DNA of 64,000 nt from Phyllobacterium sp. 21LDTY02-6 (lineage in GTDB: Bacteria > Pseudomonadota > Alphaproteobacteria > Rhizobiales > Rhizobiaceae): NCBI RefSeq assembly GCF_023554255.2, contig NZ_JAMJWD020000002.1, forward strand, positions 613,435 through 677,434, written 5' to 3'. Positions 1 to 64,000 of the stretch are shown one piece after another. Positions within the stretch are counted from its first letter, which is position 1. Each line of letters opens with the position of its first letter. A program made the position numbers and the translations under genes. The notes below the pieces were generated by a model. That model saw nothing but the letters and a program-made list of their open reading frames with translations. It had not been told where the DNA came from and searched no databases.

Positions 1-1428
1 GTCGAGCTTGGTCATGACCAGGCCGTTGACGCCGGCGACATTGCGGAAGATCTCGACCTGGTTCAGCGCGTTCTGGCCGGTGGTGGCATCGAGCGTCTGC
101 AGCACCGTATGCGGCGCTTCCGGATCATGCTTGCCGAGCACGCGCACGATCTTTGCCAGTTCGTCCATCAGTTCCGCCCGGTTCTGCAGGCGGCCGGCGG
201 TATCGATGATGAGTACGTCGCTGCCCGCTTCCTTCGCCTGCTGCCAGGCGTCGAATGCCAGGCCGGCCGCATCCGCGCCGAGCTTCGATGAAACGACGGG
301 CGAGCCGGTGCGCTGGCCCCAGATATGCAATTGCTCGATGGCGGCCGCGCGGAACGTGTCGCCTGCCGCCAGCATGACATTGAGCCCGCCCGCGGTCAGT
401 TTCGCCGCAAGCTTGCCGATCGTCGTGGTCTTGCCCGTACCGTTGACACCGACGACAAGGATGACGTGCGGCTTGTGCGAGAGATCAAGCTCGAGCGGCT
501 GTGCCACCGGCGCCAGCACCTTTTCGATTTCACTCGCCATGATCGTGCGCACCTCGTCGGTGCCGATATCCTTGCCGTAGCGTGTCGCACTCAGGGCGCC
601 GGTGATGCGGATCGCCGTCTCCATGCCGAGATCGGCCTGGATCAGGACATCTTCGAGGTCCTGCAGCGTGTCCTCATCGAGCTTGCGCCGCGTGAATATC
701 CCGCCAATGGAGTCGCCAAGCTGCTGCGAGGAGCGCGACAGGCCCTTGCGCAGGCGTTCGAACCAGGAGAGCCGCTTTTCCGCCGGTGCGGGCGCCGGTT
801 CTTCTTCGCGCTTGGCCTCGACGGTCTTGGCCACCGTTACCTTGGGCGATCCTGTTGCCTTGGGCGAGACGGGCTTTACCGGTTCCGGCAGCGGAGGCTG
901 TTCGACGGGCTCTGGCTCTGGCGCGGGTGGCTCGGGCACCGCCTCTTCAAGGCGTGCCGGTTGCTCGTCCTGTTCGGGCTGGGCCTGGGGCTGGCGGGAC
1001 TCTTCGTCCGCTGCGCTGGCCGGGATGTCCGGTTCCGGCGCGGCTGTTTCTACCGGCGGCGCTGGCGATTCCGGGACAATGGCGGGTTTGGGCGCGCGTT
1101 CCGGTACCGAATCCGCTTCGTGCTTCGCTTCTGCCGCAACGGGTTCGCTATCCTCGGGCTCGGGAAGCTCAATCGGCTCCTCGACGACAGGCTGCGATTC
1201 CGGCAGGATCTCCGGTTCGTCCGGCTCTGGCTCGGGTTCGGGAGCGATCGCCTCGGGCGAAGCCTCCGGCTCAGGCTCGACGGCCACCGCGTCGGGCTGC
1301 GGCTCCAGGCTTTCGACCGGCGTGGAGCCGGCCTCGGGCTCCCGTTCGGCGAGCACCGCCTCTTCGGGGATTTCTTCGACCTCTTTCTTGCCGAAAGAGA
1401 ATATCTTCTTGATGAAACCGAGAGCCAT
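1..1428 (-). CDS. ftsY: Signal recognition particle receptor FtsY (C-terminus cut by window edge)
   Basis: FtsY is the SRP-receptor GTPase that docks ribosome-SRP complexes at the inner membrane. The first 476 codons are visible and the frame runs off the window. The NG domain is clear: G1 P-loop GVNGTGKTTT at residues 327-336, DTAG at 409-412 and TKLD at 473-476, the last codons in the window. About residues 15-215 form a long Glu/Pro/Ala-rich acidic stretch, typical of FtsY A domains but long here. The start at 1428 gives a basic N-terminus, MALGFIKKIFSFGKK. It lies downstream of dapF and mtaB on the same strand, an arrangement common in Rhizobiales. The GTPase motifs make the call secure. 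Confidence 0.97.
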   Translation of the reverse strand, partial: MALGFIKKIFSFGKKEVEEIPEEAVLAEREPEAGSTPVESLEPQPDAVAVEPEPEASPEAIAPEPEPEPDEPEILPESQPVVEEPIELPEPEDSEPVAAEAKHEADSVPERAPKPAIVPESPAPPVETAAPEPDIPASAADEESRQPQAQPEQDEQPARLEEAVPEPPAPEPEPVEQPPLPEPVKPVSPKATGSPKVTVAKTVEAKREEEPAPAPAEKRLSWFERLRKGLSRSSQQLGDSIGGIFTRRKLDEDTLQDLEDVLIQADLGMETAIRITGALSATRYGKDIGTDEVRTIMASEIEKVLAPVAQPLELDLSHKPHVILVVGVNGTGKTTTIGKLAAKLTAGGLNVMLAAGDTFRAAAIEQLHIWGQRTGSPVVSSKLGADAAGLAFDAWQQAKEAGSDVLIIDTAGRLQNRAELMDELAKIVRVLGKHDPEAPHTVLQTLDATTGQNALNQVEIFRNVAGVNGLVMTKLD

Positions 1429-1449
1429 GAATGCCGTTTTTTCTCGTTA

Positions 1450-2733
1450 TTATGCTGCGCGAAGGTCTTGGGCAGCGGTCAGAAGTTTGTCGCCATCATG
1501 GCCGGTCACAAGCCGTTCGACGATCGTTCCCGCGGCACCCGTACCGATGCCTGCGAGAGTGAAACCCGCCGTGCGGCCAATGCCTTCGCGTTCGACAAGT
1601 ATCTTCTGCCTGGTCCCCACCAATGTGTCGAGATGGTTCGCATAGGCCCTGTCCCCGGCCGCCCGCAGGCGCGCTGCACGCTCCTTCACGGCCCGGCGGT
1701 CGACTTGCGGCATACGGGCCGCAGGCGTGCCCTTGCGCGGACTGAAGGGGAATACGTGCAGGTGGGTGAGGCCGCATTCCTCGACGATGCGGATGGAGTT
1801 CTCGAACATTTCATCCGTCTCGGTCGGGAAGCCCGCAATGATATCGGCGCCGAATACGATGTCGGGACGCAATGCCCGTACCGCATGGCAGAATTCGATC
1901 GAATCCTCGCGAAGATGACGCCGTTTCATCCGCTTCAATATCATGTTGTCGCCGGATTGCAGCGACAGATGCAGATGCGGCATCAGCCGATGCTCATTGG
2001 CGATGGCCTCCATGAGGTCTTCGTCGGTCTCGATCGAGTCGATGGAGGAAAGCCGCAGCCGTTCGAGATCGGGCACTTCCTTCAGCACCGTCTTCACCAG
2101 TTTTCCCAGCCGCAGGGAGCCCGGAAGGTCGGGCCCGTAGCTGGTCATGTCCACGCCCGTCAGCACGACCTCGCGATAGCCATTGCCGACCAGCCGCTTG
2201 ACCTGATCGACCACGCCGCCCATGGGCACCGAGCGCGAATTTCCGCGGCCATAGGGGATGATGCAGAACGTGCAGCGATGGTCGCAGCCATTCTGCACCT
2301 GGACGAAGGCACGCGCGCGGCCCTCGATGGCGTCCACCATGTGCGATGCGGTCTCGCGCACCTCCATGATGTCGTTGACGCGGACCTTTTCGAACTGGTT
2401 GACGCCGAAATCCGGCAGCATCCGATAGGAATTGGATTTCAGCTTCTCTTCATTGCCAAGAACGAGATCGACTTCGTCCATGGCGGCAAAATCGTCGGCC
2501 TCGGTCTGCGCGGCGCAGCCGGTGACGATGATGCGTGCCTCGGGATTGTCGCGCCTGGCCTTGCGTATGGCCTGCCGAGCCTGGCGGACGGCCTCGCTCG
2601 TGACAGCGCATGTGTTGAAGATGATGGCGCCATCCTTCAGCGCGCCAAGGCCGGCGGCGTCGGCTTCGCGCTTCATGACCTCCGATTCATAGGTGTTCAG
2701 CCTGCACCCGAATGTGACGACGTCGACTGCCAT
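1450..2733 (-). CDS. mtaB: tRNA t6A37 methylthiotransferase MtaB
   Basis: The product is a radical-SAM methylthiotransferase of the MiaB family, MtaB branch, which converts t6A to ms2t6A at tRNA position 37. It has 427 residues, the usual length. The N-terminal UPF0004 domain carries Cys10, Cys42 and Cys73 for one iron-sulfur cluster. The radical-SAM CxxxCxxC motif is Cys150, Cys154 and Cys157 in the context NGCDHRCTFCIIPYGRG. The ATG overlaps the dapF stop by one base (TAATG), so the two are probably translationally coupled. ftsY follows after a 21-base gap. The MtaB name rather than MiaB or RimO rests on overall sequence pattern and on the dapF neighbour. Confidence 0.95.
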   Translation of the reverse strand: MAVDVVTFGCRLNTYESEVMKREADAAGLGALKDGAIIFNTCAVTSEAVRQARQAIRKARRDNPEARIIVTGCAAQTEADDFAAMDEVDLVLGNEEKLKSNSYRMLPDFGVNQFEKVRVNDIMEVRETASHMVDAIEGRARAFVQVQNGCDHRCTFCIIPYGRGNSRSVPMGGVVDQVKRLVGNGYREVVLTGVDMTSYGPDLPGSLRLGKLVKTVLKEVPDLERLRLSSIDSIETDEDLMEAIANEHRLMPHLHLSLQSGDNMILKRMKRRHLREDSIEFCHAVRALRPDIVFGADIIAGFPTETDEMFENSIRIVEECGLTHLHVFPFSPRKGTPAARMPQVDRRAVKERAARLRAAGDRAYANHLDTLVGTRQKILVEREGIGRTAGFTLAGIGTGAAGTIVERLVTGHDGDKLLTAAQDLRAA

Positions 2734-3620
2734 TACGCCGCTCCCAGAGCGGCGCCATCGCGCTGCCAGGCTCCGGTTTCGGGATCGAATTCACCGGCAA
2801 ACTCCCATTCGGCCGGCCCGGTCATCAGGACATGGTCGTCCTCCAACCATTCGATGATAAGCGGCCCGCCGGGGACGGTGACCGTGACGGCGCGCTCCGT
2901 CCTGTCGGATCTGGCGGCCGCTACCGCCGCGGCGCAAGCCGCGGAGCCGCAGGCGCGCGTCAGTCCGGCGCCGCGCTCCCAGGTGCGCAGGGTTATGGCA
3001 TTGCGGCTCGTTACATGCGCGATCGAGATGTTGGCGCGCTCCGGAAAGACCGGGTGGTTTTCGAGCAGGGGACCGAATTTCTCCAGATCATAGGTCCAGA
3101 CGTCGTCCTCGACCCAGAATATCGCATGCGGGTTGCCCATGCTGACTGCCGAGGGGGAGTGAAGGACCGGGGCATCTATCGGCCCGATCTGCAATTCGAT
3201 GCTGCGCGTATCATCAAAGGGTTCAGCCAGCGGTATTTCCTGCCAGTCGAAGCGGGGCATCCCCATATCGACCGAGATCTGCCCGTCGGCGTGCTCGCGC
3301 GCGGTCAAGATCCCGGCGATCGTCTCAAAGGTGAATTCGCGCCGTTCCGTCTCGGTTGCAAGAACCTGCACCACGCAACGCATGCCATTGCCGCAGGCCT
3401 GGGCCATCGTGCCATCGGAATTGATGATCTCGACATAGGCGTCGGTTCCGGCCGTGCGAGAACCGTATATCGCCATGATCTGATCGAACTTCGTCGCCGG
3501 ATCGCCATTCAGCGCGATTGCAGCGCGCGGCGTGATACGATCGGCGCGACCGCGCATATCGGCAACGATGATTTCGTTGCCGAGACCGTTCATTTTCGCA
3601 AAGGCTGCGCGCATTGCCAT
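2733..3620 (-). CDS. dapF: Diaminopimelate epimerase
   Basis: DapF interconverts LL- and meso-diaminopimelate for lysine and peptidoglycan synthesis. The 295 residues contain both active-site cysteines in their family contexts: Cys76 in ACGNGMRC and Cys224 in [10 protein letters not shown]. The N-terminal [10 protein letters not shown] motif is also typical. The ATG at 3620 is used; an in-frame ATG two codons later is an alternative. The stop overlaps the mtaB start by one base, and mtaB and ftsY continue downstream, so a dapF-mtaB-ftsY operon is likely. Confidence 0.97.
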
Positions 3621-3707
3621 CGTGCCGGATCCTGCTTTGTAGGGCTTTCGGGCACTATATGGCGGAAAAGCTGCGAAATTGCCAGTCCCGAGGACCAGGC
3701 AGGCCGA

Positions 3708-4514
3708 TCAATGCGGCTCATGCGCATCGGCAACGCCGCGCAGCCAGTATCCGGCCGCCTTGATCCATTCGTCCTTGAAGCTGCGCTCGCTCACGAGATG
3801 CGCCCTTACGGCTTTCGACATGCTGCTTTCGCCGGCAATGAACGCATAGCAATCGCCATCGGGAAACTCGGCCGCCTTGATCGCGTCGAGCAGCAAGCCG
3901 TTATTGCCGGGCTGCTGCCCGTCGCGGTGCAGCCAATGGATGTCGACCGATGCGCTGGACCGGATGACCTGCTCCTCGTCCTTGCCGGCCACTTCGATAA
4001 AGGCGATCGCCCGCGCCGTCGATGGCAGTTCCTCCAGCCGCCGGCCGATCGCCGGAAGCGCCGTTTCGTCGCCCGCCAGCAGATACCAGTCGAAATCGTC
4101 GGGTACGATGAGCGACCCGCGCGGCCCGCCAATCACGATCTTTTGTCCGACCCTTGCCTGTGCTGCCCAGGTGGAGGCGGGTCCGTCGCCGTGAAGCACG
4201 AAATCGACGTCCAATGTCCGCCGCCGCGGATCATGGTAGCGCGGCGTATAATCCCGCATCTCCGGGCGAGGGGCGCCTGCCGGGAAAGCCAGTCCTTCCG
4301 GGCCGAGGACCGGAACGATGATGTCCTCACCGGCCTGAGGGAAGAACACCTTGATATGGTCGCCATGGCCGGGACTGGCAAAGCCTTCGAGATCATCGCC
4401 GCCGAGCGTGATGCGAAGCATGAGCGGGGTCACCGGCCGAACCGAGACCACTTCCAATATGCGCAGGCGGGTTTCATGGCGGATGCGTTGGGGAGATTTA
4501 TTCATGAGTGTCAT
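3708..4514 (-). CDS. Siderophore-interacting protein (FAD/NAD(P)H ferric-siderophore reductase family)
   Basis: The product resembles the ViuB/SIP family, cytoplasmic flavoproteins that reduce imported ferric siderophores. The N-terminal FAD-binding barrel is recognisable from RPVTPLMLRITLGG, the phosphate/isoalloxazine segment SPGHGDHIKVFFP and the DYTPR-type motif. A C-terminal SIP domain follows. The start is uncertain: ATG 4514 is chosen, ATG 4505 (MNKSPQ) and TTG 4523 are in frame, and an AGAGG sequence sits near 4529-4533. A TGA-N9-TCA palindrome overlaps the start region, which would fit iron control. No siderophore transport gene is adjacent, so the substrate is unknown. Confidence 0.85.
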   Translation of the reverse strand: MTLMNKSPQRIRHETRLRILEVVSVRPVTPLMLRITLGGDDLEGFASPGHGDHIKVFFPQAGEDIIVPVLGPEGLAFPAGAPRPEMRDYTPRYHDPRRRTLDVDFVLHGDGPASTWAAQARVGQKIVIGGPRGSLIVPDDFDWYLLAGDETALPAIGRRLEELPSTARAIAFIEVAGKDEEQVIRSSASVDIHWLHRDGQQPGNNGLLLDAIKAAEFPDGDCYAFIAGESSMSKAVRAHLVSERSFKDEWIKAAGYWLRGVADAHEPH

Positions 4515-4519
4515 ATTCA
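4505..4519. promoter_or_regulatory. Possible iron-responsive (RirA/IRO-type) box at the siderophore-interacting gene
   Basis: The 15 bases read TGA-N9-TCA on both strands, the core pattern described for rhizobial RirA (IRO) boxes. They overlap the candidate start codons of the siderophore-interacting gene. The six fixed bases give about one chance match per 4 kb, so location and the gene's iron-related role carry most of the weight. Confidence 0.3.
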
Positions 4520-4848
4520 ACAAATATACCTCTGTGGCTGCAAGTCAACGGCGCTCATGGCTGGAAACGGCAGTCGCGTGCTGCCGGGCGGTCACTAATA
4601 CTTTATTCACCTTGACGGGTTTATTGTCGTTAACGAGAAGGGGGCCGATGCGCGATTTGCCGGCTGCGACTGTGACGATATTGCCATGGTAGCGCCGTTT
4701 ATCGCGGTTCTAATGGCCCCAAGGCCTGCAAACGACCGCTTTCTCCGCCCGCCCGGGTTGAGAAATTCGCTTGGATCGCATTGTATCGGCCGGATCGACC
4801 GGAATCACGTTCCAGACTTTAAGACTATGCAGATGGAGAACTGAGGTT
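4520..4848. other. Divergent intergenic region between the siderophore-interacting gene and omp19
   Basis: This stretch of about 330 bases separates two divergent genes and should hold both promoters. A CTTGAC hexamer lies at 4611-4616 without a convincing -10 at normal spacing. A weak pair for omp19 is TTGAGA at 4758-4763 and TGTATC at 4782-4787 with an 18-base spacer. No credible small gene is visible; the longer frame upstream of omp19 lacks any sign of coding and would bury the lipoprotein signal. Confidence 0.4.
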
Positions 4849-5391
4849 ATGGGGACTTTAAAAGTCAATTTGCTTGCGATCGCAGCCGTTGGCGTCGTTC
4901 TGGCGGGATGCCAGAGCTCGCGGGTGGACGATTCGCAGGGCATGCCGTCAGCCCCGGCGCCCTTGCAGCCGGCGCCATCCGGTTCGGTCAGCCAGAGCCA
5001 ACTTCCGCCTCCTGGCCAGTTTCCGACCGCGCCGACGACCGGCGCCGCGGCAGCACCTGGCGGCGCCCAGCCTGGCACGCAGGTCGCAGCCTTGCCGCCG
5101 GAAAATGCGCCGGACATCACCGCCAGCAGCGTTGCCGGCGTCTGGAACGCCTCGATGGGTGGCCAGAGCTGCAAGATCGCCACGCCGCAGACGAAATTCG
5201 GCCAGGGCTATCGCGCCGGTCCGCTGCGTTGCCCGGGCGAACTTGCCAATCTCTCCTCCTGGTCGGTCAGCGGCAAGCAGCTCGTACTTTACGATGCAGC
5301 CGGCGGCACCGTGGCGCGGCTCTACTCCTCCGGCGGATCCCGCTTCGACGGGCAGACGTCGGGCGGCCAGAATCTGAGCCTTTCGCGCTAG
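4849..5391 (+). CDS. omp19: Omp19-type outer-membrane lipoprotein with AprI/Inh protease-inhibitor domain
   Basis: The 180-residue product is a lipoprotein with signal peptide MGTLKVNLLAIAAVGVVLAGC and lipidated Cys21 in the LAGC lipobox. A Pro/Ala-rich linker (about residues 30-85) leads to an AprI/Inh domain (about 90-180). The segment GGQSCKIATPQTKFGQGYRA is almost identical to Brucella Omp19, an exposed lipoprotein and protease inhibitor. ATG 4849 is chosen over upstream in-frame ATG 4771 because only it places the signal peptide at the N-terminus. zapE and mdh follow, the same order as in Brucella. Identity is firm; inhibitory activity is inferred from the family. Confidence 0.93.
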   Translation: MGTLKVNLLAIAAVGVVLAGCQSSRVDDSQGMPSAPAPLQPAPSGSVSQSQLPPPGQFPTAPTTGAAAAPGGAQPGTQVAALPPENAPDITASSVAGVWNASMGGQSCKIATPQTKFGQGYRAGPLRCPGELANLSSWSVSGKQLVLYDAAGGTVARLYSSGGSRFDGQTSGGQNLSLSR

Positions 5392-5488
5392 TGCGGTGGA
5401 ATTGAAATACGCCTCACTTTGGCGGCAGGGGCCGGAGCGCCCGTTTCGTTAGATTCCGGGCAGACCGCACGCCTGAGGTGCTACCAGC

Positions 5489-6658
5489 ATGTCGCATGAC
5501 AATCTGAAGCTTTATCCTTCCGTGCGCGAGCGCTACGACGCGCTTGCGCAAGCGGGGGACATCACCGCCGATCCTGCGCAAAGGGCGCTGGCGGCACGGT
5601 TCGACAAGCTCATTTCCGATGTCGCGACCCGGCGGGTGGCGACGAAATCCAGCGCGCTCGGCTGGTTGTTCAGCCGCCGTTCGCCCCGCCACGAGACCAT
5701 CAAGGGGCTTTACGTCCATGGCGAAGTCGGCCGCGGCAAGACCATGCTCATGGACATGTTCCATGAACTCGTGCCGGTGAAGCGCAAGCGGCGGGCGCAT
5801 TTCCTCGATTTCATGGCCGATGTCCATGAGCGCATCAATGCCCATCGGCAGGCGCTCAAAAACGGCGAGACCAAGCAGGACGATCCGATTCCTCCCGTCG
5901 CAGACGCACTCGCCAACCAGGCCTGGGTGCTGTGCTTCGATGAATTCACGGTGACGGATATAGCCGATGCGATGATCCTCTCGCGCCTGTTCCGCGCGCT
6001 GTTCGAACGGGGCGTGGTGCTGGTCGCGACATCCAACGTCCAGCCGGACAATCTCTATCGCGACGGCCTGAACCGCCAGTTGTTTCTTCCTTTCGTGGAT
6101 ATTCTCAAGCAGCACGTCGATGTGGTCGATCTCGATGCCCGCACCGACTACAGGCTCGAGAAGCTCAATCGCATGCCGGTCTATCTGCATCCCCTGAACG
6201 ACGAGACTTCCCGGCAGATGGAAAAGGCGTGGAATGCCGTGGCAGAAGGTGCGGAAGTCGCGGAGGATCACGTCACCGTCAAGGGCCGGACCGTGACGAT
6301 ACCACGTGCGGTGCGCGGCGCGGCGCGCTTTTCCTTCGCCGATCTCTGCTCCAAGCCGCTCGGGGCCAGCGATTATGCGGCGATCGTCGAGCGCTACAAG
6401 ACGATCTTCGTCGATGGCGTGCCGGTGCTCGATCATGCGCGCCGCAACGAGGCCAAGCGGTTCATCATCCTCGTCGATATCCTCTATGACCAGCATGTGC
6501 ATGTGGTCATCACCGCCGCCGAGGCACCCGACAAGCTCTACAGCGCAAAAAGCGGTACCGAGGCGTTCGAATTCGATCGCACTGCCTCCCGCCTGTTCGA
6601 AATGCAGAGCGAGGAGTACCTGCAGGGTGCGGCCGGGGCGGAGCAGCAGCCCGGTTGA
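5489..6658 (+). CDS. zapE: Cell division protein ZapE (AFG1-like ATPase)
   Basis: ZapE is an AFG1/Lace1-family ATPase that associates with the Z-ring in E. coli; mitochondrial relatives take part in protein quality control. The 389 residues carry Walker A GEVGRGKT at 78-85 and Walker B VLCFDEF with Asp151 and Glu152. The TSNVQPDNLYRDGLNR segment is a family hallmark. It lies 97 bases after omp19 and 349 bases before mdh, and the mdh gap holds its own promoter signals. Its role in this organism is inferred from the family. Confidence 0.93.
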   Translation: MSHDNLKLYPSVRERYDALAQAGDITADPAQRALAARFDKLISDVATRRVATKSSALGWLFSRRSPRHETIKGLYVHGEVGRGKTMLMDMFHELVPVKRKRRAHFLDFMADVHERINAHRQALKNGETKQDDPIPPVADALANQAWVLCFDEFTVTDIADAMILSRLFRALFERGVVLVATSNVQPDNLYRDGLNRQLFLPFVDILKQHVDVVDLDARTDYRLEKLNRMPVYLHPLNDETSRQMEKAWNAVAEGAEVAEDHVTVKGRTVTIPRAVRGAARFSFADLCSKPLGASDYAAIVERYKTIFVDGVPVLDHARRNEAKRFIILVDILYDQHVHVVITAAEAPDKLYSAKSGTEAFEFDRTASRLFEMQSEEYLQGAAGAEQQPG

Positions 6659-6801
6659 AGCCTCTGCCGACGGTGGCGCCAACTGGTATCGCGCACGAGC
6701 CCGACGGCAAAAACAAGGGCGGAACACACGGCCGCAAATCCGGCATTTCTTCATAAAGCTGACATGGTTCAGGCCCAGAATGAAGCTGAGTTTTGTCGTG
6801 G

Positions 6802-6831
6802 AAACGTAAAAATCTCTTACGTTTACGTAAA
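6802..6831. promoter_or_regulatory. Palindrome cluster upstream of mdh (operator candidate)
   Basis: Two perfect inverted repeats share an arm. AAACGTAA (6802-6809) pairs with TTACGTTT (6817-6824) across a 7-base spacer, and TTTACGTAAA (6822-6831) is itself a 10-base palindrome. They lie 48-77 bases upstream of the predicted -35, a position that suits an activator or an upstream repressor site. The binding protein is unknown. Confidence 0.45.
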
Positions 6832-6841
6832 TCCCATCAAA

Positions 6842-6855
6842 TCTAAACGATTGAA
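6842..6855. promoter_or_regulatory. Putative shared TCA-operon operator, mdh copy
   Basis: TCTAAACGATTGAA fits the near-palindrome TTNAANCGNTTNAA at 9 of 10 fixed positions. Its last 12 bases, TAAACGATTGAA, recur exactly upstream of sdhC at 27805-27816. The site ends 23 bases before the predicted mdh -35. A CG-centred AT-rich palindrome is typical of LacI/GalR-family operators, but the regulator is not identified. Confidence 0.5.
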
Positions 6856-6878
6856 ATAATTGGGCTGAAAATTTTCGG

Positions 6879-6907
6879 TTGAGTTATTTTTGAAAGAGGC
6901 ATATTCG
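6879..6907 (+). promoter_or_regulatory. Candidate sigma-70 promoter of mdh-sucCDAB
   Basis: TTGAGT (6879-6884) and TATTCG (6902-6907) are separated by exactly 17 bases. This is the best pair in the gap before mdh and lies directly after the operator candidates. It was found by eye and not scored. Confidence 0.5.
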
Positions 6908-6935
6908 AACGTCCCAACGCAGGGGCATATGGTGA

Positions 6936-7970
<1,035 letters not shown>

Positions 7971-8040
7971 TTCTGCCAGGGACAATTCTGAAACGATCCG
8001 GCGCCAATCCGCTTCGGATTATTCGTAGAGGAACTACCAT

Positions 8041-9237
8041 ATGAACATTCACGAATATCAGGCCAAGCGTCTGCTGCACACCTTCGGTGCGCCGATTGCC
8101 AATGGCGTTGCCGTCTACTCGGTCGAGCAGGCGGAAGAATGGGCCAAGACCCTTCCCGGGCCGCTCTATGTCGTCAAGAGCCAGATTCATGCTGGTGGCC
8201 GCGGCAAGGGCAAGTTCAAGGAACTCGGCCCGGATGCCAAGGGTGGCGTACGTCTCGCGAAGTCCGTGGAGGATGTCGTCGCCAATGCCAGGGAAATGCT
8301 CGGCAATACATTGGTGACCAAGCAGACCGGCCCGGCCGGGAAGCAGGTCAACCGCCTCTACATCGAGGACGGCGCCGATATCGATCGTGAACTCTATCTG
8401 TCGATCCTCGTCGACCGCGCGGTCGGCAGGCCTTCCTTCGTGGTTTCGACCGAAGGCGGCATGGATATCGAGGCTGTCGCCCACGATACGCCGGAGAAGA
8501 TCGTCACCGTTGCCATCGATCCCGAAAAGGGCGTGACGGCAGAGGATGCCGCCAAGATCTGCGACGCCTACGGGCTGACCGGCGAAGCGCGCACGGACGG
8601 CGAAACGCTGTTCCCGATCCTCTACAAGGCCTTCACCGAGAAGGACATGAGCCTGCTCGAGGTCAATCCGCTCATCGTGATGACCAATGGCCGCCTGCGC
8701 GTCCTCGATGCGAAAGTATCGTTCGACGGCAATGCGCTGTTCCGCCACCCGGACGTCGTCGAACTGCGCGACACGACCGAGGAGGACGACAAGGAGATCG
8801 AAGCTTCCAAATACGATCTCGCTTATGTCGCGCTCGACGGCAATATCGGCTGCATGGTCAATGGCGCCGGACTTGCCATGGCGACCATGGACATCATCAA
8901 GCTCTATGGCGCCGAGCCTGCGAACTTCCTCGACGTTGGCGGCGGCGCCAGCAAGGAGAAGGTGACGGCGGCCTTCAAGATCATCACGGCAGACCCTGCC
9001 GTCGAAGGCATCCTGATCAATATTTTCGGCGGCATCATGAAATGCGACGTGATCGCCGAAGGCGTGATCGCGGCCGTCAAGGAAGTGGGCCTGAAGGTTC
9101 CGCTGGTGGTGCGCCTCGAGGGCACCAATGCGGAACTCGGAAAGAAGATCATCAATGAGAGCGGCCTCAACGTCGTTTCCGCCGATGATCTCGATGACGC
9201 CGCCCAGAAGATCGTCAAGGCAGTGAAGGGAAGCTAA
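8041..9237 (+). CDS. sucC: Succinyl-CoA synthetase beta subunit
   Basis: SucC with SucD converts succinyl-CoA to succinate with substrate-level phosphorylation. The 398 residues match the family length. The N-terminus [12 protein letters not shown] and the ATP-grasp segment with [14 protein letters not shown] are characteristic, and the CoA-ligase domain includes [12 protein letters not shown] near residue 330. The gene lies 70 bases after mdh and 3 bases before sucD, so the two subunits are coupled. Confidence 0.98.
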
Positions 9238-9240
9238 GGC

Positions 9241-10155
9241 ATGTCTATTCTCGTCAACAAAGACACCAAAGTTCTCGTTCAGGGCCTTACGGGCAAGACC
9301 GGAACTTTCCACACCGAACAGGCGCTTGCCTATTACGGCACGCAGATGGTCGGCGGCATCCATCCGAAAAAGGGTGGCGAGACGTGGGAAGGGCAGTTGC
9401 CGACCGGCTCCGGCGCCCAGCTTCCGATCTTCGCGACGGTTGCCGAAGGCAAGGACCGGACTGGCGCCAATGCCTCCGTCATCTATGTGCCGCCGGCAGG
9501 CGCCGCCGAAGCGATCATCGAGGCGATCGAAGCGGAAATCCCGCTGATCATCTGCATCACCGAGGGCATCCCGGTGCTGGACATGGTTCGCGTCAAGGCG
9601 CGTCTCGACCGTTCGAGCTCCCGCCTGATCGGGCCGAACTGCCCGGGCGTCCTGACGCCGGAGGAATGCAAGATCGGCATCATGCCGGGCAATATCTTCA
9701 AGAAGGGTTCCGTGGGTGTTGTATCCCGCTCGGGGACGCTTACCTATGAAGCTGTGTTCCAGACGACGAATGAAGGCCTTGGCCAGACGACTGCCGTCGG
9801 TATCGGCGGCGATCCGGTGAAGGGTACGGAATTTATCGACGTGCTCGAAATGTTCCTCGCCGACGACGAAACCAAGTCGATCATCATGATCGGCGAGATC
9901 GGCGGCTCGGCCGAAGAAGAAGCGGCGCAGTTCCTCGCCGACGAGGCGAAGCGCGGCCGCAAGAAGCCGATGGCAGGCTTCATCGCTGGCCGCACGGCGC
10001 CTCCCGGCCGCACCATGGGCCATGCCGGCGCCGTCATTTCCGGCGGCAAGGGCGGCGCGGAAGACAAGATCGCGGCCATGGAGGCTGCGGGCATCCGCGT
10101 ATCACCTTCGCCGGCGCAGCTTGGCAAGACACTGGTCGAAGTCCTCAAGGGCTGA
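9241..10155 (+). CDS. sucD: Succinyl-CoA synthetase alpha subunit
   Basis: SucD carries the CoA-binding domain and the histidine phosphorylated during catalysis. The 304 residues include [14 protein letters not shown] near residue 15, the CoA-site GPNCPG motif and the active-site His261 in [10 protein letters not shown]. The start is 3 bases after sucC. A 153-base gap precedes sucA, and no terminator was seen in it, so read-through into sucAB is plausible. Confidence 0.98.
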
Positions 10156-10308
10156 GACGACGGGCGCAAGCCCTGACAGACGAGAAGTGTGACGGGGCGA
10201 CAGGCGCCCCTCACGATCCACGGGGCCAGAGCGGCCTCAACCCGAGCGACGCCGGAGTGGCGGTGCGCTCATATCAAGGGAGACGGAGCGAGTACTCCGG
10301 TCACAAAT

Positions 10309-13300
10309 ATGGCACGGCAAGAACAGGCCAACGATCTATTTGCCCTCACATCATTTCTATATGGCGGCAACGCCCACTATATCGAGGAACTTCACGCGCA
10401 ATATGAGCAGGACCCATCGTCGGTCGATGCGGAATGGCGCGATTTCTTCGCAAACCTGAACGACAGCAAGGACGACGTCATCAAGAACGCCAAGGGCGCT
10501 TCCTGGGAGAAGTCGAACTGGCCGATCGCCGGCAATGGCGAACTCGTTTCCGCCCTCGACGGCAATTGGGGCGAAGTCGAGAAGCACATTACCGACAAGC
10601 TCAAGGCGAAAGCCAATGGCGCGGCTGCGACGAACGGCGCCACCGCGCCAGCTGCTGCCGTCACCGATTCCGATATCATCCATGCCGCTCGCGATTCCGT
10701 GCGCGCCATCATGATGATACGCGCCTACCGCATGCGCGGCCATCTGCACGCCAAGCTCGATCCGCTTGGCCTGGCGGAGGTCAAGGAAGACTATAACGAG
10801 CTGTCACCGGAGAGCTATGGCTTCTCGCCGGCGGATTACGACCGCAAGATCTTCATCGACAACGTGCTCGGCCTCGAATATGCGACCATCCCGCAGATGC
10901 TCGACATATTGAAGCGCACCTATTGCTCGACCATCGGCGTCGAGTTCATGCATATTTCCGATCCGGTCGAGAAATCCTGGATCCAGGAGCGGATCGAAGG
11001 CCCGGACAAGGGCGTGGCCTTCACCGCCGAGGGCAAGAAGGCGATCCTGTCGAAGCTGATCGAGGCGGAAGGCTTCGAGCAGTTCATCGACGTGAAGTAC
11101 AAGGGCACCAAGCGCTTCGGCCTCGATGGCGCGGAATCGCTCATTCCGGCGCTCGAGCAGATCGTCAAGCGCGGCGGATCGATGGGCCTGAAGGAAATTG
11201 TCCTCGGCATGGCCCATCGCGGCCGCCTCAATGTGCTCAGCCAGTTCATGGGCAAGCCGCACCGGGCGATCTTCCATGAGTTCAAGGGCGGCTCCTACGC
11301 CCCTGACGACGTGGAGGGCTCCGGCGACGTCAAGTACCATCTCGGCGCTTCGTCGGATCGCGAGTTCGACGGCAACAAGGTGCATCTGTCGCTGACCGCC
11401 AACCCTTCGCATCTCGAGATCGTCAATCCGGTCGTCATGGGCAAGGCCCGCGCCAAGCAAGATCTGCTTGCCGGCCGCCAGCGTGACGAGGTGCTGCCGC
11501 TTTCCGAGCGCGCCAAGATCATGCCGCTGCTGCTGCATGGCGATGCAGCCTTCGCCGGCCAGGGCGTGGTCGCCGAGTGTCTCGGTCTTTCGGGCCTGCG
11601 CGGCCATCGTGTCGCCGGCACGGTACATTTCATCATCAACAACCAGATCGGCTTCACCACGAACCCGCGGTTCTCGCGTTCGTCGCCGTATCCGTCCGAT
11701 GTCGCGAAGATGATCGAGGCGCCGATCTTCCACGTCAATGGCGATGATCCGGAAGCCGTGGTCTATGTCGCCAAGATCGCCACGGAATACCGGATGACGT
11801 TCCACAAGCCCGTGGTCATCGACATGTTCTGCTATCGCCGCTTCGGCCATAATGAGGGCGACGAGCCGGCGTTCACGCAGCCGTTGATGTACAAGACCAT
11901 TCGCGGCCAGAAGACGACGGTCCAGCTCTATTCGTCCAAGCTGATCGAGGAAGGCCTGATCACCGAGGCGGAAATCGAGAAGGTACGCGCTACCTGGCGC
12001 GAGAGCCTCGAGCAGGAATTCGAAGCGGGCCAGCATTACAAGCCCAACAAGGCCGACTGGCTGGATGGTGCCTGGAGCGGTCTGCGCACGGCGGACAATG
12101 CCGACGAGCAGCGCCGGGGCAAGACCGGGCTGCCGCTGAAGACTGTCAAGGAGATCGGCAAGAAGCTCGCCGAGGTTCCCGCGGGCTTCAACGTGCACCG
12201 CACGATACAGCGCTTCCAGGACAACCGCGCCAAGATGATCGATAGCGGCGAAGGCTTCGATTGGGCCATGGCCGAGGCGCTTGCCTTCGGTTCGCTGGTC
12301 AGCGAGGGGCATCCGGTGCGCCTGTCCGGCCAGGATGTGGAGCGCGGAACGTTCAGCCAGCGGCATTCGGTGCTCTACGACCAGGAATCCGAGCAGCGCT
12401 ATATTCCGCTCAACAACCTCCAGAAGGGCCAGGCGCTCTACGAAGTCGTCAATTCGATGCTTTCGGAAGAGGCGGTTCTCGGCTTCGAATATGGCTACTC
12501 GCTGTCGGACCCGCGTGCGCTCACGCTGTGGGAAGCCCAGTTCGGCGATTTCGCCAATGGCGCGCAGGTCGTGTTCGACCAGTTCATCTCGTCCGGCGAA
12601 CGCAAATGGCTGCGCATGTCCGGTCTGGTCTGCCTCCTGCCGCACGGCTATGAGGGCCAGGGGCCGGAGCATTCGTCGGCTCGCCTCGAGCGCTATCTCC
12701 AGCTTTGCGCGGAAGACAATATGCAGGTGGCGAACTGCACGACGCCTGCGAACTATTTCCATATCCTGCGCCGGCAGATGAAGCGCGACTTCCGCAAGCC
12801 GCTGATCCTGATGACGCCGAAATCACTGCTCCGCCACAAGCGGGCTGTATCCTCCATTGGCGATTTCACGGGCGATTCGTCGTTCCATCGCCTGCTTTGG
12901 GACGATGCCCAGCTTCTGAAGGACCAGCCGATAAAGCTGCAGAAGGATTCGAAGATCCGCCGTGTCGTTCTCTGCTCGGGCAAGGTCTATTACGACCTCT
13001 ACGAAGAGCGCGAGAAGCGCGGCATCGACGATGTCTACCTGCTGCGCGTCGAGCAGCTCTATCCATTCCCGGCCAAGGCCCTGATCACCGAACTGTCCCG
13101 CTTCCGCAATGCGGAGATGGTCTGGTGCCAGGAAGAGCCGAAGAACATGGGCGCCTGGGCGTTCATCGACCCCTACCTGGAATGGGTGCTCGCTCATATC
13201 GACGCCAAGCATCAGCGGGTCCGTTACACCGGACGCCCGGCGGCCGCATCGACGGCGACGGGCCTGATGTCCAAACACCTTGCACAACTCGAAGCATTCC

Positions 13301-13323
13301 TCGAAGATGCTTTGGGTTCCTAA
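10309..13323 (+). CDS. sucA: 2-oxoglutarate dehydrogenase E1 component
   Basis: SucA is the thiamine-diphosphate-dependent E1 of the 2-oxoglutarate dehydrogenase complex. From ATG 10309 it has 1004 residues; an in-frame ATG at 10189 would add 40 residues that do not look like the family N-terminus. [19 protein letters not shown] at the start and the early [11 protein letters not shown] segment are typical. Thiamine-binding and active-site segments such as [13 protein letters not shown] and [11 protein letters not shown] are intact. sucB starts 32 bases downstream and supplies its E2 partner. Confidence 0.98.
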
Positions 13324-13355
13324 TCAGTCAAGAAGATCAACGGAAGAGCGATAAA

Positions 13356-14651
<1,296 letters not shown>

Positions 14652-14663
14652 GGGCCATGATCG

Positions 14664-15188
14664 ATGAAGGGACCGGGTCCAGCAGCTGCCGCAATCATTG
14701 CTATCGGCACGATGCTGTCCGGTCCTTCTTTTGCTGCCTGCACCCAGGACCGCGCGATCTATGCGGATGCGGATGATCGCTACACCCTGACATTCCAGCG
14801 GCAGGCGGGCGACAGTGCGGAAAACCTGGCGAGCGAGTTCTTCCTGAAGGACGGCGAGAGCCAGCTGCAGCTGAGCGGGGTCGTCATGCGCGAGGGCGCC
14901 GCGTCCCGCCCGCAGGCCGCATTGATGTATGACTGCCCTTCCGGCGATGCAACAGGCGCCGAGCTTGCCGCCTGCACGGTCTGGCAAGGCGTTATCTACG
15001 GTTTGAAGGAAGGCGCCGATGCCGAGCTGCTGCCGCGTGCGGCGGAACCCGCGGCGCAGGCCGTGCTCCTGCCGGATCTTGCGGGAACGGCAGCCGGTTT
15101 CGACTTCAAGCTCGACAAACCGCTCGGAGCCATGCCGCCGGATGTCTACCGGTTCAAGGAATGCGGGCCGAACAGTGAAAACGAATGA
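14664..15188 (+). CDS. Exported protein of unknown function between sucB and lpd
   Basis: I do not recognise the family. The 174-residue product has a likely signal peptide, MKGPGPAAAAIIAIGTMLSG, with cleavage near the SFA-A site before residue 26. The mature part is about 150 residues, acidic, without transmembrane segments, and contains four cysteines that could form two disulfides. It begins 12 bases after sucB and ends 17 bases before lpd, so it is almost certainly cotranscribed. A periplasmic protein inside a cytoplasmic enzyme operon is odd; the tight spacing and normal composition argue that it is a real gene. Confidence 0.75.
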   Translation: MKGPGPAAAAIIAIGTMLSGPSFAACTQDRAIYADADDRYTLTFQRQAGDSAENLASEFFLKDGESQLQLSGVVMREGAASRPQAALMYDCPSGDATGAELAACTVWQGVIYGLKEGADAELLPRAAEPAAQAVLLPDLAGTAAGFDFKLDKPLGAMPPDVYRFKECGPNSENE

Positions 15189-15205
15189 GAACAAAGGAAT
15201 GAAAC

Positions 15206-16612
15206 ATGGCATATGACGTCGTCGTTATCGGATCCGGCCCCGGCGGCTATGTTTGCGCTATCAAGGCAGCGCAGCTCGGGTTGAAGACAGCCGTTGTCGA
15301 AAAGCGCGCCACATTCGGTGGCACTTGCCTCAATATCGGCTGCATCCCCTCAAAGGCGCTGCTCCACGCTTCCGAAGTGTTTCACGAGGCGGGCCATTCC
15401 CATGCGGCGCTCGGCGTCGAAGTCGGCACGCCGAAGCTCAACCTCAAGGCCATGCTCGGCCACAAGGACGCAACCGTGGAAGCCAATGTCAACGGCGTGG
15501 CCTTCCTGTTCAAGAAGAACAAGATCGATACGTTCCGCGGCACCGGCAAGGTGCTGGCGGCCGGAAAGGTCGCGGTGACCTCCGAGGACGGCAAGGTCGA
15601 GGAAATCGAAACCAAGAATATCGTCATCGCGACGGGTTCGGATGTCGCCGGCATCCCGGGCGTCGAGGTTGCCTTTGATGAAAAGACGATCATCTCGTCC
15701 ACCGGCGCGCTGGAGCTTTCCGCGGTCCCGGAAAATCTCGTCGTCGTCGGTGGCGGCGTCATCGGACTGGAACTCGGTTCCGTCTGGGCGCGCCTCGGCG
15801 CGAAGGTGACTGTCGTCGAATTCCTGGACAAGATCCTCGGGCCGATGGATGGCGAAGTCTCCAAGCAGTTCCAGCGCATGCTGGAAAAGCAGGGATTGGC
15901 GTTCAAGCTCGGCGCGAAGGTCACGGGCGTCAAGAAGTCGGACAAGGGTGCGACGGTGACGTTCGAGCCGGTAAAGGGCGGAGACGCCGAAACGATCGAA
16001 GCCGACGTGGTGCTCGTGTCGACCGGCCGCAAGCCTTATACGGAGGGGGCCGGGCTGAAGGAAGCTGGCGTCGAGGTCGACGATCGCGGCCGTGTTGCGA
16101 TCGACGATCATTGGCAGACCAATGTTCCGGGCATCTACGCGATCGGCGATGTCGTGAAGGGCGCGATGCTGGCGCACAAGGCCGAAGACGAGGGTATCGC
16201 GGTCGCTGAAATTCTCGCGGGGCAGGCCGGACATGTCAATTACGACGCCATCCCGAGCGTCGTCTACACCCAACCGGAAGTGGCATCGGTCGGCAAGACC
16301 GAGGAGGAGTTGAAGGCCGCAGGCGTGGAGTACAAGGTCGGCAAGTTCCCCTTCACTGCCAATGGACGCGCGCGGGCCATGCTCCATACCGACGGCTTCG
16401 TCAAGATCCTGGCCGACAAGGCCAGCGACCGCGTGCTGGGCGTTCACATTCTTGGCTATGGTGCCGGTGAAATGATCCACGAGGCCACGGTGCTCATGGA
16501 ATTCGGTGGTTCATCCGAAGATCTGGCGCGCACCACCCATGCGCATCCGACAATGTCCGAGGCGGTACGCGAAGCCGCGTTGGCTACTTTCGCGAAGCCT
16601 ATACATATGTAG
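15206..16612 (+). CDS. lpdA: Dihydrolipoyl dehydrogenase (E3)
   Basis: The flavoprotein E3 reoxidises dihydrolipoamide on SucB and passes electrons to NAD. The 468 residues contain the FAD site GSGPGGY (9-15), the redox disulfide Cys41/Cys46 in [13 protein letters not shown], the NAD fold [13 protein letters not shown] and the C-terminal active-site motif HAHPTMSE (His445, His447). Its position after sucAB points to the 2-oxoglutarate dehydrogenase complex, though such enzymes can also serve other lipoyl complexes. Confidence 0.98.
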
Positions 16613-16617
16613 CAGAG

Positions 16618-16636
16618 GGCCCGAGCAGGTCGGGCC
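16618..16636. terminator. Hairpin between lpd and the convergent small membrane gene
   Basis: GGCCCGA (16618-16624) and TCGGGCC (16630-16636) form a 7-bp GC-rich stem with a 5-base loop right after the lpd stop. No T-run follows on either strand, so it is only a possible bidirectional terminator. Confidence 0.45.
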
Positions 16637-16642
16637 TCAAGT

Positions 16643-16936
16643 CTATTGAGCTGGTGCCGGTGTCGAAGGAGCCGGCGCCGGGTCTGCTGGCGACGTCGAG
16701 GCCGGCGGCGTAGCCGGAGCCGTGTCGGTTGCAGGTGCCGTCGGAGCAGGGGCGTTCATTTCGGAACTGCCGCTCATGAAGTAATAGCCCGCTATGACCA
16801 GCGCAGCGATCAGGATACCGGCGATCAGATAGGTGCCGCCGCTGCTCCTTGTCGGCGTGACCGGTGCATTCGGATTGGCGGGGTCCGCCGGGTCCGAATT
16901 CAAAGGCCTGTTCTGCAAGTTGGGATCGTACGTCAT
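16643..16936 (-). CDS. Small single-pass membrane protein with Pro/Ala/Thr-rich tail
   Basis: I do not recognise the family. ATG 16936 is chosen because GGAGG sits 9 bases upstream; a frame extension to 17005 has no such signal. The 97 residues have a polar Asn/Pro-rich N-terminus, one transmembrane segment near residues 35-53 (YLIAGILIAALVIAGYYF) and a low-complexity tail rich in Pro, Ala and Thr. The tail would probably lie in the periplasm. It is downstream of the TraB/GumN gene on the same strand with an 82-base gap. Confidence 0.7.
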   Translation of the reverse strand: MTYDPNLQNRPLNSDPADPANPNAPVTPTRSSGGTYLIAGILIAALVIAGYYFMSGSSEMNAPAPTAPATDTAPATPPASTSPADPAPAPSTPAPAQ

Positions 16937-17018
16937 TTGATGTCCTCCATGCTTGCGATCTTGGGGGACAACGGTTGCTGGCGGGCAAAGTTCCAGTCTT
17001 CCCATGTCCGCAGCGCTG

Positions 17019-18077
17019 CTACTGCGGCGTAACCTGGTAGTTTCGTTGCTGCAGAAGCGCGATCAGCCCCTTTTCTCCCGGCAGGTGCAAGGCGCCGATT
17101 GCGATGAAGGCATTTCCGCGGTCAATGATCGGCATTGCGCGTTCCACCATGGTCGCGTTGCGCGTCGTGATCAGCCTTTGTTCAAAATCGGCATAATCCG
17201 CGTCGTCCAGAGCCCCTTCGCGGGATACGGAGCGCATCAGCGGCATGATCATGCCTGTATCGCCTCGCATGTAGAGGATCGTCATCGTTTCAAAGAGATC
17301 ATCGATTCTGGGCCCGAGGGCGATGAGCTCGACGAGGCTGCCGACGTGAAACCGCACGGGGAGCGCGGCCATGACCTGCAACTGGTCCTTCATGGTCTCG
17401 AGCCCGGCCAGCTTTTGCCCGCGGCTCAAAGCGTCCTGCGCCAGCTGGAGATCGAGAAAGGCGGCGCCGCCTTTCTTCCGGGCCAGCTCGCATGCCGGAA
17501 GCGCAAGGACGCTGGTCAATACCCATGGCTGCATCCTGTTGACACTGCCGAGCGGCATGCCGCGTTTGGCCAGGCCAGCCCTGACGGCCTCCAGTTGATC
17601 CTGTGGCAGCAGTCTTTCCAATGTGCTCCCCGCCGGCAGCATCATAAGGTCCGGCTCCTCGGCCATCAGGCGCAAGGGCGCTTTCGGATCGACGATTTCA
17701 TCCGTTTCGATCACGACCGTGTCGGCCTTGGTGTAGGCATCCAGCGCGGCGGCAGGAAGCGCCAGAACCCGTGGATCCGTCAGATGCATGGTTCCGTAAA
17801 GATAGGAGGCTGCGATGCCGGGTTTTTCGATCTTCCAGAAGATGCCTTTGCCGTTGGCGATCGTGGCCGCTTCCCTGCGAAGGGCCTCGAGCCCGGCGGG
17901 ATCGCTCGTCGCCATCTCGGCCAGCAGATCCTTGCCGGTGCAATCCGCAGCCCGGGCCCGGGCGACGGGAATTGCGACAGCAAGCCAGCAGAAGAACACC
18001 AGCCAGCCTAGATAAGCGAGAAGCCGCAGGGCAACATCCGCGATGCGGTCGATGGGGGAACTGGCGGGCTGCGTCAT
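17019..18077 (-). CDS. TraB/GumN family protein
   Basis: The 352-residue protein matches the TraB/GumN family, relatives of Tiki proteases thought to be membrane-anchored or exported metal-dependent hydrolases. A hydrophobic segment lies at about residues 18-43. The family motif LYGTMHLTD with its metal-type histidine follows near residue 92, and a second conserved block (GNAFIAIGALHLPGEKGL) lies near the C-terminus. The start overlaps the xerC stop by 4 bases (ATGA). The substrate is unknown. Confidence 0.85.
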   Translation of the reverse strand: MTQPASSPIDRIADVALRLLAYLGWLVFFCWLAVAIPVARARAADCTGKDLLAEMATSDPAGLEALRREAATIANGKGIFWKIEKPGIAASYLYGTMHLTDPRVLALPAAALDAYTKADTVVIETDEIVDPKAPLRLMAEEPDLMMLPAGSTLERLLPQDQLEAVRAGLAKRGMPLGSVNRMQPWVLTSVLALPACELARKKGGAAFLDLQLAQDALSRGQKLAGLETMKDQLQVMAALPVRFHVGSLVELIALGPRIDDLFETMTILYMRGDTGMIMPLMRSVSREGALDDADYADFEQRLITTRNATMVERAMPIIDRGNAFIAIGALHLPGEKGLIALLQQRNYQVTPQ

Positions 18078-19030
18078 GCTCGTGGATGCGCCTTCTCATA
18101 GATTTCGAGCAGCCTGTCGGTATCGACGCCCGTATAGACCTGGGTGGTCGAAAGGCTGGCATGGCCAAGAAGCTCCTGGATAGTCCGCAGATCGCCGCCC
18201 CTGCCGAGCAGATGGGTGGCGAAGGAGTGGCGCAGGGCGTGCGGCGTCGCCGTGTCCGGCAGACCGAGCGCGCCGCGCATCTTCTGCATTTCCCGCTGGA
18301 TGATGGCCGGCTGCAAGGGACCGCCGCGGCTGCCGCGGAAAAGCGGCTTGCCCGCTTCCAGATGGTAGGGGCAGAGCCGGCGGTATTCGGCGACGGCGCG
18401 GTGGACGATCGGCAGGAGCGGTACCATCCTGGTCTTGCCGCCCTTGCCGGCGATCGGAATGGAGCGTTCGTCCGGGGCCGTCAGCGCGGCGCCGTCCAGC
18501 CCCAGCGCCTCCGAAATGCGCAAGCCGCAGCCATAGAGCAGGGTGAAGACGGCGGCATTGCGCGCCGCAATCCATGGTTCCTCGCTCAATTGCTCGTGCT
18601 GTTCGACGACCCGGCGCGCATCGATGGCCGAAAGCGGCTTCGGCAGGGATTTCGGCTGCCGCGGCGCGCGCATGGCGATCGAAGCGGCCGCGTTGGCCAT
18701 GCCCTTCTTCTCCAAGTGGCGCAGGAACGACCTGATGCCCGCCAATCCACGCCCCAATGTGCGCGGACCGGCGCCATCATTGCGGCGGCGGGCGAGATAG
18801 GAGCGCAGGTCGGCGATGCGCAGGGACGAGACATCGCGCAGCGAAGGCGGCTCGCCGAGATGGCCAGTGAGGAACATGAAGAATTGCCGCGTGTCCCGCT
18901 CATAGGCTTCCAGTGTATTGGCGGCCAGCCGGCGCGTATTCTTCAGCGATTTGAGCCACTCCTCGCGGGCATCGATCAGATCGGCGCGCGCGGATACGAG
19001 AAATTCCCCAGCCTGCGATTGGGTACCCAT
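18074..19030 (-). CDS. xerC: Tyrosine recombinase XerC
   Basis: XerC resolves chromosome dimers with XerD at dif. From ATG 19030, preceded by AAGGA, it has 318 residues; ATG 19057 is an alternative, while longer frames would run into rimM on the other strand. The SAM-like N-terminal domain (about 15-115) is followed by a complete catalytic set: Arg171 in GCGLRISEAL, Lys199 in GKGGKTR, His264 and Arg267 in HALRHSF, His290 in LLGHAS and nucleophile Tyr299 in TQVYTGVD. It is divergent from rimM and overlaps the TraB/GumN gene downstream. No dif-like site was noticed. Confidence 0.95.
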   Translation of the reverse strand: MGTQSQAGEFLVSARADLIDAREEWLKSLKNTRRLAANTLEAYERDTRQFFMFLTGHLGEPPSLRDVSSLRIADLRSYLARRRNDGAGPRTLGRGLAGIRSFLRHLEKKGMANAAASIAMRAPRQPKSLPKPLSAIDARRVVEQHEQLSEEPWIAARNAAVFTLLYGCGLRISEALGLDGAALTAPDERSIPIAGKGGKTRMVPLLPIVHRAVAEYRRLCPYHLEAGKPLFRGSRGGPLQPAIIQREMQKMRGALGLPDTATPHALRHSFATHLLGRGGDLRTIQELLGHASLSTTQVYTGVDTDRLLEIYEKAHPRA

Positions 19031-19143
19031 GTCGGTGTTTTCCTTTTGAGCGTCCATGATGTCACGCGAGTCGTTACGGAGTCGTTTCGCCTTGGTTTTG
19101 CGCGTGGTTTGTTCTATCCCACAGGGAAACAAAGAGACGGCAG

Positions 19144-19719
19144 ATGAAGAAACTGAATGATCCTGTACAATTGGCAATCATCGGCGCGGCGCATGGCACG
19201 CGCGGCGAATTGCGGGTGAAAACCTTCACGGAAGATGCCCTCGCCATCGCCGACTACGGTCCGCTCTATGATGCGACGGGACGCGCCTTCGAGATACTCG
19301 ACATAAGGCCTGCGAAAACGGTCGTGGTGGTGCGCTTTCGCGGCATCAACGACCGCAATGCGGCTGAAGCCCTGAATGGTACCGAGCTCTTCGTCGATCG
19401 CTCGCAACTTCCGGCGGATCTCGACGAGGACGAATATTACCATTCCGACCTGATCGGCCTCGATGCGCTGGATGCGCAGGGCCAGCGCTATGGCAGGATT
19501 TCCGCCATGTTCGATTTCGGCGGCGGCGACCTCATCGAGCTGACGATTCCAGGCAAACGCCCGATGCTCATCCCCTTTACACAGGCCGCCGTGCCGCATG
19601 TCGATCTCGCTGCGGGGCACATCATCGTCGATCCTGTCGCCGCCGGTCTCCTGCCCGATGCCGACGATGATGAAGAGCGCAGGAGGCAATTGGGCGACGA
19701 AGGCAAGCCGCGTTCATGA
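19144..19719 (+). CDS. rimM: 16S rRNA processing protein RimM
   Basis: RimM helps mature the 30S head and binds ribosomal protein S19. The 191 residues show the RimM barrel ([23 protein letters not shown] at residues 8-30) and a PRC-barrel domain with [15 protein letters not shown]-like sequence near 135-160. An acidic/basic tail after residue 175 is variable in the family. Its stop overlaps trmD by 4 bases; rplS follows, the classic rimM-trmD-rplS order. Confidence 0.95.
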
Positions 19720-20426
19720 CAGGCCGCCCCGTCTTCCGCGCGTCGGTGCTGACCCTCTATCCGGAGATGTTTCCCGGACCCCTCGGCGTTTCGCTGGCGG
19801 GGAAAGCGCTGAACGATGGCGCATGGTCGCTGGAGACGGTGCAGATCAGGGACTTCGCCACCGACAGGCATCGCATGGTGGACGATACGCCGGCCGGCGG
19901 TGGGGCCGGCATGGTGATGAAGCCCGACGTCGTGGCGCGGGCAGTCGATCACGTCGCCGACGATGGGCGACCGAGATTGTTCATGAGCCCTCGCGGACGG
20001 CCACTCGACCAGAAACGCGTACGCGAACTCGGTGCCGGCCCAGGTGTCGTTCTCCTGTGCGGCCGGTTCGAGGGCGTCGATGAACGCCTGCTCGAGGCTC
20101 GCTCCTTCGAGGAGGTGTCTATCGGCGATTATATATTGTCCGGCGGCGAGACGGCGGCCATCGTCGTCCTCGACGCCATCATACGCCTGCTGCCGGGCGT
20201 GATGGGCAATTCGCTCTCGGGCGAAACCGAGAGCTTCGAGAGCGGGCTTCTCGAACACCCGCATTACACAAGGCCGCAGGAATGGGAGGGGCGGCGCATA
20301 CCCGACGTGCTTTTGTCCGGCAACCACGGAGCGATTGACAAATGGCGGCATGAGCAGGCGGAACGCATCACGCGCGAGCGCCGGCCTGATCTCTGGCAGA
20401 GGGTGAAGGGGCCGGGCGGGAAATGA
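19716..20426 (+). CDS. trmD: tRNA (guanine-N1)-methyltransferase TrmD
   Basis: TrmD makes m1G37 in tRNAs to prevent frameshifting. The 236 residues contain the SPOUT trefoil-knot motifs [16 protein letters not shown] and [10 protein letters not shown], and the N-terminal block [13 protein letters not shown]. The catalytic Asp region follows near GVMGNSLS. Translation starts inside the rimM stop (ATGA), so the two are coupled. A 299-base gap with its own promoter candidate separates it from rplS. Confidence 0.97.
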
Positions 20427-20547
20427 ATGCCGGCTGCAGGCCGCAGCATCTGGAGCAGAGCACCTGGAGCGTGGACTTGACGAGGCGCAGAGGCTATTCA
20501 TGCGCCGGCCCGTGCGCGCCCCGGCTGAAAAAGAATCGCACGAATAG

Positions 20548-20576
20548 GTGACAAAGCGGCTTTTATGGTGTATCTG
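20548..20576 (+). promoter_or_regulatory. Candidate promoter of rplS
   Basis: GTGACA (20548-20553) and TATCTG (20571-20576) are 17 bases apart in the 299-base gap after trmD. A weaker CTTGAC lies further upstream near 20475. The pair would allow rplS to be expressed apart from rimM-trmD. Confidence 0.4.
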
Positions 20577-20602
20577 CCCCGCCAACACGGGGAAACACCC
20601 CG
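20577..20602 (+). promoter_or_regulatory. Alternative hairpin element in the rplS leader
   Basis: The order is CCCCG (20577-20581), CGGGG (20588-20592), CCCCG (20598-20602). The middle arm can pair with either flank, so the two hairpins exclude each other. If transcription starts near 20582, only the second can form in RNA. A regulatory role is speculative. Confidence 0.25.
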
Positions 20603-20725
20603 GTCCATTAATCAATGAATGGTGAATTCGCTTCTGCCCCGTCGGGCATAGAAACACGGCCATGCTGCTGCGTTTCGAGAGTAAAGCGCTCTGACTGTTC
20701 GAGAAGAACGAAAAGGATGAAGACG

Positions 20726-21172
20726 ATGGATATTATTCGTCAGCTCGATCTCGAGCAGAGAGAAAAAATCGAAGCCAAGCGCGTATTGCCGGATTTCAAG
20801 CCGGGCGACACGGTCCGTGTAAACGTGCGCGTCACCGAAGGTACGCGTACCCGCGTGCAGGCCTATGAGGGCGTATGTATTGCCCGCAACGGCGCCGGCA
20901 TCAACGAGAACTTCACCGTTCGCAAGATTTCCTATGGCGAGGGCGTAGAGCGCGTATTTCCCGTGATCTCCCCGCTGGTCGAAGGCGTCGAACTCGTGCG
21001 CCGCGGCAAGGTACGCCGTGCGAAGCTGTATTATCTGCGCGGCCTGACGGGCAAGGCTGCCCGCATCGCGGAGAAGAAGGACAATCGCAAGGGCAAGACC
21101 GCCGTTCCGGCGACCGGTACCAGCGAGACCGTTTCGGAAGCCACCGTGGCTCCGGCACCTGCTGCCGAGTAA
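20726..21172 (+). CDS. rplS: 50S ribosomal protein L19
   Basis: L19 lies at the 30S-50S interface. ATG 20726 is chosen: AAGGA lies 8-9 bases upstream and the product then starts [11 protein letters not shown], the normal L19 N-terminus. The 148 residues include [13 protein letters not shown], the signature near [15 protein letters not shown] and [15 protein letters not shown]. The last 30 or so residues are an Ala/Thr/Val-rich tail common in Rhizobiales L19. A strong terminator follows at 21191. Confidence 0.97.
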
Positions 21173-21190
21173 TCCCGATACATTCTCTGA

Positions 21191-21217
21191 AAAGGCGGCT
21201 TTCGAGCCGCCTTTTTT
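21191..21217 (+). terminator. Rho-independent terminator after rplS
   Basis: GGCGGCT (21194-21200) and AGCCGCC (21205-21211) form a 7-bp stem with a TTCG tetraloop, preceded by AAA and followed by six T residues. This is a textbook intrinsic terminator 19 bases after the rplS stop. Confidence 0.93.
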
Positions 21218-21309
21218 GTTGAACTCGGCCTTTTGTGCGGATGCGCCGGGGGCATTGACGTGTCCGCGCCAACGTGGAAAGTCATCAGGACGAGAGTTCG
21301 GGGGCCGAT

Positions 21310-22104
21310 ATGTCTTGCAGATCATTTCTCTATTCGATCGTCGTCTTGTTTGTGTCGTGCCTGTCGGCGCAATCGGACTCGCTGCCTGATCTCGGCGGCA
21401 AGCAGGTGACGGTGGTCACCGAGAACGCCTATCCGCCGCTGCAATTCATCGATCCGAAATCGGGACAGCCGGTGGGCTGGGAATATGACGCGATGAACGA
21501 GATCGCGAAGCGGCTCAATTTCAAGGTGGAATATCTGAACACCAGCTGGGATGCGATGATCCAGGCCGTCGCCGACAATCAGTACCAGATCGGGATGACC
21601 GGCATCACCATCAATGAGGAGCGCAAGCAGAAGGTGGATTTTTCCGAGCCCTACATGCGGTCGGAACAATTCATGCTGGTGCGGAGCGACGAGAAGCGGT
21701 TCGACGATGCCAAGGGCTTTGCCGCAACGGAGGATGCGCTGGTCGGAGCCCAGCCGGGAACCACGAATTTCTACGTGGCCGCGCATGAGGTGCTCGACGG
21801 CAATGAGCAGAATCCACGCATCAAGCTTTTCGAGACGTTCGGAGCGACGGTGGAGGCGCTGAAGACCGGCGATGTCGATATGGTGCTGACCGACAGCACC
21901 GCGGGCAGCGGCTATGCCGCGGCATCCGGCGGTGCGCTGAAACTCGTCGGCGGGCCGCTTGGCGCCGAAGAGTTCGGCTTCATATTCCCGAAGGGTTCGG
22001 AATTCGTGACGCCCGTCAATGCGGCGATCGCAGCGCTCAAGAATGATGGAACATTCGACCGTTTGAACAAGAAATGGTTCCTGGACTACAAGCTTGGACA
22101 TTGA
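21310..22104 (+). CDS. Amino-acid ABC transporter substrate-binding protein (family 3)
   Basis: The 264-residue product is a periplasmic binding protein of the polar amino-acid family. ATG 21310 gives a signal peptide, MSCRSFLYSIVVLFVSCLSA, with likely cleavage after residue 20. The mature protein starts with the family pattern VTVVTENAYPPLQFID and has the GMTGITINEERKQKVDFSEPY block that holds the ligand-binding loop. It lies 15 bases before the permease gene. No ATPase gene is adjacent, so the transporter must borrow one or encode it elsewhere. The substrate is not predictable from the sequence alone. Confidence 0.9.
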   Translation: MSCRSFLYSIVVLFVSCLSAQSDSLPDLGGKQVTVVTENAYPPLQFIDPKSGQPVGWEYDAMNEIAKRLNFKVEYLNTSWDAMIQAVADNQYQIGMTGITINEERKQKVDFSEPYMRSEQFMLVRSDEKRFDDAKGFAATEDALVGAQPGTTNFYVAAHEVLDGNEQNPRIKLFETFGATVEALKTGDVDMVLTDSTAGSGYAAASGGALKLVGGPLGAEEFGFIFPKGSEFVTPVNAAIAALKNDGTFDRLNKKWFLDYKLGH

Positions 22105-22119
22105 CGGGCCAGGCAAGCG

Positions 22120-22932
22120 ATGAACCAGCCCGGACGAACACCCCAAGAGCAGGATTTTCCCTGGTGGCTGGTCGTCGCAGGGCTGATCGCGCTGGCTCTT
22201 GCCGGCATCATCCTTGTCAGCCCGCTCTATGCGCAGGTCTTCGCCATCGTTTCCAAGGGGCTGTGGATCACGATATGGGTGTCGCTCCTCGCATTCCTGC
22301 TCGCATCGGCTCTCGGACTGGTGCTGGCGGTGATGAGTCTTTCGGAACACATCGTCCTGCGGCAGGCGGCGCGCTTCTATGTGGAGATCATACGCGGCGT
22401 CCCGCTACTCGTGCTCCTGTTCTACATCGCCTTCGTCGGCGCACCAGCACTCATATGGCTCGTCAACCTGGCTGCATCGCCCTTGCAGCAGCGAGGCTGG
22501 ATGGAACCGCTGCTCGTCCGCGACATACCGCTCATCTGGCGCGCCGTCTCGGCGCTGATGCTTGCCTATGCGGCATTCCTGGCGGAGATATTTCGAGCGG
22601 GCATCGAGGCTGTGCCGGTGGGGCAGCTTGAGGCGGCGAAGGCCCTCGGGCTGAAGCGGTACCAGCGGTTCCGCCGGATCGTGGCGCCGCAGGCCCTGCG
22701 CATCATCCTGCCGCCCTATGGCAATGATTTCATCTCCATGGTCAAGGATTCGTCCCTCGTATCGGTGCTCGGCGTGGTGGACATCACGCAGATGGGCAAG
22801 GTCTATGCCGCCGGTTCGTTCCGCTTCTTCGAGACCTATTCCATCGTCGCCTATGTCTATCTGCTCCTGACGATCAGCCTTTCCCTGCTGCTGCGGCGGC
22901 TGGAGCGACGCTTGAACAACAGCCACCGATAG
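22120..22932 (+). CDS. Amino-acid ABC transporter permease
   Basis: The 270-residue inner-membrane protein belongs to the HisM/GlnP permease family. Hydrophobic segments lie near residues 14-38, 46-70, 85-110, 140-165 and 235-260. The cytoplasmic EAA loop reads EAAKALGLKRYQRFRRIVAPQALR, trimmed here to its core EAAKALGL and PQALR, around residues 170-195. It pairs with the binding-protein gene 15 bases upstream. The pair sits between rplS and leuC, which are neighbours in several relatives, so it may be an insertion. Confidence 0.9.
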   Translation: MNQPGRTPQEQDFPWWLVVAGLIALALAGIILVSPLYAQVFAIVSKGLWITIWVSLLAFLLASALGLVLAVMSLSEHIVLRQAARFYVEIIRGVPLLVLLFYIAFVGAPALIWLVNLAASPLQQRGWMEPLLVRDIPLIWRAVSALMLAYAAFLAEIFRAGIEAVPVGQLEAAKALGLKRYQRFRRIVAPQALRIILPPYGNDFISMVKDSSLVSVLGVVDITQMGKVYAAGSFRFFETYSIVAYVYLLLTISLSLLLRRLERRLNNSHR

Positions 22933-22994
22933 CCGGCGCTCACTGCATATGCAGCGGCGCATTGTCGCCGGATTATTACTTTTGGAGCTTGTTT

Positions 22995-23023
22995 CTTGAC
23001 GGAACTGAAGCTCGAGTGCATAT
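22995..23023 (+). promoter_or_regulatory. Candidate promoter of leuC
   Basis: CTTGAC (22995-23000), a 17-base spacer and GCATAT (23018-23023) match the rhizobial sigma-70 pattern closely. The predicted leader to leuC is about 120 bases. I saw no leucine-rich leader peptide in it. Confidence 0.6.
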
Positions 23024-23149
23024 GTCCACGACATAATCGGAAAGATAGAGCCATTCCAGTTCGGAGCGGCCCTGTCTGATCATTTGATACGCATTTCCGG
23101 ACGGAATTCTTCATCACTTCCGGGACTGCTTGAGGCTAGGATATCGAAG

Positions 23150-24559
23150 ATGACTGCGCCACGCACACTTTATGACAAGATCTGGGATGACCATCTGGTC
23201 GATCGGCAGGATGACGGCACGTGCCTTCTCTATATCGATCGGCATCTTGTCCATGAAGTGACGAGCCCGCAGGCTTTCGAAGGCCTTCGCATGACGGGCC
23301 GCAAGGTGCGCCACCCGGAAAAGACGCTCGCAGTCGTCGACCACAACGTCCCGACCTCGCCGGATCGCGTCAACGGGATCAAGAACGAAGAGAGCCGTAT
23401 CCAGGTCGAGGCGCTGGCACGCAACGCAGCCGATTTCGGCGTCGAATATTATTCCGAGCGGGATATCCGCCAGGGCATCGTGCATATTATCGGGCCGGAA
23501 CAGGGCTTCACCCTGCCCGGAATGACCATCGTCTGCGGCGATAGCCACACATCGACCCATGGCGCATTCGGCGCGCTGGCGCATGGTATCGGCACGTCGG
23601 AAGTCGAGCATGTGCTGGCGACGCAGACGCTGATCCAGTCGAAGGCGAAGAACATGCTCGTTCGTGTCGATGGCCAGTTGCCGGAAGGCGTGACGGCCAA
23701 GGATATCATTCTGGCAATCATCGGCGAGATCGGCACCGCAGGCGGCACCGGCTATGTGATCGAATATGCGGGTGAAGCCATCCGCAGCCTTTCCATGGAA
23801 GGCCGCATGACGATCTGCAACATGTCGATCGAAGGTGGCGCACGCGCCGGCCTCATCGCACCGGACGAGACGACATTCGCCTATGTGAAGGGCAAGCCAC
23901 GGGCGCCGAAGGGCGCGGCATTCGAACAGGCCGTGGAATATTGGAAGACGCTCAAGAGCGATGAAGGCGCGCATTTCGACAAGGTCGTCGTGCTCAATGC
24001 AGCCGAATTGCCGCCGATCGTTTCATGGGGCTCGTCGCCCGAGGACGTGGTTTCCGTCACGGGCACCGTGCCCAATCCAGACGAGATCGCCGATGAGACG
24101 AAGCGCACTTCCAAGTGGCGCGCGCTGGATTATATGGGCTTGAAGCCCGGCACGCCGATCACCGACATCGCGCTCGATCGCGTTTTCATCGGGTCCTGCA
24201 CCAACGGGCGCATCGAGGATCTGCGCGCCGTCGCCAAGGTGGTCGAAGGCCGCAAGGTCAGCGAGACGGTCGATGCCATGATCGTTCCGGGCTCGGGCCT
24301 CGTGAAGGAACAGGCCGAGGCCGAGGGTCTCGACAAGATTTTCAAGGCAGCCGGTTTCGACTGGCGCGAGCCGGGCTGCTCCATGTGCCTCGCGATGAAT
24401 GACGACCGCCTGAAACCGGGCGAACGTTGCGCTTCCACGTCGAACCGCAATTTCGAGGGCAGGCAAGGTTTCAAGGGACGGACGCATCTTGTGTCGCCTG
24501 CCATGGCCGCCGCCGCCGCGATTGCGGGCCATTTCGTCGATATCCGCAACTGGAAGTGA
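23150..24559 (+). CDS. leuC: 3-isopropylmalate dehydratase large subunit
   Basis: LeuC with LeuD isomerises isopropylmalate in leucine synthesis. From ATG 23150 it has 469 residues; an upstream in-frame start would add 22 residues unlike the family. [17 protein letters not shown] is a typical N-terminus. The aconitase-type 4Fe-4S ligands are Cys350 in GSCTNGR and Cys410 and Cys413 in GCSMCLAMN. leuD is not in the window. A hairpin follows at 24571. Confidence 0.98.
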
Positions 24560-24570
24560 GCTGGTGGAAG

Positions 24571-24598
24571 CGATCTGGCGGCTCAGGCAGCCAGATCG
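24571..24598. terminator. Bidirectional hairpin between leuC and queF
   Basis: CGATCTGGC (24571-24579) and GCCAGATCG (24590-24598) form a perfect 9-bp stem with a 10-base loop. It sits between the convergent stops of leuC and queF. There is no long T-run on either side, so efficiency is uncertain. Confidence 0.6.
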
Positions 24599-24605
24599 AC
24601 TTGTT

Positions 24606-25064
24606 TCACCGTCCGCGGTAGGCCGGAACCCCCTGGTCCGGCAGCCAGAGCCCTTCCGGCACCGGTCCCGACTGCCAGAAGACATCGATCGGGATGCCGC
24701 CGCGCGGATACCAATAGCCGCCGATCCGCAGCCAGAGCGGTTTGACGGCCTCGACGATGCGCTTGCCGATCCCGACGGTGCAATCCTCATGGAATGCGCC
24801 ATGGTTGCGGAAACTGCCGAGGAAAAGCTTCAGCGATTTTGACTCGAGCAGGAATTCGCCGGGCGCATAGTCGATGACCAGATGCCCGAAATCCGGCTGT
24901 CCGGTCACCGGGCACAGCGACGTGAATTCCGGGCAGGCGAACCGCGCCAGAAACAGCGTACCCGCCTGCGGGTTGGGAACCGCATCCAGCAGGGCTTCGT
25001 CCGGATGGGCGGGAAGGGCGACATCCTTGCCGAGCATGGTCGCCTGTTCGGAATAATGGTTCAT
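24606..25064 (-). CDS. queF: NADPH-dependent 7-cyano-7-deazaguanine reductase QueF
   Basis: QueF reduces preQ0 to preQ1, the last step before insertion into tRNA as a queuosine precursor. The 152-residue product is the short, unimodular type. The catalytic Cys51 lies in [16 protein letters not shown] with the conserved Asp58, and the QueF motif ESKSLKL is at residues 74-80. ATG 25064 overlaps the queD stop by 4 bases; longer frames extend into queD. It ends a queC-queE-queD-queF operon. Confidence 0.96.
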
Positions 25065-25447
25065 GCCACGCCTCCGGCGGTTTCGAACTCGCCCTGATAT
25101 TCGCAGCCTTCGCCGCAACTGTCGCGATAGATGCCGATCTGCGCCAGCAAAGGGATGGCGGGCGCAAGCCGCTGCCATAGCCAGACGGCGATTGTCTCAA
25201 GCGTCGGAAGCTCCAGCCCCGGCACTTCGTTGAGGTAGCGATGATCGAGCGAATCGCGAGCCGCGTCCGTAGCGGCATACACCGCGCCGAGATCGGCAAT
25301 CAGTCCGGTTTTCGGATCGGGCCGGCCTTCCAGCGTCACCCGTACACGGAAACTATGTCCATGCAGGCGCTGGTTGACGTGGCCGTCGGGAAAGGAATGC
25401 GGCAGATGATGTGCCGCTTCGAAGGTGAAGTCGGTAAATATTCTCAT
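25061..25447 (-). CDS. queD: 6-carboxytetrahydropterin synthase-like QueD with Asn at the catalytic Cys position
   Basis: QueD makes 6-carboxytetrahydropterin from dihydroneopterin triphosphate in queuosine synthesis. The 128 residues fit the family and the zinc ligands are present: His13 in FEAAHHLPH and His29 and His31 in LHGHSF. The usual CxxxHGH motif reads NQRLHGH, so Asn25 stands where E. coli has the catalytic Cys27. The codons GTC AAC are unambiguous and the frame is intact. The later [11 protein letters not shown] segment (His/Asp of the triad) is conserved. Operon position between queE and queF supports the pathway role, but the substitution makes the chemistry worth testing. Confidence 0.88.
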
Positions 25448-25497
25448 GGATTTCCTCTTCAGCACTGGCGCAGTACAGGCGCCCGCCACGGACTGCC

Positions 25498-26178
25498 TCA
25501 AGGCAGTCCGATCAATTTGTGGGTCTGCGTGCTCAGCCGCCAGAGCGGATGTGCGAGGCAATAGGCCGCTGCAGAAGCCACATGGGCGGCGGTTTGGGCC
25601 GGATCGCCAGTCACGTCAAGTGGCTGGAGGTAAAAATGGTCGAAGGCGAGCCCCACGAAGCGTGAAGGATGCGCCTCGGCCTCGGCTTGCGGAAAGACGA
25701 GTTTCAGTTCGCTGCCGGATGTCTGGACCAGCGGCGCGCTTGCTTTGGGCGATACGCAGATCCAGTCCAGCCCCGCGGGCGCCGGCAGGGTTCCGTTGGT
25801 TTCGATGCCGACTTCAAAGCCGCGAGCATGAAACGCATCGATCAATGGCGTGTCCAGCTGCAGCAGCGGCTCGCCGCCGGTGCAGATGACATAGGGCCTG
25901 CCATTCGTTGCAACGCTCGGGACGCCGCTGGTAGCTCCGCTGGGCCAATGCGCCGCTACCGCATCCGCCAGGGCGTCCGCATTCTTGAACTTGCCGCCGC
26001 CGGGGCCGTCGATGCCGATGAAGTCCGTATCGCAAAAACGGCATACCGCGCGGTTTCGGTCGCGTTCCAGCCCCGACCAGAGGTTGCAGCCAGCGAAGCG
26101 CATGAAAACCGCCGCGCGGCCGGTGTGGTTACCTTCGCCTTGCAAGGTCAGGTAGATTTCCTTCACGGCGTAGGTCAT
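25498..26178 (-). CDS. queE: 7-carboxy-7-deazaguanine synthase QueE (radical SAM)
   Basis: QueE is a radical-SAM enzyme that contracts carboxytetrahydropterin to 7-carboxy-7-deazaguanine. From ATG 26178 it has 226 residues. The cluster cysteines are spaced CX14CX2C (Cys31, Cys46, Cys49), the variant known from Burkholderia-type QueE rather than the usual CX3CX2[18 protein letters not shown] at the N-terminus and [11 protein letters not shown] near the middle are family motifs. The start overlaps the queC stop by 4 bases; 50 bases separate it from queD. Confidence 0.95.
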
Positions 26179-26885
26179 GCGGGTTCGGCCTTGAACTTGC
26201 GCCAGCCATGCGCCCGCAAATCGCAAGCCGGACAGGTGCCGCAGCCATAGCCCCATTGGTGCCGTATGGAGCGCTCGCCCAGATAGCAGCTATGCGTCTC
26301 CTCGACTATCAGTTGCAGCAGCGGCTCGCCGCCCAGGTCGCGAGCCATGGCGAATGTCTCCGCCTTGTCCAGCCACATCAATGGGGTCTCGATCGTCATT
26401 CGCCGGTCGAGCCCGAGCGACAGGGCGACCTGCTGCGCCTTCAAGGTGTCGTCGCGGCAGTCGGGATAGCCGGAATAGTCGGTCTCGCACATGCCGCCGA
26501 CAAGCACCCGCAGCCCGCGACGATAGGCGAGCGCGGCGGCAAGCGTGAAGAAGAGCAGGTTGCGGCCGGGCACGAAAGTGTTCGGCAGGCCATTCTCGGC
26601 CATCTCGATAGCGATCGGATCGGTCATCGCCGACGCGCCCAGTTGCCCGATCACCGTGGCGTCCAGCCGATGGTCGGCGCCCAATCGCGCGGCCCAATGC
26701 GGAAAACGAATGGCAAGGCTTCGGCGAAAATCGTCGCGGACCGTCAGTTCGATCCTGTGTCGCTGGCCATAGTCGAAACCGACTGTTTCCACACGGTCGA
26801 AATTTGCGAGCGCCCAGGCGAGACAGGTGGCGGAGTCCTGGCCGCCGGAGAATAGAACGAGGGCACCCTCTGAATTCCTGGCCAT
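26175..26885 (-). CDS. queC: 7-cyano-7-deazaguanine synthase QueC
   Basis: QueC converts 7-carboxy-7-deazaguanine to preQ0 using ATP and ammonia. The 236 residues start with the PP-loop [10 protein letters not shown] (12-21) and end with zinc-type cysteines in [11 protein letters not shown]. The family segment [19 protein letters not shown] is intact. ATG 26885 is chosen because AAGGA lies about 11 bases upstream and the product begins directly with the PP-loop; a longer frame would overlap the divergent GNAT gene. It is the first gene of the que operon. Confidence 0.96.
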
Positions 26886-26912
26886 TCGATCAACTTTCCT
26901 TGCAAAGCGGCG

Positions 26913-26941
26913 TGCATACAGCGCTGCCGGGTTGGGCGCAA
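26913..26941 (-). promoter_or_regulatory. Candidate promoter of the queCEDF operon
   Basis: On the minus strand TTGCGC (26941-26936) and TATGCA (26918-26913) have a 17-base spacer, giving a short leader before queC. I looked for a preQ1 riboswitch in the 281-base divergent gap (26886-27166) and did not recognise one. Confidence 0.45.
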
Positions 26942-27166
26942 TCGCTTTCGGCGCGGCGCGGTCCGGGCGCGGCTGGCCCGATAGCACCGGGGAATGGACT
27001 TCGCCACCACGTTCCCGATCCGTCGCAACCGCGACCATCGACCATCTATCAGTACATCGCTGCCGGCCCGGCAGGTCGTCAAATCGATTTTGGTCCGCCG
27101 CCATGGTTGACGCGCGCACCACAATCGACCAATCCTCAGGGCAGGCAGAAACAAGGGACGGAAAAC

Positions 27167-27640
27167 ATGACCAAGAATGCTGCAAGCGAACATGCGATCG
27201 ATATTTCCCTTCTGCACCTCAACGACGCGCATGAATTCGCCCCGCTCCTGGCGAGCTACGCCCAGGCATTGAAGCGCGGCGCGCCGCGCCGTCCGGACGA
27301 TTATTACGCGGAGAATCTTCTGCGCGACCGGGCAGCGGAAATCGCCGGAGCGCGTCTCGACGGCGTTCTCGTCGGCTTCGTCATCTTCTACGATCTGCCA
27401 GAACCCGTATCCGGCATGCGTGCCGGACAGGTCGACCACATTTACGTGCACCACGACCATCGCGGCAAGGGCATTGCCAAGGCGCTGATCGACGTACTGG
27501 CCGACAAGGCCGAGGAACGCGGCTGGACCAAGCTGTCGTTGAACGCCCCGCGCGTGCCCGAGGATGGCAGAAAACTCTATGAACAGGTCGCGGCGCCCGC
27601 CGACTGGACGAGCTTCATCATCCGCTTCGGCAATCAATAG
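27167..27640 (+). CDS. GNAT family N-acetyltransferase
   Basis: The 157-residue product has the GNAT fold: the acetyl-CoA-binding motif A reads [20 protein letters not shown] around residues 89-108 (key residues [10 protein letters not shown]). ATG 27167 follows GGGACGG; the longer in-frame extension overlaps the queC start region and is not needed. The gene is divergent from queC. The substrate is unknown and no neighbour hints at it. Confidence 0.85.
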
Positions 27641-27802
27641 GCGCTTCTGCAGCGTGCCCGGGAAGCGACCGGATCGGTCGCATATCGGGGCGCGCCATGG
27701 GGCGGCCCATCTTTGCGCTGCGCAATCCGGACAGACTCACTCAACTATTTTTGCCCACGCCGGCGATCAATTTTTATTGCTCGCCAGCGGCCATTTCCGA
27801 CG

Positions 27803-27816
27803 TTTAAACGATTGAA
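27803..27816. promoter_or_regulatory. Putative shared TCA-operon operator, sdh copy 1
   Basis: TTTAAACGATTGAA matches TTNAANCGNTTNAA at all ten fixed positions. Bases 27805-27816 are identical to the mdh element at 6844-6855. It ends 4 bases before the predicted -35. Confidence 0.55.
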
Positions 27817-27820
27817 TTCC

Positions 27821-27848
27821 CTTGATAAAGCGGAAGCACTTGCTATTG
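27821..27848 (+). promoter_or_regulatory. Candidate promoter of sdhCDAB
   Basis: CTTGAT (27821-27826) and CTATTG (27843-27848) have a 16-base spacer and resemble the rhizobial CTTGAC/CTATAT pattern. The operator copy lies immediately upstream. Confidence 0.45.
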
Positions 27849-27906
27849 CGGCCAATTCGCCGCATGAGGGTGAGCAAAGGGCCTTTGACGCAGTGCAAAA
27901 AGCGCA

Positions 27907-27920
27907 TTAAAACGCTTCTA
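27907..27920. promoter_or_regulatory. Putative shared TCA-operon operator, sdh copy 2 (weaker)
   Basis: TTAAAACGCTTCTA fits the same pattern at 9 of 10 fixed positions. Its centre is 104 bases downstream of copy 1, near ten helical turns, which would suit looping between the two sites. It lies within the predicted leader. Confidence 0.35.
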
Positions 27921-27996
27921 AATTACCTCGAAGGCCTGTCTGCCTGCCCGTCCTCCGGGACCATCATAAGGCGCCGCGCACATCATTGGGGACGCT

Positions 27997-28395
27997 ATGA
28001 GCAAGACCAATTTGCATTCCAACCGGCCATTGTCGCCGCATCTGCAAATATACAAGCCAATTCCAACGATGGTCATGTCCATCGTCCACCGCATCACCGG
28101 ATCGGCTCTTTACGTCGGCACGCTGCTCGTCGCCTGGTGGTTGATCGCAACGGCGACCAGCGAAAGGCAGTTCGACATCGTCAGCAGCGTCTATTCGTCC
28201 TGGATCGGCCTCCTCGTGCTGCTGGGTTATACCTGGGCTCTCATACATCACATGATCGGCGGGATTCGCCACCTGATCTGGGATACGGGCCGGGGGCTCG
28301 AAAAGGAAACCACGACAAGGATGGCCTGGGCCACGCTGGTATTGTCGGTTGCGCTGACCGTGCTCGTCTGGGTCGTGGCGTTCACAATAGCTTGA
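27997..28395 (+). CDS. sdhC: Succinate dehydrogenase cytochrome b556 subunit
   Basis: SdhC anchors succinate dehydrogenase in the inner membrane and helps bind heme b and ubiquinone. The 132 residues contain the family N-terminal pattern RPLSPHLQIYKPI, the quinone-site SIVHRITGSALY block (His31, Arg32) and the heme-ligand region ALIHHMIGG (His84/His85). Three transmembrane segments are evident near residues 27-50, 65-90 and 108-130. It is the first gene of sdhCDAB. Confidence 0.96.
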   Translation: MSKTNLHSNRPLSPHLQIYKPIPTMVMSIVHRITGSALYVGTLLVAWWLIATATSERQFDIVSSVYSSWIGLLVLLGYTWALIHHMIGGIRHLIWDTGRGLEKETTTRMAWATLVLSVALTVLVWVVAFTIA

Positions 28396-28409
28396 AAGGA
28401 TATTGAGCG

Positions 28410-28793
28410 ATGAGCGATATGCGCACGCCGCTTGGCAGGGTTCGCGGGCTTGGTTCCGCCAAGGAGGGGACGGAGCATTTCTGGCGCCAGCGCCTGACTG
28501 CCGTTTCCAACATTCCGCTGATCCTGTTCTTCATAGGGCTGATCCTTTCGCTGCATGGCGCCAGCTATGAGGAAACGCGAGCGGCCCTCGGACATCCCTT
28601 CACCGCATTGGCCCTACTCCTTGTTCTTCTCTCTGCGCTCTACCACATGCGCCTGGGTATGCAGGTCATCATCGAGGATTATGTTCATGCGGAGGGCACC
28701 AAGGTGGTGTTGCTCATGCTGAACACCTTTTTCGCTCTGGCAGTCGGGGTCGTGAGCATATTCGCGATCCTCAAGCTGAGCTTCGGAGGCTAA
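28410..28793 (+). CDS. sdhD: Succinate dehydrogenase membrane anchor subunit
   Basis: SdhD is the second membrane anchor of complex II. The 127 residues hold three hydrophobic segments (about 35-55, 65-85, 97-120). Its [16 protein letters not shown] segment is the conserved heme/quinone region of the family. It starts 14 bases after sdhC and ends 7 bases before sdhA. Sequence conservation is low, as usual for SdhD, so the call leans on operon position as well. Confidence 0.94.
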
Positions 28794-28800
28794 GGCCATT

Positions 28801-30633
28801 ATGGCAAGTACAGACAGCAAGGCCGGCAAGGCCTATACTTTCATCGACCACAAGTTCGACGTCGTTGTCGTCGGTGCCGGCGGAGCTGGCCTCCGCGCCA
28901 CGCTCGGCATGGCTGAGCAGGGCTTGAAGACGGCCTGCATCACCAAGGTGTTTCCCACCCGTTCGCACACGGTCGCCGCGCAGGGCGGCATTGCGGCGTC
29001 GCTCAGCAATATGGGTCCTGATTCCTGGCAGTGGCATATGTATGACACGGTCAAGGGTTCCGACTGGCTCGGCGATACCGACGCCATGGAATATCTGGCG
29101 CGCGAAGCTCCCGCAGCAGTCTATGAGCTGGAGCATTACGGCGTGCCGTTCTCGCGCACCGAAGCGGGCAAGATCTATCAGCGTCCCTTCGGCGGACACA
29201 TGATGAACTATGGCGACGGTCCGCCCGTGCAGCGTACATGCGCCGCGGCAGACCGGACCGGACATGCCATTCTTCACACGCTTTACGGCCAGAGCCTGCG
29301 CAACAATGCGCAGTTCTTCATCGAATATTTCGCGCTCGACCTGATCCAGGACGAGGACGGCACGATTACCGGCGTCGTCGCCTGGAACCTCGACGATGGC
29401 ACCATCCACCGCTTTGCCGCGAAGATGGTCGTCATGGCTACAGGCGGCTATGGCCGCTCTTATTTCTCGGCGACGTCCGCGCATACATGCACCGGCGACG
29501 GCGGTGGCATGGTGGCTCGCGCCGGCCTGCCGCTGCAGGACATGGAGTTCGTACAGTTCCATCCGACCGGCATCTATGGAGCCGGCTGCCTCATCACCGA
29601 AGGCGCACGCGGCGAGGGTGGCTATCTGGTCAATTCGGAGGGCGAGCGCTTCATGGAGCGTTATGCTCCTTCGGCGAAGGATCTGGCCTCCCGCGACGTC
29701 GTTTCACGCTGCATGACGCTTGAAATCCGCGAGGGACGCGGCGTTGGCAAGAACAAGGACCACATATTCCTGCATCTGGATCACCTTGATCCGGCGGTCC
29801 TGCATGAGCGCCTGCCCGGAATTTCCGAATCCGCGAAGATCTTCGCGGGTGTCGATCTGACCAAGGAACCGATCCCGGTGCTTCCGACTGTCCATTACAA
29901 TATGGGCGGCATTCCCACCAATTACTGGGGCGAAGCGCTGAACCCGACGGCGGATGATCCCGACCGCATCCAGCCCGGCCTCATGGCCGTCGGCGAAGCG
30001 GGCTGCGCCTCCGTCCATGGCGCGAACCGCCTCGGTTCCAATTCGCTCATCGATCTCGTCGTCTTTGGCCGCGCCGCTGCCATTCGTGCGGGCCAGGTGA
30101 TCGATCGCAACAGCAAGGTGCCGGATATCAACGAGGCGTCCGTGACGAAGATCATGGACCGCTTCGACCGCCTCCGCCACGCTTCGGGCGGTACGCCCAC
30201 AGCGGCGCTGCGCGAGAAGATGCAAAGGACCATGCAGGAGGATGCCGCCGTGTTCCGCACGTCGGAATCGCTGCGCTCGGGTGTCGAGCGGATGCACCGG
30301 ATCTGGGGCGAACTCCCGGACGTCAAGGTGACGGACCGCTCGATGATCTGGAATTCGGACCTGGTGGAGACATTGGAGCTGGAGAATCTGATGGCCAATG
30401 CGTTGACGACGGTCGTGGCCGCCGAAGCACGCAAGGAGAGCCGCGGCGCCCATGCCCACGAGGATTTCCCCAATCGCGACGACGTGAACTGGCGCAAGCA
30501 CAGCCTTGCCTGGCTCAGCCCCGAGGGCAGCGTCTCGCTCGGCTATCGCCCCGTCCACCTTGACCCACTGGTCAAGGAAGAGGATGGCGGTATCAGCCTT
30601 GCCAAGATCGCGCCGAAAGCGCGCGTCTATTGA
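28801..30633 (+). CDS. sdhA: Succinate dehydrogenase flavoprotein subunit
   Basis: SdhA oxidises succinate to fumarate with covalently bound FAD. The 610 residues show the dinucleotide-binding [10 protein letters not shown] (23-32), the flavinylation site His56 in [13 protein letters not shown] and the active-site blocks QFHPTG and RGEGGYLVN. The C-terminal domain is complete. It lies in sdhCDAB between sdhD and sdhB with short gaps. Confidence 0.98.
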
Positions 30634-30651
30634 TCCAGGAACCAGAGCACC

Positions 30652-31431
30652 ATGGTTGAACTCGCACTTCCGAAAAACTCAAAAATGCGGCCAGGCAAGA
30701 CCTGGGACCGTCCGGCAGGCGCAAACAATCTGCGCGAATACCGCATCTATCGCTGGTCTCCCGATGACGGGGAGAATCCGCGTATCGACACCTATTATGT
30801 CGATCTCGACGATTGCGGACCGATGGTTCTCGACGGTCTGCTATGGATCAAGAACAAGATCGATCCGACGCTGACGCTGCGCCGGTCGTGCCGCGAAGGC
30901 ATTTGCGGCTCCTGCGCGATGAATATCGACGGGACGAATACGCTTGCCTGCACGAAAGGCATGGATGAGATCAAGGGCGCGGTGAAAATCTATCCGCTTC
31001 CCCACCTGCCGGTGGTGAAGGACCTGGTGCCGGACCTGTCAACTTTCTATGCCCAGCATCGTTCGATCGAACCGTGGCTCAAGACCGTTTCGCCCGAGCC
31101 CGCCAAGGAATGGCTGCAGAGCCATGAGGACAGGGCCAAGCTCGACGGTCTCTATGAATGTATTCTTTGTGCCTGCTGCTCGACTTCCTGCCCAAGCTAT
31201 TGGTGGAATGGCGAGCGTTATCTCGGCCCGGCCGTTCTCTTGCAGGCCTATCGCTGGCTCATCGACTCGCGTGACGAAGCCACGGGCGAGCGCCTCGACA
31301 ATCTCGAGGATCCGTTCCGGCTTTACCGCTGCCACACGATCATGAATTGCGCGCAGACCTGCCCGAAGGGCCTGAACCCTGCGAAGGCTATTGCCGAGAT
31401 CAAGAAGATGATGGTGGAGCGCCGGGTCTGA
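30652..31431 (+). CDS. sdhB: Succinate dehydrogenase iron-sulfur subunit
   Basis: SdhB carries electrons from SdhA to quinone through three iron-sulfur clusters. The 259 residues have the 2Fe-2S ligands in [13 protein letters not shown] plus a later Cys, the 4Fe-4S group [11 protein letters not shown] and the 3Fe-4S group [14 protein letters not shown]. It starts 18 bases after sdhA and is followed by a strong hairpin at 31455. Confidence 0.98.
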
Positions 31432-31454
31432 CCCCGCCGCCTGCCGTCGCGGAC

Positions 31455-31479
31455 TTCACCCAGGCGCTGCCTGGGTGAA
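31455..31479. terminator. Hairpin terminator between sdhB and osmC
   Basis: TTCACCCAGGC (31455-31465) and GCCTGGGTGAA (31469-31479) form a perfect 11-bp stem with a 3-base loop. It lies between convergent genes and probably ends both transcripts, though T-runs are short. Confidence 0.65.
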
Positions 31480-31512
31480 TGAATTTCTGCGCAGGGTTGT
31501 GCGAAAGCCCCG

Positions 31513-31950
31513 CTAGGCGAGGCGGGCGTCGAGCGTTACCTCGATGGCGCCCAATGCCTTTGACAGCGGGCAGCTTGCCTTTGCCTGATTTGCCAGTTTC
31601 GTGAAGGTCTCGCTGTCGATGCCGGGTACGGTGCCGACCAGCGTCAGGGCGCTCCTGGTGATCTCGAATCCGCCGCCAGCGGCTGGATTGACGGAAACGA
31701 CGGCCTTCGCGTCGAGATTTTCGGCCGGCGTGCCGTTTTCTGCGAGAAAGTGCGAGAGCTGCATGGCGAAGCAGCCGGCATGGGCGGCAGCCAGCAATTC
31801 CTCGGGATTGGTGCCGGAGGTGCCGCTTTCATCCTCGAACCGCGCCTTGAAATTGTAGGGCAGACCTTTCAGAGCGCCGCTCTGCGTGTCCAGCGTGCCC
31901 TTGCCGTCCTTGAGCGCGCCTTTCCAGATTGCCGTTGCCTGTCTATCCAT
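31513..31950 (-). CDS. OsmC family peroxiredoxin
   Basis: The 145-residue protein is an OsmC-type thiol peroxidase that reduces organic hydroperoxides. The two catalytic cysteines are Cys60 in AAHAGCFAMQLSHFL and Cys127 in KASCPLSKAL. The length and the GTNPEELLAAAHAGCF block fit the OsmC subgroup rather than Ohr. It stands alone, convergent with sdhB, and has its own upstream region of some 360 bases. Confidence 0.93.
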   Translation of the reverse strand: MDRQATAIWKGALKDGKGTLDTQSGALKGLPYNFKARFEDESGTSGTNPEELLAAAHAGCFAMQLSHFLAENGTPAENLDAKAVVSVNPAAGGGFEITRSALTLVGTVPGIDSETFTKLANQAKASCPLSKALGAIEVTLDARLA

Positions 31951-32313
31951 GGGTCCGTCTCCTTCCGTGTGGGATTGTTCGGCGGACGATAGATCGTCCT
32001 GACGAAAAATGTGTGACTGCCGGAGTATCCGCCGTCATTTCAGAGATTAGCATTTTTAATGCGAGATTGTTCAAATGCATATTCTTGTCGCATTGCTTGG
32101 CTCGCGAGCAGATTGACAATGCGCCGACGGTTATCGATAAAACCGCACCATTCCTGCGGCGACGGCTAAACGATATGGAAAAGTCCGATCTGATCGATAT
32201 GATAGGCGAAGCTGCAGCCGCAGTTACAGTTTCGCCCGACTCCAATCAGCGACTGAAGAGGTTCAAGCAAAGGCTCGGCCTCGACGTCACCTGACCAGAA
32301 CAGGAAAATCCCC
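31951..32313. other. Divergent intergenic region between osmC and the aldo/keto reductase
   Basis: This 363-base gap is AT-richer than its surroundings. It contains AATGCGA and TCGCATT near 32058-32095 as an inverted repeat with a wide spacer. A 39-codon frame at 32175-32294 is the only possible gene. I saw no clear promoter pair. Confidence 0.4.
32175..32294 (+). CDS. Possible 39-residue small protein
   Basis: The frame encodes MEKSDLIDMIGEAAAAVTVS followed by an Arg/Lys-rich end with RLKRFKQRLGL. It could form two short helices. It ends 19 bases before the aldo/keto reductase start. There is no good ribosome site before ATG 32175, and I do not recognise the sequence, so this may be a chance frame. 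Confidence 0.25.
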   Translation: MEKSDLIDMIGEAAAAVTVSPDSNQRLKRFKQRLGLDVT

Positions 32314-33354
32314 TTGAAACAGAGAAAATTGGGCCGCACCGGCCTTGAGGTTACGGAAATTTGCCTGGGCACCATGACATGGGGTGTGCAGAACACCGAA
32401 GCCGACGCGCATGAGCAGATCGATTACGCGCTGGATGCCGGCATCAACTTCATGGATACGGCCGAGGTCTATGCGATTCCGTCCAGCCCCGACACCTATG
32501 GCAAGACGGAGACCTATATCGGCAGCTGGTTCAAGAAGACCGGCAAGCGCGACAAGTTCATTCTCGCCTCGAAGATCTCCGGCGGCGGCACGAACTGGAT
32601 CAGGGAGGGAAGGCGGCCGGACCGGCAATCGGTGCGCGAAGCCGTCGAAGGCAGCCTGAAGCGGCTGCAGACGGATTATATCGACCTGTATCAGGTCCAT
32701 TATGCCTCGCGCGGCCACTATCATTTCGGCACCGCATGGAAATACGCGCCGGAAAATCAGGATACGGCCGATGTGCTGGACAATATCGCCGATACGCTGC
32801 AAGGCCTGGACGACATGGTCCGGGAGGGCAAGATTCGCCATGTCGGCCTCTCGAACGAGACCGCATGGGGTATCGGCCAGTGGCTGAATCTGGCCGAGCA
32901 GGGCGGCCTGCCACGGGTTGCATCGGTGCAGAACGAATACAGCCTCATCCAGAGGGTGTTCGATCTCGACCTGGCGGAGCTCAGCCATCACGAGGACGTG
33001 GGGTTGCTGGCCTATTCATCGCTGGCATCCGGTGTGCTGACGGGGAAATATCTCGGTGGCCAGGTCCCTCCTGGCACCCGCGCCACGGTACAGCCCGGCG
33101 GGTTGTGGCGTAACAATGATTATTCGGCGCCGGCCGTGCAGGCCTATATCGATCTGGCGGCCAGGCATGGCCTCGATATCGCCCAGATGGCGATCGCCTT
33201 TGCCCTGTCGCGTCCGTTCATGACCGCTGTCATCATCGGCGCGACGACGATGGAACAGTTGAAGACCGACATCGCGGCGGCCGATCTGACCCTGTCGGAC
33301 CAGGTGATATCGGAGATCAATGCGATCTACCGCGCCTATCCCCGTCCGCTCTGA
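32314..33354 (+). CDS. NADP(H)-dependent aldo/keto reductase, Tas-like
   Basis: The 346-residue TIM-barrel oxidoreductase resembles E. coli Tas: GTMTWGVQNTEADAHEQIDY near residues 20-39, DTAEVYAIP with the catalytic Asp and Tyr, and IGATTMEQLKTDI near the end. The start is a TTG at 32314 with AGGA about 12 bases upstream; MKQRKLGRTGLEV is a typical N-terminus and no ATG would preserve it. The physiological substrate is unknown. It converges with the hydroxylase gene downstream, with only 6 bases between stops. Confidence 0.92.
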   Translation: MKQRKLGRTGLEVTEICLGTMTWGVQNTEADAHEQIDYALDAGINFMDTAEVYAIPSSPDTYGKTETYIGSWFKKTGKRDKFILASKISGGGTNWIREGRRPDRQSVREAVEGSLKRLQTDYIDLYQVHYASRGHYHFGTAWKYAPENQDTADVLDNIADTLQGLDDMVREGKIRHVGLSNETAWGIGQWLNLAEQGGLPRVASVQNEYSLIQRVFDLDLAELSHHEDVGLLAYSSLASGVLTGKYLGGQVPPGTRATVQPGGLWRNNDYSAPAVQAYIDLAARHGLDIAQMAIAFALSRPFMTAVIIGATTMEQLKTDIAAADLTLSDQVISEINAIYRAYPRPL

Positions 33355-33360
33355 AGGCGC

Positions 33361-34602
33361 TCAGATAGGCTTGCCCTGAAGCAGCCTGGGCGCGCCGGCC
33401 GAAAGGCCGGCGGCCTGGCGTATGAAGAAGCTCTTGATGCGCGGCATGCGCTCGACCAGCCCGAGCCCGAAGTCGCGCAGGGCGCGCACCGGCGTGTGGT
33501 CGTTCGAAAACAGCCGGTTCAGGACGTCCGTGGTGACGCCCATCTGCACCGTGTCGAAGCGCCGCCAGCTTTGATATCCTTCCAGCACCGCCATCGAACC
33601 GATGTCCAGGCCGAGACGGTCTGCTTCCACGATCGTCTCGGCAAGCGCCGCCGCATCCTTGAAGCCAAGATTGAGACCCTGTCCGGCGATGGGATGAATG
33701 CCATGGGCGGCATCTCCGGCGAGGGCAAAGCGCGGCTTGACGAAATCGCGCGCCAGAGTCAGTGCCAGTGGGAACGCCTTGCGGCCGCCGACCACGCGCA
33801 ATTCGCCAAGCTTCAGGCCAAAGCGCTGCTCGAGTTCCGACTCGAAGAGAAACTCGTCCTCCTCGACAAGGCGTCGCGCGTCCTCGGTGCGCTCGGTCCA
33901 TACCAGCGAAGAGCGATTTCCCTTGAGGGGAAGGATCGCGAAAGGCCCCGCCGGGAGGAAATGCTCCTCGGCCCGGCCATTGTGCGGGCGCTCATGGGAT
34001 ACGGTGCATACGATGCCGGACTGGCCATATTCCCAGTTGACGGTCTTTATGCCGGCCATGTCGCGCAGCCGCGACCGCACGCCATCGGCCGCGACCAGCA
34101 GGCGGGCCGACAGCGTCGCGCCGTCGCCGTAACGCACGGTGAGCGCTTCCGCCGTTTCCTCGAAACCATGGACCGGCACGCCCTCGATCAGGCGCACGCC
34201 CAGAACCTCGGCGCGTTTCCGCAGGGCTTCGTTCAGCACGCGGTTCTCGACCATGTGCGCGAAGGGTTCTCCGGCATCGATCTCGCCGTCAAAGGTCAGG
34301 AACACCGGCCGCACGGGATCGGAGGTGCGCGAATCGGTAATGATCATTTCGGTGATCGGCTGCGCCTCGGGCAGGATCTCATCCCAGCATCCGAGTTGCT
34401 GCAGCATGCGCGAAGCGGCAGCGGCGATTGCCGAAGCCCGGGTCTCGTTGCGCCAGACGCCGCTTGGAGCAGCGTCGATTACCGTGACGGCGAGGTGCGG
34501 CGCCGATGATTTCAGGGCGACGGCCGTGGCCATGCCGACATAGCCGGCACCCGCGATGACAACGTCCAAAATCTGCGGCTCTGTTGCGTTTTTCTTGACC
34601 AT
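33361..34602 (-). CDS. UbiH/UbiF/Coq6-family FAD-dependent hydroxylase (ubiquinone biosynthesis)
   Basis: The 413-residue flavoprotein monooxygenase has the FAD-binding VVIAGAGYVGMATAVALK at the N-terminus, the mid DG segment AADGVRSRLRDMAG and the second FAD motif GDAAHGIHPIAGQGLNLG. These match the ubiquinone-ring hydroxylases; rhizobia often have one or two broad ones (UbiL/UbiM-like), so I give no symbol. ATG 34602 has GGAG 6 bases upstream; a longer frame would overlap the tesB upstream region. It is divergent from tesB. Confidence 0.9.
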   Translation of the reverse strand: MVKKNATEPQILDVVIAGAGYVGMATAVALKSSAPHLAVTVIDAAPSGVWRNETRASAIAAAASRMLQQLGCWDEILPEAQPITEMIITDSRTSDPVRPVFLTFDGEIDAGEPFAHMVENRVLNEALRKRAEVLGVRLIEGVPVHGFEETAEALTVRYGDGATLSARLLVAADGVRSRLRDMAGIKTVNWEYGQSGIVCTVSHERPHNGRAEEHFLPAGPFAILPLKGNRSSLVWTERTEDARRLVEEDEFLFESELEQRFGLKLGELRVVGGRKAFPLALTLARDFVKPRFALAGDAAHGIHPIAGQGLNLGFKDAAALAETIVEADRLGLDIGSMAVLEGYQSWRRFDTVQMGVTTDVLNRLFSNDHTPVRALRDFGLGLVERMPRIKSFFIRQAAGLSAGAPRLLQGKPI

Positions 34603-34694
34603 TATCGTCTCCGGGTCTGGCTTCCATATGGCGCTTGACTTGTGCGGCTGTTCCTGTTGCAAGCGTTGGAACGCCGCAGAGGAGACGCGCCATC

Positions 34695-35564
34695 ATGTCC
34701 GACGCCATGAAAGAGCTTTTGTCCATACTCGACCTTGAAACGCTTGAACACAACCTGTTTCGAGGTCGCAGCCCGCAGGTCGGCTGGCAAAGGGTCTTCG
34801 GCGGACAAGTGATCGGGCAGGCGCTGGTCGCGGCGCAGCGGACGGTCGACCCGGCGCGCCATGTCCATTCCCTGCATGGCTATTTCATGCGCGCCGGCGA
34901 CCCGAAGGTGCCGATCATCTACGAAGTCGACAGGATCCGGGATGGTTCGAGTTTCACCACCCGCCGCGTGGTGGCGATCCAGCACGGCCATGCCATCTTT
35001 TCGCTCGAAGCCTCGTTCCAGGTCGATGAAGACGGGCTGGAGCACCAGAAGCCGAAGCCGCTCAATGTGCCGGGTCCTGAAAGCCTGATAAGCGACAAGG
35101 ACCTGAAGCAGCAATATCTGGAAAACGCGCCGAAGATCATCCGGCAATATTGGGAGCAGGACAGGCCGATCGAGATCAAGCCGCTGTCGTTGACCCATTA
35201 CATATCGCGCGAGAAGCTTCCGCCGGAGCAGAATGTCTGGATTCGAGCGACGGGACCGGTGCCCGAGGACCGGGCGATCCAGGCGGCCGTGCTGGCCTAT
35301 CTGTCCGACATGACATTGCTCGATACCTCGCTTTATGCCCATGGCAGGACCATATTCGACCGCGACCTGCAGGTCGCCAGCCTCGATCATGCAATGTGGT
35401 TCCATCGCCCGTTCCGGTTCGATGACTGGATGCTCTATACGGCCGACAGCCCGAGCACTTCCGGCGCACGAGGCTTCAACCGCGGCGCCCTTTATGGCCG
35501 CGACGGCACCCTGATCGCCTCCACGGCACAGGAAGGCCTAATTCGTGTGCATCGGCAAGGTTAA
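34695..35564 (+). CDS. tesB: Acyl-CoA thioesterase II
   Basis: TesB hydrolyses medium- and long-chain acyl-CoAs. The 289 residues contain the double hot-dog fold with RVFGGQVIGQALVAAQRTV near residue 35, the catalytic-type DMTLLDTSLYAHG and SLDHAMWFHRPFRFDDWML blocks and the C-terminal GAR.FNRGALY segment. ATG 34695 lies after GGAGACG; an upstream TTG at 34635 is less likely. No fatty-acid genes are adjacent. Confidence 0.95.
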   Translation: MSDAMKELLSILDLETLEHNLFRGRSPQVGWQRVFGGQVIGQALVAAQRTVDPARHVHSLHGYFMRAGDPKVPIIYEVDRIRDGSSFTTRRVVAIQHGHAIFSLEASFQVDEDGLEHQKPKPLNVPGPESLISDKDLKQQYLENAPKIIRQYWEQDRPIEIKPLSLTHYISREKLPPEQNVWIRATGPVPEDRAIQAAVLAYLSDMTLLDTSLYAHGRTIFDRDLQVASLDHAMWFHRPFRFDDWMLYTADSPSTSGARGFNRGALYGRDGTLIASTAQEGLIRVHRQG

Positions 35565-35607
35565 ATCTTAAACCACGACCATAACTCGCCCATTTTTTAG
35601 GCAGTGT

Positions 35608-35622
35608 GCACTGGCTCTGTGC
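35608..35622. promoter_or_regulatory. Putative NtrC-binding site upstream of glnK
   Basis: GCAC-N7-GTGC (35608-35611 and 35619-35622) is the spacing of enteric and rhizobial NtrC sites. It is centred about 70-80 bases upstream of the -24 element, a normal enhancer distance. Confidence 0.6.
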
Positions 35623-35686
35623 GCGAGGTCATCTCTCGCAAAAAATCACTCTTTTGTTTCAATCTGTTAGCCGGGTCATTCGAATC

Positions 35687-35702
35687 TGGCACAAAACTTG
35701 AA
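35687..35702 (+). promoter_or_regulatory. Putative sigma-54 promoter of glnK-amtB
   Basis: TGGCAC (35687-35692), five bases, then TTGAA (35698-35702) match TGGCAC-N5-TTGCW except for A in place of C in the -12 element. The GG to GA spacing is the required 10 bases. Transcription would start near 35714, about 100 bases before glnK. Confidence 0.65.
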
Positions 35703-35812
35703 TCATCCCTGATAGTCACCGATGGCGCGAGCCGAGGCGATGTTTCCAAGCGGTCGGCTGCAGTCCGGTAATTCCACCGGGCGATCACCGCGAAAAGCGC
35801 AGGGGTAGATAG

Positions 35813-36151
35813 ATGAAAATTGTGATGGCCATCATCAAGCCGTTCAAGCTGGATGAAGTGCGCGAAGCACTCACCGCTGTCGGCATCCAGGGCCTGACCG
35901 TGACCGAAGTGAAGGGTTACGGCCGGCAAAAGGGACATACCGAAATATATCGCGGGGCGGAATACGCAGTCAGCTTCCTGCCGAAGCTGAAGGTGGAAGT
36001 CGCGGTCGCATCGGACCTCGTCGACACCGCCATCGAGGCCATCACCACAGCTGCCAAGACCGGCCAGATCGGCGATGGCAAGATTTTCGTTCTCAGCATC
36101 GAGCAAGCCGTCCGTATCCGCACGGGCGAGACCGATACCGAAGCGCTGTAA
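35813..36151 (+). CDS. glnK: P-II nitrogen regulatory protein GlnK
   Basis: GlnK senses 2-oxoglutarate and ATP/ADP and controls AmtB and other targets. The 112-residue protein has the uridylylation site Tyr51 in the T-loop (TEIYRGAEYAVSFLPK), the B-loop around TGQIGDGKIF and the C-terminal IRTGETDTEAL. It is cotranscribed with amtB 27 bases downstream, which is why GlnK rather than GlnB is preferred. A sigma-54 promoter and NtrC site lie upstream, so it should be induced by nitrogen limitation. Confidence 0.97.
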   Translation: MKIVMAIIKPFKLDEVREALTAVGIQGLTVTEVKGYGRQKGHTEIYRGAEYAVSFLPKLKVEVAVASDLVDTAIEAITTAAKTGQIGDGKIFVLSIEQAVRIRTGETDTEAL

Positions 36152-36178
36152 GACATTTTGGGGTTCAAGGAGAGCATA

Positions 36179-37555
36179 ATGAAAATTCCCACCAGTTTGA
36201 CATCTGCGGCGCGCAGCACCCTCCTGGGGTCGCTGGCCGTCGCCGCGTTCGGCTCGCTTGCGGCCATTGCCCAGGAGGCGGCGCCGGCTGCTCCGGATGC
36301 TGCCGCTGCCGTGGCCGCCACGGCCAACAAGGGCGATACCGCCTGGATGTTGGTCGCGACCATCCTCGTCCTGTTCATGATCCTTCCCGGCCTCGCTCTG
36401 TTCTATGGCGGCCTGGTGCGGGCGAAGAACGTTCTCTCCGTGCTCATGCAGTGCACGGGCATCAGCGCCCTGGTCATGGTGATCTGGGTCCTCTGGGGCT
36501 ATTCCTTCGCCTTCGGTGGCGGCACCGGAGCCTTCTGGGGCGGGCTCGGCAAAGTGTTCCTGTCGGGCGTGACGCCGGATTCGACGGCCGCTACGTTCTC
36601 GGATGGCGTTGTCATCCCGGAACTGGTCTTCATCTGCTTCCAGATGACCTTTGCCTGCATCACGCCGGCGCTCATCGTCGGCGCCTTCGCGGAGCGTATC
36701 AAATTCTCCGCGGTGATGCTGTTCGTCGCCCTTTGGGTTTCGCTCGTCTATTTCCCGATCGCCCACATGGTCTGGGATGCAAATGGTCTCATCTTCAACT
36801 GGGGCGCGCTTGATTTCGCCGGCGGCACCGTCGTTCACATCAATGCGGGCGTGGCCGGCCTCGTCGGCGCACTCGTCATCGGCAAGCGTGCCGGTCTCGG
36901 CCGTGACATGATGGCGCCGCATTCCATGCCGCTCACCATGATCGGCGCCTCGATCCTCTGGGTCGGCTGGTTCGGCTTCAATGCGGGCTCGGCTCTCGAG
37001 GCCAACGGCACTGCCGCCCTTGCCATGATCAACACGTTCACGGCCACGGCCGGTGCGATCCTCGCCTGGGTGATCATCGAAGCGCTGGCGCGCAAGACGG
37101 CATCCATGCTCGGCGCGGCGTCCGGCGTCGTTGCCGGCCTCGTTGCCGTCACGCCTGCTGCCGGTACTGTGGGTCCGATCGGCGCCATCGTGCTCGGCGC
37201 CATCGCAAGCGCGATCTGCTACTATATGGTGGCGGTGGTAAAGCCGAAGCTCGGCTATGATGACAGTCTCGACGTCTTCGGCGTGCACGGCATTGGCGGC
37301 ATCATCGGTGCCATCGGCACCGGCATCTTCACCAGCGCGGCCCTCGGCGGCACCGGCTTTGCCGATGGCGTGACCATGGGCGGCCAGGTCTGGGTGCAGG
37401 CCAAGAGCGTTGGCGTGACCATCCTGTGGAGCGGTATCGGCTCGTTCATCCTCTACAAGGTGGTTGACGTGTTGGTGGGCCTGCGTCCAAGCGCCGAAAG
37501 CGAATCCATCGGCCTCGACCTCACATCACATGGCGAAGCCGCGTATCACAGCTGA
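36179..37555 (+). CDS. amtB: Ammonium transporter AmtB
   Basis: AmtB is a trimeric ammonium channel gated by GlnK. From ATG 36179, with AAGGAG upstream, it has 458 residues: a signal peptide and Ala/Pro-rich segment (1-55), then eleven membrane spans. The twin pore histidines are in VVHINAGVAGL and DVFGVHGIGG, and LALFYGGLVRAKNVLS is the family start of the first span. A strong terminator follows. It shares the glnK promoter. Confidence 0.97.
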   Translation: MKIPTSLTSAARSTLLGSLAVAAFGSLAAIAQEAAPAAPDAAAAVAATANKGDTAWMLVATILVLFMILPGLALFYGGLVRAKNVLSVLMQCTGISALVMVIWVLWGYSFAFGGGTGAFWGGLGKVFLSGVTPDSTAATFSDGVVIPELVFICFQMTFACITPALIVGAFAERIKFSAVMLFVALWVSLVYFPIAHMVWDANGLIFNWGALDFAGGTVVHINAGVAGLVGALVIGKRAGLGRDMMAPHSMPLTMIGASILWVGWFGFNAGSALEANGTAALAMINTFTATAGAILAWVIIEALARKTASMLGAASGVVAGLVAVTPAAGTVGPIGAIVLGAIASAICYYMVAVVKPKLGYDDSLDVFGVHGIGGIIGAIGTGIFTSAALGGTGFADGVTMGGQVWVQAKSVGVTILWSGIGSFILYKVVDVLVGLRPSAESESIGLDLTSHGEAAYHS

Positions 37556-37575
37556 TCCTGGCGATCATTCTGCAG

Positions 37576-37602
37576 AAAGGGCCCGCTCGTCGGGCCCTTT
37601 TT
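37576..37602 (+). terminator. Rho-independent terminator after amtB
   Basis: AAAGGGCCCG (37576-37585) and CGGGCCCTTT (37591-37600) form a 10-bp stem with a 5-base loop, and the stem runs into TTTTT. It starts 20 bases after the amtB stop. Confidence 0.93.
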
Positions 37603-37642
37603 GTTGTCCGGCCGCTCGAAGTCCGCGGCTTCCGTTCCATGG

Positions 37643-37658
37643 TTAATGCCCCCTTAAC
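37643..37658. promoter_or_regulatory. Putative CtrA-binding box upstream of ftsK
   Basis: TTAA-N7-TTAAC at 37643-37658 is the full CtrA consensus, and 37654-37661 also reads TTAACCAT. A GANTC methylation site follows at 37677-37681. ftsK begins at 37735, so both sit where a cell-cycle-controlled promoter would be. Confidence 0.6.
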
Positions 37659-37734
37659 CATCGCGCCGTAACGTTAGAATCAAACATTGCGGCTCGTCTT
37701 GCCGCGTCGATGCTTTCAGGTGGGACCGGATTTC

Positions 37735-40347
37735 ATGCGTCAGGGATATTCAGCCTCTTATGCCATCAATGACGAACGTGGTGGGTTCTCGCACCTGTTC
37801 CGCAGGCAGATCAATATTCTCGTTGGCATTGCCATCCTGTGCTTCGTCGCTTTCGCCATCGGCAGCCTGGCGACCTGGAACGTGCTCGATCCCAGCTTCA
37901 GCCATGCCACGTCCAATCCCACACGCAATGCGCTGGGCTATCCCGGTGCAGTCTTTGCCGATCTCGGCATGCAGTTCTTCGGCCTGTCGACGGTCGCCGC
38001 GCTGGTGCCCGCCGTCATCTGGGGGCTGCTGTTCCTGACCGGCCGCGGCGTCGACCGTATGCCGCGCCGTGCCGTCGCCTGGTTCTTCGCCTCGCTTCTG
38101 GCGGCTGCCATGGCGGGTTGCTTCACCATTCCTCAAAGCTGGCCCATGCCCATCGGCCTGGGCGGCGTGCTCGGTGATATCGTCTTGAAGATCCCGGCCC
38201 TGTTCACGGGATCGTTCCCGCGCGGCGGGCTTGCCATGATTCTCGTCGCGGTGCTGGCAGTGCCGGCGTTGTGGGTCTTCGGCTTTGCCAGCGGCCTGAC
38301 CTATCGCGGCAGCGAGCCGGTCATTGCCAAGAAAACCAGCAAGCAGGTCGTTCCCGACGATGATTTCGACGAGGACGACGAGGATGAGGAAAGCGAAGGC
38401 GGCGGTTTTCTTGCCATTGGCGCGCTCGCCCACTGGTTCTACAGCATCCGCGCATTTTTCCGCCGCATCTTCGGCCGCAGCGCCAGCCTTTATGCCGCCG
38501 CCCGCCCGGCGATGCGCGCCGACGAGGTCTTCGCCGAGGCACCGGTTCGAGGTCGCGGCGCGGCCGAACGGCGCGAGCCGGGCTTCTATGATGACACGGC
38601 GCGCGATGCTGCGCCGCCGATCGACATCGGCAATGATGATTTCGACGATGAACGCTTCGATCCGGTGGCCTTCAGCGACGATGGGGAAATGGATGACTGG
38701 GGTGCGCAGCAACCGCCTCTCCGTCCTGCGCCCAAATTCGCCGGCACTGCTCGCATCGCCACGCCTGCGCCCGCGCCGAAGACCGGCGTGCGCATACAGC
38801 GCGAGGCGCAGACATCGCTGATCAAGCCGGAAGGTTTCGAAATGCCCTCGCTGCATTTCCTCAGCGAGCCGAAGAATGTGGTGCGCAATCCAAGCCTTTC
38901 GAAGGAGGCGCTGGAGCAGAACGCCCGGCTTCTCGAAGGCGTGCTCGAGGATTTCGGCGTGCGCGGCGAGATCATTCACGTGCGGCCTGGCCCCGTCGTG
39001 ACCCTTTACGAGCTTGAGCCGGCGCCTGGAATCAAGTCGTCGCGCGTCATCACGCTGGCCGACGATATTGCGCGTTCCATGAGCGCCATCGCCGCGCGTG
39101 TCGCCGTCGTGCCTGGACGCAATGCCATCGGCATCGAACTGCCGAACCAGACGCGCGAGATGGTCTATCTGCGCGAGCTGCTCGCCAGCCGCGACTTCGA
39201 GCAGACGAAGACGAAGCTGGCGCTGGCGCTGGGCAAGACGATCAATGGCGAGTCCGTGATCGCCGATCTTGCCAAGATGCCCCACCTTCTCGTGGCCGGC
39301 ACGACCGGTTCCGGCAAGTCCGTCGCCATCAACACCATGATCCTGTCGCTGCTCTACCGGATGACGCCGGAACAGTGCCGATTGATCATGATCGATCCGA
39401 AGATGCTCGAACTGTCTATTTATGACGGCATCCCCCATTTGCTCACGCCGGTGGTGACGGACCCGAAGAAGGCGGTCGTCGCGCTGAAATGGACCGTCAA
39501 GGAGATGGAGGACCGCTACCGCAAGATGTCCAAGGTCGGCGTGCGCAACATTGATGGTTTCAACCAGAGGGTGGAGCAGGCGCAGAAGAAGGGCGAGCGA
39601 ATCGCACGCACGGTGCAGACCGGTTTTGATCGTGCCACGGGCGAGGCGGTCTACGAGACGGAGGAGCTCGATCTGAAGCCCATGCCCTATATCGTCGTGA
39701 TCATCGACGAGATGGCCGACCTCATGATGGTGGCGGGCAAGGACATCGAAGGTGCCGTCCAGCGCCTGGCCCAGATGGCTCGTGCCGCGGGCATTCATGT
39801 CATCATGGCGACGCAGCGTCCTTCGGTCGATGTCATCACCGGTACGATCAAGGCCAATTTCCCGACGCGTATCTCGTTCCAGGTCACGTCGAAGATCGAC
39901 TCGCGCACCATTCTCGGCGAGCAGGGCGGCGAGCAGTTGCTCGGCATGGGCGATATGCTCTACATGGCCGGTGGCGGCCGTATCCAGCGCGTGCACGGTC
40001 CCTTCGTCGGCGATGACGAGGTTGAAAAGATCGTCCAGCATCTGAAGCTGCAGGGCGTGCCGGAATATCTCGACGCCATCACCGAGGAAGACGAGGACGA
40101 GGATGGCGGCAACGGGCCCGCCGGCACCTCCAATCTGGAGGATTCGGACGACCCCTACGACCAGGCCGTCGCAGTGGTCCTGAGGGACAAGAAGGCCTCG
40201 ACGAGCTATATACAGCGCCGTCTGGGGATCGGTTACAATCGGGCCGCGTCGATCATCGAGCGCATGGAGGAGGAGGGCCTTGTAGGTCCCGCCAACCATG
40301 CCGGCAAACGGGAGATTCTCGTGCCGACACAGGATGACGACTATTGA
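37735..40347 (+). CDS. ftsK: DNA translocase FtsK
   Basis: FtsK pumps DNA at the division septum and activates XerCD recombination. From ATG 37735 it has 870 residues. Four membrane spans fill about residues 22-190, an acidic Asp/Glu-rich linker follows (about 200-380), and the RecA-like motor has Walker A GTTGSGKS at 522-529 and Walker [15 protein letters not shown]. The C-terminal gamma winged helix ([15 protein letters not shown], then a helix with MEEEGLVG) recognises KOPS. Its start is preceded by a CtrA-type box. xerC in the window is a functional partner of the system. Confidence 0.97.
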
Positions 40348-40348
40348 C

Positions 40349-40358
40349 GTTACGTAAC
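40349..40358. repeat. GTTACGTAAC palindrome in the ftsK-lolA gap
   Basis: A perfect 10-base palindrome lies directly after the ftsK stop and shares TTACGTAA with the mdh palindrome at 6822-6831. A related CCGTTACGTTACGG stands near 40418-40431. The function is unknown. Confidence 0.3.
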
Positions 40359-40526
40359 CGCGGGGCCTTGCATGGCACGCTGTTCGGGCCTGCGGAAACG
40401 GCGTGACCGGCGAGACGGCCGTTACGTTACGGGTGCGGCGGAACCGATGCCGTAACCTGCCGTTTCTTGGCCATAGTCAAGACAAACTGACCAGCTAGCG
40501 TCAGCACAAGTACAGGAGACAGAACC

Positions 40527-41180
40527 ATGATGAGAACGAAGAGATTGTTACGTGCCGCGCGGGGCCTTGTTCGCCACCTGGCCGTGGCGTCCATCGTCGG
40601 CATGGGGCTCCTGGTCACCGCCGCTGGCGCACAGAACGCGCCGGCTGTTCCCGCCGCGGCGCAGCAGATCGCCAATCAGTTTTCCAGCGTGAAGACGCTG
40701 ACGGGCGATTTCGTCCAGTTCGGACCGCGGGGAGAGCAGACGGAAGGTACGTTCTATATAGAGCGTCCGGGCAAGATCCGCTTCAACTACAAGAAGCCGT
40801 CGCCGATCCGAGTCATCTCTGATGGCGAATCGGTCGTAATCAACAATCGCAAGCTCGACACGTGGGACGTCATCCCGCTGTCGAAGACGCCACTGAAGCT
40901 GCTCCTCAGCGACCAGATCAACCTGACCGGCAATACGGTCAAATCGGTCAAGGAAGAGCCGGACATGACGACTATCGTCCTCGGCGACAAATCGATCTTC
41001 GGCAACTCAACCATCACGATGATGTTCGACCCGCGCAGCTATGAGTTGCGCCAATGGACGATCACCGATGCGCAGGGCCGCGATACGACGGTGATGATCA
41101 CCAATGTCCGCACCGGCGTGCGCTTCGCCAAGGACATGTTCGCCATCGACTACACGCGCATCGCGATGAAGCGGAAATAA
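40527..41180 (+). CDS. lolA: Outer-membrane lipoprotein carrier protein LolA
   Basis: LolA ferries lipoproteins across the periplasm; Omp19 in this window would be a client. The 217 residues begin with an Arg-rich signal peptide ending near Ala35 (GLLVTAAGAQ). The mature protein has the LolA pattern: FSSVKTLTGDFVQFGPRGEQ near residues 52-71, GTFYIERPGKIRFNYKKPSP and the later GRDTTVMITNVRTGVRF. AGGAG precedes the ATG. It follows ftsK after 179 bases, an order common in this order. Confidence 0.93.
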   Translation: MMRTKRLLRAARGLVRHLAVASIVGMGLLVTAAGAQNAPAVPAAAQQIANQFSSVKTLTGDFVQFGPRGEQTEGTFYIERPGKIRFNYKKPSPIRVISDGESVVINNRKLDTWDVIPLSKTPLKLLLSDQINLTGNTVKSVKEEPDMTTIVLGDKSIFGNSTITMMFDPRSYELRQWTITDAQGRDTTVMITNVRTGVRFAKDMFAIDYTRIAMKRK

Positions 41181-41283
41181 CAGCTTGCGGGCATGCGGCT
41201 GTTTGACAATGGCATGTGCGGTTTTCATACGGCCGCACATGGTTTAGTGTCGGCCGCACGTCCCACCCCAAGAGCCGCTTTTC

Positions 41284-42090
41284 ATGCCCTTTTCCGTTGC
41301 TACCTGGAACATCAATTCGGTGCGCCTGCGCCTGCCCTTGGTCCTGCAATTCCTGCAGGATCACCAGCCCGACATATTGTGCCTGCAGGAGACCAAGTGC
41401 CCGGACGATCTGTTCCCGCGCGAGGCTTTCCACGAAGCGGGATATGCCCATATCGAGATCAGCGGCCAGAAGGGCTATCATGGTGTTGCCACGCTTTCCC
41501 GCCGGCCATTGACCGAGCCCGCCCGCGTCGGCTTCTGCAACATTGCCGATTGCAGGCATCTCAGCACCGTCGTCGAGGCTGGCGGCAAGCGGATACGCAT
41601 CCATAATTTCTATGTCCCGGCGGGCGGCGACGAGCCTGATCCCGAGATCAATCCGAAATTCGCCCATAAGCTGGGTTTCATCGACGAGATGAAGGCCATG
41701 CGCGCCGAATTCGGTGAAGGATCGGCTTCGTTGCTGGTCGGCGATCTCAACATCGCTCCGCTGGAGACGGATGTCTGGTCGCACAAGCAATTGCTGAAAG
41801 TCGTCAGCCATACGCCCGTCGAGACCGAGGGGCTCGAGAATTTGCGCCGAAGCGGCGGCTGGAGCGATCTCATGCGCCATCACATTCCGCCGAGCGAGAA
41901 GATTTATACGTGGTGGAGCTATCGCGCCGCGGATTGGAGAGCGGCGGATCGCGGCCGCAGGCTGGACCACATCTGGGGCTCGCCCGACCTGGAAGGCGAC
42001 CTGCGCGATATCACCGTGCTGAAGGAAGCGCGGGGCTGGGAGCGTCCATCCGACCATGTCCCGGTGATCGCGCGGTTCGATCTGGACTGA
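41284..42090 (+). CDS. xthA: Exodeoxyribonuclease III (AP endonuclease)
   Basis: XthA cleaves abasic sites and trims 3' ends in base-excision repair. The 268 residues contain the EEP-family motifs in order: ATWNINSVRLRL with the metal-binding Asn, LQETKCPDDLFP with Glu, GDLNIAPLETDVWSHKQ with the catalytic Asp/Asn, RRLDHIWGS and SDHVPVIARF with the catalytic His. It converges with the cyclic-nucleotide-binding gene with 4 bases between stops. Confidence 0.96.
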   Translation: MPFSVATWNINSVRLRLPLVLQFLQDHQPDILCLQETKCPDDLFPREAFHEAGYAHIEISGQKGYHGVATLSRRPLTEPARVGFCNIADCRHLSTVVEAGGKRIRIHNFYVPAGGDEPDPEINPKFAHKLGFIDEMKAMRAEFGEGSASLLVGDLNIAPLETDVWSHKQLLKVVSHTPVETEGLENLRRSGGWSDLMRHHIPPSEKIYTWWSYRAADWRAADRGRRLDHIWGSPDLEGDLRDITVLKEARGWERPSDHVPVIARFDLD

Positions 42091-42094
42091 GAGC

Positions 42095-42553
42095 CTAGCT
42101 TTCGCTGAACAAGTTGTCGTAGCGGGCGATGGAATCGATCAGTTCCTGGAGATCCAGTGAGATTTTCTCATAGAGAGACACGGCAAGATCGGGATATTCT
42201 TCCAATATCCTGCGGAAAAGCGAGCGATTGAGCCGGATTACCTCGGTTTCCGCGTCCGCCATGGCGCTGGTCAGCCGCTTCGTCTGGGCAATGATGGCCA
42301 TCTCGCCGAGCACCGCGCCGGGTCCGACCGTTTTCAGGATCACGCGGCCCGAAGACCCTTCGCGAAAAAGCGAGATACTGCCGCGATCGATCACATAGGC
42401 GCAGTCGGCCGATTGACCCTCGCGGTAGAGTTCACGGCCTTCACGCAAGACGAGACGCTCGGTGCCGAAGGCGAGCAGACGCAGCTGATCGCGCGTAAAC
42501 GTCTCGAACAGCCCCACTGTCTCCAGAATGCGAATATCATCTTCGATTGCCAT
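42095..42553 (-). CDS. Cyclic nucleotide-binding domain protein
   Basis: The 152-residue protein is essentially a single CRP-type cyclic-nucleotide-binding domain (about residues 10-125). The phosphate-binding cassette region reads VGPGAVLGEMAIIAQTKRLTSAMA, with Gly-Glu-Met-Ala typical of the family. There is no DNA-binding helix-turn-helix, unlike CRP or FNR, so it is probably a sensor or adaptor. It starts 38 bases after the response regulator gene on the same strand and is likely cotranscribed with it. Confidence 0.85.
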   Translation of the reverse strand: MAIEDDIRILETVGLFETFTRDQLRLLAFGTERLVLREGRELYREGQSADCAYVIDRGSISLFREGSSGRVILKTVGPGAVLGEMAIIAQTKRLTSAMADAETEVIRLNRSLFRRILEEYPDLAVSLYEKISLDLQELIDSIARYDNLFSES

Positions 42554-42591
42554 GCAAGAACAGACATATACCTAGATTGGCCGCCGCAACA

Positions 42592-43275
42592 TCAAGGAAT
42601 GAGCTTGTATCCCCCGCTTTCCGTGACCAGTATGGTCGAATTCGAGGGATCCTGCTCGATTTTCTGTCGAAGACGATAAACATGCGTTTCCAGCGTATGG
42701 GTGGTGACGCCGGAATTATAGCCCCAGACCTCTTCCAGCAGCACGTCACGGGTGATGACCTTGCCGCCCGCGCGATAGAGATATTTTATGATCGCGACTT
42801 CCTTCTCGGTCAGCCTGATCTTGCCGCCCTTGGCATCGATCAGCATCTTCTGTCCCGGCTTGAACGTATAGGGGCCGACGACGAAGGTCGCGTCCTCGCT
42901 CTGCTCGTGCTGGCGCAGCTGCGCCCTGATACGCGCCAGCAGGACGGCGAACCGGAATGGTTTCGTCACATAATCATTGGCGCCGGATTCGAGCCCGAGA
43001 ATCGTGTCGGAATCGGTGTCGTGGCCCGTCAGCATGATGACCGGCGCCTTGAAGCCGCCCTTGCGCAGAACCTTTACAGCTTCGCGCCCGTCCATATCGG
43101 GAAGGCCGACATCCATGATCAGGAGATCGACGATGCCATTCCTGGCTGCCTGGATGCCCTTGGTCGCATTGTCTTCTTCGATGATCTGAAACTCTTCATA
43201 GAGGCCCAGCTGTTCAACAAGGATCGACCGCAGATCGGCATCGTCATCAACGATAAGAATGGTACGTGCTGTCAT
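42592..43275 (-). CDS. OmpR-family response regulator (orphan; possibly CenR-like)
   Basis: The 227 residues have a receiver domain (1-120) with acidic pocket Asp10-Asp12, phospho-acceptor Asp55 in LLIMDVGLPD, Thr in MLTGHD and Lys in VTKPFR, then a winged-helix DNA-binding domain (about 130-227) with THTLETHVYRLRQKIE. ATG 43275 is chosen over 43299 by family N-terminus. No histidine kinase is adjacent. The sequence resembles the conserved Rhizobiales regulator that I associate with CenR (envelope control), but I am not certain of that name. Confidence 0.88.
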   Translation of the reverse strand: MTARTILIVDDDADLRSILVEQLGLYEEFQIIEEDNATKGIQAARNGIVDLLIMDVGLPDMDGREAVKVLRKGGFKAPVIMLTGHDTDSDTILGLESGANDYVTKPFRFAVLLARIRAQLRQHEQSEDATFVVGPYTFKPGQKMLIDAKGGKIRLTEKEVAIIKYLYRAGGKVITRDVLLEEVWGYNSGVTTHTLETHVYRLRQKIEQDPSNSTILVTESGGYKLIP

Positions 43276-43404
43276 TTGAACTCCGCCAAGTGGAAACAAG
43301 CCGTTGGAATTTAAGTCGAATTGGACAGGAAAGAAAGGGCATCGACTTGATATTGCTTATGTGGCGCATCAGTCTGGCATAAAAATGCGTTTTGTGAGGC
43401 AAGC

Positions 43405-43938
43405 ATGCGTGGACGGAAATTGACAACGATCGTGGTACGCCGGCGCCCCGGCAACCCTTCGCAGGGCCAGCTTATCGCGGGTGGACTCGTGTTGCGTTGC
43501 GCCCTCGGGCGCGGCGGTATCAGCGCTTCGAAGCGCGAGGGAGACGGGGCTACGCCGCTGTCGACGATGCGCCTGCTTCACGGTTTCAAGCGCCCGGACA
43601 AGAAGGTCGCTGCGGCGACGGGCCTGCGCTTGCGCCCGCTCAAGCGCAATGATGGCTGGTGCGAGGTCAGCGGCGACCGCAACTACAACAGGCTGGTGCG
43701 CATCCCCTACAAGGTCAGCCACGAGACCATGTGGCGCGCCGACGATCTCTACGACATCTGCATCGTCCTCGACTGGAACATCAGCCCGCGCAAGCGTTCG
43801 CGCGGCAGCGCAATCTTCCTGCATCTGGCAAGGCCGGGCTACGGGCCGACCGAGGGCTGCATCGCGCTGAGCCGCCGCGACATGAACCGCCTGCTGCCGC
43901 ACCTTTCGAGCGGCGCGTCCATCCGCGTCGTGCGCTGA
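43405..43938 (+). CDS. L,D-transpeptidase (YkuD) family protein
   Basis: The 177-residue protein matches the compact YkuD-type family. The active-site block is HLARPGYGPTEGCIALSRRD, with His140 and catalytic Cys152. The usual SHGC core is TEGC here, as in the YafK/COG3786-like branch. No signal peptide is obvious, although the N-terminus is basic (MRGRKLTTIVVRRR). It would cross-link or edit peptidoglycan if exported. It converges with the methyltransferase gene (9-base gap). Confidence 0.82.
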   Translation: MRGRKLTTIVVRRRPGNPSQGQLIAGGLVLRCALGRGGISASKREGDGATPLSTMRLLHGFKRPDKKVAAATGLRLRPLKRNDGWCEVSGDRNYNRLVRIPYKVSHETMWRADDLYDICIVLDWNISPRKRSRGSAIFLHLARPGYGPTEGCIALSRRDMNRLLPHLSSGASIRVVR

Positions 43939-43947
43939 TTGCACCAA

Positions 43948-44628
43948 CTAGGCGACGGTCGGCCTGAACGCCCAGACGGTGGTCTTCTTCACCTCCGAAT
44001 CTTCCAGCGCTCGCGTAACGGCGACGGTGTAGGTAGCGAGGGCCTCGAGGTTCGTTTTCGGCAGGTAGGAGCGCCCCGGATCGCCCACCAGCACCACCGC
44101 GCCACGCGATGCCAGCCGGTCGAACCAGGGAGTGAGCCTGTCGGCCAGCGGCTTCTCGTAGAATACGTCGCCCGCCAGGATGACATCCCAGCCATGATCC
44201 TGGCCGATCAGATCCTCGGAGCAGAGTTCGAGGCCGACCTCGTTGATCGCTGCATTGATGCCGATGGCCTGGCCGGCGAAGCGATCTATCTCGCAGGAAA
44301 TCGTCTTCGCAGCTCCCGCCATGGCGGCAGCGATGCCGACGAGACCCGATCCCGAGGCGAAATCGAGGACGACGAGGTCCGCGACGGTACCCGGATGATC
44401 GATCACATAGCGCGCAACAGCCTGGCCACCGGCCCAGGCAAAGGCCCAATAGGGCGGGGGAAGCCCAAGAACCGCCAATTCCTCTTCGGTCTTGTGCCAT
44501 AGGTCGTGGGCTTCATCCGCCAGCCGGAGCCTTATCTCCGGCACGTGCGGAGGGGCCTGCAGTGACGTGTTGTTCAGTACGAATTGCCGAAAACGCTCGC
44601 TGTCCGGGTCCAGCGGAGCGTCGTTCAT
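43948..44628 (-). CDS. Class I SAM-dependent methyltransferase, ETF-beta lysine methyltransferase-like
   Basis: The 226-residue enzyme has motif I VLDFASGSGLVGIAAAMAGA near residues 85-104 and the catalytic-region motif AGDVFYEKPL. The N-terminal PPYWAFAWAGGQAVARY block is typical of the METTL20/ETF-beta lysine methyltransferase group and related bacterial enzymes. ATG 44628 overlaps the EVE-domain gene stop by 4 bases. The target in this organism is not established; ETF beta is the best guess from the family. Confidence 0.82.
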   Translation of the reverse strand: MNDAPLDPDSERFRQFVLNNTSLQAPPHVPEIRLRLADEAHDLWHKTEEELAVLGLPPPYWAFAWAGGQAVARYVIDHPGTVADLVVLDFASGSGLVGIAAAMAGAAKTISCEIDRFAGQAIGINAAINEVGLELCSEDLIGQDHGWDVILAGDVFYEKPLADRLTPWFDRLASRGAVVLVGDPGRSYLPKTNLEALATYTVAVTRALEDSEVKKTTVWAFRPTVA

Positions 44629-45053
44629 TCGGGTGCCGGAACCAGGCCGCCCATGCGGCAGACCTCTTCCCACTCATCCGGCGTCACCGGCTGGACCGAG
44701 AGACGCATGGATGTCACGAGCGCCATCTTCTCGAGCTTCGGGTTGGCCTTCACGTCCTTCAGCGTCACCGGGGTCGGAACGTCCTTGTAGGCGCGGATGT
44801 CCACGCATTCCCAGCGCGGATCGTCGGTGGTGCTGTCATGGTGGGCCAGGGCGCAGACTTCCACTATACCGACGACCTCAAGCCCCTCATTGGAATGGTA
44901 GAAGAAGCCCTTGTCGCCGATTTTCATGGCGCGCATGTTGTTGCGGGCCAGATAATTGCGGACGCCGTCCCACTGGGTTCCCTTGGAGCCGGCGGCCTTC
45001 TGCTTTTCCCACGACCATTTGTGCGGTTCGGATTTGAATAACCAGAATGCCAT
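44625..45053 (-). CDS. EVE domain-containing protein
   Basis: The 142-residue product is a stand-alone EVE (PUA-like) domain, a family thought to bind modified nucleobases in RNA or DNA. MAFWLFKSEPHKWSWEKQ, WDGVRNYLARNNMRAMKIGD and GFFYHSNEGLEVVGIVEV are its characteristic segments. ATG 45053 begins at the conserved motif; a longer frame has no support. It overlaps the methyltransferase start and follows the YciI gene by 8 bases, inside a tsaD-gpsA-yciI-EVE-methyltransferase run. Confidence 0.92.
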   Translation of the reverse strand: MAFWLFKSEPHKWSWEKQKAAGSKGTQWDGVRNYLARNNMRAMKIGDKGFFYHSNEGLEVVGIVEVCALAHHDSTTDDPRWECVDIRAYKDVPTPVTLKDVKANPKLEKMALVTSMRLSVQPVTPDEWEEVCRMGGLVPAPE

Positions 45054-45061
45054 GATGTCGC

Positions 45062-45352
45062 CTATTTCGCTGCTGGATTCTTGATGGCCCAGTTCCATGG
45101 GCGGATATCGACCGAGGCGAACAGGCCAGCCTTCGCATAGGGGTCTTCGCTGGCGATAGCCTGCGCCGAAGCAGCGTCGGCGGCTTCGATGACGACGAGG
45201 CTGCCATTCGGCTTGCTGTCGGTATCGAGGAATGGTCCTGCGAATTTCAGTGCGTCGCCGAGTCCGTCGAGATAGGCGAGATGGGCCGTACGGGTATCGA
45301 GGCGCAGCTGGAGCTGGCCCGGCTTGTCGTTGCAGATGAGTGCATAGAGCAT
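45062..45352 (-). CDS. YciI family protein
   Basis: The 96 residues are a ferredoxin-like YciI/dimeric alpha-beta barrel domain, MLYALICNDKPGQLQLRLDT near the start, HLAYLDGLGDALKFAGPFLD near residues 24-43 and a catalytic-type DPYAKAGLF block (Asp and His of the family). YciI proteins have varied, mostly unknown roles. It lies 3 bases after gpsA and 8 bases before the EVE gene, so it is part of the same operon. Confidence 0.9.
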   Translation of the reverse strand: MLYALICNDKPGQLQLRLDTRTAHLAYLDGLGDALKFAGPFLDTDSKPNGSLVVIEAADAASAQAIASEDPYAKAGLFASVDIRPWNWAIKNPAAK

Positions 45353-45355
45353 GGT

Positions 45356-46339
45356 TCAGTCCTCATTCTTTAGTGGGCGTGACAGAAGCGCCTCCATGGC
45401 CTGGTCGATGGTCACGGAGCCGGCAAGAATGTTTGCGACAGCGCTGAGGATGGGCGTCTCGATGCCACGCGCGGCGGCGAGCTTCACGGCAATTTCCGCC
45501 GTTGCGACACCCTCGGCAAGCGGCCTGGCGGTCAGGTCCTCGCCGCGCCCCAGCGCTATTCCATAGGAATAGTTGCGCGATTGCGGTGTCGAACAGGTAA
45601 GCATGAGATCGCCGAGGCCCGAAAGTCCCATGATCGTTTCCGGGCGAGCGCCGAATGCGCCGGCCAGCCGCCGCAGCTCCACGAAACCGCGCGTGATCAA
45701 CGCAGCCTGCGCACTGGCGCCGAAGCCGCGCCCGATGGCAGCGCCGGCGGCGATCGCCAGGACGTTCTTCAGGGCGCCGCCGATTTCAACGCCGATCAGG
45801 TCGTCTGTCGAATAGCAGCGGAAGGTCGGGCCGGACAGCGTTGCGGCGATGCGATCGGCGAGATCGCCATCCTCCGCCGCGACGGTGACCGCCGTCGGCA
45901 ATCCGCGCGCGAGATCGGTCGCAAAGCTTGGGCCGGACAGGGCGCCGAGCTGGTGATCGGGCAGGATATCGCCGGCAAGCTGCGACATCAGGCGGCCGGT
46001 GCTGCGCTCGATCCCCTTTGCACAGATCACCAGCGGCCGGTCGGCAGGGATCACAGCGCCGAGGGATTCGAGCGCCTGCGCCAGCGATTGGGCGGGGATG
46101 ACGCAAAGGATGAGATCGGCGCGCTTGACCGCTTCCGCTGCATCGGTGCTGGCGGCCAGGCCGGGATGCAGATCGATGCCGGGAAGATAGGCTCCGTTGC
46201 GGTGGCTGCGATTGATCTCCTCCGCCACCAGAGGATCGCGCAGGTAGAGCGTCACATCATTGCCGTGGCGGGCGCACATGGTGGCAAGCGCCGTGCCCCA
46301 GGCGCCGCCGCCGAGCACGGCGATCGTGCTTCCGCTCAT
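45356..46339 (-). CDS. gpsA: Glycerol-3-phosphate dehydrogenase [NAD(P)+]
   Basis: GpsA reduces dihydroxyacetone phosphate to glycerol-3-phosphate for phospholipid synthesis. The 327 residues start with the nucleotide-binding [14 protein letters not shown] (8-21) and contain the catalytic Lys in [13 protein letters not shown] and [23 protein letters not shown] 46339 overlaps the tsaD stop by 4 bases; a much longer frame overlaps tsaD and is not real. tsaD-gpsA is a common alphaproteobacterial pair. Confidence 0.97.
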
Positions 46340-47418
46340 GCCTTGGCCCCCCGCCGTCCCGTTCCGATCAGCGGCACCGAGTGCTGGTCGAGCGGCCAGC
46401 GCGAGCGCGGCGCGATGTCCAGGCTGTCCGTTGCAATTTGTGCATGCGCCCTTTCCGCTGCCGCCCACGCGATCATCGCGGCATTGTCGGTGCACAGCGC
46501 CATTGGCGGCGCGATGAACCGGAAGCCGTTGCGGGCGCACAGAAGCTGCAGGCCATCGCGCAATACGGCATTGGCTGCAACGCCGCCGGCGACGACGAGG
46601 CAAGGCTCCGATATTTGCGGGAACTGGCTGCGGAAGCGGGCCAGCGAACGCGAAACGCGGTCATCGAGCGTATCGGCGACCGCACTCTGGAAGGCGGCGC
46701 AGATATCGTTGATGTCCTGCTGCGACAAAGGCTGCAGGCTGGAAGCAAGCTGCCGCACCGCCGTCTTGAGACCTGAAAACGAGAAATCCAGCCTGCTCTC
46801 TCCCTTCATCGGGCGCGGCAGGGCAAAGCGTTCCGGATTGCCTGAACGGGCAGCGATCTCCACCTGCGGCCCACCCGGATATGGCAGGCCGAGCATTTTC
46901 GCCGTCTTGTCGAAAGCTTCGCCGAGGGCGTCGTCTATCGTCGTGCCCAGGCGCTCATAGTCGCCCAGCCCCTTCACCAGCACCATCTGGGTATGGCCGC
47001 CGGATACGAGCAGCAGAAGATAGGGAAATGCGATACCATCGGTGAGGCGCGGCGTCAGCGCATGGCCTTCGAGATGATTGATCGCGTAGAACGGCTTCCT
47101 GGCCGCCATCGCGATCGCCTTGCCGGTCATGAGGCCGACGATGAGGCCGCCGATCAAGCCCGGTCCCGCTGTCGCCGCAACTGCGTCGACCTCGTCGAGC
47201 GTCATGCCGGCTTCGTCGAGGGCGCGGGTGATGAGGCCGTCGAGAACTTCCACATGGGCGCGGGCGGCGATTTCCGGCACCACGCCGCCATAGGGCGCAT
47301 GGTCGCCGATCTGGCTGAGAACGACATTGGATCGAATGGCGCCGCCGCCGGCCTCGTCTCTCTCGACAATAGCCGCCGCCGTTTCGTCGCAGCTCGTTTC
47401 GATACCCAGTACGCGCAT
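46336..47418 (-). CDS. tsaD: tRNA N6-adenosine threonylcarbamoyltransferase TsaD
   Basis: TsaD transfers threonylcarbamoyl to A37 of tRNAs reading ANN codons; MtaB elsewhere in the window then methylthiolates the product. The 360 residues begin [14 protein letters not shown] and hold the metal-binding His115 and His119 in [10 protein letters not shown] and the ASKA-fold segment VSGGHTQMV. Two adjacent ATGs exist (47421 and 47418); the second is better placed after AAGGG. It is the first gene of a five-gene operon and is divergent from hemC (83-base gap). Confidence 0.97.
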
Positions 47419-47501
47419 CATACCCTTCGTCGCATTGCCCCTGCAATAAAAGCCCGTTAGTAGAGGGCCGTATTCAATTCGCCTAACACGGACAGCTGCC
47501 A

Positions 47502-48431
47502 ATGCAAACAAAAACGCTCAAGATCGGTACACGTGGGAGCGCTCTAGCGCTCGCACAAGCCGGGGAAACGCGTTCGCGCTTGATGGCAGCACATGGTTTC
47601 GCGCAGGAGCAGATCGAAATCATCGTCATCTCCACCAGCGGCGACCGCATCCAGGACCGGCCCCTGTCCGAGGTCGGCGGCAAAGGGCTGTTCACGCTGG
47701 AGATCGAAGAGCAATTGCTCGACGGCAGGATAGATTTCGCCGTGCACTCGTCGAAGGACATGCCGACCTTCCTGCCGGACGGACTGCATCTTTCGGTCTA
47801 TCTCGAGCGCGAGGATCCGTGCGACGCCTTCATAGGCCGCCATGCGGGCGCGTTTCTCGACCTGCCGCACGGCGCCACGGTCGGTTCTGCTTCGCTGCGG
47901 CGCCAGGCTTTGATCCGGCGGGCAAGGCCGGATCTGAAGGTCGTCAACTTCCGCGGCAACGTGGAGACGCGGCTGCGCAAGCTGGCCGATGGCGATGTGG
48001 ACGGAACCTTCCTCGCCAATGCCGGCCTGCGCCGGCTGGGGCTCGGCGATGTGGTGACCGAGCTGATGGACGTGGCCGATTTTCCGCCGGCGCCAGGACA
48101 GGGCGCCATCACCGTGGAAAGCCGGATCGGGGATAGCCGCATCGACGGGCTTCTCGCGCCGCTCAATCACCTGCCGACATCCACCGCCCTTGCCTGCGAA
48201 CGCGCATTTCTCGCCGAACTGGACGGTTCATGCCGTACGCCCATAGCCGGGCTCGCCACCATTGATGGCGACACGCTGCATTTTCACGGCATGATACTCG
48301 TGCCGGATGGAAGCGAGGCGCATGAGATACGGCTCGAGGGGGCGTTGTCGGACGCCGCCGACATCGGCCAGGATGCAGCAAGGCGCCTGCGCGCGGTTGC
48401 AGGACAACATTTCTTCGCGGACTGGGTGTGA
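47502..48431 (+). CDS. hemC: Porphobilinogen deaminase
   Basis: HemC polymerises four porphobilinogens to hydroxymethylbilane. The 309 residues carry the dipyrromethane-cofactor Cys244 in [10 protein letters not shown] and the catalytic Asp86 in [22 protein letters not shown] at the N-terminus is typical. It overlaps hemD by one base and is divergent from tsaD. Confidence 0.97.
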
Positions 48432-49135
48432 TGCTGAAGACGGTTCTGGTGACGAGGCCCGAACCCGGAGCGACCAGAACGGCCGAAAGGCTCCAAAGGC
48501 GTGGTTACCAGCCAATTGTCCTTCCTTTGACGTCGATCGAGGCGATCGCTTGCGAGCTGCCGGGGCTGGACTTCGATGCGGTTGCCGTGACGAGTGCCAA
48601 CGCCCTGCGGCACGCACCGCCGGATATGCTTGCGCGCCTGACCCATCTGCCGCTGTTCGCCGTGGGCGAGGCGACCGCCGACGAGGGGCGCAAGGCCGGC
48701 TTCGGCACCGTGACGGAGGGCGCTGGCGACGGGGAGCAACTGGCGGCCGTGTTGCGCGAGGAACTGCCGCGGGGCGCCCGCATCGCCTATCTGACCGGGC
48801 GGGTGCGCACGGCGGAATTCGAGCGCCTCGTCATGGCTGGCGAGCGACAGATGATCGCAGTGGAACTCTACGACACGAAATTCATCACCTATCAGGAGAA
48901 TGACATCCGCTCCATTTTCAAGGACATCGTGCTCGATTTCTGCCTCGTCTACTCCGCCAAGGGCGGCGAGGCGCTGGTCGAGCTGGTGCGACGCGCGGCC
49001 GGGCCGTTCAGCAATACAAAGTTTCTCTGCCTCTCCGAGAAAATCGCCACAATATTGAACGCCAATGGCCTGACGAAAATCGGTGTCGCGAATCGACCGC
49101 AGGAGGAGGCCCTGCTGCGATTGATCGAGGGCTAG
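48431..49135 (+). CDS. hemD: Uroporphyrinogen-III synthase
   Basis: HemD closes hydroxymethylbilane to uroporphyrinogen III. The 234 residues show the two-domain HemD fold with VLVTRPEPGATRTAERLQRRGY at the start, AVAVTSANALRH near residue 53 and the conserved FAVGEATADEGRKAGF block. The ATG at 48431 overlaps the hemC stop (TGATG); a GTG three bases upstream is an alternative. HemD is poorly conserved, so the operon position supports the call. Confidence 0.93.
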   Translation: MLKTVLVTRPEPGATRTAERLQRRGYQPIVLPLTSIEAIACELPGLDFDAVAVTSANALRHAPPDMLARLTHLPLFAVGEATADEGRKAGFGTVTEGAGDGEQLAAVLREELPRGARIAYLTGRVRTAEFERLVMAGERQMIAVELYDTKFITYQENDIRSIFKDIVLDFCLVYSAKGGEALVELVRRAAGPFSNTKFLCLSEKIATILNANGLTKIGVANRPQEEALLRLIEG

Positions 49136-49243
49136 CCGGTCGCCGATGTTCGGCCGCGCGGGTGTTTCCTCCATGGAACTTCCTTGCTAGCTTAAGCCTT
49201 ATCCTTGGTTGGATCCGCCAGCCCTATTGAGAAGAGAGAATTC

Positions 49244-50533
49244 ATGGCCAAATCATCCGTTCCTCGTCATTCCCGACCCGCAAGAAAACCGGTGACGATC
49301 GAACTGAAGCCTGAATCCATAGAGACTGCGCGGGCCGCCCACGAAAAGCTTCCCGATCCCGAGCCTGTCGGCTTCGATCCCGCCTCTTCGTCCGGCCCAA
49401 CTTCGTCCGGCCCAAGCGTGGCCGCTCCGCCACAGCCGCCGAAAACCGAAAAGCCCAGCGTTTCGCAGCCGGGCGACAACTTTGGAAGACCTGCCGCCGG
49501 GCCGGGTGCGGCATCGACGTCAACGCCGGTTCCGCCGGCAAGGGCCGAATCGTCTGCTCGCCTGGTCCTGGCCGGACTTGCCGGCGGCATCCTGGCCTTG
49601 CTGGGTGCCGCTGCGCTGCAATGGGGCGGTGTATTGCCTTCGCCGGGGCAGGATATTTCGAAGCTGGAAGCCGATATCGCCCAATTGCGCCAGGCGCCGG
49701 CTCCCGCGCTCGATCAGGCCAGTGTGGCCAGGATCGAAGAGGCGGCCGGCAACGCCAGAAGCGCTGTCGAACGCGCCGAGGGCGTCAATGCTGAGATCGC
49801 GTCCATCCGGCAGGAGCTTGCCGCGGTCAAGGATGCGGCCACAAATGCTGCTCCCGTGGATACGAGTGCGCTCGACGGCCGTATCGCAGGGCTCGAGAAT
49901 TCGTTGCCCGAGGCCCGGCAGCAGCTGGAACAGGGCCTGAATGGCCTGACCCAGCGGCTCGACGCCATCGAAGCCAAGGTCAATGATCCGGCTGGCCAGG
50001 CCAATATGGCGCTGGCATTGGCTGCAACGGGGCTGAAAGCGGCGGTGGACCGCGGTCAACCGTTCAGGGCCGAACTCGATACCTATCTTTCCGTAGCGCC
50101 CGAGGACAAGGCGATCCAGTCGCTGGCGCCGCAAGCGGATGCGGGCGTGCCGACGCTTGCCGCGCTTGCCGATCAGTTCGCCGATGTTGCGCCGCGCATC
50201 GTCGCCAGTGCCCGCCAGGTCGATCCCAATGCCGGTATTGTCGATCGGCTCTGGGCCAGTGCCGCCAGTCTCGTCGAGGCGCGGCCGGTTGGAATGGTCG
50301 AGGGTGAGGGTGTCGATGCGAAATCCGCGCGCATCGAAGCCCATCTCCGCTCCGGAAACCTCCAGGCTGCCATAGACGAATGGAACTCGCTGCCGCCCGA
50401 TGCGAAATCCGCCTCGCAGGCGTTTGGAGATGCCATGTCCGCGAGGCTCAACGCCAACAAGACGATGTCCGAAGCCCTGACCGGTGCTCTCTCCGGTGTC
50501 AAGTCGACGGCGAGCCAGGGAGTCGGGCCATGA
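49244..50533 (+). CDS. Mitofilin/Mic60-like inner-membrane protein
   Basis: The 429-residue protein has the layout of alphaproteobacterial Mic60: a Pro/Ser-rich cytoplasmic N-terminus (1-105), one transmembrane segment (about 107-128), a periplasmic coiled-coil region (about 135-250) and a C-terminal mitofilin-type helical domain with LRSGNLQAAIDEWNSLPPDA near residues 375-395. Mitochondrial Mic60 shapes crista junctions, and bacterial relatives are linked to membrane shape and outer-membrane contact. hemY overlaps its stop by 4 bases, and hemCD lie upstream, the known synteny. The function here is inferred. Confidence 0.85.
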   Translation: MAKSSVPRHSRPARKPVTIELKPESIETARAAHEKLPDPEPVGFDPASSSGPTSSGPSVAAPPQPPKTEKPSVSQPGDNFGRPAAGPGAASTSTPVPPARAESSARLVLAGLAGGILALLGAAALQWGGVLPSPGQDISKLEADIAQLRQAPAPALDQASVARIEEAAGNARSAVERAEGVNAEIASIRQELAAVKDAATNAAPVDTSALDGRIAGLENSLPEARQQLEQGLNGLTQRLDAIEAKVNDPAGQANMALALAATGLKAAVDRGQPFRAELDTYLSVAPEDKAIQSLAPQADAGVPTLAALADQFADVAPRIVASARQVDPNAGIVDRLWASAASLVEARPVGMVEGEGVDAKSARIEAHLRSGNLQAAIDEWNSLPPDAKSASQAFGDAMSARLNANKTMSEALTGALSGVKSTASQGVGP

Positions 50534-52203
50534 TGCGCATTCTCTTCTTCTTCATCGTCGTCCTGATGCTGGGCGTCGGTTTCGCCTGGCTGGCGGACCG
50601 GCCGGGCGACCTGGTGCTGACTTTCTCCGGCATGCAGTACAAGGTGAGCCTCATGGTGGCAGCGACGGCTGTCGTGGCCATCGTTGCGACCGTGATGCTG
50701 GCCTGGTGGCTCATCAAGAGCATCGTCGCCTCGCCCTATGCCCTGCGCCGCCACTTTCGCGCCCGCAAGCGCGACCGCGGCTACCAGTCGCTTTCAACCG
50801 GCCTGATAGCGGCGGGGGCGGGGGATGGTCAAAAGGCGCGCCTGATGATCAAACAGGCCGAGAAACTTCTCAATTCCGACCAGGAACCGCTGATAAAGCT
50901 GCTCGATGCCCAGGCTGCGATGCTTGAGGGGCGCACCGATGATGCGAGGCAGAAATTCGAGGCCATGCTCGATGATCCCGAGACACGGCTTCTGGGCCTG
51001 AGGGGGCTTTACCTCGAGGCGCAGCGCCTTGGTGCAAGGGATGCCTCGCGGCACTACGCCGAAGAGGCTGCGGCCCTCGCGCCCAGTGTGGAATGGGCTG
51101 CGACCGCGGCGCTTGGCCAGAAGGTGACGCATGGCGATTGGGATGGCGCCCTGGTACTTCTCGACAAGCAGAAATCGGCGCGGCAGATCGACAAGGACAA
51201 GGCAAAACAGGAGCGCGCCGCCATCCTGACGGCCAAGGCGACAGAACTGTTCGAGACCGACCCGCTCTCGGCCCGGCCGCTGGCCATCGAGGCGAACAAG
51301 CTTGCGCCCGACCTCATTCCCGCCGCCATCATTGCCGCGAGGACGCTGTTCGAGCAGGGCGATCTGCGCAAGGGCTCGAAGATAATCGAGCAAAGCTGGA
51401 AACGGACGCCCCATCCCGATGCCGCGGACATTTATGTGCATGCCCGTGTCGGCGATTCGGCGGTCGACCGGCTGAAACGTGCCCGCCGTCTCGCCGGCCT
51501 CTATCCGAGCCATCCGGAATCGGGCCTCGCTATCGCCCGTGCGGCGCTCGATGCCGGCGAATTCAGGATCGCGCGCGAGGCCGCCGAAGAGGTGGTGCGG
51601 AACAAGCCGAGGGAAGGGGCATATCTGCTTCTGGCCGATATCGAAGAGGCGCAGACAGGCGATCAGGGCCGGGTGCGCCAATGGCTCTCCCGCGCGGTAA
51701 AGGCGCCGCGCGATCCCGCCTGGACGGCCGACGGGTTCGTTTCACCGCAATGGGCCCCAGCCTCGCCGGTCACCGGCCGGATCAACGCCTTCGAATGGAA
51801 GGTTCCGGTAGAGCAGCTCGGACCCGTCATCGACGTCGGCGACGACGATCTGCCGACTATTCCGGATATCGATGCGGCGCCGGCAGCCAATGCCGATGCA
51901 AAGTCGGAGCCGATATTGCCGCCGCCCGCGCCGGCCAGGTCCCGGGCGCATGAAGCCCCGGCTGAAATCGCCGAGGCAGAGGTCGTCGCATTCGAACCGG
52001 CGCGCACCGCCCCGGAACCGAAGAAGGCTGACAAGACCAGCACCGACCAGCGGCCGGTGGCCTCGGTATTGCCGCGCCTGGCGGAAGACGAACCCGAACA
52101 AGGGTCAAGCGACGAAATATTCGTCGCGCCGGTGCCGGACGATCCGGGAGTGCGGCCGGAGCATCAATCGCGCAGTACCGCAAAAAAAGGCCGCCTGTTC
52201 TAG
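50530..52203 (+). CDS. hemY: HemY N-terminal domain / TPR membrane protein
   Basis: This is the TPR-type HemY protein of proteobacteria, not the Gram-positive protoporphyrinogen oxidase of the same name. The 557 residues start with two membrane spans (about 5-25 and 40-62), followed by the HemY_N region and several TPR-like helical repeats (about 85-400). The tail after residue 440 is acidic and Pro/Ala-rich. It starts in the stop of the Mic60-like gene (ATGATG; start 50530 or 50533). The pairing suggests a joint envelope or heme-related role, which is not proven. Confidence 0.9.
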   Translation: MMRILFFFIVVLMLGVGFAWLADRPGDLVLTFSGMQYKVSLMVAATAVVAIVATVMLAWWLIKSIVASPYALRRHFRARKRDRGYQSLSTGLIAAGAGDGQKARLMIKQAEKLLNSDQEPLIKLLDAQAAMLEGRTDDARQKFEAMLDDPETRLLGLRGLYLEAQRLGARDASRHYAEEAAALAPSVEWAATAALGQKVTHGDWDGALVLLDKQKSARQIDKDKAKQERAAILTAKATELFETDPLSARPLAIEANKLAPDLIPAAIIAARTLFEQGDLRKGSKIIEQSWKRTPHPDAADIYVHARVGDSAVDRLKRARRLAGLYPSHPESGLAIARAALDAGEFRIAREAAEEVVRNKPREGAYLLLADIEEAQTGDQGRVRQWLSRAVKAPRDPAWTADGFVSPQWAPASPVTGRINAFEWKVPVEQLGPVIDVGDDDLPTIPDIDAAPAANADAKSEPILPPPAPARSRAHEAPAEIAEAEVVAFEPARTAPEPKKADKTSTDQRPVASVLPRLAEDEPEQGSSDEIFVAPVPDDPGVRPEHQSRSTAKKGRLF

Positions 52204-52299
52204 GCGTCATTCGGGCTTTTGCGGCAAGATGCACAATGGCGGTCGCGGATTCCGCAGGTTATGAACGAGCAAACTTGCGTGAACACGAAAGATGGATGG

Positions 52300-52776
52300 A
52301 TGCTGGATCGTCTCGTCACCTTCTTCAAGACCCTCCCTTCAGGCGAAAGCGGAAAGGAGAAATTCTCGCGCTCCGATCCGCGGCTGGCGGCGGCGGCATT
52401 GCTGTTCCATGTCATGGACGCCGACGGAGACAGTGGCCGGGAAGAGCGCAAGCGCATCTCCCAGCTGATCTCCGATGCCTATGGGTTGAAGGGCGAGGCA
52501 TTGCAGCGCCTGCTGAACGATGGCGAGCGTGCCGATCAGGAGGCGGTCGATCTCTACAGTTTCACCAGCATCATCAAGCGCAATCTGGACGAGAAAGCGC
52601 GTATCCGCTTCATTGAGCTCATGTGGGATGTCGTCTATGCTGACGGCACGGCGCACGAGCTGGAGGACAATGTCGTCTGGCGCGTTGCCGAACTGATCGG
52701 CGTTTCGACGCGCGACCGGATTGCGATGAAGCAGAAAGTGGCTGAGCGCGCCAGTCAGATCGCACAGGACGAATAG
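52300..52776 (+). CDS. TerB family protein
   Basis: The 158-residue product is a TerB-like (DUF533/TerB) helical domain, with AAAALLFHVMDADGDSGREE near residues 33-52 and WDVVYADGTAHELEDNVV later. The repeated acidic DADGD and YADG segments are where TerB proteins bind metal. ATG 52300 (MLDRLVTFFKTLP) agrees with the usual Rhizobiales start; ATG 52261 is in frame and possible. It lies 96 bases after hemY and 12 bases before the amidotransferase. Tellurite resistance should not be assumed. Confidence 0.85.
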   Translation: MLDRLVTFFKTLPSGESGKEKFSRSDPRLAAAALLFHVMDADGDSGREERKRISQLISDAYGLKGEALQRLLNDGERADQEAVDLYSFTSIIKRNLDEKARIRFIELMWDVVYADGTAHELEDNVVWRVAELIGVSTRDRIAMKQKVAERASQIAQDE

Positions 52777-52788
52777 GACCGGACTTGC

Positions 52789-53550
52789 ATGTTCCAGAAC
52801 GGATGGATCGATAGCGATGTGTTGCGCCCTCCGAAGATACTGGCAATTCTACATCAGGAACGCTCCAGCGCCGGCCGGGTTGGCCAGCTGCTCATCCAGG
52901 CCGGCTTCGCGCTGGACATAAGGCGCCCGGCGCTTGGCGACCCGCTGCCCGAGACTTTGGCCGATCATGCCGGTGCGGTGATCTTCGGCGGGCCGATGAG
53001 CGCCAATGATCCCGAGGAATTCATCCACGCCGAAACCGATTGGTTGAAAGTGCCGCTGGCGGAGGACAAGCCGTTTCTCGGCATCTGCCTAGGTGCGCAG
53101 ATGCTGGCAAAACATCTCGGAGGCGAGGTCGCGCCCCACCCCGAGGGCCTGGTCGAAATCGGCTGGTATCCGCTGCGGGCCACCGAGGCCGGCAGCGAGC
53201 TGATGGAATGGCCGTCGATGGTCTATCATTTCCATCGGGAAGGCTTTGCGCTGCCGGCGAGCGCCACGCTGCTCGCAACCGGCGACAGCTATGCCAACCA
53301 GGCGTTTCGCTACGGTGCCAATGCCTGGGGCGTGCAGTTCCATGCGGAGCTGACGCGCGCAATGATGCAGCGGTGGGTGGTACGCGGCTGGGAGAGGTTC
53401 TCGCTGTCGGGAGCGCAGCATGGAAGGCAACATCTGGAGGGCCGGATGATCCATGACGCCCTGTTGAAGGCCTGGCTGCAACGCTTCCTCACGCTGGTGT
53501 TCGGCAAGCCCGAGCTCGAGGGCAGTCGACAGGAGACAGCCAGGTCCTGA
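52789..53550 (+). CDS. Class I glutamine amidotransferase-like protein
   Basis: The 253-residue protein has the complete triad: nucleophile Cys100 in LGICLGAQML, His185 and Glu187 in WGVQFHAE. It belongs to the stand-alone GMP-synthase-like amidotransferases (GuaA N-type domain), several of which act as peptidases or transfer ammonia to unknown partners. No synthase domain is fused. It follows the TerB-like gene by 12 bases and converges with the MFS gene. Substrate unknown. Confidence 0.9.
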   Translation: MFQNGWIDSDVLRPPKILAILHQERSSAGRVGQLLIQAGFALDIRRPALGDPLPETLADHAGAVIFGGPMSANDPEEFIHAETDWLKVPLAEDKPFLGICLGAQMLAKHLGGEVAPHPEGLVEIGWYPLRATEAGSELMEWPSMVYHFHREGFALPASATLLATGDSYANQAFRYGANAWGVQFHAELTRAMMQRWVVRGWERFSLSGAQHGRQHLEGRMIHDALLKAWLQRFLTLVFGKPELEGSRQETARS

Positions 53551-53560
53551 CCCGGCGACG

Positions 53561-54802
53561 TCAGGTGCGGCCCTGCAGGTTGCGCGCCTTGCGCAATTGC
53601 GGGAACCAGTAGGCCCACAATCCGGCAACTGCGACAGTGCCGACGCCGCCGAACACGACGGCCGGGATGGTGCCGATCAACGAAGCCATGATGCCGGCAC
53701 GGAACTCCCCAAGCTCATTGGAGGCGCCGACAAAGACCATGTTCACCGCATTGACGCGGCCGCGAACATGATCGGGCGTCCACAGCTGTAGCAGGGTCTC
53801 GCGTATATAGACGCTGATCATGTCGGCGGCACCCATCAAAGCGAGGAGAACGATCGACAGCCAGCCGATGTTCGAGACACCGAACATGATCGTCAGCACG
53901 CCGAACAGCGCGACGAAAGCAAACATCGTCAGCCCGGCATGATCGCGGATCGGGTGACCCGTCAGCCATACCGCAGTCAGGATCGCGCCTATCCCGGGCG
54001 CGGCGCGCAGCATGCCAAGCCCCCAGGGCCCGAGGTGCAATATATCGCGCGCATAGACCGGCAGCAGCGCAACGGCGCCGCCGAGAAGGACGGCGAAAAG
54101 ATCGAGCGAAATGGCGCCCAGAACGACCTTTTCCTTCCAGATATAATGAAATCCGGCCAAAAGCGTCTTCATCGAGCGGTCTTCCGCCAGATTGTGCTGG
54201 GCCGGCTTCGGTATGGAGAAGGTGGAGATCATCGCGATCGTCAGCATCGCCGCGGCGACGCCATAGGCGGCTATCGGCGAAATTCCGTAAAGCAGTCCGC
54301 CGGCGACTGGTCCGACGATGGTGGCTATCTGCCATGCGGAGGAATTCCACGAAACCGCATTGGCGAAGATTTCCGTCGGCACGAGATTGACCACGAGCGA
54401 GGCTGAGGCGGGTCCGAGGAAGGCCCTGCCGATGCCGAAGCCGACGAGCACTGCGAAAACCGGTATCGGGCTGAATTCGCCGGTAATGGTCAGAAGCAGG
54501 AGAAGGAAGGAGCAGATGACTTCGAGCCCGAGCGACAACCCCATGATGAGGCGCCGGCCGAAGCGGTCCGAGGCTGCCCCTGTGATCAGCACCAGCAGGA
54601 GCGCCGGCGCGAACTGCACCAGGCCGACGATGCCGAGATGAAAAGGATCGCGCGTCAGATCATAGATCTGCCAGCCGACGGCGACGCTGATGATCTGGAT
54701 GGCAAAGGAGCCAAAGAAGCGGGCGAGCCAGTAGCGAGCAAATGATGAATTGCGGAACGCCGCATAGCGGTCCGTTGCAGCGCTCGTTTCGGAAGGAATC
54801 AT
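53561..54802 (-). CDS. MFS transporter (EntS-like exporter family)
   Basis: The 413-residue membrane protein has about twelve spans. The loop DRFGRRLIMGLSLG (about residues 80-93) is the MFS motif A, and RFFGSFAIQIISVAVGWQIYDLT at the start resembles the EntS/DHA3 drug and siderophore exporter branch. It is monocistronic by context, convergent with the amidotransferase gene and separated from aqpZ by a strong hairpin. The substrate cannot be predicted. Confidence 0.88.
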   Translation of the reverse strand: MIPSETSAATDRYAAFRNSSFARYWLARFFGSFAIQIISVAVGWQIYDLTRDPFHLGIVGLVQFAPALLLVLITGAASDRFGRRLIMGLSLGLEVICSFLLLLLTITGEFSPIPVFAVLVGFGIGRAFLGPASASLVVNLVPTEIFANAVSWNSSAWQIATIVGPVAGGLLYGISPIAAYGVAAAMLTIAMISTFSIPKPAQHNLAEDRSMKTLLAGFHYIWKEKVVLGAISLDLFAVLLGGAVALLPVYARDILHLGPWGLGMLRAAPGIGAILTAVWLTGHPIRDHAGLTMFAFVALFGVLTIMFGVSNIGWLSIVLLALMGAADMISVYIRETLLQLWTPDHVRGRVNAVNMVFVGASNELGEFRAGIMASLIGTIPAVVFGGVGTVAVAGLWAYWFPQLRKARNLQGRT

Positions 54803-54892
54803 TTGGACGGATAGCTCCTGGAGGGGGACCTATCTCTTAGGCCTCGGTGGCTGGCAGATCAAGTTGAACTGTGACCCGGTCGGTAGGCGATG

Positions 54893-54921
54893 GAAACGAG
54901 CCGGTTCGGCCGGCTCGTTTC
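54893..54921 (-). terminator. Terminator hairpin after aqpZ
   Basis: GAAACGAGCCGG (54893-54904) and CCGGCTCGTTTC (54910-54921) form a perfect 12-bp stem with a 5-base loop, 22 bases beyond the aqpZ stop. The stem ends in TTTC on either strand. Confidence 0.8.
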
Positions 54922-54943
54922 AGGCTTGCGCAACCGCGTCGGA

Positions 54944-55630
54944 TCAATCGCGTCCGAGGAGCGCCTTCCAGATGATGGCGCCAATCGCGGCACCGACCAG
55001 CGGCGCGACCCAGAAGAGCCAGAGCTGGCCGAGCGCAGCGGTTTCGGCAAACAGCGCGACGCCGGTGGAGCGGGCGGGATTGACCGAAGTATTGGTGACC
55101 GGGATGGATACGAGATGGATCAGCGTCAGGCCGAGGCCGATCGGAAGGGGCGCAAATCCCGCAGGCGCCGTTGCCGAGGTGGCTCCCAGAATGATGATCA
55201 CGAAGAACGCCGTCAGCACGATTTCGGTGACGAGTGCCGCGGTCATGCCGTATCCGGTTGGCGAAAGTTCGCCATATCCGTTGGAGGCGAAGCCGCCGGG
55301 GGCAAAACCTGCCTTGCCCGAGGCGATGAGGTAGAGGACCGCTGCGGCAGCAATCGCGCCGATGACCTGGGCGATCCAGTAGGGAATGAGGTTCTTTGCC
55401 TCGAAGCGGCCGGCCAATGCCAGGCCGAGCGATACGGCAGGGTTGAAATGGCCACCGGATATGCCGCCCACGGCATAGGCCATGGTGAGAACGGTCAGGC
55501 CGAAAGCCAGTGAAACGCCAAGATATCCAATGCCGACATCCGGTATGGCGGCGGCCAGAACGGCACTGCCGCAGCCACCAAGGACAAGCCAGAAAGTACC
55601 GAAGAATTCGGCAGAAAGCTTATTGAGCAT
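54944..55630 (-). CDS. aqpZ: Aquaporin Z
   Basis: AqpZ is a water channel of the MIP family. From ATG 55630 it has 228 residues, six spans and both NPA motifs: [11 protein letters not shown] near residue 60 and [10 protein letters not shown] near residue 185. Aromatic/arginine filter residues are consistent with a water-selective channel (Arg directly after the second NPA). A longer frame adds 14 residues without support. It is divergent from yggT; the 278-base gap between them holds no recognisable gene. Confidence 0.96.
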
Positions 55631-55908
55631 GGTAAACCCCCTAGAAAAACGGCCCGGGATGGACCGAATCACAAGGAGTAAATTTATTCCGGTTTGCGGA
55701 TTTCAACAATATTCGGAGTAAAGCAGCGGATATACATGCCGAATGCCGCTTTGCCGGCTTCAATACTTGGCCATTACAAATGGCGCCGTGGCATCTGGAT
55801 AGCGCCTTTCGCCGCATCGGATGCCGCACTCGGAGACGGTCCTTCCGGTCACCCCTTGCCCGCGAGCGGCCCAATGGCTACATAACCCAGGGTTTTCAGG
55901 AGAAACAT

Positions 55909-56199
55909 ATGCTCGCTCTTATTCGCACCATCGATCTGGCCCTTGATATCTACACGTGGATCATTATCGCCAGCGCGATCTTTTCATGGCTTTATGCATT
56001 CAACGTCATCAATTCGAGCAACAGATTTGTCGCCTCCATCGGCGAGTTCCTTTACCGCGTGACCGAGCCGGTCCTGCGCCCCATCCGCCGCTTCCTGCCG
56101 GATCTCGGTGGTATAGACATTTCGCCGATCGTGCTCTTGCTGTTGATCTTCTTCGCACGGCAACTGCTCTGGACGACGATCGCCCCGCTGCTGCTTTAA
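55909..56199 (+). CDS. YggT family membrane protein
   Basis: The 96 residues form a single YggT repeat with two membrane spans (about 15-38 and 70-92) and the [18 protein letters not shown] motif between them. E. coli YggT has two such repeats; the single unit is usual in alphaproteobacteria. ATG 55909 follows AGGAGAAAC. The family is linked to osmotic tolerance and envelope integrity. The DUF167 gene starts directly after its stop. Confidence 0.92.
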
Positions 56200-56514
56200 G
56201 TGCAGGCCGCCGCTTTCTTCCGCAAGGACGCGCAGGGCGTCACGCTTTTTGTAAGGCTGACGCCGAAATCATCGCGCGATTGTCTGGAAGGGCCGGAGCT
56301 TGCCGCGGACGGACGTTGCCATTTGAAGGCGCGCGTTCGCGCCGTTCCCGAAAACGGCAAGGCCAATGATGCCCTGATCCGGTTGCTGGCGAAGGAACTG
56401 GCGATTGCGCCACGGGAGATCAGCGTGATTTCGGGAATGACGTCGCGGCTGAAGCAAATCAGGCTGCAGGGCGAACCCGGAGAACTGGAGCAGAAATTGC
56501 TCCTGCTGGTCTAG
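56200..56514 (+). CDS. DUF167 (YggU) family protein
   Basis: The 104-residue protein is a small DUF167 domain with VTLFVRLTPKSSRD near residue 14, RVRAVPENGKANDALIRLLA near residues 46-65 and ISVISGMTSRLKQIRL. The start is a GTG directly after the yggT stop, so translation is coupled. yggT-yggU is a widespread pair. The biochemical role is unknown. Confidence 0.92.
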   Translation: MQAAAFFRKDAQGVTLFVRLTPKSSRDCLEGPELAADGRCHLKARVRAVPENGKANDALIRLLAKELAIAPREISVISGMTSRLKQIRLQGEPGELEQKLLLLV

Positions 56515-56531
56515 TCGAACCTGTGCAATGA

Positions 56532-56569
56532 AAAATGCGGAGCGATCCAGCCGGCGCGCTCCGCATTTT
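56532..56569. terminator. Bidirectional terminator between the DUF167 gene and ppa
   Basis: AAAATGCGGAGCG (56532-56544) and CGCTCCGCATTTT (56557-56569) form a 13-bp stem with a 12-base loop. A and T ends supply T-runs in both directions, and the hairpin sits between convergent stops. Confidence 0.9.
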
Positions 56570-56583
56570 CGATGTCGTCGGTT

Positions 56584-57126
56584 TCAGGCGTCGTTGCCCT
56601 TGGCCTGGTAGCGCTCGATCGCTTCGGTGATAAGCTGGCGCGCCGCATCTTCATCGCCCCAATCGCCGATCTTGACCCATTTGCCGGGCTCGAGATCCTT
56701 GTAGTGCTCGAAGAAATGCTGGATTTGCTTCAGGGTGATTTCCGGCAGGTCCGTGTAATTGTGCACCTTCTCGTAACGCAGCGTCAGGTGCGGCGAAGGC
56801 ACGGCGATGATCTTCTCGTCCTGGCCCTTGTTGTCCTCCATCACGAGCACGCCGATGGGGCGGACATTGATGATGCTGGTCGGCATCAGGGCGCGGGTAT
56901 TGCAGATCAGCACGTCGATGGGATCGCCATCATCGGACAGCGTATGGGGCACGAAACCGTAATTGCCCGGATAGGTCATCGGCGTGTGCAGGAAGCGATC
57001 GACGAAGAGGGCACCGGAATCCTTGTCCAGCTCATATTTGATCGGCTGGCCGCCGACAGGAACTTCTATGATGACGTTGACATCTTCAGGAGGATTATTG
57101 CCGACAGGAATGGCATCAATGCGCAT
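56584..57126 (-). CDS. ppa: Inorganic pyrophosphatase (family I)
   Basis: Ppa hydrolyses pyrophosphate and drives biosynthetic reactions. The 180 residues match the family I bacterial type; the signature DGDPIDVLI (about residues 66-74) holds the metal-binding aspartates, and [12 protein letters not shown] precedes it. It is monocistronic, with the terminator at 56532 and a 191-base upstream gap to the GNAT gene. Confidence 0.97.
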
Positions 57127-57317
57127 AGTCTGGGAGTCCTTGTTGGTTTGTGAAGTGCTGTACTGATTTTTGGCCGGTTGCGCAACAATTGCACGCCTAT
57201 TGGCCTGGGTAGAATCGATTTGTGGTTGAATTAGGCTAGGGAAAAGGCCGTTCGGCAGCGTTCGAGAGCCGCGGCGCGGTGGTGCAACTCACCTCGCCCA
57301 GCCATCGCCGGGCGGGC

Positions 57318-57824
57318 TCAGCTCCAGGCAAAGGCGACTTTCCGCAGCGTGCGCCCTTCGAAACACTCCACGCCTTCCGCAATGTCGCGCCCGCCGGCGC
57401 CGATATAGAAGGCGATGGCGAGTTCATTGTCTTCCAGAGCCCAGACAACGGTGCCCTTGAGCCCCTGTCCGGCGAGATTCTGGCGGGCCGCCGCCATCAG
57501 GCGGGAGCCGATGCCGGTTCCCTGATATTCGGGGCGAACATAAAGCTCATAGATCTCGCCGCGTTGCGGCAGCTGCCGCGCCCTGTTCGGGCCGAGCGTG
57601 GCGTAGCCGGCAACGATGCCGCCCACATCCGCCAGCAGGATCTGCGTCGAGCGCATGATCGCCCGGCGCCACCATTCCGGACCGCGCCGCTCCAGCATGG
57701 TGTTAAGGGTCTTGTGCGGGATGATGCCGCTATAGGCGCCCTTCCACGCAGCCATATGGATGGCTGAGATCGTCACGGCATCGGCAGGCGCTGCCCGCCG
57801 GATTTCGGTGACATGCGTTTTCAT
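57318..57824 (-). CDS. GNAT family N-acetyltransferase
   Basis: The 168-residue protein has a RimI-like GNAT domain: AIHMAAWKGAYSG near residues 21-33, IYELYVRPEYQGTGIGSRLM near 93-112 with the acetyl-CoA loop QGTGIG, and ALEDNELAIAFYIGAGG near 128-144. ATG 57824 is chosen; the frame continues upstream into the typA terminator. The substrate is unknown. Confidence 0.88.
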   Translation of the reverse strand: MKTHVTEIRRAAPADAVTISAIHMAAWKGAYSGIIPHKTLNTMLERRGPEWWRRAIMRSTQILLADVGGIVAGYATLGPNRARQLPQRGEIYELYVRPEYQGTGIGSRLMAAARQNLAGQGLKGTVVWALEDNELAIAFYIGAGGRDIAEGVECFEGRTLRKVAFAWS

Positions 57825-57914
57825 CGTCCGCGAGCATAAACCCGCCGCCCGGCGGTTCGCAACACGCAATGAACCCGGGTGGAGAAGAAAAAGGGGCAAA
57901 CCGGGAGGAAAAGA

Positions 57915-57938
57915 AAAGGCGGTCCGTGGACCGCCTTT
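57915..57938 (-). terminator. Rho-independent terminator after typA
   Basis: AAAGGCGGTCC and GGACCGCCTTT form an 11-bp stem (57915-57925 and 57928-57938) beginning 6 bases past the typA stop. On the minus strand it runs into TTTTCTTTT. Confidence 0.88.
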
Positions 57939-57943
57939 CAGGT

Positions 57944-59773
57944 TCAAGCTGCGCCAGCAGTCTTGCTGCTCTTCTCGAAGCGCTTGCGCTCGTTGGAGTC
58001 GAGATAGAGCTTGCGCAGGCGAATGGACTTCGGCGTGACCTCGACCAGCTCGTCATCCTGGATCCAGGACAATGCACGCTCGAGCGTCATGCGGATCGGC
58101 GGCGTAAGCTTGACGGCCTCATCCTTGCCGGCGGCACGGATATTGGTCAGCTTCTTGCCCTTCAGCACGTTGACTTCGAGATCATTGTCGCGCGAATGGA
58201 TGCCGATGATCATGCCCGCATAGACCTTGACGCCGGCATCGATGACCATCGGACCGCGATCTTCGAGGTTCCACATGGCGAAGGCGACGGACTCGCCCTG
58301 GTCGTTGGAGATGAGGACGCCATTATTGCGGCCGGCAATCTCGCCCTTGAAGGGCTCGTAGGCCCGGAAAAGACGGTTCATGATCGCGGTGCCGCGGGTA
58401 TCCGTCAGAAGCTCGGACTGGTAGCCGATCAGGCCGCGCGTCGGAGCGTAGAAAACCATGCGCACGCGATTGCCGCCGGATGGGCGAAGCTCGACCATCT
58501 CGGCCTTGCGCTCGGACATCTTCTGTACCACGGTGCCGGAATATTCCTCATCGACGTCGATCAGGACTTCCTCGATCGGCTCCAGAAGATTGCCGTCCTC
58601 GTCCTTCTGCATCACGACGCGCGGACGCGAGACGCCGAGCTCGAAACCTTCGCGGCGCATGTTCTCGATGAGAACCGCGAGCTGCAATTCGCCGCGGCCG
58701 GACACGAAGAAGGAGTCCTTGTCGCCGGATTCCTCGACCTTCAGGGCAACATTGCCTTCAGCTTCCTTGAGGAGACGATCGCGAATGACGCGGCTCGTCA
58801 CCTTGTCGCCTTCGGTACCCGCCAGCGGCGAGTCGTTGACGATGAAGGACATGGTAACCGTCGGCGGATCGATCGGCTGCGCATGCAGCGGCTCGGTCAC
58901 TTCCGTTGCGCAGAAAGTATCGGCGACCGTGCCTTTCTGCAGGCCGGCAATGGCGACGATGTCACCTGCATGGGCCTCATCGATCGGCTGGCGCTCGAGG
59001 CCGCGGAAGGCGAGGATCTTGGAGATACGGCCTGTCTCGAGCTGGGTGCCGTCGGCGCTGAGGACCTTGACCTGCTGGTTCGACTTGACCGTACCGGAAT
59101 GAATGCGGCCGGTGATGATGCGTCCGAGGAATGGATCGGCTTCCAGGATGGTGCCGATCATGCGGAACGGTCCATCGCCCACCGTCGGCTCCGGTACGTG
59201 GTCCAGAACCATGTCGAACAATGCCGAAAGGCCCTGGTCCTTGGGACCGCTCGGGTCCTTCGCCATCCAGCCATTGCGCCCGGAACCGTAGAGAATCGGA
59301 AAATCCAGCTGCTCATCGGTAGCATCGAGCGCCGCAAAAAGGTCGAACACCTCATTGACGACCTCTTCGTGCCGGGCGTCCGGGCGGTCGATCTTGTTGA
59401 TGGCGACGATGGGACGAAGCCCGACCTTCAGCGCCTTGCCGACGACGAACTTGGTCTGCGGCATCGGGCCTTCGGCAGCATCGACGAGAACGATCGCGCC
59501 ATCGACCATGCTGAGGATACGCTCCACTTCGCCGCCGAAATCGGCGTGGCCGGGCGTATCGACGATGTTGATGCGTGCATCCTTCCAGACGACGGAGGTC
59601 GCCTTGGCAAGAATGGTGATCCCGCGCTCCTTTTCGATGTCGTTGGAGTCCATCATGCGTTCGGCGACACGCTGATTATCGCGGAAGTTGCCGGACTGTT
59701 TCAAAAGTTCGTCAACAAGCGTGGTTTTGCCATGGTCAACGTGTGCGATGATCGCGATGTTGCGCAGTTTCAT
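57944..59773 (-). CDS. typA: Ribosome-associated GTPase TypA/BipA
   Basis: TypA is an EF-G-like GTPase that binds ribosomes and helps 50S assembly and stress growth. From ATG 59773 it has 609 residues. The G motifs are [10 protein letters not shown] (10-19), [12 protein letters not shown] and [13 protein letters not shown]; the family C-terminal domain with [20 protein letters not shown] is intact. An upstream in-frame start adds 26 residues unlike the family. It follows mgtE after 128 bases, which hold a terminator hairpin. Confidence 0.97.
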
Positions 59774-59859
59774 GAGTGTCTCTTTGGAAATATCGGGGCT
59801 AAACGGAAGCGCCGCTCTACATTTGCGCGCTCCATACATGTTTTTTCGCATTTGCGAAA

Positions 59860-59887
59860 GGGGGCGGCGTGCCTTTCTGCCGCCCCC
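59860..59887 (-). terminator. Terminator hairpin after mgtE
   Basis: GGGGGCGGC (59860-59868) and GCCGCCCCC (59879-59887) form a 9-bp GC stem with a 10-base loop 15 bases beyond the mgtE stop. On the minus strand it is followed by TTTC and then a second small hairpin (TTTCGCA/TGCGAAA). Confidence 0.65.
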
Positions 59888-59901
59888 GTCATCGCCGAGG
59901 C

Positions 59902-61275
59902 CTAGAGAAGCGTGCCCGAAAGTATGAGCAGCGCTATGCTGAAATAGATAACGAGGCCCGAAACATCGACGAGAGTCGCCACGAATGGCGCCGATGCACT
60001 GGCCGGATCAAATCCCAGCCGCTGCATGACGAAGGGCAGCATCGAACCGGCGAGCGAGCCGAAGGTGACGATGCCGATCAGCGCGGTTCCAACGGTGGCG
60101 GCGATCAGTATCCAGTGCGGGCCGTAATCATAGAGGCCGAGCATCTGCCAGGTGGTGATGCGCGCAATGCCGATCGCGCCGAGAAACGAGCCGAGCACCA
60201 GCCCGGTCGGTATTTCGCGCAGGGCCACCTTCCACCAATCCCTCAGGCGAATGTCGTTGAGCGCCAGTGCCCGAATGAGCAGAGACGTGGCCTGCGAGCC
60301 GGAATTGCCGCCGGAGCTCATGATCAGCGGAATGAACAAGGTCAGCACGACCGCCTTTTCGAGTTCGACCTCGAAATACTGCATCGCGCTGGCGGTGAGC
60401 ATTTCGCTGAGGAACAGCACGCCGAGCCATCCGGCCCGCTTCCGTATCATCTGGAGGAAGCCGATCTGCATGTAGGGCCGGTTGAGGGCTTCCATGCCGC
60501 CGAACTTATGCGTGTCCTCGGTCATCTCCTGCGTCATCGCATCGATCACGTCATCGACCGTCACGATGCCGAGCAGGCGCCCGCTCTTGTTGACGACAGG
60601 CACGGCCAGAAGATCGTGTCGCCGGAAGAGGCGGGCGACCTCCTCCTGATCTGTCAGCGGATGCACCGTCACGGGCGTGATATCGCGCCCTGCCTGCATG
60701 ATCGGCATATCCGGCGCCGCGCTGATCAGGGTGCGCAGGGCGAGTGCGCGAAGAAGGCGCTTCGTCTGCTTGTCTACCACATAGATGGCGTAGACGGTCT
60801 CGCGCGAACGCTCCACCTCCTTGATGTGCCGCAAGGTTGCCGCGACCGTCCAATCGGACGGCACGCTGACATATTCGACCGTCATGAGGCTTCCGGCGGT
60901 ATTGGGCGGATAGCGCAGCAGGTTGCGCAGCGCGGCGATGGTTTCGGGCTGCAGTCCCTCCACCAGTCTTGCCCTCTGCGAGGGGTCGAGTTCGTGGAAG
61001 ATGTCGGTCACCCGGTCCGTCGACATTGCTTCGATGATCGCGCAGGCCGTGTGTAGCGGCAATCCGACAAGTACGGCCGGAGCCTGCCGCATCTCGGGTT
61101 GGTCAAGTATCTGGACCGCCTGATCGAGTGGCAGGGCGGTGAAAATATTGATGATGTCGTCCAGTTCGAGTTCTTCGAAGAGCTCGATCGCGTCCGCGGT
61201 GTGCATCGCGGCAAGCCGTGCTGCAAGGTCGAAATCGGCGCGCGCCGTCCGTTCGTTGATACGGATTTCGTTCAT
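59902..61275 (-). CDS. mgtE: Magnesium transporter MgtE
   Basis: MgtE is a gated Mg2+ channel. The 457 residues show the N-terminal helical domain (about 1-135), a CBS pair (about 140-260, with VVNKSGRLLGIVTVDDVIDA at the second) and five membrane spans from about 285 (SGGNSGSQATSLLIRALAL near the pore). The cytosolic domains act as Mg2+ sensors. A promoter candidate lies at 61445-61473, and I saw no recognisable magnesium riboswitch in the leader. Confidence 0.95.
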   Translation of the reverse strand: MNEIRINERTARADFDLAARLAAMHTADAIELFEELELDDIINIFTALPLDQAVQILDQPEMRQAPAVLVGLPLHTACAIIEAMSTDRVTDIFHELDPSQRARLVEGLQPETIAALRNLLRYPPNTAGSLMTVEYVSVPSDWTVAATLRHIKEVERSRETVYAIYVVDKQTKRLLRALALRTLISAAPDMPIMQAGRDITPVTVHPLTDQEEVARLFRRHDLLAVPVVNKSGRLLGIVTVDDVIDAMTQEMTEDTHKFGGMEALNRPYMQIGFLQMIRKRAGWLGVLFLSEMLTASAMQYFEVELEKAVVLTLFIPLIMSSGGNSGSQATSLLIRALALNDIRLRDWWKVALREIPTGLVLGSFLGAIGIARITTWQMLGLYDYGPHWILIAATVGTALIGIVTFGSLAGSMLPFVMQRLGFDPASASAPFVATLVDVSGLVIYFSIALLILSGTLL

Positions 61276-61444
61276 TATAGCTCGCTTTCTGTCGATCCGC
61301 CGTCAAAGGGGACCGAGCGAGCTGATTTTCAATCAGTCCACGGTCGCCATCGACGGCGCAAACAATCGACTACTGTCGTCGTTGGGCATGGATCTTTTCC
61401 CGGTTGAAAATGAGCGGTTGCCGGAATGCAGCCGCCTGGGCGTC

Positions 61445-61473
61445 ATTTGGCTCCGCAGGCGCCAAAAGTCAAG
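61445..61473 (-). promoter_or_regulatory. Candidate promoter of mgtE
   Basis: On the minus strand CTTGAC (61473-61468), a 17-base spacer and CCAAAT (61450-61445) match the rhizobial pattern, the -35 perfectly and the -10 at four of six bases. The predicted leader is about 160 bases. Confidence 0.45.
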
Positions 61474-61478
61474 TTGCG

Positions 61479-63935
61479 TCATGAGCGGACTGTCTCATTG
61501 CGCGGATCATACAATGCGCCTGAATGGATGGTCGCCGGAAAACGGTCGCCTGCCACCACGAGTTCGTAGGTCCCGGCGGACAGAAACTCGTCGGAAACGC
61601 CGTCTGAATTGCGCACATAGCCGAGACCGATGGGCTTTGCCACCGTATATCCGAAACCGCCGCTCGTGAGATAGCCGACCGGCTCGCCATTTCTCAATAT
61701 GGTTTCGCGCCCCAGGAGTACCACATAGGGATCGTCCACCGTGAAGGTCATCAAGCGCTTCGTCAAAGGCGCTGAACTTGTGATCTCGCAGGCTTCGCGC
61801 CCGATGAAGTCCTCACCGCTGCCGAGCTTCACGGCCCAGCCAAGGCCGGCCTCGAAAGGTGAATCATTGGGCGTGATGTCGGCGCCCCATGCCCGGTAGG
61901 CCTTTTCCAGGCGCAGCGATTCAAGCGCGCGATAACCGACCGGGCGAATGCCGAATTCCTCGCCGGCCGCCATGAGCGCGTCGAACAGCGTGCCGAGATC
62001 GGCCATGGGCGCATGCAGCTCCCAGCCGAGTTCGCCGACATAGGTGACGCGCAAGGCGCGCACGGATACGCCGCCGATCATGATCTGCCGCACATTGCCA
62101 AAGGGAAACCCGTCATTGCCGACAGGCAGCGAAACCAGCCGGGCAAGGACGTCGCGCGCCTTGGGACCCATGAGCGACAGCGTCCCGTATTCCTCGGTGA
62201 CATCGCTCAGTTCTGCATCGAGGCCGGCCGGAATGTGTTCCTTGATCCAGGTGAAATCATGGGTGCGGAACCCGGTTCCGGTGACGATGTAGAACCGGTC
62301 ATCGGCCAGCCGCGCAACCGTGACATCGCATTCGATCCCGCCGCGGCTGTTGAGCAATTGCGTGTAGGTCAATCGTCCGGCCGGCTTGGCGACATTGTTG
62401 GCGCAGACGAAGTTCAAAGCCCGGGCGGCATCTGTTCCCGCGAGTTCGAATTTGGCGAAGGAGGATTGATCGAAGATGCCGACCGCCTTCCGGACGAGCG
62501 CATGTTCCTGCCCCACCGCATCGAACCAGTTCTGGCGTCCCATGGAATAGACGTCCGCCGGCGCGGTTCCGTGGGGAGCAAACCAGTTCGGCCGTTCCCA
62601 GCCGAGTTTCGAGCCGAAGACGGCTCCGTGAGCCTTGAGCCGCTCATAGAGCGGGGAAGTGATGGCGGGCCGTCCGGTCGCATATTCCTCGTGCGGGAAG
62701 GCGATCGTGTAATGTTTCGAATAGGCTTCCAATGTGCGGTCGCGCACCCAGTTGCGGTCGCGGTGAAGCTCGGAGAAACGGCGAATATCCACCGTCCAGA
62801 GGTCGAGCGGCGCCTCGCCGTCCACCACCCATTGGGCGAGAACCCAGCCTGCGCCGCCACCCGAGGCGATGCCGAAGGCGTTGAAACCCGCTCCGACGAA
62901 CATATTCGCGCATTCCGGGCCGCGGCCGAGGATGAAGTTGCCGTCGGGAGTGAAGCTTTCCGGCCCATTCACCATCTGTTTGACGCCGGCATCGGCCAAT
63001 GCCGGCACTCGGGCGATGGCCTGGACCATATGCTGTTCGAAATGATCGTAATCATCGTCGAAAAGGCGGAACTGCCAGTCATCGGGTACATCGCCCGTGG
63101 TCCAGGCCTGAGGGTTCGGCTCGTAGCCGCCCATGACGAGGCCGCCGACCTCCTCCTTGAAATAGATGCGCCGGTCCGGATCGCGGAGCGTGGGTGCGTC
63201 AGGAGCCAGCCCTTCCAGCCTCTCCGTGATGATATATTGGTGCTTTACCGGCTGCAGCGGCACGCTCACGCCGGCCATCGCGCCCACCTGCCGCGCCCAC
63301 TGCCCGGCGCAATTGACCACTTTTTCGCAGCCGATGTCGCCCTTGTCCGTCCTGACGCGGACGATGCGGCCGTCTACGAGATCGAAGCCGGTAACCTGCA
63401 CGTTTTCGACAAGCCTCGCCCCGTGCATGCGGGCGCCACGCGCCAGCGATTGCGTGATGTCGGAAGGGCTTGCCTGCCCATCGGTCGGCAGCCAGCTCGC
63501 GCCGATGAGATCATCGGTGTTCAGCAGTGGCCACATGGCCTTCACCTCGCCGGGCGAGAGCAATTCCATCTCCATGCCGAAGCTGCGCGCCGTGGTCGCC
63601 AGCCGCTTATATTCCGTCCAGCGGTCATCATTGGTCGCGAGCCGCAGGCAGCCGGTCATCTTCCAGCCGGTTTCGAGACCTGTTTCCTCATGCAGCCGCT
63701 TGTACAGATCGACTGAATATTTGAGCACGCGGGTGATCGACGCCGACGAGCGCAATTGGCCGACGAGCCCGGCAGCATGCCAGGTGGAACCGGATGTCAG
63801 CTGCCCCATTTCGAGCAGCAGGACATCGGCCTTGTGGTCTCTTGCCAGATGGTAGGCGGTGGAACAGCCGATTATGCCGCCACCGATGACAATGATTTCC
63901 GCGTGGGAGGGCAGGCTCATGTTGTTTTCCGTCAT
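61479..63935 (-). CDS. FAD-dependent oxidoreductase with GcvT domain (dimethylglycine/sarcosine dehydrogenase family)
   Basis: The 818-residue enzyme resembles dimethylglycine dehydrogenase: a DAO-type FAD domain (about 10-380) with GGGIIGCSTAYHLA at 18-31 and SGSTWHAAGL whose His53 is the probable covalent flavin site, an FAO-M-type linker (about 380-435), then the folate-binding GcvT (about 440-690) and GcvT-C (about 700-800) domains. It would demethylate an N-methyl glycine and pass the one-carbon unit to tetrahydrofolate. ATG 63935 is used, ATG 63920 has a better GGAAAA upstream. The exact substrate is not settled by sequence. Confidence 0.88.
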   Translation of the reverse strand: MTENNMSLPSHAEIIVIGGGIIGCSTAYHLARDHKADVLLLEMGQLTSGSTWHAAGLVGQLRSSASITRVLKYSVDLYKRLHEETGLETGWKMTGCLRLATNDDRWTEYKRLATTARSFGMEMELLSPGEVKAMWPLLNTDDLIGASWLPTDGQASPSDITQSLARGARMHGARLVENVQVTGFDLVDGRIVRVRTDKGDIGCEKVVNCAGQWARQVGAMAGVSVPLQPVKHQYIITERLEGLAPDAPTLRDPDRRIYFKEEVGGLVMGGYEPNPQAWTTGDVPDDWQFRLFDDDYDHFEQHMVQAIARVPALADAGVKQMVNGPESFTPDGNFILGRGPECANMFVGAGFNAFGIASGGGAGWVLAQWVVDGEAPLDLWTVDIRRFSELHRDRNWVRDRTLEAYSKHYTIAFPHEEYATGRPAITSPLYERLKAHGAVFGSKLGWERPNWFAPHGTAPADVYSMGRQNWFDAVGQEHALVRKAVGIFDQSSFAKFELAGTDAARALNFVCANNVAKPAGRLTYTQLLNSRGGIECDVTVARLADDRFYIVTGTGFRTHDFTWIKEHIPAGLDAELSDVTEEYGTLSLMGPKARDVLARLVSLPVGNDGFPFGNVRQIMIGGVSVRALRVTYVGELGWELHAPMADLGTLFDALMAAGEEFGIRPVGYRALESLRLEKAYRAWGADITPNDSPFEAGLGWAVKLGSGEDFIGREACEITSSAPLTKRLMTFTVDDPYVVLLGRETILRNGEPVGYLTSGGFGYTVAKPIGLGYVRNSDGVSDEFLSAGTYELVVAGDRFPATIHSGALYDPRNETVRS

Positions 63936-63974
63936 TGTACAGGGATAGATCCAGTAGAGATCAGGATGTGTGGT

Positions 63975-64000
63975 TCATTCGAAATCGCGCCAGCGCAGCG
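63975..64000 (-). CDS. Possible C-terminal end of an upstream gene cut by the window edge
   Basis: Reading into the window on the minus strand, one frame gives LRWRDFE and then a TGA stop at 63977-63975, 39 bases before the 818-residue dehydrogenase. Spacing and codon use suit an upstream operon partner, but seven residues do not allow identification. Confidence 0.3.

Follow-up and report, generated by a model that had tools for sequence, protein, structure and literature searches.

The hemC-hemD-mic60-hemY operon of Phyllobacterium sp. 21LDTY02-6 and a possible membrane seat for uroporphyrinogen-III synthase

The hemC-hemD-mic60-hemY locus raises the question of whether Mic60 and HemY act together, as its preliminary description had proposed, or whether Mic60 is tied to another product of the operon. 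Mic60 (mitofilin) is usually described as a protein that shapes membranes and that mitochondria have inherited, its hallmark being membrane bending or contact with BamA/SAM50. In the window, i.e., the whole stretch of 64,000 nucleotides that was analyzed, the four genes are contiguous on the forward strand (47502-52203). The first, hemC (47502..48431, + strand), encodes a hydroxymethylbilane synthase of 309 aa (PF01379, 252.7 bits; TIGR00212, 338.3 bits), and its stop is overlapped by the GTG or ATG start of hemD (48428..49135, + strand), which encodes a uroporphyrinogen-III synthase of 235 aa (PF02602, 108.9 bits; NF006621, 226.5 bits against a cut-off of 223). These are followed by mic60 (49244..50533, + strand; ATG start, 429 aa) and hemY (50530..52203, + strand; 557 aa), while tsaD (46336..47421, - strand) lies head to head with hemC as the first gene of a divergent tsaD-gpsA-yciI-EVE unit extending to 44625. 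A promoter and terminator scan returned no terminator-like site on the + strand within 47300-52900, and a single weak promoter-like site (49227-49256) that overlaps the mic60 start.

The order of mic60 and hemY beside heme genes is already known. Bell, Wolf and Koonin (2020; PMC7641849) describe an alphaproteobacterial hemC-hemD-mic60(IMMP)-hemY operon that diverges from a tsaD-gpsA-yciI-EVE unit and whose order, orientation and divergent partner unit, as given in the excerpts of that paper, are those of the window; the synteny had correctly been described as known in alphaproteobacteria. The same excerpts label HemY an oxidase (HemY/HemG), whereas the HemY of the window is a TPR protein, and they make no mention of HemD-Mic60 fusions, of a HemY knuckle or of the mic60/hemY junction.

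The identities and coordinates first assigned to mic60 and hemY hold by sequence and by Pfam. The Mic60 protein exhibits a Mitofilin match (PF09731; 46.5 bits against a cut-off of 27.4) at residues 231-392 (49934..50419, + strand), a signature that was found at E 0.001 in 66 of the 92 members of the Mic60 family, and the family profile returned PDB 7pv1 (MIC60-MIC19; E 1.4e-10) within this same region. In the AF2 model, an anchor helix of modest pLDDT (residues 103-127), which covers a hydrophobic stretch at residues 105-127 (49556..49624, + strand), precedes helices spanning residues 158-246 (158-199 and 208-246; 49715..49981, + strand) and a high-confidence C-terminal helical domain. The protein is therefore predicted to carry a single N-terminal anchor followed by a coiled coil, and Pfam and the model agree with the anchor, coiled coil and mitofilin-type C-terminus that had been attributed to it. 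A Foldseek search of the PDB with this model returned no match at E 0.001, while a second structural comparison (VIA) returned generic helical bundles (Z 7.2 and below), the absence of MIC60 among the matches listed there being uninformative. Mitochondrial MIC60 (MICOS) shares the anchor, the coiled coil and the mitofilin signature; the bacterial gene differs in that it sits in a heme operon. The excerpts of two further papers (PMC12136173 and PMC12631773) place the emphasis on intracytoplasmic membranes rather than on heme.

HemY combines a HemY_N domain (PF07219; 87.1 bits against a cut-off of 31, residues 26-134) with TPR repeats, its TIGR00540 score (65.4 bits) being below the cut-off of 142. 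Its AF2 model (mean pLDDT 84.2) is composed of two membrane helices, a TPR superhelix, a degenerate rubredoxin-like knuckle and a low-confidence tail.

Is the close junction of the two genes a sign of partnership? The junction reads GGGCC-ATGATGCGC, and the mic60 stop codon (TGA, 50531-50533) overlaps either an ATG at 50530 (-4; the ATGA at 50530..50533, + strand) or an alternative ATG at 50533 (-1). An AGGGAG stretch lies within the final mic60 codons, and the RNA fold at the junction is ordinary (z -0.99). With 108 nt between the end of hemD (49135) and the start of mic60, it is to hemY and not to hemD that mic60 is tightly joined in this genome, and the stop/start overlap and the coupling originally reported stand for this genome. 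None of the 16 intact genomes of the same genus has such an overlap, with gaps of +6 to +15 nt found instead, and it was observed in only one of the ten other members of the order with a measurable junction. The overlap was consequently rejected as a conserved coupling signal, and its exact form is incidental to this genome.

Adjacency itself is far more widespread. One hundred loci were taken from 195 genomes with HemY_N, hand-chosen among the listed, stronger matches and mostly one per family. Wherever a clear Mic60 was found in the sample (92 loci), hemY follows as the next gene on the same strand in every case. The spacing is -8 to +20 nt in 87 of the 92, gaps having been counted from whichever start codon lay closest to the stop, a rule that is biased towards overlap. 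Such tight adjacency is more than chance in a sample that was picked by HemY, but since the sample is conditioned on HemY, and cases with separated genes fall outside it, the figure of 92/92 overstates the rule. These cases are three genomes of one family (f33; G031, G140 and G221), in which ~1.9 kb separates mic60 from hemY. In addition, hemC-hemD-mic60 is not followed by HemY in three genomes of another family (f12), and in G035 hemD and hemY lie side by side while mic60 is on another contig; strict co-loss of Mic60 and HemY was rejected. Overall, Mic60 is present in 198 of 241 genomes and HemY in 229 of 241, the HemY figure including a TPR background. Of the 101 class loci, nine were without a clear Mic60: one runs off its contig (L081), one has a slot without Mic60 in a genome that encodes Mic60 elsewhere (L053), five have in the slot an anchor protein with a weak match or none (L058, L113, L131, L115 and L126), one has an unmatched anchor-plus-coil protein there (L119), and at the last (L111) no Mic60 was shown at the locus.

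A different connection emerged upstream. In 23 of 90 loci, among the 101 class loci sampled, HemD and Mic60 are encoded in one open frame, the products matching HEM4 in 23 of 23 cases and Mitofilin in 19 of 23; Dongia mobilis is a species with such a single frame. This single-frame state changes at least nine times on the tree, a number forced by its starred branches. In four of the 23 genes the stretch from HemD to the membrane helix is free of ATG codons, while the other 19 retain an internal ATG before the anchor. A candidate internal start with a Shine-Dalgarno-like stretch was found in eight of the 23, among them a gene without ATG whose candidate start is a GTG (L099), and in view of these internal ATGs and candidate starts free Mic60 could also be made. 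As HemD and Mic60 are separate in the window, the argument from fusion rests on its relatives; such fusions may already stand in the main Mic60 literature.

Rate covariation was calculated over 73 loci, fused loci included and shared ancestry not removed, and under these terms all ten protein pairs correlate. HemD-Mic60 ranked first of the ten (partial r 0.30), whereas Mic60-HemY ranked ninth (partial r 0.17), below the Mic60-TsaD control (0.225), although it is above zero in that only eight of 1000 label permutations reach the observed value. The idea that Mic60 and HemY are dedicated partners linking membrane shape to tetrapyrrole synthesis can thus draw on this covariation, on the near-universal adjacency in the sample and on the overlap in this genome. 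It is set back by the low rank of the pair, by the 16 congeners without the overlap, by the f12 and G035 arrangements, and by an expected topology in which the membrane separates the functional domains; in our judgement it is distinctly improbable. What remains of the proposal that the two proteins act together is their adjacency, beyond which a special partnership is unsupported. The proposed tie between Mic60 and tetrapyrrole synthesis, on the other hand, is strengthened by the 23 single-frame genes, albeit through HemD and not through a special link to HemY, and the relatives point more to HemD than to HemY as the protein with which Mic60 is linked.

It may also be that the operon serves housekeeping only: heme and a shaped inner membrane are both required for respiration, which would account for the co-transcription of the genes, with Mic60 and HemY performing separate jobs and having no physical link. 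Such an account accommodates a hemC-hemD spacing that is about as tight as that of mic60-hemY in the sampled loci, a Mic60-HemY covariation no higher than that of the TsaD control, an overlap that congeners do not share, and genomes in which mic60 and hemY are separable. We nevertheless consider it rather unlikely, as it is opposed by the recurrence of HemD-Mic60 single frames and by the finding that HemX holds the same slot in other classes of the phylum.

In those genomes, which we take to be gamma- and betaproteobacterial from an E. coli control and from recall, a hemC-hemD-hemX-hemY operon places HemX in the slot of Mic60. The junction there is equally close, at -4 to +9 nt, in 27/27 usable loci of 30, three having been set aside because a frame on the wrong strand had been scored. 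Fused HemD/HemX has a named NCBIfam model, NF005411, which is also matched by 10 of the 23 HemD-Mic60 proteins at E 0.001, whereas PF04375 (HemX) gave no match in the scanned proteins of the window or in its genome (G000). The HemY of the hemX operon is without the four-cysteine knuckle in 27/27 loci. Comparison of Mic60 and HemX by hhalign gave 93.8% and 93.0% with full profiles and 13.9% with the C-terminal domains alone, against 59.5% for the HemY control; the other controls on the C-terminal domains gave <=0.5% (shuffled columns), 0.7% (reversed), 1.3% (HemC), 0.4% (HemD) and 0.1% (TsaD). Since the C-terminal HemX score lies above all of these other controls but below HemY, homology of HemX and Mic60 is not claimed here; it is stated in the excerpts of PMC7641849, citing Huynen et al. 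2016.

The reading that we prefer, and regard as evenly balanced between right and wrong, is that Mic60 holds HemD in place at the inner membrane and that HemY is a cytoplasmic adaptor at that place. The gene order, the tight junctions, the recurrent HemD-Mic60 single frames and the HemY layout are observed; we infer the topology, the assembly of a complex and any consequence for membrane shape or heme flux. The old hemC-hemD-mic60-hemY operon has mic60 and hemY as its distal, membrane-protein half, and their close spacing would yield matched amounts of the two proteins through re-initiation. With its one-helix anchor, Mic60 would expose the N-terminal tail to the cytoplasm and the coiled coil and mitofilin domain to the periplasm, a topology with which the position of HemD on the N-terminal, presumably cytoplasmic side of the anchor in the single-frame proteins fits. 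This tail would hold HemD at the inner membrane, as one chain in many relatives and by contact elsewhere. HemY, with a two-helix anchor and a cytoplasmic TPR domain, would act as an adaptor at the same site, where it would receive or regulate tetrapyrrole enzymes; as the mitofilin domain is expected in the periplasm and the HemY TPR in the cytoplasm, any contact between the two proteins would probably be made via their membrane parts or the N-terminal tail of Mic60.

HemY can be compared with LapB (YciM), an LPS assembly adaptor with its own membrane anchor that passes LpxC to FtsH. The HemY proteins of this class have a LapB-like layout, most of them sharing its succession of membrane anchor, TPR and C-terminal rubredoxin-like knuckle: a four-cysteine CxxC..CxxC knuckle occurs in 78 of 101, and PF18073 (Zn_ribbon_LapB) matches 43 of 100. 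HemY differs in that a two-helix HemY_N takes the place of the LapB anchor, in the location of its gene in a heme operon and, in this order, in the lack of the cysteines; in the window the TPR is present while all four cysteines are absent from the knuckle position (residues 390-427; 51697..51810, + strand), as they are from 27/27 relatives. PF18073 marks other proteins besides LapB.

It could accordingly be proposed, by analogy, that HemY is a LapB-like proteolysis adaptor whose TPR and knuckle would capture a tetrapyrrole enzyme for a membrane protease such as FtsH, with Mic60 localising the checkpoint. When the HemY model is compared with known structures, four LapB entries come first (Z 17.1-18.8 over 307-361 residues), yet the lead over other TPR chains (Z 14.0-16.9) is small, the OGT TPR (16.9) tying with the lowest LapB (17.1). 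With the HemY profile, LapB chains align over a single stretch running through the knuckle region (E 8.5e-14 to 3.4e-13), but engineered TPR proteins, TTC21B, OGT and PA4667 score higher than they do, and a single HemY sequence as query matches PA4667 only. Given also the missing cysteines and the limited specificity of PF18073, we consider this proposal very unlikely.

A bolder extension of the preferred reading, to which we likewise give little credence, is that Mic60 arose as, and in many alphaproteobacteria remains, the membrane anchor of uroporphyrinogen-III synthase, that HemD, Mic60 and HemY, the last working like LapB, would make up a checkpoint in the inner membrane where the tetrapyrrole pathway branches, and that the mitochondrial crista organiser would descend from this heme-flux scaffold.

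Recurrent HemD-Mic60 single frames would tie the bacterial role of Mic60 directly to a tetrapyrrole enzyme, and a LapB-like HemY would offer a testable mechanism for a protein of unsettled role.

Downstream of hemY, the window contains a TerB-family gene (52258..52776, + strand; PF05099, 121.7 bits). Being present in one of the 101 class loci, TerB was rejected as a core member of the operon; it adjoins hemY in the same genus, is found elsewhere in the genome in other families of the order, and is a lineage-level neighbour.

The gene cluster under study comprises hemC (47502-48431) and hemD (48428-49135), both recognized by profile matches, mic60, encoding a mitofilin-domain protein (49244-50533), and hemY (50530-52203), all on the forward strand. 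Head to head with hemC lies an EVE-yciI-gpsA-tsaD unit (44625-47421, reverse strand), in the layout published for alphaproteobacteria. The preliminary description held that the synteny of hemCD, mic60 and hemY is known, and the divergent arrangement is indeed already described in the available excerpts of Bell, Wolf and Koonin 2020 (PMC7641849), where the Mic60 gene is named IMMP/mitofilin and considered a diverged HemX homologue. These excerpts interpret HemY as an oxidase, whereas HemY of the window is a TPR protein (HemY_N, 87.1 bits) with a predicted TPR superhelix, as first proposed. The equally early assignment of a Mic60-like protein with anchor, coiled coil and mitofilin C-terminus is borne out by a Mitofilin match of 46.5 bits at residues 231-392, behind a predicted membrane helix (~105-127) and intervening coiled-coil helices. 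Furthermore, a Mic60 profile of 92 family members matches the experimental MIC60-MIC19 structure 7pv1 best, within the signature region (E 1.4e-10), with coiled-coil proteins ranking next. Mic60 work in intracytoplasmic membranes is summarized in parts of PMC12631773 and PMC12136173, while an excerpt of PMC9764997 confines Mic60 to alphaproteobacteria and mitochondria.

HemY_N is present in 195 of 241 genomes of the class; 100 of these loci were fetched and, together with the window, scanned using profiles built up from the genes of the window, by which HemY was detected in 101, HemD in 94, Mic60 in 92, HemC in 87 and TsaD in 79. In all 92 loci with Mic60, hemY follows next on the same strand, in a sample picked by strong HemY matches, so that most separated or HemY-less cases fall outside it. 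The intervening gap is -4 nt in 32, -1 in 13, -8 in one, 0 to 20 in 41, 21 to 60 in four and 115 in one. The hemC-hemD junction is similarly tight (n=87; -4 in 14, -1 in 17, 0 to 20 in 42), and hemD-mic60 spacing is looser where the genes are separate (more than 60 nt in 18 of 67). The proposed coupling through a stop/start overlap stands for the window itself, where the mic60 TGA overlaps a hemY ATG at 50530 or at 50533, but the overlap is absent from all 16 intact same-genus genomes (gap +6 to +15), and it occurs in one of ten other order members measured, an eleventh having no Mic60 in reach; the close spacing is thus old and the overlap a local detail.

Exceptions were sought deliberately in 16 regions. 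Three genomes (G010, G125 and G207) carry hemC-hemD-mic60 without hemY behind and returned no HemY_N match; in G035, hemD adjoins hemY and mic60 sits on another contig; family f33 (G031, G140 and G221) has ~1.9 kb between mic60 and hemY; and G037 and G143 possess Mic60 with hemY not adjoining. At loci L158 (G043) and L163 (G237), HemY has shrunk to short two-helix proteins (open frames of 84 and 137 aa), still directly behind mic60. The mic60-hemY pair is therefore strong, not obligate.

In other classes hemX occupies the slot of mic60. Of 199 phylum genomes, 56 contain HemX (PF04375), which was not found in the window's genome. Thirty hemX loci were fetched, and hemX precedes hemY at -4 to +9 nt in 27, the other three being dropped because the frame was chosen on the wrong strand; both slot and junction are thus the same as for mic60-hemY. 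Full Mic60 and HemX profiles gave 93.8% or 93.0% similarity, and their C-terminal domains alone gave 13.9%; in the latter comparison the HemY profile reached 59.5%, and shuffled columns did not exceed 0.5%.

HemD and Mic60 profiles match a single open frame in 23 of the 101 loci, every one of these frames covering at least 218 of the 229 HemD model positions; Pfam found HEM4 in all 23 proteins and Mitofilin in 19. Among 90 scorable loci (23 fused, 67 separate), the minimum number of state changes on a FastTree tree is 17, nine of them forced by starred branches, against a mean of 20.3 for shuffled labels, of which 18 in 500 gave as few changes; the fused state is therefore only weakly clustered, and both states occur within each of families f25, f51, f79 and f97. 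A scan of named genomes, biased by its fused query and with some loci from one genome, returned 80 loci (52 fused, 25 separate, three undecided). Fused frames occur in cultured species including Dongia mobilis, Dongia deserti, Vineibacter terrae and Reyranella soli, and separate ones in Skermanella aerolata, Denitrobaculum tricleocarpae, Arenibaculum pallidiluteum and Azospirillum sp. SYSU D00513. No ATG lies in the stretch from HemD to the membrane helix in four of the 23 fused genes, and at least one does in 19; candidate ATG/GTG/TTG starts with at least five of six Shine-Dalgarno bases occur in eight (L034, L070, L085, L093, L094, L099, L114 and L127), and judging from these starts some fused loci may additionally yield free Mic60. 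The linker that joins HemD to the Mic60 anchor, predicted to be cytoplasmic, contains a carph-isopro domain in four fused proteins (L038, L046, L063 and L085; NF046037, E 4.4e-13 to 5.1e-18).

Rate covariation was assessed by partial correlation of pairwise distances, controlling for the remaining genes, in 73 loci with all five genes. HemD-Mic60 ranked highest of ten pairs (0.30), followed by HemY-TsaD (0.246), HemD-HemY (0.244), HemC-HemY (0.237), Mic60-TsaD (0.225), HemC-TsaD (0.22), HemC-HemD (0.191), HemD-TsaD (0.186), Mic60-HemY (0.17) and HemC-Mic60 (0.111). Label permutations reached the observed value in eight of 1000 cases for Mic60-HemY and in none for HemD-Mic60; since such permutation leaves shared ancestry in, the ranking alone was used. 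It favours HemD-Mic60 and gives Mic60-HemY no special place. The suggestion that Mic60 and HemY act together as specific partners retains adjacency as its basis, other tests, covariation included, not raising it. The function that the evidence favours most is that of a membrane seat for the HemD step, which Mic60 would build and HemY would flank. In the likely topology the Mic60 tail lies inside and mitofilin outside, with the HemY TPR inside because seven K/R and one D/E follow the second HemY helix; the flanks of the Mic60 helix carry no clear charge. The recurrent HemD-Mic60 frames and a LapB-like HemY make an unexplained gene pair testable.

In its layout the modelled HemY resembles LapB. 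Its four best structural matches are LapB entries, namely 7t6d (Z 18.8, 361 residues, rmsd 10.7), 9up5 (17.9), 8v24 (17.6) and 4zlh (17.1), a small lead given non-LapB TPR chains at Z 14.0 to 16.9. The HemY profile matches LapB chains over one stretch up to position 422 (E 8.5e-14 to 3.4e-13), engineered TPRs, TTC21B, OGT and PA4667 scoring higher; a single-HemY query finds PA4667 only. In the open literature searched, no publication names both HemY and LapB, and literature naming HemY and rubredoxin together appears unrelated. Pfam assigned Zn_ribbon_LapB (PF18073) to 43 and LapA_dom to six of 100 HemY proteins, and a CxxC..CxxC knuckle, the rubredoxin/LapB-type site, occurs in 78 of 101. It is absent from the window HemY, which differs from LapB in this respect, from 27/27 genus and order relatives and from 27/27 HemY of other classes. 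A knuckle profile built from 58 of the 78 matched rubredoxins weakly (best E 0.0013, in part as half matches), as it did RadA (0.0017) and LapB (0.01); cytochrome c1 chains scored comparably. PF18073 matches occur in 104 of 114 alphaproteobacterial genomes, among the matches listed mostly in HemY and a protein of ~450-500 aa, probably RadA.

Behind hemY lies a TerB-family gene (52258-52776), whose homologue is close behind hemY within the genus but has a different location in the order's other families. Of note, in one same-genus genome (G424:C1:3943810-3945989) hemY and the TerB gene were matched in several pieces, possibly through sequencing error.
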